DNA from: Candidatus Rokuibacteriota bacterium
GTDB taxonomy: Bacteria > Methylomirabilota > Methylomirabilia > Rokubacteriales > CSP1-6
Length of the DNA stretch: 32,475 bases
Direction of reading: 5' to 3'
Assembly: GCA_003220315.1 (NCBI GenBank)
Contig: QHSA01000138.1
Location: 1-32,475, forward strand
Shown here in pieces: positions 1-32,475 of the stretch; the first letter of the stretch is position 1; each line of letters opens with the position of its first letter. The translations under genes and the position numbers were made by a program. The notes under the pieces were generated by a model. It saw nothing but the letters and a program-made list of their open reading frames with translations. It searched no databases and was not told the DNA's origin.

Positions 1-306
1 CGGCCGCGCGGAATCGAGGATAGGCTCCAGTCCGGCAAGCAGCAGAGAGGCCAGCTGGGTCAGGGACTGGTTTTCCCGCATCACTGCGAGGTCGTAATCC
101 GGGATGATCCTGAAAAGGGAGAGCATCTGATCGACCATTTCCCGGTGCTGGCCCGTTACACAAACCACGGGCCCCGGCCCCTGCGACCCGGCCGACGCCT
201 GGGCACGGCGCAGTTCTCGGATGACCGGCGCGAGTTTGATGGCCTCCGGACGGGTACCCAGAATGCATAGCGTCTTTACCGGCGCCCTCCCACCGTTGCT
301 TCTCAC
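1..306 (-). CDS. wecB: UDP-N-acetylglucosamine 2-epimerase (non-hydrolysing), N-terminal part, cut by window edge
   Basis: This is the first ~102 codons of a leftward gene that runs off the window. Translating from GTG 306-304 gives the family hallmark GTRPEAIKLAPVI near residue 17 and then VVCVTGQHREMVDQML, the sugar-nucleotide-binding start of the WecB/MnaA fold. The enzyme interconverts UDP-GlcNAc and UDP-ManNAc in the cytoplasm and feeds surface polysaccharide synthesis. There is no in-frame ATG. GTG 306 gives about ten extra residues before the usual start, so the exact start is uncertain. The gene lies downstream of a sigma-54-like promoter and a c-di-GMP riboswitch on the same strand, separated by about 280 nt without a convincing gene. 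This suggests it opens a c-di-GMP-regulated polysaccharide locus (inference). Family identity is firm. Confidence 0.88.
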   Translation of the reverse strand, partial: MRSNGGRAPVKTLCILGTRPEAIKLAPVIRELRRAQASAGSQGPGPVVCVTGQHREMVDQMLSLFRIIPDYDLAVMRENQSLTQLASLLLAGLEPILDSARP

Positions 307-574
307 CCTGCTGCCCTCGGCCGAAGAGCGCCGTCGCCCAACGAGCGTGCGAGTAGTGTCCTGCGGTGGAGAGAATCTGTCATGGCTCAGGGAACGCAGA
401 CCGTGTCTCGCCTATGCTCCAAGCGAGCAGGCCTTGTGCGGGTAGCACGGCGGAGAAGGAACCGTGATAGCGCCGGTAAGCAGCGATACCCGCGGAGAGT
501 GCAGCGCGCGACCGAGGCGCGACCCCCAGGAGCGTTCCATGATGATCCTCCAGCTGCGGAAGACCACCGTGCCC

Positions 575-593
575 GAGAGGTTGCATCCCTCTC
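575..593 (-). promoter_or_regulatory. Hairpin 3' of the riboswitch, possible expression platform
   Basis: On the minus strand GAGAGG, a 7-nt loop and CCTCTC form a 6-bp stem that overlaps the 3' edge of the c-di-GMP aptamer (GGAG of its presumed P1). The arm also contains a Shine-Dalgarno-like GGAGAGGG followed by an ATG (586-584) in the loop, which opens a 68-codon frame ending at 380. There is no U-tract, so translational control or an antiterminator is more likely than a simple terminator. The 68-codon frame has less GC at third positions than neighbouring genes, so I do not call it a gene. Its role is inferred from position only. Confidence 0.35.
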
Positions 594-690
594 CTTCGGC
601 AGCCCGGCTATCAGGTCACTGCGGACCTGACCCGTGGCTTTGCGTCCCCACCTCGCGGTGGGTTTGCCCTTGTCGGGAGGAGTCTCCGCC
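591..690 (-). promoter_or_regulatory. c-di-GMP-I (GEMM-I) riboswitch aptamer
   Basis: Read on the minus strand, the segment carries the GEMM-I consensus in order. GGGCAAACC (669-661) is followed by a 6-bp stem capped by a GCGA (GNRA) tetraloop. Next come GGACGCAAAGCCACGGG, a 7-bp stem (TCAGGTC / GACCTGA), and the closing TAGCCGGGCTGCCG. In this family the tetraloop docks into the second helix and the ligand sits at the three-helix junction. It senses the second messenger c-di-GMP in nascent mRNA. The nearest downstream recognisable gene on this strand is wecB. Transcription from the predicted sigma-54 site would begin a few bases before the aptamer. The aptamer is clear; whether ligand turns expression on or off cannot be read here. 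Confidence 0.93.
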
Positions 691-703
691 GCCTCGGTAC
701 GAA

Positions 704-719
704 AGCATTTGCCGTGCCC
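704..719 (-). promoter_or_regulatory. Predicted sigma-54 (RpoN) promoter upstream of the riboswitch
   Basis: The minus-strand sequence GGGCACGGCAAATGCT matches the -24/-12 consensus TGGCACG-N4-TTGCW at all but two specified positions, with the required GG-N10-GC spacing (GG 718-717, GC 706-705). Twelve bases past the GC, the start would be near G693, just ahead of the aptamer's first helix. That position strongly supports a real promoter. A run of six A/T (about 769-774) and a perfect dyad at 787-799 lie upstream, as usual for sigma-54 control with a bent linker and an enhancer-binding activator. Confidence 0.7.
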
Positions 720-786
720 ATTCCTCTAAGTTAGTGGGGCGGCGTAGTTCCACTGCCGCCGCTGGAGCAAAAAATGCGCGACTGAG

Positions 787-799
787 TGACAGAGTGTCA
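787..799. promoter_or_regulatory. Perfect dyad, candidate enhancer-binding activator site
   Basis: TGACA-GAG-TGTCA is a perfect 5-bp inverted repeat about 95-105 bp upstream of the predicted sigma-54 transcription start. This is the usual distance for an upstream activating sequence bound by an NtrC-type regulator. A second inverted repeat (GGCGGC/GCCGCC, 738-760) lies between it and the promoter. Which activator would bind cannot be told from the window. Confidence 0.4.
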
Positions 800-1038
800 T
801 CCGCACGTCGGTAGCGTTCGACACCGCACATGGCGCCGACGCTCCTCCACAGCCTCGTCACCCGAAGCGTACGGTCCTTTCGATATTTCCGTTTGCTGCG
901 ATGACTCGGCAAGGTCTTCATCTGCCGCCGACTGACCGCTAGCGAGGTCACTCGCATGGGCCGCTGGCGGGCTCGCAGGCGAAGGTTTGCGCTGCAGACG
1001 GCGACCGACGGTCGTATCTTCGAGTTGGACCGACCGAC

Positions 1039-1917
1039 TTGCGAACGACGAGCCGCGCGCTCTCGGCTCTCGCCCTGATCGTCGCTCTGGCCGGCACGGC
1101 TGCGGCGGAGGACCAGCCGAAGCCGCCCGCTCCCTCGCCTGCCGCAGCGGTCAGCCTTGAGGTCTCGCTGACCCCCGATTACACGGAAGGCAAGTACGGC
1201 ACGCGCCACACGACCGAGATCCTGCGCGTGCCGCTGACGGTGGATTGGTTCGTGACGGACCGGCTCGATTTCGCCCTCACCGTCCCCTACCTCTGGGAGC
1301 ACGGTCAGTCGATTCTCGCCCTGCTTGGCGGGCGCGTCGGCAGGGCACCGAATCGGATCGGTCTCCCGCCGCGGGGCCGTCGACGGGCCCTGTTCGACCG
1401 GCCCCAGACACAGGACGGACTCGGCGACGTCCTCCTGGACGGTACCTTGGTGCTCCTCGAGGAGAAGAGCTTGTTCCCGGAGGTCGCTACGCTTGGAGAA
1501 GTCAAGTTTCCCACAGCAGATTCAAACAAGGGGCTGGGGACAGGCGAGTTCGACGAGACGGTCGGGATCGACCTGACGAAAGGGCTGGGCGAAAGTTGGA
1601 CCGCGTACGTGGACGTCTCGTACACCTTCGTCGGCTCGCCCCCGGGGACGCGTGTCGACGACTTCTTCGGCTGGTCCGTGGGCCTCGGTTATGCCGTCAC
1701 GCGCGCGCTCCGGTTCACGAGCTACGTCGACGGCTCGACCGTCACCGTACGCAACCCCCTGGTGGAGCACCGCATCGAGAAGGCACCGAACGACGTCCGC
1801 CTCCGCGTCGAATACACGCCGACGAAGTTGGTGCAGCTCAGGCTCGAGGGTCTCACGGGGCTCAGCAGCGGAACCCCCACCTTCGGGGTGAGTGCGGGAG
1901 TCACGCTTCGCTTCTGA
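1039..1917 (+). CDS. Predicted outer-membrane beta-barrel protein (MetA-pathway/transporter-like superfamily)
   Basis: 292 codons from a TTG. The N-terminus is a clear signal peptide (basic MRTTSR, a hydrophobic stretch, cleavage after AGTAAA near residue 23), then a short Pro-rich linker. The rest alternates polar and hydrophobic residues in strand-like blocks: a segment like VPLTVDWFVTDRLDFALTVP near residues 65-85, then GLGYAVTRALRF, and a final VSAGVTLRF ending in Phe, the usual sorting signal for outer-membrane barrels. The pattern resembles the 'MetA-pathway of phenol degradation/transporter' barrel superfamily. Substrate and true function are unknown. It converges with the next barrel gene six bases away. 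No good Shine-Dalgarno sequence precedes the TTG, but the signal peptide supports a start near here. It is the only gene left of the origin that reads rightward. Confidence 0.7.
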   Translation: MRTTSRALSALALIVALAGTAAAEDQPKPPAPSPAAAVSLEVSLTPDYTEGKYGTRHTTEILRVPLTVDWFVTDRLDFALTVPYLWEHGQSILALLGGRVGRAPNRIGLPPRGRRRALFDRPQTQDGLGDVLLDGTLVLLEEKSLFPEVATLGEVKFPTADSNKGLGTGEFDETVGIDLTKGLGESWTAYVDVSYTFVGSPPGTRVDDFFGWSVGLGYAVTRALRFTSYVDGSTVTVRNPLVEHRIEKAPNDVRLRVEYTPTKLVQLRLEGLTGLSSGTPTFGVSAGVTLRF

Positions 1918-1929
1918 CGCCCGTCAGAA
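1912..1929. repeat. Palindrome covering both stop codons of two convergent genes
   Basis: TTCTGACG-CC-CGTCAGAA is an 8-bp perfect inverted repeat. Its left arm holds the last Phe codon and TGA of the rightward barrel gene. Its right arm holds the Phe codon and TGA of the leftward one. It could act as a small bidirectional transcription end, but it lacks T-runs. The symmetry may partly follow from both proteins needing a terminal Phe. Confidence 0.5.
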
Positions 1930-2466
1930 CCGCACGCCGACCGTGAACCCCGGCATGACGTCGGCGCCGGTGGCGCGGTCGGTGTCGAGATTGGTGAAGT
2001 TGAGGAGGAGCGTGCCGGTCACGCTCATCTGGTTGTTCAGTCTGTAGTCGGCGCCGGCACCGAGCACGATGAGCCAGGAGGTGTCATCGTTGCGGAAGCC
2101 CGTGTGCACGAAGCCGATCCCGGCTTCCGGGACGACCTTCAGGCGATTCGCGGTGCCTGGGATGTCGATCCAGTACTTCACCTGGCCGGACACGCCGATC
2201 TGAGCCATATCACCGGTGAACCCGAGCTGCAGCAGCGGGCCGAGCGACACGTTGCGCGCGATGAACGCGTCGGCGTAGAAGTTCATGGCGAACGCCGTGC
2301 CGTCGGGGGTGTCCCCCAGGAATCCAAGGCCTCCCCCGAACGTCCACGAGCCCGGTTGCAGGTCCGCGGCCCGCGCCGACGGCACCGCCCCGAAGAGGGT
2401 GAGCCCGACCACGAGCCCCCCAAGGAGAGTCAGCGTCCGCGTCTGGAGGGTGTTCCGCTGTCTCAT
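1924..2466 (-). CDS. Small outer-membrane beta-barrel protein (OmpW/porin-like fold)
   Basis: 180 residues from ATG 2466, chosen because GGGAGGTGG precedes it at good spacing; an upstream in-frame ATG would add 11 residues but lacks this site. A signal peptide ends near AVPSARA (about residue 33). The mature part is made of short amphipathic strands (SWTFGGGLGFLG, AMNFYADAFIARNVSLGPLLQLGF, VVPEAGIGFVH, SWLIVLGAGADYRLNNQMSV) separated by Gly/Asp turns, and it ends in FTVGVRF with terminal Phe. The size fits eight-stranded barrels such as OmpW/OmpA-N. The family assignment is by pattern only. It stands downstream of the oxidoreductase gene on the same strand, with a 70-nt gap holding a weak hairpin. 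Confidence 0.7.
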   Translation of the reverse strand: MRQRNTLQTRTLTLLGGLVVGLTLFGAVPSARAADLQPGSWTFGGGLGFLGDTPDGTAFAMNFYADAFIARNVSLGPLLQLGFTGDMAQIGVSGQVKYWIDIPGTANRLKVVPEAGIGFVHTGFRNDDTSWLIVLGAGADYRLNNQMSVTGTLLLNFTNLDTDRATGADVMPGFTVGVRF

Positions 2467-2536
2467 CGCGCCACCTCCCGCCTGCCGATGGTAGTCCAAG
2501 AGGCCGCGTTCCGAAAGCAGCCCTCTTCACGCCCGG

Positions 2537-3499
2537 TCAGAGCGTGACGGTACGGCCGAGCGCGGCCGCCCGCGCGGCGGCCTCGACGACGACGAGCGCC
2601 TGCACGCCAGCGCTCGCGTCGACGGGACTCGGCGTCCCGCCCGCGCACGCGTCGAGGAACGCGGCGAGCTCGCGCCGGAGCGGCTCCTCACCGTGGACCG
2701 GCAGATCCTCCTTCCCCGTGTCCACCGCCTCCCAGGCCGCGCCCGATCTCCTGAACTCGCCCAGGTGGAGCGTGACCGTCGCGCTCCCGTAGTCGGCGAC
2801 GAGGCTGCCGCGCTCGCCGACGATCACGCACTCGCGGTGCGTGCCCGGGACGAAGTAGTTCGCCTCGACCACGGTCGGGATCTCACCGTAGTGCACGATC
2901 GTGACCGACAGGTCGTCCAGGCCGCGCCCGAGATAGTCCCGCTGGAGCGCCGCCACGCTCGTCGCCGGGCGATCGAAGAGATAGGCGAACAGGTCGAAGT
3001 AGTGGATCGCGTCGGTGTGCGTCACGCCGACGTCGGTCCGCGGCCGCTTGAAGCCGGCGAAGCGGCCTGTGGCGTACCGCACGGGTCCGATCCGTCCTGC
3101 GCCGAGCGCCTCGCGGAGCGTCGCGGTCACGGGATGGAAGCGGAAGACGTGCCCCACCTGGACCACGCGCCCCGCCGCCCGCGTCGCCGCCTCGAGCTCG
3201 TACGCCTCCGCGACCGTCGTCGTGAACGGCTTCTCGATGAAGCAGTGGCGCCCGGCGGCGAGGCACTCGCCCGCGATCGCGCGGTGGCTGTCGGCAGGAG
3301 TCACGATGTCCACGGCGTCCACAGAGGCGAGCGCCGTGCGGTAGTCCCGGACGGCCCGCCGTGACTCCACGCCCTGCTTCTGGGCCCACTCGAGCCGCGC
3401 CGGCGCCACGTCGGCCACCCAGACCGTCGCGCCGAGCTCTCGGAGCACGCGCAGGTGCTTCTCGCCCCAGCGTCCCAGGCCGACGAGGAGGACGTTCAT
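2537..3499 (-). CDS. Gfo/Idh/MocA-family NAD(P)-dependent oxidoreductase
   Basis: 320 residues. The N-terminal Rossmann fold shows GLGRWGEKHLR (residues 7-17) for dinucleotide binding, then the family signature EKP (89-91), whose Lys contacts substrate and nicotinamide. The C-terminal alpha/beta domain has GHVFRFHP (about 116-123) and HTDAIHYFD (161-169), where His/Asp residues form the active site. Members oxidise or reduce sugars and inositols, often UDP-sugars for surface glycans. The exact substrate cannot be named. It lies 7 nt after the glycosyltransferase gene and is the last gene of the DUF507-DUF507-ubiX-GT2 run. Its glycosyltransferase neighbour suggests nucleotide-sugar or glycan work (inference). 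Confidence 0.88.
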   Translation of the reverse strand: MNVLLVGLGRWGEKHLRVLRELGATVWVADVAPARLEWAQKQGVESRRAVRDYRTALASVDAVDIVTPADSHRAIAGECLAAGRHCFIEKPFTTTVAEAYELEAATRAAGRVVQVGHVFRFHPVTATLREALGAGRIGPVRYATGRFAGFKRPRTDVGVTHTDAIHYFDLFAYLFDRPATSVAALQRDYLGRGLDDLSVTIVHYGEIPTVVEANYFVPGTHRECVIVGERGSLVADYGSATVTLHLGEFRRSGAAWEAVDTGKEDLPVHGEEPLRRELAAFLDACAGGTPSPVDASAGVQALVVVEAAARAAALGRTVTL

Positions 3500-3506
3500 C
3501 GCGCGG

Positions 3507-4244
3507 TCACTCGTGGCCGAGGTCGCCGCCCAGGCTCTCGGCGACTTCGTAACGGAGCAGGCGCGACTTCATCCAGCGGATCGCCAGCAGGTCGGCGAAG
3601 GCGACGAACGCGCGGTCCCACACCCCGTACTTCGACCGTCCGAAGCGCCGGGGACGGTGGTTCACCGGCACCTCGATCACGCGGTAGCCCCGGAGCGTGA
3701 GAAGCGTCGGGATGAACCGGTGGAGCCCCCGGTAGAGCACGAGGTCGCGCAGGCACTCGCGACGGAACGCCCGGAACGTGCACCCGCTGTCCTGGATCGT
3801 CTCGTCGCTGAGCCGGTTGCGCACGCGGTTGGCGATGCGCGAGGCGACGCGGCGGCGCCAGTCGTCGCCGTGGGCGCGCTCCTGCCGCCAACCCGTCGCG
3901 GCGTCCCACCGGTCGAGGTACCCGAGGAGCTTCGGGATATCCGCGGGGTCGTTCTGGAGGTCCGCGTCCATCACGACGACCCATCTGCCGAGCGCCGCCT
4001 TGAGCCCGGCGTCGGTCGCCGCGGTCTCCCCCGCGTGCGACTTCAGCCGCACCAGGCGGACCCGCGGGTCGGCCTCGCGGAGGCCGCGAACGATCTCCGG
4101 GCTGCCGTCACGGCTGCCGTCGTCGACGAAGATCACCTCGACCACGAGCCCGAGCCCCTCGAGCACACCCCGAAGCTCCTCCCACAGCAGCGGGAGGTTC
4201 TCCTCCTCGTTGTAGACGGGGATGACGACGGAGAGGTCAGGCAC
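3507..4244 (-). CDS. Family 2 glycosyltransferase (DPM1/GtrB-like, without C-terminal membrane helices)
   Basis: 245 residues from GTG 4244. This start gives the canonical VPDLSVVIPVYNEEENLP opening and an 8-bp overlap (GTGCCTGA) with the ubiX stop. The GT-A fold motifs are the nucleotide-binding FVDDGSRDGS (DDGS 41-44), the metal-binding DAD (93-95, within MDADLQNDP), and the downstream NHRPRRFGRSKYG (195-207) typical of polyprenyl-phosphate glycosyltransferases such as dolichyl/undecaprenyl-phosphate mannosyl- or glucosyltransferases. The usual C-terminal pair of membrane helices is absent, so it is probably a soluble or peripheral enzyme acting at the inner face of the membrane. The donor sugar is unknown. 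Translation is likely coupled to ubiX. Confidence 0.88.
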   Translation of the reverse strand: MPDLSVVIPVYNEEENLPLLWEELRGVLEGLGLVVEVIFVDDGSRDGSPEIVRGLREADPRVRLVRLKSHAGETAATDAGLKAALGRWVVVMDADLQNDPADIPKLLGYLDRWDAATGWRQERAHGDDWRRRVASRIANRVRNRLSDETIQDSGCTFRAFRRECLRDLVLYRGLHRFIPTLLTLRGYRVIEVPVNHRPRRFGRSKYGVWDRAFVAFADLLAIRWMKSRLLRYEVAESLGGDLGHE

Positions 4245-4827
4245 CGGGCTCGCCCTGGCCCGGACGGTTCGTGCCCCGCCACTCGGCGACGAGCGTCTGT
4301 GGCAGGCCGAGCCGGTCGAGCACACGCGCGATGGTATGGTTCACGACGTCGTCGATGTCCTTCGGGCGAGCGTAAAAGGCCGGCATCGGCGGCAGGATCA
4401 CCGCGCCCATCTCCGCGAGCGCGACCATGCACTTGAGGTGGCCGAGGTGCAGCGGCGTCTCACGCACGAGCAGGATCAGCGGGCGGCCCTCCTTGAGCGT
4501 CACGTCCGCCGCCCGCGCGATGAGCGAGTCGCTGTGGCACGAGGCGATCGCCCCGGCCGTCTTGATCGAGCAGGGCGCGATCACCATGCCCGCGGTGCGG
4601 AAGGAGCCCGAGGCGATCGAGGCACCGATGTCCTTGTTGTCGTAGTGGTGCGCCGCGAGCGCCTCGACGTCCTTCGCCGCGTACGCGGTCTCCTCGACGA
4701 TCGTCCGCTTGCCTGGGACGGAGACGACCAGATGGGTCTGGACGTCCGCGTGGCCCCGCAGCGCCTCGAGGAGCCGGATCCCGTAGATCGCGCCGGTCGC
4801 GCCCGTGATGCCAACGACCAGACGCAT
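4237..4827 (-). CDS. ubiX: UbiX-type flavin prenyltransferase
   Basis: 196 residues from ATG 4827, which overlaps the stop of the upstream gene by one base (TGATG). GITGATGAIYG (6-16) is the flavin-binding loop, PCSIKTAGAIA (85-95) the conserved core, and PMPAFYARP (147-155) the C-terminal substrate loop. UbiX attaches a dimethylallyl group to FMN to make the prenylated flavin needed by UbiD-family decarboxylases in ubiquinone and aromatic-acid metabolism. No ubiD gene is in this window. A longer frame starting about 60 bases upstream is ruled out by family alignment. Assignment is firm. Confidence 0.93.
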   Translation of the reverse strand: MRLVVGITGATGAIYGIRLLEALRGHADVQTHLVVSVPGKRTIVEETAYAAKDVEALAAHHYDNKDIGASIASGSFRTAGMVIAPCSIKTAGAIASCHSDSLIARAADVTLKEGRPLILLVRETPLHLGHLKCMVALAEMGAVILPPMPAFYARPKDIDDVVNHTIARVLDRLGLPQTLVAEWRGTNRPGQGEPGA

Positions 4828-5102
4828 CACAGGCGAAACCTTTTCCGAAAGACTTCCTCGCGCGTCTTCTGGTAGAGCACCTCCCACTCGCGGCTTCCCT
4901 CGGGCATCGGGCGAGAATAGGATCCGAGGATCTTCCGCACCTCGCCGTCGATCGATTCCTCGAGCTTCGATTCGTCCGTGAGCGCGCGGATCACCTCGGG
5001 GCGCAGATCGTCCGGAGCCTTGATGTGCACGCCCGGCGTGGCGCCGAGCTCCTTCACGATGAGGTCGGCGAGATGAAAGATGCGCTCGCGGCTCATGCGC
5101 AT
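4827..5102 (-). CDS. DUF507 family protein (second of a tandem pair)
   Basis: 91 residues, helical and charged, opening MRMSRERIFHLADLIVKEL and ending with a Trp/Tyr-containing REWEVLYQKTREEVFRKR segment. This is recognisable as DUF507, small proteins of unknown function known from several diderm phyla, commonly as two adjacent paralogues. It shares one base with the gene before it and one with ubiX after it, so all three are surely co-translated. Both copies share an N-terminal 'helix ending ADxIVKxL' and a C-terminal 'LxxKxREExxRxR' pattern. No membrane segment or signal is present. Confidence 0.8.
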   Translation of the reverse strand: MRMSRERIFHLADLIVKELGATPGVHIKAPDDLRPEVIRALTDESKLEESIDGEVRKILGSYSRPMPEGSREWEVLYQKTREEVFRKRFRL

Positions 5103-5380
5103 CAGAGGATGAACCCCCGCTCGCGGGCGAGCTTCTCCTTGACCTTCGCGAGGAGCTGCCGGTAATCGGCGGCGGAGTCTTTGATCTGCTTGGCGTGCTC
5201 GAGCAAGAGCTGGCGCGCGTCGGCGTCGAGCTTCTCCTCGGCGGCGATGCTGTCGACGAGGACGTGCCGGACCGCGGTCCGCGCGGCGGCCTCGTCCTTG
5301 ACCTCGACGACCTTCCGCACGGTCAGACGTTTGACGATGGCGTCGGCCATTCGCGCTGCGATCTCGTCCCGCCGCGGCAT
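5102..5380 (-). CDS. DUF507 family protein (first of a tandem pair)
   Basis: 92 residues starting MPRRDEIAARMADAIVKRL and ending KVKEKLARERGFIL. The layout matches its downstream neighbour: an N-terminal helix, a middle segment DEAAARTAVRHVLVDSIAAEEKLDADAR, and a C-terminal basic helix, so the two are paralogues. The function is unknown. Its ATG lies 35 nt past the end of the histidine kinase gene, so it may begin its own operon or be read through from the kinase operon. Its stop overlaps the next start by one base. Confidence 0.78.
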   Translation of the reverse strand: MPRRDEIAARMADAIVKRLTVRKVVEVKDEAAARTAVRHVLVDSIAAEEKLDADARQLLLEHAKQIKDSAADYRQLLAKVKEKLARERGFIL

Positions 5381-5414
5381 ACCGCTTGAGCCTACACGGC
5401 CGCGACGCGGGGAG

Positions 5415-6884
5415 TCAAGAAACGGCCGGCAGGGAGAAGGTCACGCGCGTGCCGGCGCCGACGGCGCTCTCGACACGGATCGTGCCGCCGTGCGCGTCGA
5501 CGAGCGCCTTGACGACGGCGAGCCCGAGCCCCGTACCGCGCACGGCGCCGACGTCGGGCGCCCGATAGTACGGCTCGAAGATGCGCTCGCGCGCCTCGTC
5601 CGGAATCCCCGCGCCACGGTCCAGCACCTCGATCTCGACCATCGCGCCCGCGCGGCGGGCGCAGAGCCGCACCTCGCTGTCGGGCGGCGAGTACTTCACG
5701 GCGTTCGAGACGAGGTTGGCCAGGATGCGCTCGAGCGCATCCGGGTCGGCGTCCACCGGGGGCAGCGCCGACGCGCAGTCCACGACGAGCGTGTCCACGG
5801 CGCCGCGGCGGAACAGATTGGCCGTCGCGGCGAGCGCCGCTTCCACCGCGACCGGCGTGCGGTGGAGCGTCGGCGCGAGGCCACGCTCGAGGCGTGAGAG
5901 ATCGAGCAGGTCGCTCACGATCCGCCCGAGGCGCGCCGCCTCGGCGCCCATGATCCCGGCCATCCGCCGGACCTCTTCGGGCGCGAGCGAGCGCGCGGCG
6001 AGAATCTCGCTGAATCCCTGGAGCGCCGTGAGCGGCGTCCGGAGCTCGTGCGACGCGACGGCGACAAAGACGGACTTCGCCCGGTCCAGCTCCTCGAGAT
6101 GGCGCGTGGCGTTCGCGACCTGCCGTTCGAGCTCGTCGGCGAACCGCCGCGCGCGCGACGTGAGCCGCGCGTTCTCCAGCGCGACCGCGACGTGGGCGCC
6201 GAGCGCCTCGACCGCCGCGCGCTCCTCGCCGCCGAGCTCGCCGACCCGCTCGACGGCGAGGACGCCGATCGGCTGCCCGGCCACGACGAGCGGCGTGGCG
6301 AACACGCGGCGCGGTCGGCTGCCGTCACCCGTGTCGGGCACGAACACCGCTGCCCCACCGGTGAGCACGCGGTCGGCGACGGAGCCGGCCACCACGCGCT
6401 CGGCGGCCGCCGCCACTTCCCGCTCGCCGTCGCGCACGACCAGCCCGACGTCGGCTGCGCCCAGGCGATCGATGAGCACGGCGCGCACCGAGCGAAGCGC
6501 AGCCTCGAGCAGCGTCACGCCCGCCAGCGCCCGCTGGACCGCCAGAATGGTCTCGTACCGCGCCCGCTGCCGGCGCGCGCGTGTCGTGAGCGTACCGCCG
6601 AGGGCGCCGACGCCGGCGACGAGCGCGAACGTCACGAGCCCTTCGATCGTCTCCGGCGTGAGCCCCGAGCGCTCGATCGCGGGAAGCACGACGGAGGCGT
6701 AGAGGACGAGCGTCGCGCCGGCGCTCAGCGCGCCGCCGAGCCCGCCGAACGCGAGCGCCAGCGCGACGACCGGCAGCAGATACACGTGACGGAGCGCCGA
6801 GGCGGGGTCGCCGCCGGCCTGCACGATCAGCGTCGTGACGACGGCCAGGGTCAGCGCCGCGGCGGCGGCGAGCGCGCGCGTCAC
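5415..6884 (-). CDS. Membrane sensor histidine kinase with GAF-like domain
   Basis: 489 residues from GTG 6884, which forms a GTGA overlap with the preceding gene's stop; the open frame extends far upstream, but that part overlaps the neighbour in another frame. Residues 1-100 hold about four hydrophobic segments separated by short loops. A GAF-like region follows (about 115-240, with FATPLVVAGQPIGVLAVER) and a short coiled linker. The HisKA box SHELRTPL has the phospho-acceptor His at 279. The ATPase domain shows the N box (LVSNAVKYSP, Asn394), G1 DRGAG (422-426) and G2 GTGLGL (450-455). All catalytic motifs are intact. It ends the regulator/HD-GYP/CPBP operon, so its likely partner is the receiver encoded at the other end (inference). 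Confidence 0.9.
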   Translation of the reverse strand: MTRALAAAAALTLAVVTTLIVQAGGDPASALRHVYLLPVVALALAFGGLGGALSAGATLVLYASVVLPAIERSGLTPETIEGLVTFALVAGVGALGGTLTTRARRQRARYETILAVQRALAGVTLLEAALRSVRAVLIDRLGAADVGLVVRDGEREVAAAAERVVAGSVADRVLTGGAAVFVPDTGDGSRPRRVFATPLVVAGQPIGVLAVERVGELGGEERAAVEALGAHVAVALENARLTSRARRFADELERQVANATRHLEELDRAKSVFVAVASHELRTPLTALQGFSEILAARSLAPEEVRRMAGIMGAEAARLGRIVSDLLDLSRLERGLAPTLHRTPVAVEAALAATANLFRRGAVDTLVVDCASALPPVDADPDALERILANLVSNAVKYSPPDSEVRLCARRAGAMVEIEVLDRGAGIPDEARERIFEPYYRAPDVGAVRGTGLGLAVVKALVDAHGGTIRVESAVGAGTRVTFSLPAVS

Positions 6885-7690
6885 GCGCCGGTCCCGAGGA
6901 GCCGGTACGCCGCGAAGAAGAGGAGTGCGGCGACGCCACCGGGGACGAGACTCCCCGACCACCAGAAGAGCCAGCAGTTCCCCGCGCTCAGGAGCGTCAG
7001 GTAGAACGCCGCGCCGACGATCCACTCGACGCTCTTCGGGAGGAGCGGGTCGAGGAGATAGCGCACCACGTATGCCGCCGTCGCGAGGAGAAGGCCCGTG
7101 GCGAAGGACCAGCGGCGCTGGGCGCGGTTGAACAGCGCGCCGCGGAAGAAGCACTCCGCGGCCAGCACGTTCGCCCCGACGTCGTAGGCCAGGGCGGCGA
7201 GGACGAGCCCTCCGCGACCGGCCCTCAGGCGCACACCGAGCGTGAGCGAGGCCGACACGAGGAGGTGTCCGCCGAGAAACGCGCCGAGCAGGACGGCGGC
7301 GAGGACCGCTCGGCCCGGGACCGCGCCCGCGAGGCCGAGCGCCGCGAGGCGACCGGACCGCGCGAGCCACGCGACCCACAGAGGCACGAGGAGATAGCCA
7401 AGCGCGCCCGCGGGGTCGAGCGTGGTGGCCACGGCGGCCGCCACGAGGAGGACGATCGCGACGACACCGGACCTCGTGCGACAGCCGGCCCACGCGAGCG
7501 CGGTCGCGAGCAGGGCGCCCTGGCCGGCGGCGACGCCGACCACCCGCAGCGCTCCTGGCGGGAGCGGTATCCGGTCCGCGAGCAGCAGCCCCGCTGCGAC
7601 CGCGCCCGCGAGCGCCACGAGCAGCCGCGTCGGCGTGTCAGCGAGGAGTGGCCGGGTGCCGGGCCGCCAGGGCCGGTCGAGCGCCCACAT
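6881..7690 (-). CDS. Polytopic membrane protein, CPBP (CAAX-type intramembrane protease)-like
   Basis: 269 residues from ATG 7690, giving a 53-bp overlap with the HD-GYP gene; a GTG at 7618 just after that gene's end is an alternative. There are seven to eight hydrophobic segments. AECFFRGALFNR (178-189) resembles the first CPBP motif (EExxxR followed by FRG), although the normal Glu pair is reduced to one Glu. A late GNCWLFWWSGSLVPGG segment occupies the position of the motif that carries conserved polar residues. CPBP proteins include glutamic intramembrane proteases and non-catalytic relatives; with one Glu missing, activity is uncertain. Its place between a phosphodiesterase and a kinase, with overlapping ends on both sides, suggests a role in signal input or a membrane partner of the kinase. 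Confidence 0.65.
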   Translation of the reverse strand: MWALDRPWRPGTRPLLADTPTRLLVALAGAVAAGLLLADRIPLPPGALRVVGVAAGQGALLATALAWAGCRTRSGVVAIVLLVAAAVATTLDPAGALGYLLVPLWVAWLARSGRLAALGLAGAVPGRAVLAAVLLGAFLGGHLLVSASLTLGVRLRAGRGGLVLAALAYDVGANVLAAECFFRGALFNRAQRRWSFATGLLLATAAYVVRYLLDPLLPKSVEWIVGAAFYLTLLSAGNCWLFWWSGSLVPGGVAALLFFAAYRLLGTGA

Positions 7691-8396
7691 GTAGGTCCGC
7701 CGACGGGCGCGCGCCCGCCAGCTCGACAAAGACCGCCACCACGCGCCCGTCGAGCGTCCGGCCGGCCTGCCTCGCCAGGTACTCGAGCGCGGCGTCGCGG
7801 GGCAGCGCTGCGCGGTACGGGCGATCTGAGGTGAGCGCGTCGTAGACATCGGCCACCGCGACGATGCGCGCGCCGACCGGGATCGCCTCGCCCGTGAGGC
7901 CGTCGGGATAGCCGCTGCCGTCGAGGCGCTCGTGGTGGTGACGGATCGTGAGCGCGCCGGCGGCGAAGAACTCGAACGGCGCGACGATCTGGGCGCCGAT
8001 GAGCGGGTGCTTCCGCATCAGCGCCCACTCTGTGTCGTCGAGCTCGCCGCGCTTGCGCAGCACCGCCTCGGGCACGCCGATCTTCCCGATGTCGTGCAGG
8101 AGCCCGGCCTGGCCGACGATCCCGGCCTCGTGCGGCGGGAGACCGAGCGCGACCGCGACGCTCCGACTCGCGGCGCCGACGCGCTCGGAGTGGCCCCGCG
8201 TGTACGCGTCCTTCGCTTCGAGCGCGTTTGCCAGTCCGAGCAGCGACTGATAGATCGCGCGCTGCAGCTGCTGGTACAGCCGCTTGACGTCCTCGGCGTA
8301 GCAGAGGGCTTGCTGGTAGGCGGCGCTGAGCCGGCGGTAGGCCGCCGTCAGGTCGTCGCCGGACGGAAACGCGACGGGCACTAGCCGCGCTGCCAT
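7638..8396 (-). CDS. HD-GYP domain c-di-GMP phosphodiesterase
   Basis: 252 residues from ATG 8396, overlapping the regulator gene by 16 bp. An N-terminal helical region (to about 50) leads into an HD-GYP domain: RGHS with His69, the metal-binding LLHDIGKIG (His101-Asp102), HHHERLDGSGYPDG (153-166, GYP at 162-164), and VADVYDALTSDRPYR (180-195). All canonical residues are present, so hydrolysis of c-di-GMP to pGpG/GMP is likely. Unlike RpfG, the receiver is not fused but encoded by the gene immediately upstream, as if a two-domain RpfG-type protein had been split. The C-terminus (PALAARHPATPR) is coded within the overlap with the membrane-protein gene and is probably unstructured. Confidence 0.92.
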   Translation of the reverse strand: MAARLVPVAFPSGDDLTAAYRRLSAAYQQALCYAEDVKRLYQQLQRAIYQSLLGLANALEAKDAYTRGHSERVGAASRSVAVALGLPPHEAGIVGQAGLLHDIGKIGVPEAVLRKRGELDDTEWALMRKHPLIGAQIVAPFEFFAAGALTIRHHHERLDGSGYPDGLTGEAIPVGARIVAVADVYDALTSDRPYRAALPRDAALEYLARQAGRTLDGRVVAVFVELAGARPSADLHVGARPALAARHPATPR

Positions 8397-8767
8397 ACGA
8401 TGGTGCACGGGAGGAGCGTCTCGATCAGCCCGAGCAGTCTCACCGGCGAGAAGGGCTTCGTCAGATAGTGATCCGCGCCGGCGGCCAGCCCTCGCGTGAC
8501 GTCGTCGGCCTGCGCCGCCGCCGTCAGCATCACGATCTTCATCGAGGCCAAGCGCGGGTCGCGCCGGAGCTGGGCGCAGACCTCCAGACCGCTCATGTCG
8601 GGCAGGTTCACGTCGAGGAGGACCAGGTCGGGCCGGTGGGTCTCGGCGAGAGCGAGGGCCGTCTCGCCGTCGAGCGCCTCCACGACCTGGATCCGCTCGT
8701 CCTCGAGCGTCACCCGCACGAGCTCGACGATGCTGGCCTCGTCGTCGGCGATCAGGATCGTTGGCAT
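8381..8767 (-). CDS. Receiver-only response regulator
   Basis: 128 residues making a single complete receiver domain: acidic pocket Asp8-Asp9 (ILIADDE), phospho-acceptor Asp52 (LVLLDVNLPDMSG), Thr82 (MLTAAAQ) and Lys104 (LTKPFSP). There is no output domain. The gene overlaps the HD-GYP gene by 16 bp, so the pair probably acts as a split RpfG-like module in which phosphorylation of this protein controls the phosphodiesterase (inference). The start ATG (8767-8765) has no clear Shine-Dalgarno sequence and lies within one arm of a perfect 14-bp inverted repeat, which suggests structural control of translation. About 170 nt without a gene separate it from atpC. Confidence 0.92.
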   Translation of the reverse strand: MPTILIADDEASIVELVRVTLEDERIQVVEALDGETALALAETHRPDLVLLDVNLPDMSGLEVCAQLRRDPRLASMKIVMLTAAAQADDVTRGLAAGADHYLTKPFSPVRLLGLIETLLPCTIVWQRG

Positions 8768-8800
8768 CGCGCCCAGTCAGGCGCAAGCGCGATGCCAACG
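8759..8800 (-). promoter_or_regulatory. Perfect 14-bp inverted repeat sequestering the response-regulator start codon
   Basis: CGTTGGCATCGCGC (8759-8772) and its exact complement GCGCGATGCCAACG (8787-8800) flank a 14-nt loop. In the mRNA the 3' arm contains the ATG and the next two codons of the receiver gene, so folding would bury the initiation site in a GC-rich stem. It could be an RNA switch for the regulator/HD-GYP/kinase operon or a binding site for a dimeric protein. There is no T-run after the stem, so it is not a standard terminator. Confidence 0.6.
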
Positions 8801-8941
8801 GGCTGTGGCTCGGGAGGCGCGGAGTTAGCGAACGCGGGTCCGCCAGGCTGCTCAGCGGAGGAGGCGGAGTGCCCTCGCCGCTGGGCAACCGGCCTGGGTG
8901 TGGGTCTGGCCCCTCAGGAGAACGGTGGAGCTCGCCCGGGG

Positions 8942-9354
8942 TCAGCGCCCCCTGGTGGCGGTCTGGAGGCGGATCATCGCGCGGGCGAGCGCCGCCGTCG
9001 CCCGAGCGTAGTCGACCGCCTCCTCGACGCCTCGTCCCGAGAGGCGGCGCTCCGCCCGCTCGCGCGCGCGCTCGGCGCGTCCGCGGTCGATCTCCTCGGG
9101 CCGCTCGGCCGTGTCGGCGAGAATGATGACCTTGTCGTTCCTGACCTCCGCGAAGCCACCCGACACGGCGAGGTAGTGCTCGTCGCGCCCGGCGCGGTAC
9201 ATGATCTCACCGGTCCCGAGCGTCGTAAGGAACGCGGCATGGCCCGGCAGGACGCCGAAGTATCCCTCGATCCCGGGGACCACGACCTCGTCGGCGGTCT
9301 CGGCGACAACGAGTCGCGTCGGCGTCGCGAGCTCGAGCGTCAGCCGCTCGGCCA

Positions 9355-9355
<1 letters not shown>
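8942..9355 (-). CDS. atpC: ATP synthase F1 epsilon subunit
   Basis: 137 residues from GTG 9355, which shares one base with the atpD stop (TAGTG). The N-terminal beta-sandwich has PGIEGYFGVLPGHAAFLTTLGTGEI (about 27-51) and YLAVSGGFAEVRNDKVIILADTAE (about 60-83), both diagnostic of epsilon. The C-terminal part is the usual helical hairpin, rich in Arg/Ala/Glu. Epsilon sits on the central stalk, couples rotation to the c-ring and can inhibit ATP hydrolysis through its C-terminal helices. It is the last gene of the atpFHAGDC operon. The length is normal. Confidence 0.95.
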
Positions 9356-11657
<2,302 letters not shown>

Positions 11658-11670
11658 GCGCGCCGGCCCG

Positions 11671-13193
<1,523 letters not shown>

Positions 13194-13197
<4 letters not shown>

Positions 13198-13748
13198 CCC
13201 TGTCCCCTCACCAGCCGCTCGCGCAGTCGCGCCAGCTGACCGTCCAGACTTCCGTCCACCCGGAGGCTACCGATCTCGGCGACGAACCCGCCGAGGAGTG
13301 CCTGGTCCACGGCATCTTCGAGCATCACCTGCTTGCCCCCGAGCACCCGGCTCAAGCGGCCCGCCAGCGCCTCGCGCTCACCATCGGCGAGCGGCGTGGC
13401 CGTCCGCACACGCGCCCGGACGCGGCCCGCGGCGGCGTCGACGAGCTCGCGGTACGCGGCGGCGATGCCGGGCAGGCGCTCGGCGCGCCCGTGCGCGGCG
13501 GCGAGCGCCAGGAAGTCGCGTGTGAGGGGCACCACCTCGAGCCGCGCGGCGGCCTCGGCCGCCGCGTTGCGCTTGATCGCCGCGGTGATCCACGGGCGGC
13601 TCAGGAACGCGCGCAGCTCCGGCTCACCGGCGACCAGGTCCGCCACGACGTCGAGGTCGCGCGCGACCACGTCGGCCTGGCCGCGCTCCTGCGCGAGCGC
13701 GAACAACGCCTTCGCGTAGGAGCGGTCGACGCCCTCCGCCACGGCCAC
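13194..13748 (-). CDS. atpH: ATP synthase F1 delta subunit
   Basis: 184 residues from GTG 13748, directly adjoining the atpF stop; a second GTG two codons later is an alternative. The six-helix N-terminal domain begins with [26 protein letters not shown] (family pattern 'YAxALFxxA'). The C-terminal domain has [51 protein letters not shown], the conserved membrane-distal end. Delta joins the peripheral b stalk to the F1 head. Divergence in the middle is normal for this poorly conserved subunit. Confidence 0.95.
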
Positions 13749-14354
13749 CTAGTCGCCGACCCTTGCGATCGCCTCGGCCAGGAGGCGCCGGTGATCCTCG
13801 TCCCGCAGGCTCTTGCGCACGAGCTTCTCGGCCACCGCGGTGGCGAGCTCTGCGACCTCGCGCCGCAGCTCGTCACGCGCGCGCCGGACGTCCGCCTCCA
13901 TCTGCGCCCGCGCGCCGTCGATCAGCCGGTGCGACTCCGCGCGGGCCGCGTCGACGAGCCGCTTGTGCTCCTCCGCCGCCTCCTTCAGGGCCTGAGCGCG
14001 GATCGCGGCCGCCTCGGCGTACGCGGCGCGCAAGCGCGCCTCGTTCTCCTCTTGCTGACGCGCGGCCTCGGCACGCGCGGCTTGCGCCTCCTCGAGCGAC
14101 TTCTGGATGGCCCCGGTCCGCTCCTGCATCTTCGCGAGGAAGGGCTTGTAGAGGAGTCGCTGCAGGATGACGAGCAGGATGACGAAGTTGACGACCTGAA
14201 CGATCAGCGATCTGTCGAGGCTGATCAGGCCGCCCTCGTGTCCGCCTTCGGCCGCCGCCCAGGCGGCGCCGGGTCTCTGGAGCGCCCATCCGACCAGGGC
14301 CAGGGCGACGGCGCACACGACCCCGCCCGTCCAGTCACGTCCACGCTGATACAT
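13749..14354 (-). CDS. atpF: ATP synthase F0 b subunit
   Basis: 201 residues from ATG 14354 with GGGAGAG about 8 nt upstream. An N-terminal hydrophobic segment looks like a signal or extra helix (about 10-33). It is followed by the true membrane anchor LIVQVVNFVILLVILQRLLYKPFL (about 50-73) and a long Ala/Glu/Arg-rich helix (about 75-195) that forms the peripheral stalk. It is the first gene of this operon; atpB (a) and atpE (c) are not next to it, so the membrane rotor genes must lie elsewhere, as known in several bacteria. The extended N-terminus is longer than that of the E. coli protein (156 residues). Confidence 0.93.
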   Translation of the reverse strand: MYQRGRDWTGGVVCAVALALVGWALQRPGAAWAAAEGGHEGGLISLDRSLIVQVVNFVILLVILQRLLYKPFLAKMQERTGAIQKSLEEAQAARAEAARQQEENEARLRAAYAEAAAIRAQALKEAAEEHKRLVDAARAESHRLIDGARAQMEADVRRARDELRREVAELATAVAEKLVRKSLRDEDHRRLLAEAIARVGD

Positions 14355-14399
14355 AAGGAGGCTCTCCCAGGTCTCGTGCCGCTCGCGAAAGGTTTGTGA

Positions 14400-14429
14400 A
14401 AACTATCACGCGACCGCGCCCGATGTCAA
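14400..14429 (-). promoter_or_regulatory. Predicted sigma-70-type promoter of the atp operon
   Basis: On the minus strand TTGACA (14429-14424) is followed after 18 bases by TAGTTT (14405-14400). The -35 is perfect and the -10 partial. It lies in the 91-nt gap between the end of mnmA and the atpF start, leaving a leader of about 40 nt. Confidence 0.55.
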
Positions 14430-14445
14430 TCGCGCATGGGAAGAT

Positions 14446-15528
14446 CTAACGCGCGATCACGCCGCCGCCGATCACGCACTCGCCTCGGTACCAGACCACC
14501 GACTGCCCCGGCGCGATCGCCCGCTGCGGCTCGTCGAACACGACTTCGGCCCTGTCCGCGTCGACCACGCGCACCGTCGCCGGCGCAGGCGCGTGGCTGT
14601 GGCGGATCTTCGCCTCGACGCGCATCGGCGCGCTCGGCGGAGGGCACGCGATGAAGTTCACCGAGCGCGCCACGAGCCGGTCGCGCTCGAGATCGCCCGC
14701 GCCGCCGACCACCACGGTGGCCCGCTCGGGATCGAGGTCGACGACATACAAGGATCGCCCCACGGCGAGGCCGAGCCCCTTCTTCTGCCCGATGGTGTAG
14801 CCGGCGACGCCGCCGTGCATCCCGAGCACCCTCCCCTCGAGGTCGACGATGGGGCCGGAGCGGAACACGCGGGGCTCACGGCGGCGCAGGAAGCCGCGGT
14901 AGTCGTCGTCAGGGACGAAGCAGATCTCCTGGCTCTCGGGCTTGTCCGCCGTCACCAGCCCGAGGCGCCGCGCATGACCCCGCACCTCGTCCTTCGTCAG
15001 CTCGCCGACGGGAAAGCGCGCCGCCTCGAGCTGCGCCTGCGTCAGCGTCCAGAGGAAGTCGGTTTGATCCTTCCGCGAGTCCCTGGCGCGCAGGAGCAGG
15101 TGCCGTCCGGTCGCCGCGTCGCGTGTCACGCGCGCATAGTGGCCCGTCGCGACGGCCGCCGCCTCCCAGGCGCGGGCGCGCCGTAGGAGCGAGCCGAATT
15201 TCAAATCGCTGTTGCACTGAAGGCACGGAACCGGCGTCTCCCCCCGCCGGTACGCATCGGCGAACGGACCGACGACGGCGCGATCGAACTCCCCCTCCAT
15301 GTTGAGGACGTAGTACGGGACGCCGAGCGCGCGGGCGACGGACCGCGCATCGTCCGCCGCCTCCGTTCCGCAGCAGCTCCCGAACCGCTTCGTCGGCTCG
15401 TCGGGCGCGGACCAGGGCGAGACGCGCATGGTGACTCCGACGACCTCGTCGCCCTGCTCGACGAGCAGCGCGGCCGCGACGGAGGAGTCGACGCCCCCGC
15501 TCATCCCGACGACGATTCGCTCGGCCAT
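14446..15528 (-). CDS. mnmA: tRNA-specific 2-thiouridylase MnmA
   Basis: 360 residues from ATG 15528; the longer open frame upstream lies in the parB 3' end and is not homologous. The PP-loop GMSGGVDSSV (8-17) activates the uridine by adenylation. Cys105 in PCLQCNSDLKFG and Cys203 in SQEICFVPDDDY are the catalytic pair that passes the persulfide sulfur. GQKKGLGLAVG is the conserved tail of the central domain. It installs 2-thiouridine at the wobble position of Lys/Glu/Gln tRNAs. It follows parB by 26 nt, probably in the same transcript. The 5-methylaminomethyl genes mnmE/mnmG that often sit in this origin cluster are not here. Confidence 0.95.
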   Translation of the reverse strand: MAERIVVGMSGGVDSSVAAALLVEQGDEVVGVTMRVSPWSAPDEPTKRFGSCCGTEAADDARSVARALGVPYYVLNMEGEFDRAVVGPFADAYRRGETPVPCLQCNSDLKFGSLLRRARAWEAAAVATGHYARVTRDAATGRHLLLRARDSRKDQTDFLWTLTQAQLEAARFPVGELTKDEVRGHARRLGLVTADKPESQEICFVPDDDYRGFLRRREPRVFRSGPIVDLEGRVLGMHGGVAGYTIGQKKGLGLAVGRSLYVVDLDPERATVVVGGAGDLERDRLVARSVNFIACPPPSAPMRVEAKIRHSHAPAPATVRVVDADRAEVVFDEPQRAIAPGQSVVWYRGECVIGGGVIAR

Positions 15529-15554
15529 GCCCCAGAGTGTAGACGCTCTTCGAG

Positions 15555-16409
15555 TCAGTGTCTCGCGCCGAGCAGCTCGGTCAGCCGGTCGAGCTCTTCC
15601 CCCGTCGCGTAGATGACCTCGATCTTGCCCTTGCGCTCGGTGCCGACGATCCGCACGCGCGTCATCAGCGCCCGCTGGAGCCCGGCCTCGAGCGCGGCCA
15701 GCTCCGGGGAGCGCCGCCGCCCCTTCCGCGGCGCGGCGCCGCGCGGGCGGGCCGCCTCCTCGAGCGCGCGAATCGAGTCCTCCGTCGCCCTGACAGACCA
15801 CGCGTGCGCGAGAATGTCGTCGCGCAGCCTGAGCTGGTCCGTCGGGTTCGTCAGCGCGAGCAACGCCCGCGCATGTCCCATCGTGAGCCGGCCCCCGCGC
15901 AGATCCGCCTGGATCTCCTCTGGTAGTCGCAGCAGGCGGAGCGAGTTCGCGATCGAGCTGCGGTCCCGGCCGATGCGCCCGGCAAGCTCCTCCTGCGTCC
16001 AGCCGAACTGGCCGAGGAGCTTTTCGTAGGCCTCGGCCTCATCGATCGGATTCAGGTCTTCGCGGAGCAGGTTCTCGACGAGCGCAAGCTCGAGGCTTTC
16101 GGCATCGGTCGCGTCGCGGACGATCGCCGGGATGCGCTCGAGTCCGGCCTGTCGAGCGGCACGCCAGCGGCGTTCGCCAGCGATGAGCTGATAGCCGACG
16201 CCTCGGCGCCGGACGATGACCGGCTGGATCACGCCCGACGCTCTGATCGACGCGATCAGCTCCTCTAAGGCTTCAGAACTAAAGGATTTCCTGGGCTGAT
16301 CGGGGTTTGCCTCGACCTGGTCAACCGGGATCTCGATCAGGACGTCGTCTGCCCCCGGTGTCGCCGAAAGGAGAGCGCCGAGGCCGCGGCCGAGTCCTCG
16401 CCTATTCAT
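15555..16409 (-). CDS. parB: Chromosome-partitioning protein ParB (CTPase clamp)
   Basis: 284 residues. The N-terminus MNRRGLGRGLGALL is the ParA-stimulating motif. The CTP-binding part has NPDQPRKSF, GVIQPVIVRR, GERRWRAA (about 79-86) and ENLLREDLNPIDEA (about 114-127). The helix-turn-helix WTQEELAGRIGRDRSSIANSLRLLRLP reads parS, and TMGHARALLAL follows. The C-terminal dimerisation segment ends DRLTELL. ParB loads at parS, slides as a CTP clamp and organises the origin. It overlaps parA by 8 bp. Confidence 0.97.
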   Translation of the reverse strand: MNRRGLGRGLGALLSATPGADDVLIEIPVDQVEANPDQPRKSFSSEALEELIASIRASGVIQPVIVRRRGVGYQLIAGERRWRAARQAGLERIPAIVRDATDAESLELALVENLLREDLNPIDEAEAYEKLLGQFGWTQEELAGRIGRDRSSIANSLRLLRLPEEIQADLRGGRLTMGHARALLALTNPTDQLRLRDDILAHAWSVRATEDSIRALEEAARPRGAAPRKGRRRSPELAALEAGLQRALMTRVRIVGTERKGKIEVIYATGEELDRLTELLGARH

Positions 16410-17208
16410 GTCTGAGCACCTCCCCCGTGAGTTCCAGATATGCGACCGACCCGCTCGATCTCAGATCGTGCAGCATCACGGGCTTCCCGTAGCTCGGGGC
16501 CTCAGAGAGCCGCACGTTACGCGGGATTACCGTGTCGAAGATCTCGCCCGGGAAATAGCGGTGCACCTCGTCGCGAATCTGGACCGCCAGGCTCGTCCGG
16601 CCGTCGAACATCGTGAGCACGATGCCCTCGACCGAGAGGCGCGGATTCAGGCGCTCGCGAACGAGCTTGATGGTCTTGAGCAAATGGGTGAGGCCCTCAA
16701 GAGCGTAGAACTCGCACTGCAGAGGCACGAGGACACGATCGGCGGCCGCGAGCGCGTTGATTGTGAGTAGCCCGAGTGACGGGGGGCAGTCGACGATCAC
16801 GTAGTCGTACGCCTCGGCCACGGGCTCGAGCGCAACTCTCAAGCGATACTCCCGCTGGCCGACGGACACCAGCTCGATCTCTGCGCCGACGAGGTCGATG
16901 TCGGACGGAAGTAGCTTCAATTGCGTCAGCGCGGTCTCGCGAACGGCCTTCTCGGTGGGCTCGTTTCCGAGGATGACGTGATAGACGGTCGGGTAGAGCC
17001 CAGACTTTTGAAGTCCTAGCCCGGTCGTGGCGTTGCCCTGGGGATCCAGGTCCACGAGGAGGGTAGGGCGCTCGGCGAGAGCGAAGCCGGCTGCGAGGTT
17101 GACGGCGGTGGTCGTCTTCCCAACGCCGCCCTTCTGATTGACAACCGCGAGGATCCTAGCTATTGGCGCGTTCCACGTACAACATTGCCAATCATATGAC
17201 GTGCCCAC
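16402..17208 (-). CDS. parA: Chromosome-partitioning ATPase ParA (Soj)
   Basis: The deviant Walker A NQKGGVGKTTTAVNLAAG is near the N-terminus, LLVDLDPQGNATTGLG follows, and VIVDCPPSLGLLTINAL carries Walker B, all classic ParA. The dimeric ATPase moves ParB-parS complexes across the nucleoid. The start is a problem: the family opening 'MARILAVVNQKGG' is coded here with ATA (17163-17161) where Met is expected. The only in-frame standard starts are GTG 17208 (used here, 268 residues) and TTG 17259 (overlapping the rsmG stop as TTGA). Starting at the ATA would give 253 residues, the usual Soj size. Two parS-like sites lie in this 5' stretch, so ParB may autoregulate. The function is certain; the start is not. 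Confidence 0.93.
   Translation of the reverse strand: MGTSYDWQCCTWNAPIARILAVVNQKGGVGKTTTAVNLAAGFALAERPTLLVDLDPQGNATTGLGLQKSGLYPTVYHVILGNEPTEKAVRETALTQLKLLPSDIDLVGAEIELVSVGQREYRLRVALEPVAEAYDYVIVDCPPSLGLLTINALAAADRVLVPLQCEFYALEGLTHLLKTIKLVRERLNPRLSVEGIVLTMFDGRTSLAVQIRDEVHRYFPGEIFDTVIPRNVRLSEAPSYGKPVMLHDLRSSGSVAYLELTGEVLRHE
17169..17184. promoter_or_regulatory. parS-like site 1
   Basis: CGTTCCACGTACAACA matches the bacterial parS consensus TGTTYCACGTGRAACA at 13 of 16 positions. It lies just before the conserved start region of parA. Sites this close to parAB are common, but three mismatches leave ParB binding unproven. Confidence 0.4.
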
Positions 17209-17214
17209 GCGTAG

Positions 17215-17230
17215 TGTTCCACGACGAACA
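17215..17230. promoter_or_regulatory. parS-like site 2
   Basis: TGTTCCACGACGAACA matches the parS consensus at 14 of 16 positions, 46 bp from the first site. On the minus strand a perfect TTGACA (17237-17232) lies next to it, so a bound ParB dimer could block transcription of parAB. Confidence 0.5.
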
Positions 17231-17255
17231 TTGTCAAGGGAGGGCGCTATTCGGG

Positions 17256-17876
17256 TCAAGAATTTCGGAAGACCGCAAACCTCCGGACCGGCCGTCCTTT
17301 GCCGGCGTCGACTGTCACCCAGTCCCCGATCGGCAGCGGCCGAGGCTTCGGCGGACCGGAGGCAACGACAACGCCGCCTGGTCTCACGACGAGCCGCGAG
17401 GCGATCGGCAGGAGATCCCCCGGGTCGCCGGCGCAGCGCATGACCACGGCGTCGAACCCTCCCTCGAGCTCGTCCATGGCGTCCTCGACCCGTCGGCCGA
17501 CGACGCGCGCATGCTCGAGCCCGAGCTCTCGTATCACGCTCGCGAGGAACGAGACGCGCTTCCTACGCGACTCGACGAGAACGAGCTGGACCTCATTCAA
17601 GACGATCTTGAGCGGGATCCCAGGAAGGCCCGCGCCCGAGCCGAGATCGAGCAGCGTGCGGAGCGGGAAGGGGAGCACCGGGAGGAAGAGCAGGCTGTCG
17701 AGCAACAGATTCTCGACGATCCATCCCGGCTCCGTTGAGCCGACAAGCCGTTGTGATTTTTGCCATTTCAGTAATAAATCCAGATACTTGGTTAATCTGG
17801 TAAACTCGAGGCGAGTCAGCGGCCGGTGGAGTATTTCGTGAGCTCCGTCGGCCAAACGCGCGCGCGGATCGATCAC
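17256..17876 (-). CDS. rsmG: 16S rRNA (guanine-527-N7) methyltransferase RsmG (GidB)
   Basis: 206 residues from GTG 17876. The opening helix region LEFTRLTKYLDLLLKWQKSQRLVGSTEP and ENLLLDSLLFLP are followed by the SAM motif LLDLGSGAGLPGIPLKI (about 75-91). Later come VESRRKRVSFL, the acidic VEDAM segment and FDAVVMRC (the usual 'DVVxxRA' position). It methylates G527 of 16S rRNA using SAM, and loss gives low-level streptomycin resistance in known bacteria. Its stop overlaps a possible TTG start of parA. It follows yidC by 33 nt. In many genomes mnmE and mnmG stand between yidC and rsmG, but not here. Confidence 0.95.
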   Translation of the reverse strand: MIDPRARLADGAHEILHRPLTRLEFTRLTKYLDLLLKWQKSQRLVGSTEPGWIVENLLLDSLLFLPVLPFPLRTLLDLGSGAGLPGIPLKIVLNEVQLVLVESRRKRVSFLASVIRELGLEHARVVGRRVEDAMDELEGGFDAVVMRCAGDPGDLLPIASRLVVRPGGVVVASGPPKPRPLPIGDWVTVDAGKGRPVRRFAVFRNS

Positions 17877-17909
17877 GGACCGGAGTGGGCAGCGCCAGAG
17901 GGCGCCGGA

Positions 17910-19598
17910 TCAGGCGTGGCCGGCGTCTTTGGCCTCGCGCCCAGCGCGCTCTCGCGCGGGACGGTTCATCAACCACTGCTGGGCGATTTGCAAAACATTG
18001 GACACCGTCCAGTACAGGACGAGCCCCGACGGCAGATTCAGGAACATGAACGTGAAGACGAACGGCATGACGAGCATCATCTTCGCCTGGCGGGGATCGC
18101 CCGAGGTCGGCGACATTTTCTGCTGGATGAACATCGTGAGGCCCATCAGGATCGGTAAAACGTATGTCGGGTCCTGCGCCGCGAGGTCGCAGATCCATAG
18201 GTCGACCCCGAAGAGCCGTCCGAGGCAGAGGAACTTCGCGTTCTGCAGTTCCACCGAGAGGGACAGCGCCAGGTAGAGCCCGTAGAAGATCGGGATCTGG
18301 GCGACCATCGGCAGGCACCCGCCCATCGGGTTCACCTTGTATTTCCGGTAGAGCTCGAGCGTTTCCTTCTGCAGGCGCTGCGGGTCGCTCTTGTACTTGT
18401 TGCGGAGCGCGTTGATTTGGGGTTGCAGCGCCTGCATCGCCTTCATCGACCGCATGCTCTTGACCGTCAGCGGGTAGAAGAGCACGCGTGTGAGCACAGT
18501 TAAGAGGATGATCGCGACGCCGTAGTTGCCGACGTACTTATAGACCCAGTTCATCAGCAGGAGAATCGGCACGCCGAGCCATTCCATCGGAAGGCCGCCC
18601 CAGCGGCGCGGCATCGGGAAGCCGCCGAAGTTGATCGTCTCCTGGAGCCCGTGTGCCCGGAGCCGCTCGTACTCCTTCGGTCCCACGTAGAGCCGCGCAC
18701 GCCCCTCCCACGCCTGGCCCGGCGCGATCGTCGGCGTCGCCCGGAGCGCGATACTCGCCCGGCCCGCGGGCGCCTTATCGCCGTTCCTTACCTCGGGCCG
18801 CTTCCCCGCGCTCGTCGCCACGAGCTTGAAGCCCTGCGTCTCTGGGATGAGCGCGGCGAGGTACCAGACGCTCCCCAGGGCGATCCACTCGCCGTCCAGG
18901 ACCTGTTCACCGACGGCGGTGAGATCTTCGAGGCGCTCGACGTGGCCGGTCGACGACCAGACGACCTCCGTCGGGTGCTGGCCCTGGAACTTCTCCGGCG
19001 TCCCGTGCCACGCCTCGCGCGTGAGCCAGGGCAGGGCGAGAGTGACCGTGCGTGGCGCGCGGGTGGCGTTCTCCACCCGCAGGGACACGTCGACGGCGAA
19101 GTCGTCGGCATGGAACGTGAGACGCTCACGCACGTGGAGTCCGTCGTGCTCGCCCGTGAGGACCAGATCCCCCGTCGAACGTTCCGCGCCCACCGTGATC
19201 CGCTCGGAGCTCAACGTCATCGGGACGACGTCGGGGGAGCGGTTGGCATCGGCGGCGATCAGCAACCCGGCCGGTCCCAGGTCGCCGACGATCACCATCG
19301 GCTTGTCCCCTCGGTACTTCAGGACGAACTCCTGCAGCTTTCCGCCCTCGCTCGACACCACGGCGTTGTAGCGCGGCGTCTCCACCGTGGCGAGCCGCTG
19401 CAGGGGCCGTGGCGCGGGCGGCCGCGGTGCGGCGGGCGTCGCGGGGGTCGGAGGAGCGAGCGGGGGAGTGGCGGGCGTCGCCGTCTGCGCGGCCGGCCGC
19501 GGCGCCGGCGCTTCCTGCGGCGTCGGGAAGAAAAACATCTGGTAGACCACGAGGAGCGCTGCCATGAGGACGGCGGCGATGAGCGCGCGCTTTTCCAT
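17910..19598 (-). CDS. yidC: Membrane protein insertase YidC (diderm type)
   Basis: 562 residues from ATG 19598, two bases after the yidD stop. The N-terminal helix (about 5-22) is followed by a Pro/Ala-rich linker and a large periplasmic beta-domain (about 65-335), then the conserved insertase core. The core starts with NYGVAIILLTVLTRVLFYPLTVKSMRSMKAMQALQP, which carries the groove Arg and cytoplasmic hairpin, then NPMGGCLPMVAQIPIFYGLY and a final pair of helices with SGLVLYWTVSNVLQIAQQW. The periplasmic domain is characteristic of diderm bacteria. YidC inserts membrane proteins alone or with SecYEG. No jag/khpB gene follows it. Confidence 0.97.
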   Translation of the reverse strand: MEKRALIAAVLMAALLVVYQMFFFPTPQEAPAPRPAAQTATPATPPLAPPTPATPAAPRPPAPRPLQRLATVETPRYNAVVSSEGGKLQEFVLKYRGDKPMVIVGDLGPAGLLIAADANRSPDVVPMTLSSERITVGAERSTGDLVLTGEHDGLHVRERLTFHADDFAVDVSLRVENATRAPRTVTLALPWLTREAWHGTPEKFQGQHPTEVVWSSTGHVERLEDLTAVGEQVLDGEWIALGSVWYLAALIPETQGFKLVATSAGKRPEVRNGDKAPAGRASIALRATPTIAPGQAWEGRARLYVGPKEYERLRAHGLQETINFGGFPMPRRWGGLPMEWLGVPILLLMNWVYKYVGNYGVAIILLTVLTRVLFYPLTVKSMRSMKAMQALQPQINALRNKYKSDPQRLQKETLELYRKYKVNPMGGCLPMVAQIPIFYGLYLALSLSVELQNAKFLCLGRLFGVDLWICDLAAQDPTYVLPILMGLTMFIQQKMSPTSGDPRQAKMMLVMPFVFTFMFLNLPSGLVLYWTVSNVLQIAQQWLMNRPARERAGREAKDAGHA

Positions 19599-19600
19599 CG

Positions 19601-19828
19601 TCAGACACGCCGCTGGCGGACCGGCGGCGGGTCGTAGCCTCCGGAATGGAATGGGTGACACCGCAGCACGCGTCGGAGCGCGAGCCAGCCGCCGCACGCC
19701 GCTCCGTGCTCCAGGACGGCGAGCCGCGCGTACTCCGAGCACGTCGGCGCGAACCGGCACGCCCGCGGCAAGAGCGGTGAGACGAAGCGCTGATAGAGGG
19801 TGAGCGCGGCGAGCACGGCGCGCGTCAC
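19601..19828 (-). CDS. yidD: Membrane protein insertion efficiency factor YidD
   Basis: 75 residues from GTG 19828, forming a GTGA overlap with the rnpA stop. [23 protein letters not shown] is the family signature with its conserved cysteines, and [12 protein letters not shown] follows. It is a small membrane-associated protein with an amphipathic N-terminal helix that assists YidC-dependent insertion. The position between rnpA and yidC is the standard one. Confidence 0.95.
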
Positions 19829-20172
19829 GCGCGGGCTCCCGGGATCGCGGCGAGCGCGCCGCGCAGCTGGTTGGCAAGCGTCGCGAACGGCTCGCTGAGC
19901 GCCGACGGCTTCCCGATCACCACCAGCATCGCCCGTGCGGGCGCGGCCGCGCGCGTCGCCCGATACGCCTCACGCAGCCGCCGACGCACGCGGTTCTTCG
20001 CCACCGCGCGCCGGACCTGGCGGCTCACGGCGAAGCCCACGCGGCGCGCGTCGACGCTCTCGCACCAGAGGATGGTCATGGACGGCCGGTCAACGCGTTT
20101 GCCCCGCTGGAAGAGCGCCTGAAAGTCGGAGCCGGTCGTCAGCCGCTCGTGTCGAGGGAAGCGTCCCGTCAG
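19825..20172 (-). CDS. rnpA: Ribonuclease P protein component, probable CTG start overlapping rpmH stop
   Basis: 115 residues if read from CTG 20172. [22 protein letters not shown] at the start and the RNR box [16 protein letters not shown] (about 58-73) identify the protein subunit that helps RNase P RNA bind pre-tRNA. No ATG, GTG or TTG lies in frame near the homologous start. The frame is open back through rpmH to ATG 20349, but that ATG falls between the -35 and -10 of the rpmH promoter, so it should not be on this transcript. The CTG makes a four-base CTGA overlap with the rpmH stop, the geometry seen at other joints here, so coupled CTG initiation is the simplest reading. A nested rpmH-in-rnpA arrangement as in Thermus is the alternative. 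Confidence 0.85.
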
Positions 20173-20303
20173 ACGGTCAGCCGTTTGCGCCCCTTGGCCC
20201 GCCGGCGTTTCAACACCTTCCGCCCGCCCTTGGTCTTCATCCGCTCGCGGAACCCATGGGTTTTCTTCCGTCGGCGCACATTCGGCTGAAATGTCCGTTT
20301 CAC
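20169..20303 (-). CDS. rpmH: 50S ribosomal protein L34
   Basis: 44 residues from GTG 20303, preceded by AGGGGGA (20319-20313) at good spacing. The sequence [20 protein letters not shown], then [19 protein letters not shown], is the invariant L34 pattern. It is a very basic protein of the large ribosomal subunit. It is the first gene of the leftward rpmH-rnpA-yidD-yidC transcript and has its own clear promoter. It lies wholly inside an open frame continuous with rnpA. Confidence 0.97.
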
Positions 20304-20338
20304 GAGCGATGCTCCCCCTGCGATCGTCGAACCGCCAC

Positions 20339-20367
20339 AGTGTAGACATCGCTCATGAGTGAGTCAA
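20339..20367 (-). promoter_or_regulatory. Promoter of the rpmH operon
   Basis: On the minus strand TTGACT (20367-20362) and TACACT (20344-20339) are 17 bp apart, close to the sigma-70 consensus. The start would be near 20332, leaving a leader of about 29 nt that carries the rpmH Shine-Dalgarno sequence. Confidence 0.75.
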
Positions 20368-20380
20368 CACGCGATCCCTC

Positions 20381-20410
20381 TTGCTACCTGCTTCGCGCGC
20401 GTGCTAGAGT
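20381..20410 (+). promoter_or_regulatory. Possible dnaA promoter
   Basis: TTGCTA and TAGAGT are 18 bp apart on the plus strand, about 145 bp before dnaA. The match is moderate. The DnaA-box palindrome lies downstream within the leader, where DnaA could repress its own transcription. Confidence 0.35.
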
Positions 20411-20506
20411 CCGCCAATCCACTGAGCGACTGATCGCCGTGTGAGGTGTTTGTCTCGATGCGCGCGTGCCTCGGCGCAGATGTCCGGATCGGTTGAAGCG
20501 CCCGAG

Positions 20507-20526
20507 CTATCCACACCTGTGGATAA
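20507..20526. promoter_or_regulatory. Inverted pair of DnaA boxes upstream of dnaA
   Basis: CTATCCACA (20507-20515) and TGTGGATAA (20518-20526; TTATCCACA on the minus strand) face each other two bases apart. One is an exact consensus box and the other differs at one base. Together they make the palindrome TATCCACA-CC-TGTGGATA, directly before dnaA. Likely roles are autoregulation or part of a bipartite origin. Confidence 0.85.
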
Positions 20527-20553
20527 CTCTGTGCGTAAGTGAGGTCTCCGCCT

Positions 20554-21873
20554 GTGTTGGATAGCCTTTGGGCCCAGCTCCTCGAGTCGATATCTCGAAA
20601 ATTGCCCCCCGCCGTCTTCGACAGTTGGGTCCGCCCGTGCCGACTCCTGGCCGTCGAGGGTGATCACCTGCGAATCGGCGCGCCGAATCCGTTTTCCCGC
20701 GACTGGTTGGCGCAGCACCACTTGGACGCGCTGCAACACGCCGCGCAGGAAGTCGTGGGCGGACATCCGCGCGTGACCGTCGTCGTGGACGAGGCCGCCA
20801 CGACCGAGTCCGCCCCCGCGGTGACGTCGCCGCGCGGCGGCGGAGCGGGCACGGTGGAGGGCCTGAACCCGCGCTACACGTTTGACACCTTCGTCGTGGG
20901 CTCCTCGAACCAGTTCGCCCAAGCGGCCTGTCAGGCGGTGGCAGAGCTGCCGTCGCGGGCGTACAACCCGCTGTTCATCTATGGCGGCGTGGGTCTCGGC
21001 AAGACACATCTGCTCCACGCGGTCGGCCACCAGAGCGTGCGCCTCTTCCCCGGCATGGCGGTCGTCTACATCTCCTCCGAGCGGTTCACCAACGAGCTGA
21101 TCAACGCGATCCGGTACGATCGCACGGCCGAGTTCCGCGCGCGCTATCGCACGATCGACCTCCTCCTGATCGACGACATCCAGTTCATCTCGGGCAAGGA
21201 GCGGACCCAGGAGGAGTTCTTCCACACGTTCAACGACCTCTACGAGTCGCGGAAGCAGATCATCGTCTCGAGCGATTGCTCGCCCAAAGAGATCCCCGAG
21301 ATCGAGGAGCGGCTCCGCTCGCGATTCGAGTGGGGGCTCATCGCCGACATCCAGCCGCCGGACTTCGAGACGCGCGTCGCGATCCTCAAGAAGAAGGCGG
21401 CGCTCGAGCGCGTCCGCCTGGCCGACGACGTGGCCTATCTGATCGCGAGCCGCATCAAGTCGAACATCCGCGAGCTCGAGGGATCGCTGACCCGCATGAT
21501 CGCCTTCTGCGCCCTCACGGGCCGTGAGATGTCGGTGGACCTCGCCCAGGAGGTGCTCGGCGAGCTCTGGGGCGAGGAGGAGAAGCTCATCACGATCGAC
21601 CAGATCCAGCGGAAGGTCTGCGACTTCTTCGGCATCCGCCTCTCCGACCTCAAGGCAAAGACTCGGACGAAGGCCATTGCCTTTCCACGGCAGATCGCCA
21701 TGTACCTGGCGCGGCAGCTCACCCACGCGTCGCTCTCGGAGGTGGGGCGCGCCTTCGGCGGCAAGGACCACACCACGGTCCTGCACGCCGTGGATAAGGT
21801 GCAGACACTCCTCCAGGAAGACCCCAAACTACGCAAGACGATCGACGGGCTTATCCAGGGCATCACTCTGTGA
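20554..21873 (+). CDS. dnaA: Chromosomal replication initiator DnaA
   Basis: 439 residues from GTG 20554, chosen because GAGG lies nine bases upstream and the protein then opens VLDSLWAQLLESISRKL like other DnaA domain I sequences; GTG 20539 would add five residues. A short linker (about 80-105) is followed by the AAA+ domain: NPRYTFDTFVVGSSNQFA, Walker A GGVGLGKT (144-151) and Walker B LLLIDDIQF (203-211). Domain IV ends with the DNA-binding signature GGKDHTTVLHAVDKV (about 400-415). It binds boxes at oriC, melts DNA and loads helicase. Domain II is shorter than in E. coli. The flanking sequence holds boxes on both sides. Confidence 0.98.
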   Translation: MLDSLWAQLLESISRKLPPAVFDSWVRPCRLLAVEGDHLRIGAPNPFSRDWLAQHHLDALQHAAQEVVGGHPRVTVVVDEAATTESAPAVTSPRGGGAGTVEGLNPRYTFDTFVVGSSNQFAQAACQAVAELPSRAYNPLFIYGGVGLGKTHLLHAVGHQSVRLFPGMAVVYISSERFTNELINAIRYDRTAEFRARYRTIDLLLIDDIQFISGKERTQEEFFHTFNDLYESRKQIIVSSDCSPKEIPEIEERLRSRFEWGLIADIQPPDFETRVAILKKKAALERVRLADDVAYLIASRIKSNIRELEGSLTRMIAFCALTGREMSVDLAQEVLGELWGEEEKLITIDQIQRKVCDFFGIRLSDLKAKTRTKAIAFPRQIAMYLARQLTHASLSEVGRAFGGKDHTTVLHAVDKVQTLLQEDPKLRKTIDGLIQGITL

Positions 21874-22024
21874 TCCACGCCTCTCCCCGCGACCTCCACA
21901 CACTTATCCCCGGAGGCCGCGCGCAGAAATCCCCGAAGCGAGTGCCACTTCCCGCGGACTCCCCCGATCCACACGGCCTACGAGCTTCTACGACTACGAT
22001 GTTGTTGTTCTTTCCTAAACAACG
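21851..22024. other. Candidate oriC: DnaA-box cluster and AT-rich stretch between dnaA and dnaN
   Basis: Four same-direction sequences match TTATCCACA at seven of nine bases: TTATCCAGG (21851, inside dnaA), TGATCCACG (21871), TTATCCCCG (21904) and CGATCCACA (21965). After the last comes a GC-rich spacer, then the triplet-like CTACGACTACGATG (about 21988-22001), then TTGTTGTTCTTTCCTAAACAAC, unusually AT-rich for this genome. Box, GC spacer, triplets, AT-rich DNA is the order of the basal unwinding system described in Bacillus. The strand switch of gene direction at 20.35-20.5 kb supports an origin here. Confidence 0.6.
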
Positions 22025-22036
22025 ATGGAGAACTGC

Positions 22037-23131
22037 ATGGAAGTCGTAATCGACCGGGACGCGTTCGTGAAGGGCCTGCAAATGGTGCAGAACATCGTCG
22101 AGCCGCGCCAGACGCTTCCGATTCTGGCGAACGTACTTCTCGAGGCCGACGGCGAGGCGGTGCGGGTGACTGCGACCGACCTCGAGGTCGGAGCGCGCGT
22201 CACGATCCCCGCGAAGGTCGCGTCGAAGGGGGCCATCACGGTCTCGGCCCGGAAGCTCGGTGAGATCGTCAAGGAACTCCCGGCTGCCGCGGTCGCCCTT
22301 CGAGTGACGGACAACGTGAGCGTGAGCCTCCGGTGTGCCGGGGCGACCTACAAGCTCGTCGGCCTGGCGCCCGATGACTTTCCGCCGGTCGTCCCGGCAT
22401 CGCCGGCGTCGTGGGTGAGCCTCGAGGGAAAGACGCTTCGGGAGATGCTGGCCCAGACGAGCTTCGCGATCTCCCACGACGAGACGCGCTACGCCCTCAA
22501 TGGGATCCTCTTCGTTCTGCAGGGGAAGGACGTCCAGATGATCGCGACCGATGGCCATCGGCTCGCCGTGTCGAAGCGGAGTCTGGGCCGAGGCGTTGGG
22601 GGCATGACCGGCATCGTGCCCCGCAAGGCCGTCATCGAGATCATGCGGGTGTTGGGCGCGGGCGAGGATGTTCAGGTTGCGATCACGGAGAATCAGTTCG
22701 TGCTCCAGATGCCGAACTTCGTGATGACTGCGCGTCTGATCGAGGGGCAATTTCCGAATTACGAGGCGGTCGTCCCAAAGGCGCACCCGGGCCGGCTCGT
22801 CGTCTCCCGCCCGGCGTTCGCGGCGGCGGTGCGACGCGTGGCGGTCATGGCCGAAGAGCGGAATAAGCCCGTCAAGCTCTCGCTGGCTCCCGCCTCGCTG
22901 CGGCTCACGGCGTCGAGCCAGGATCTGGGGGAGGCGGAGGAGGGGCTAGAGGTCGCGTACAGCGGCGAAGAGCTCGTGATCGGGTTCAACTCACGCTACC
23001 TCCTGGACGCGGTCGCTGCGGTGGAGCGGGACCAGATCGTCCTCGAGTTGAAGGATTCCTTGAGCCCCGGCGTGATTAAAAGCGTCGAGGATGAGGGATA
23101 CTGCTGTGTTATAATGCCTATGCGGATCTAG
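22037..23131 (+). CDS. dnaN: DNA polymerase III beta subunit (sliding clamp)
   Basis: 364 residues from ATG 22037, preferred over ATG 22025 because GGAG lies seven bases before it and the protein then starts MEVVIDRDAFVKGLQMVQNIVE. Three clamp domains are evident: RQTLPILANVLLEADG and VRVTATDLEVGA in the first, RYALNGILFVLQGKDVQMIATDGHRLAV in the second, and GEELVIGFNSRYLLDAV in the third, with the usual tail VIMPMRI. It forms the ring that tethers polymerase III and many repair enzymes to DNA. The C-terminal codons include a rare ATA that creates a TATAAT, see the promoter entry. Confidence 0.97.
   Translation: MEVVIDRDAFVKGLQMVQNIVEPRQTLPILANVLLEADGEAVRVTATDLEVGARVTIPAKVASKGAITVSARKLGEIVKELPAAAVALRVTDNVSVSLRCAGATYKLVGLAPDDFPPVVPASPASWVSLEGKTLREMLAQTSFAISHDETRYALNGILFVLQGKDVQMIATDGHRLAVSKRSLGRGVGGMTGIVPRKAVIEIMRVLGAGEDVQVAITENQFVLQMPNFVMTARLIEGQFPNYEAVVPKAHPGRLVVSRPAFAAAVRRVAVMAEERNKPVKLSLAPASLRLTASSQDLGEAEEGLEVAYSGEELVIGFNSRYLLDAVAAVERDQIVLELKDSLSPGVIKSVEDEGYCCVIMPMRI
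23107..23115 (+). promoter_or_regulatory. Extended -10 promoter candidate for recF-gyrB-gyrA inside the dnaN end
   Basis: TGTTATAAT is a perfect extended -10 (TGnTATAAT) within the last codons of dnaN; no good -35 precedes it. A start near 23122 would give a leader of about 47 nt with the AGGAGT (23155-23160) used by recF. Confidence 0.4.
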
Positions 23132-23148
23132 AAGGCATTTTAGCCTTT
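23132..23148 (+). terminator. Weak terminator-like hairpin between dnaN and recF
   Basis: AAGGC-ATTTTA-GCCTT followed by TTAAAA directly after the dnaN stop. The stem is only five base pairs, so partial attenuation rather than full termination is plausible. Confidence 0.3.
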
Positions 23149-23168
23149 TAAAATAGGAGTTTACGAGG

Positions 23169-26617
<3,449 letters not shown>

Positions 26618-26632
26618 TCCCTCGGAGGGTTG

Positions 26633-29074
26633 ATGCCGAACGAGCGGCAGGTCCCGGTCCCGATCGAAGAAGAGATGCGGAAGTCGTACCTGGACTACGC
26701 GATGTCCGTCATCGTCGGGCGCGCGCTCCCCGACATCCGCGACGGGCTCAAGCCCGTCCACCGCCGGGTCCTGTACACGATGCACACCCTCGGGCTCGCC
26801 TGGAACCGGGCCTATAAAAAATCGGCAAAGGTCGTTGGCGAGGTCCTCGGGAAATACCACCCGCACGGCGATTCCCCCGTCTACGAAGCCCTCGTCCGCA
26901 TGGTTCAGGAGTTCTCCCTTCGATATCCCCTCGTCGACGGTCAGGGGAACTTCGGCTCGATCGACGGCGATCCGCCGGCGGCCTACCGGTACACGGAGGC
27001 GCGGCTCGCGAAGATCGCCCACGAGATGCTCGCCGACATCGACAAGGACACCGTCGACTTCGCGCCCAACTTCGACGAGTCCGAGCACGAGCCGACCGTC
27101 CTGCCGACGCGCGTGCCGAACCTCCTCGTGAACGGCTCGGCGGGCATCGCCGTCGGGATGGCCACCAACATCCCGCCCCACAACCTCTCGGAGGTCGTCG
27201 ATGGGCTCGTGATGCTGATCGATGACCCGCAGACGCCGCTCGAGCGGCTCACCCAGGTGATCAAGGCGCCGGACTTCCCGACGCGCGGCTACATCTACGG
27301 CGCGGGCGGCATCGCCGAGGCGTACACGACGGGGCGCGGAACGATCACGCTGCGCGCCAAGGCCCACGCCGAGAAGATGCGGGGCGGACGCGAGGCCATC
27401 ATCATCACCGAGCTGCCGTACCAGGTGAACAAGGCGAGCCTCATCGAGAAGATCGCGGAGCTCTCGGGGGACAAGAGGATCGAGGGCATCTCGGAGATTC
27501 GCGACGAGTCCAACCGTGAGGGGATCCGGGTCGTGCTCGAGCTGGGGCGCGGGGAGATCCCGCAGATCGTCATGAATCAGCTCTACAAGCACACCCAGAT
27601 GCAGACGACCTTCGGGATCATCATGCTCGCGCTTGTCGACCGGCGGCCCCAGGTCGTGGATCTAAAGCAGATGCTCGACGCGTTCGTCCGCTTCCGCCGC
27701 GAGATCGTGACGCGACGGACGGGCTTCGACCTGGCGCGCGCGGAGGAGCGGGCGCACATCCTCGCCGGCCTCCGCAAGGCCGTGGAGCACCTCGACCAGG
27801 TGATCCGCCTGATCCGCGAGGCGGAGAGCCCGGACGCCGCGAAGGACGCCCTGATGGCGCGCCTCGACCTCTCGGAGATCCAGGCGAAGGCGATCTTGGA
27901 GATGCGGCTCCAGCGCCTCACGCAGCTCGAGCGCCACAAGGTGGTCGAGGAGCACGAGCAGACGCTGGGGCTCATCGAGGAGCTCAAGGGCATCCTGGCC
28001 TCCGACACGAAGCTCATGGGCATCATCCGGAAGGAGCTGCTCGAGCTCAAGGAGGAGTACGGCGACGTCCGGCGCACCGAGATCCTCACCGAGACGGCCG
28101 AGCTGACGATCGAGGACCTCCTGGCCGACGAGGAGATGGTCGTCACGATCACGCGCTCGGGCTACATCAAGCGGACGCACGTCGAGTCGTACCGGAGCCA
28201 GCGGCGCGGCGGCAAGGGCGTGACGGGCATGGAGACCAAGGAGGAGGACATCGTCGAGGACCTCTTTGTCGCCTCGACCCACTCCTATCTGCTCTTCTTC
28301 ACCACCCTCGGCAAGGTCCACTGGCTCAAGGTCCACGAGATCCCGGAGGGCGGACGCCAGGCGAAGGGCAAGGCGATGGTGAACCTCCTCTCGCTCGGCG
28401 AGAGCGAGGCGGTCGCCACGTGCGTCCCCGTACGCGACTTCGGCGCCGGCGGCTACGTCCTCTTCGCGACCAGGCAGGGCAAGGTGAAGAAGACCGAGCT
28501 GGAGGCGTTCTCGCACCCGCGCGCCGGCGGCATCCAGGCGATCGGCCTCGATGACGGCGACACGCTCATCACGGCGCGCCGCACCGATGGCCGGCGCGAG
28601 GTGATGATCGCGACGAAGCTCGGCATGATCATCCGCTTCCCCGAGGAGGAGGTGCGCCCGATGGGGCGCGGCGCCGCTGGCGTGCGAGGCATCGAGCTGG
28701 AAGAGGGCGACGCGGTCATCAGCGCCGATGTCGTGCAGGAGGGCGTCACGATCCTGACCGTGACCGAGCGCGGGTACGGCAAGCGGACGCCGCTCGAGGA
28801 GTACCGGCTCCAGGGCCGGGCGGGCAAGGGGATCATCGACATCAAGACCGGCGGTCGCAACGGCAACGTCGTCACCATGCTCCAGGTGCGCGATGGCGAC
28901 GACATCCTCGTCGTGACGACCAAGGGCAAGGTCATCCGCTTCCACGCCGCCGACGTCTCCTCCCAGGGCCGCAACACCTGGGGCGTCCGCATCATCGAGC
29001 TCGACGCGGACGACCACGTCGGCTCCGTGGCCCGCGTCGAAGCCGAAAGCGCCGCGCCTGTCGAAGCGCAGTAG
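26633..29074 (+). CDS. gyrA: DNA gyrase subunit A
   Basis: 813 residues from ATG 26633, just after GGAGG; a TTG one codon earlier is less likely. The catalytic Tyr120 lies in [12 protein letters not shown]. The quinolone-resistance region reads [17 protein letters not shown], keeping Ser81 (E. coli Ser83) and with Glu85 at the Asp87 position. The C-terminal beta-pinwheel starts with the GyrA box QRRGGKG (523-529), which marks it as gyrase rather than topoisomerase IV, and later blades repeat GxxxRxxxL-type motifs. It is 15 nt after gyrB. It breaks and rejoins DNA. Confidence 0.98.
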
Positions 29075-29080
29075 CCGCCC

Positions 29081-30373
<1,293 letters not shown>

Positions 30374-30429
30374 GCTCACCACGCGAGCCGCACCGCGACC
30401 GCCTCGCCCGTGCGACAATCCCTGCTCAC

Positions 30430-30518
30430 GGAGGGCTAGCCTCAACTGGTAAGGCAGTGGACTTGAAATCCACCGGGGCGCAGGCCCCTTGGGGGTTCGA
30501 ATCCCTCGCCCTCCGCCA
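30430..30518 (+). tRNA. tRNA-Ser (anticodon UGA), CCA encoded
   Basis: 89 nt. Acceptor GGAGGGC pairs with GCCCTCC (30508-30514), the discriminator is G and CCA is encoded. D arm GCCT/AGGC, anticodon stem GTGGA/TCCAC with loop CTTGAAA and anticodon TGA at 30464-30466. A long variable arm (GGGGC-GCAG-GCCCC) is typical of serine tRNAs. T loop TTCGAAT. It reads UCN codons, chiefly UCA. It lies next to serS. A 3'-end copy at 32322-32348 suggests this gene is an integration target. Confidence 0.97.
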
Positions 30519-30579
30519 ATCAAATCAAGAAGTCGCGGATCATGGCGTGACGGCATTCCAACCGGCCAAAGCGTGAAAT

Positions 30580-30602
30580 TGTGCCAGAACTGTGTCAGAA
30601 CT
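30580..30602 (+). repeat. Tandem 11-bp repeat after the tRNA, third copy at 32221
   Basis: TGTGCCAGAAC and TGTGTCAGAAC lie head to tail (one mismatch), about 60 bp past the tRNA. TGTGCCAGAACT recurs at 32221-32232, about 100 bp before the second tRNA-like 3' end. Short repeats flanking an att-like core resemble recombinase arm sites, but no integrase gene is present. The stretch 30519-30972 otherwise holds no gene I can support. Confidence 0.5.
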
Positions 30603-30972
30603 CTGGTTGAGGCTCTATCAGCAGTGAAATGGTCGCGTCGCCCGGGGCGTGGGGCGTCCGAGTGCGACGTGGTGACGGTAGCGATTCAGCCGGGTCACAA
30701 CGGAGATGCTACCGCCGCGCAAACTGCTGCGGATCATCCAACTCGGCGGATCAGAGATCTGCGTGCTGAGGGCCCTTCAGAGTGTGTCGGGACTTCGACC
30801 CCTGAAGGAAGGCTAGGATACTTCCGCGTGCAGACTGGCCCGCTCCTTTCGGCTGGGCGGGGCGTGCTGCATGGCGCGAAAGGTCTGACGGCGCGTTTGC
30901 GTGCGGACTTCATCGATCGAGCGTGTCGCCCGCCAATGCTCGCTAAAGCAGTTCACGTCGGCAGGAATCCGA

Positions 30973-31062
30973 ATGCGGCGCGGGTGCCTCAAGACGGCGA
31001 AGGCGCTCGGCCTGACGATGCCGCAGTCGATTCAGATCCGGGCCGATAAGATCATCCGGTAG
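30973..31062 (+). pseudogene. C-terminal remnant of an ABC_sub_bind-type substrate-binding protein
   Basis: A short frame ends LKTAKALGLTMPQSIQIRAD followed by KIIR and a stop. This closely resembles the fixed C-terminus ('NLKTAKALGLTIPxSLLLRADEVI') of the TrpX-like/ABC_sub_bind family. Nothing upstream in any frame continues the homology, so only the last ~25 codons remain. It is a fossil of a transporter gene deleted down to its tail. Identity is by motif recognition only. Confidence 0.65.
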
Positions 31063-31150
31063 CCGAGGCGAGGAGCGCGCGCCCGGGCCCGACGAATGAA
31101 CAGCATTATGGAAGACGCGCGTTGGGGTTCGATCCAGGGGAGGGCAGAGC

Positions 31151-32127
31151 ATGCGTCAATCTCGCTTCGTTCCTGTCGCTGGATGGTTGTCCCTGGTGGT
31201 CTTGGTCGTCCTCGCCGGATCTCCCACGCTAGGTCAGGCACCCAAGTATGGCGGCGGGCTCACTCTGCGGTTGCGCGAGGACCTGCCGCAGGGGTTCGCG
31301 ATACACGAAACTGCCACGATCTCCACCATGTGGCCAGCCATGCCCTGCTTCAGCAACCTGGTGCTCTTCGATCCGCTCAAGACCACGCACCGTATGGACG
31401 CGATCGTCGGCGAACTGGCGGAGAGGTGGTCGTGGCAAGACAACGACCGCAGCCTGGTCTTCTTCCTGCGGACGGGAGCGAGGTGGCACGACGGCACGCC
31501 CGTCAGCTCTAAGGACGTGAAATTCACCCTCGACTTGCTTCGCGAGACGCCGGACGCTTCGGCCAGGCTCCGCATCAACCCGCGGCGAGACTGGTATACG
31601 AACGTCGAAGCCGTTGAAGCCGTCGATCCCCAGACCGTCGTGTTCCGACTGAGACGGCCGCAACCCTCGCTGCTCCTGATGCTCGCATCCGGCTACACGC
31701 CGATCTACGCGGCTCACGTGCCGCCGGCCAGCTATCGCACGGGTTGCGTCGGGACCGGGCCCTTCAGGCTGAAAGAGTGGCGCAAGGGCGAGTTCGTCGA
31801 GTACGTGAAGAACCCGGACTATTTCGTCAAGGGACGACCCTATCTGGCCGGCCTCCGGTATCTGATCATCGGCGAGCGAGGAACGGCGACGGCGGCGCTC
31901 CAGGCTGGCCGGGTGGACACGGCGTTCCCTGGCCAGACACCCAAGCCGATCGCGGAACGACTCAGGAAGGCAGTGCCCCAGCTCGTGATGACGCCGGTGA
32001 ACACGAGCGTCATCGATCATCTCGTCGTCAACACCAAGAAGCCGCCCTTCGATAATGCGAAGGTGCGGCTCCTCACCAATCCATATACAGCTGGGGCCGC
32101 ATGCAGGAGGTGTGGCTCGACAAGTGA
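31151..32127 (+). pseudogene. Peptide/oligopeptide ABC-transporter substrate-binding protein (SBP_bac_5), internally deleted and frameshifted
   Basis: ATG 31151 follows AGGGGAGGG and a signal peptide (hydrophobic core, then SPTLGQA). SBP family 5 features follow: ELAERWSWQDNDRSLVFFLR, GARWHDGTPVSSKDVKFTLD, VGTGPFRLKEW and VVNTKKPPFDNAKVR at about residue 306. There the family normally continues 'xAlnxAiDR' for some 200 residues. Instead, in a different frame, the sequence jumps to APHQSIYSWGRMQEVWLDK and TGA at 32125-32127, which looks like the family's C-terminus. So the middle third is deleted and the join is out of frame. The actual open frame runs on to 32410 with meaningless residues. 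It is almost surely inactive. Intact relatives bind peptides or opines in the periplasm. Confidence 0.75.
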
Positions 32128-32220
32128 TGTATGCACGCTGCTCTTCGCGGGCGCGGGACACCCGAATGTGGCTTCACAGGGCCGAGGACCCGGTCTTGGG
32201 CCGGGCCGACGAGAGTTCAC

Positions 32221-32232
32221 TGTGCCAGAACT
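32221..32232 (+). repeat. Third copy of the TGTGCCAGAACT repeat
   Basis: It is identical over 12 bases to the first copy near the tRNA (30580-30590 plus the next base) and about 100 bp before the tRNA-like 3' end. See the tandem repeat entry. Confidence 0.5.
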
Positions 32233-32321
32233 ATCGGCCAGCAACGGTCGCGATCGGGCAAAATCGCTGAACAGACGTCTGGGCAGGGGCCTGGGATTGC
32301 TGCCAATGGTGCCCGATTTTC

Positions 32322-32348
32322 GGAGTTCGAATCCCCGGTCCTCCGCCA
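32322..32348 (+). repeat. tRNA 3'-end fragment, att-like direct repeat of the tRNA-Ser end
   Basis: The 25 bases 32325-32349 match the tRNA-Ser end (30495-30519) at 22 positions: GTTCGAATCCC and CCTCCGCCAA are identical and equally spaced, with three differences in the four bases between. It has a T-loop and CCA but no 5' half, and the T-stem has a mismatch, so it is not a working tRNA. It fits an old attachment site bounding a 1.8-kb remnant, or the tail of another tRNA-targeted insertion. Confidence 0.65.
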
Positions 32349-32366
32349 AACTTCTCGGGGATTTGA

Positions 32367-32475
32367 GTACTGAGAATCGCGGAAGATCGGAGAGACGGAG
32401 AAGTCCCTGAGCGCCGCGGCCGGCTTGCGGTCGGGCTGCGCGCCGACCTCGCCCTGTGGGCGGTCGCGCATCCCG
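32367..32475 (+). pseudogene. 5'-truncated amidohydrolase fragment, imidazolonepropionase (HutI)-like
   Basis: After an in-frame stop at 32364-32366, a frame stays open to the window edge and its last part reads RRGRLAVGLRADLALWAVAHP. This fits the late beta-sandwich segment of HutI-type amidohydrolases ('GxLaVGkrADLaxWdvxHPaEL'). The catalytic barrel that should precede it is missing and the fragment abuts the tRNA-like repeat, so it appears decapitated by the same rearrangement. The gene could continue beyond the window, but only as a C-terminal remnant. Confidence 0.4.

Follow-up and report, generated by a model that had tools for sequence, protein, structure and literature searches.

Riboswitches are usually studied apart from promoters, whereas the system described here ties one promoter class to one riboswitch class throughout a phylum. 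When the leaders in question are compared with the closest described systems, the likeness to the c-di-GMP-I (GEMM-I) riboswitches, RF01051/RF03167, extends to the sequence, structure and pocket bases of the aptamer. The best-known Vibrio switch of this kind, Vc2, is described as an ON switch (PMC12564702), which counts against the OFF sign proposed below. Cd1 is turned OFF by c-di-GMP and the Geobacter pilM switch is turned ON by cGAMP, both acting by means of terminators, and in both, as in our leaders, formation of helix P1 rivals a downstream alternative helix (PMC9262584). The present leaders differ from these two in having no U-run terminator, in holding the Shine-Dalgarno (SD) sequence within the expression platform, and in swapping the 5' P strand, lengthened by the transcript start. 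The transcript's own 5' end would be a switching strand, which sets these leaders apart from the known c-di-GMP-I switches.

Other systems share the promoter or the targets. The PEP-CTERM box, together with PrsR/PrsK, combines sigma-54 sites and an upstream activator motif ahead of genes of secreted surface proteins (PMC1569441); our loci likewise combine sigma-54 with an upstream motif, the difference being that no riboswitch is described there (PMC1569441). Membership in the PEP-CTERM/PrsR system itself was considered and rejected: the best TIGR02915 match in the genome scores 444.6 bits against a cut-off of 502.6 bits, and none of the genome's proteins passes. In Geobacter, GEMM riboswitches are found upstream of genes for FNIII proteins and cytochromes, so that part of the target class, the Fn3-domain surface proteins, is the same, and in the available portions of these reports no sigma-54 promoter is linked with the Geobacter switches (PMC13194489, PMC2700814). 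BerB of Burkholderia, as far as the available part of the report goes, connects c-di-GMP with sigma-54 control when biofilms are formed, with a protein as the c-di-GMP effector, whereas the candidate sensor in our system is an RNA leader (PMC5552954). A literature search covering few subscription journals retrieved no paper that links a sigma-54 promoter with a c-di-GMP riboswitch as a rule; the parts are known, and their combination is apparently unreported.

The aptamer and its predicted ligand

The window, i.e., the whole analyzed stretch of 32,475 bases from a Candidatus Rokuibacteriota bacterium, contains on its minus strand, read from right to left, a dyad, an A/T run, a -24/-12 element, a transcription start, an aptamer, an SD sequence and an ATG codon. 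The observation made in the preliminary description, namely, promoter, aptamer and dyad in this order, is confirmed as a whole. The aptamer matches the covariance model RF03167 (c-di-GMP-I-GGC) at 677-594 (minus strand; cmscan, 77.7 bits, E 4.8e-17, gathering score 59) and the model RF01051 (c-di-GMP-I) at 678-595 (74.5 bits, gathering score 35). Hence, both Rfam models bear out the earlier identification of a GEMM-I aptamer, and only its extent, given as 591-690, was slightly too wide. At what may be the site behind the GGC label, the Rfam consensus has GACGCGAAG and the window has GACGCAAAG.

The binding pocket of the window aptamer retains the G, the AAA and the C that we take, in Vc2 numbering, to be G20, A47 and C92. 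Among the 114 aptamers compared, G20 and C92 are invariant and AAA at positions 46-48 is present in 104. Because these bases are kept, the ligand is expected to be c-di-GMP and not cGAMP, and the window aptamer is predicted to bind c-di-GMP. An identity as a 3',3'-cGAMP riboswitch (GEMM-Ib), which needs A at position 20, was rejected, with G at this position in all 114 aptamers. The genome contains six c-di-GMP-I aptamers, and that of the window is intact and gives the highest-scoring RF03167 match.

A sigma-54 promoter tied to the riboswitch

The promoter element, GGGCACGGCAAATGCT, is located at 719-704 on the minus strand. Its GG and GC are intact and canonically spaced, and the two mismatches to TGGCACGNNNNTTGCW both fall at less conserved positions; the usual first T is missing. 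Described earlier as near-consensus, the element turns out to be the best match in the window, and elsewhere in the 32,475 bases neither strand offers a site with fewer than three mismatches. The transcription start proposed earlier, at about 693 and just before the aptamer, agrees with the consensus spacing, being 12 nt past the C of the -12 GC, and is a predicted position.

Far stronger than this single locus are the comparative data. In the genome itself, each of the six aptamers is preceded by a -24/-12 element at a distance of 24-31 nt. In the window's family, where 35 of 57 genomes carry c-di-GMP-I aptamers, the element precedes, on the correct strand, 85 of the 93 aptamers with sufficient upstream sequence and is absent from the other 8, the loci being mutually related, so that these counts are not independent. 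Using a weight matrix taken from the known consensus and not trained on these loci, the element was found in only 5% of cases on the reverse strand and in 3% in the region 300-380 nt upstream; under a stricter cut-off, the comparison is 81% versus 0% in the control. The distance between element and aptamer is narrowly distributed (median 27 nt, interquartile range 24-29), and 32 of 33 family genomes possess at least one such pair.

These data also bear on the possibility that the -24/-12 match is incidental and that the aptamer RNA is made from a sigma-70 promoter farther upstream. The two mismatches could be taken to point in this direction, as could the ease with which partial matches arise by chance in GC-rich DNA, the window having 11 sites with no more than three mismatches. 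Nevertheless, given that the element is locked in position in 85 of 93 loci, as opposed to 3-5% in the controls, that it is the best of the entire window, and that no sigma-70-like site was found within 1-1100, this explanation appears very improbable.

The collection includes 95 genomes of the phylum, 50 of them with aptamers. In the sister families, outside the window's own, the element is found at 13 of 19 aptamers, including one in a 2,752,854-base genome that we take to be Methylomirabilis oxyfera. Nearly every copy in the Methylomirabilota has the element. Of the 16 copies sampled outside the phylum, from seven genomes (Vibrio, Moorellales, Bacillus, Sideroxydans, Neiella, Fusibacter and Acidobacteria), none has it; one of these 16 has an upstream score of 7.0, yet with neither GG nor GC. 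Judging from these sequence comparisons, the sigma-54 promoter combined with a c-di-GMP-I aptamer is a phylum-wide design, in support of the two-layer control by a promoter stacked on a riboswitch that the preliminary description had suggested for the single locus. A separate search of 84,980 genomes with the loose pattern TGGCAC-N5-TGC plus GGGCAAACC yielded, among the matches listed, 0 real aptamers out of 119 on inspection.

Upstream of the promoter, the dyad TGACAGAGTGTCA at 787-799, reported earlier as perfect, is indeed an exact match and the only one in the window with no more than one mismatch, 0.26 being expected. It is a plausible candidate site for an activator protein. In the related loci, TGTCAC/TGACAC hexamers are enriched upstream (33 loci versus 8.8 expected), and TGTCA/TGACA half-sites gather 100-160 nt upstream of position -26 (57 of 83); the window dyad, some 68-80 nt upstream of -26, is closer than those of the relatives. 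The A-run noted earlier is located at 769-774 (minus strand; a T-run on the transcribed strand). Related loci have a box resembling GATTTCC/AATTTCC at a distance of 40-60 nt upstream from -26, exclusively on the same strand (20 of 24 occurrences), and the corresponding place in the window, 759-779, is where this A/T run lies.

The genome encodes RpoN (PF04552, 203 bits) and has about 20 matches to sigma-54 AAA+ activators and 9 to GGDEF proteins, so that both control inputs exist. On contig 291 of the genome denoted G000, positions 37439-38939 hold a gene for a sigma-54 activator and a separate receiver gene, approximately 1-2.5 kb upstream of a riboswitch, and these are candidates for the activator of that riboswitch.

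Competing helices and the predicted direction of switching

The predicted transcript's 5' end and the first P1 strand, taken as one stretch (673-689 in the window, minus strand), are complementary to a segment preceding the SD sequence (556-576), which includes the anti-SD stretch 568-557. In 41 of 63 loci, this complementarity lies at the 5% level of shuffled sequences or below it; for the window's own helix, p is 0.14, which is not significant individually. The central five bases covary: loci with TCTCG have CGAGA (7) or, with a G-U pair, CGGGA (10), those with TCCCG have CGGGA (20), and those with TTCCG have CGGAA (10), crossed combinations being almost absent. In Methylomirabilis leaders, an alternative helix of other sequence is formed by GAAGGTT..CTTTCCGA and TCGGAAAG..AACCTTC. 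P1 and the alternative helix make use of a common strand, and the segment preceding the SD doubles as an anti-SD. Compared with its shuffles, the SD hairpin has the higher stability (mean z of -1.85, as compared to -0.27 for a coding control), and in an alignment of 36 leaders GGTGGTCTTCC precedes GGAnGACCACC, the conserved hairpin including the SD itself. These conserved competing pairings, like the aptamer identity and the position and conservation of the promoter, are direct results of the computation.

According to folding energies of the RNA alone, with proteins and pausing left out, the alternative helix is, on average, 4.6 kcal/mol more favorable than P1 before the SD has been transcribed, and P1 together with the SD hairpin is favored over the alternative helix by a mean of 2.0 kcal/mol in the full leader (38 loci). 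With the alternative helix enforced in the calculation, so that the result is partly built in, the probability of an unpaired SD is 0.59, as compared to 0.14 with P1; in 35 of 38 leaders the alternative helix leaves the SD clearly more open, and in none clearly less so. The window leader behaves in the same manner: the alternative helix is favored by 3.8 kcal/mol before the SD, and the SD (GGAGG, 551-547) has an unpaired probability of 0.00 with P1 closed and 0.84 with the alternative helix. When P1 was merely forbidden, the effect on the SD was not clear. Since the SD stays paired in the unconstrained full-length fold, the ON state has to be explained by folding during transcription or on kinetic grounds. 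RNAalifold applied to the concatenated leader recovered the extended P1 only and not the downstream competition.

Taken together, the folding energetics predict a translational OFF switch, a sign that is computed only. What we infer is that the ligand is bound, that the promoter is used, that the switch has this sign and that it acts on translation rather than transcription; the resulting device would have two layers. Transcription would proceed from the sigma-54 promoter only and would have to be licensed by an activated enhancer-binding protein bound upstream; the resulting RNA would start some 10-20 nt ahead of the c-di-GMP-I aptamer. In the absence of c-di-GMP, the 5' end would pair with the pre-SD segment, leaving the ribosome site open, whereas, in its presence, P1 would close and the freed pre-SD segment would pair with the SD, blocking translation. 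We assign to this scheme, sigma-54 licensing of transcription followed by c-di-GMP shut-off of translation, a probability of approximately 0.6.

The same two layers could operate with c-di-GMP as an ON signal if the ligand-bound leader kept its 5' end on the anti-SD segment beyond the closed P1, in which case surface proteins and pilins would rise with c-di-GMP. For adhesins and pili, induction by c-di-GMP is the usual case. The P1-enforced fold does retain pairing between the 5' end and the anti-SD in some leaders (L241, as well as the window's P1 fold before the SD), and the ON sign is also that of Vc2 and of the Geobacter pilM switch (PMC12564702, PMC9262584). Given, however, that in nearly all leaders the alternative helix lowers SD pairing, with no clear reverse case, and that the P1 strand and the strand of the alternative helix are one and the same, we consider the ON sign rather unlikely.

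Still less probable, in our estimate, is that the leader acts by transcription termination, intrinsic or Rho-dependent, instead of SD sequestration. There are GC-rich hairpins between the aptamer and the gene, and termination is the mode of action of Cd1 and pilM (PMC9262584). No intrinsic terminator, i.e., a terminator-like site with a U-run, was found in 1-1100, however, and the conserved hairpin contains the SD; the lack of such a terminator points to control of translation rather than transcription.

Returning to sigma-54 licensing with c-di-GMP shut-off, we think it probable on balance that, in the Methylomirabilota, nearly every c-di-GMP-I riboswitch has co-evolved with a sigma-54 promoter, that the 5' end fixed by sigma-54 serves as the switching strand, and that an external signal, delivered via enhancer-binding proteins, is combined with c-di-GMP separately for each gene of a surface protein, pilin or response regulator. 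The conserved spacing and the start of the switching strand at the transcription start make this rule directly testable, and the promoter-riboswitch pair offers a natural two-input gate for study, in a phylum of soil bacteria, largely uncultured, and of nitrite-dependent methane oxidizers that has almost no genetics.

The gene under predicted control in the window

The preliminary description named wecB as the downstream gene. A gene of the UDP-N-acetylglucosamine 2-epimerase family is present (Epimerase_2, E 4.9e-8; minus strand, 306-1, the first 102 codons, after which the gene runs off the contig), but the view that it is the gene controlled is not supported. The ribosome site within the expression platform (551-547) serves the ATG at 540, the start codon under riboswitch control; both SD and ATG, 234 nt ahead of the wecB start at 306, were absent from that description. 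The ATG opens an ORF of 42 codons (540-412, minus strand; GC3 0.72), for which there is no Pfam match and no homologue among the relatives' genes, and the similarity to the nearest relative leaders (L164, L136) ends near the start codon. Judged by its sequence, this ORF is probably a gene remnant. The wecB gene starts 105 nt past its end, and, with no intrinsic terminator in between, read-through is possible; control of wecB by the riboswitch would be an inference from position only. A search for the remainder of wecB across the contig break found nothing beyond the window's contig.

It is a serious possibility, albeit one that we rate somewhat below even, that the window copy is a relic in which the gene of a secreted protein has decayed to the 42-codon ORF, leaving promoter and riboswitch without a meaningful target next to an unrelated wecB. 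This explanation concerns the single copy in the window and is compatible with two-layer control for the class. It would account for an ORF with neither homologue nor, past the leader, similarity to the relatives' genes, and for its GC3; the missing first T of the -24/-12 element, the dyad placed nearer than in relatives, and the identity of only 36-46% with WecB relatives within the genus also fit. Conversely, the aptamer is intact and scores best in its genome, the SD and the leader structure are intact as well, and no terminator separates the riboswitch from wecB. The window locus belongs, perhaps as a decayed copy, to a two-layer device that spans the clade and is built of known parts.

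Targets in related genomes

Control of wecB, the polysaccharide gene of the initial reading, is not supported by the relatives: for 80 proteins encoded downstream of related switches, the 25 most frequently matched families include none that is WecB-like. These proteins match, instead, Fn3 (23), choice-of-anchor D (17), Big_7 (13), response-regulator receiver (9), beta-helix (4), PilZ (2), glycosyltransferase (2) and pilin N-methyl (2) families. The genes controlled in the relatives encode, for the most part, Fn3/Ig-like secreted proteins, pilins or response regulators, and two independent controls, one over the start of the message and the other over its reading, appear to stand ahead of genes for surface proteins and pili. 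In this way, a likely c-di-GMP regulon can be named, comprising Fn3/Ig-like surface proteins, pilins, PilZ and glycosyltransferase proteins, and response regulators.

Several individual loci deserve mention. At L182 and L192, the promoter-riboswitch pair stands ahead of related large membrane proteins, to which the two PilZ and two glycosyltransferase (cellulose-synthase-like) matches among the 80 probably belong. Short response regulators with a single receiver follow the pair at L193, L194, L212, L219, L228, L230 and L245, suggesting a feedback or relay layer. L251 and L252, near-identical loci of a riboswitch and a secreted protein at contig ends of the genome, are a recent duplication with diverged upstream regions. 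Within the window, 7638-8888 encodes an HD-GYP domain (HDIG, HHERLDGSGYP), likely that of a c-di-GMP phosphodiesterase, adjoining a GAF-histidine kinase at 5415-7493; since a receiver domain lies in another frame (8438-8758), the HD-GYP gene may be frameshifted.
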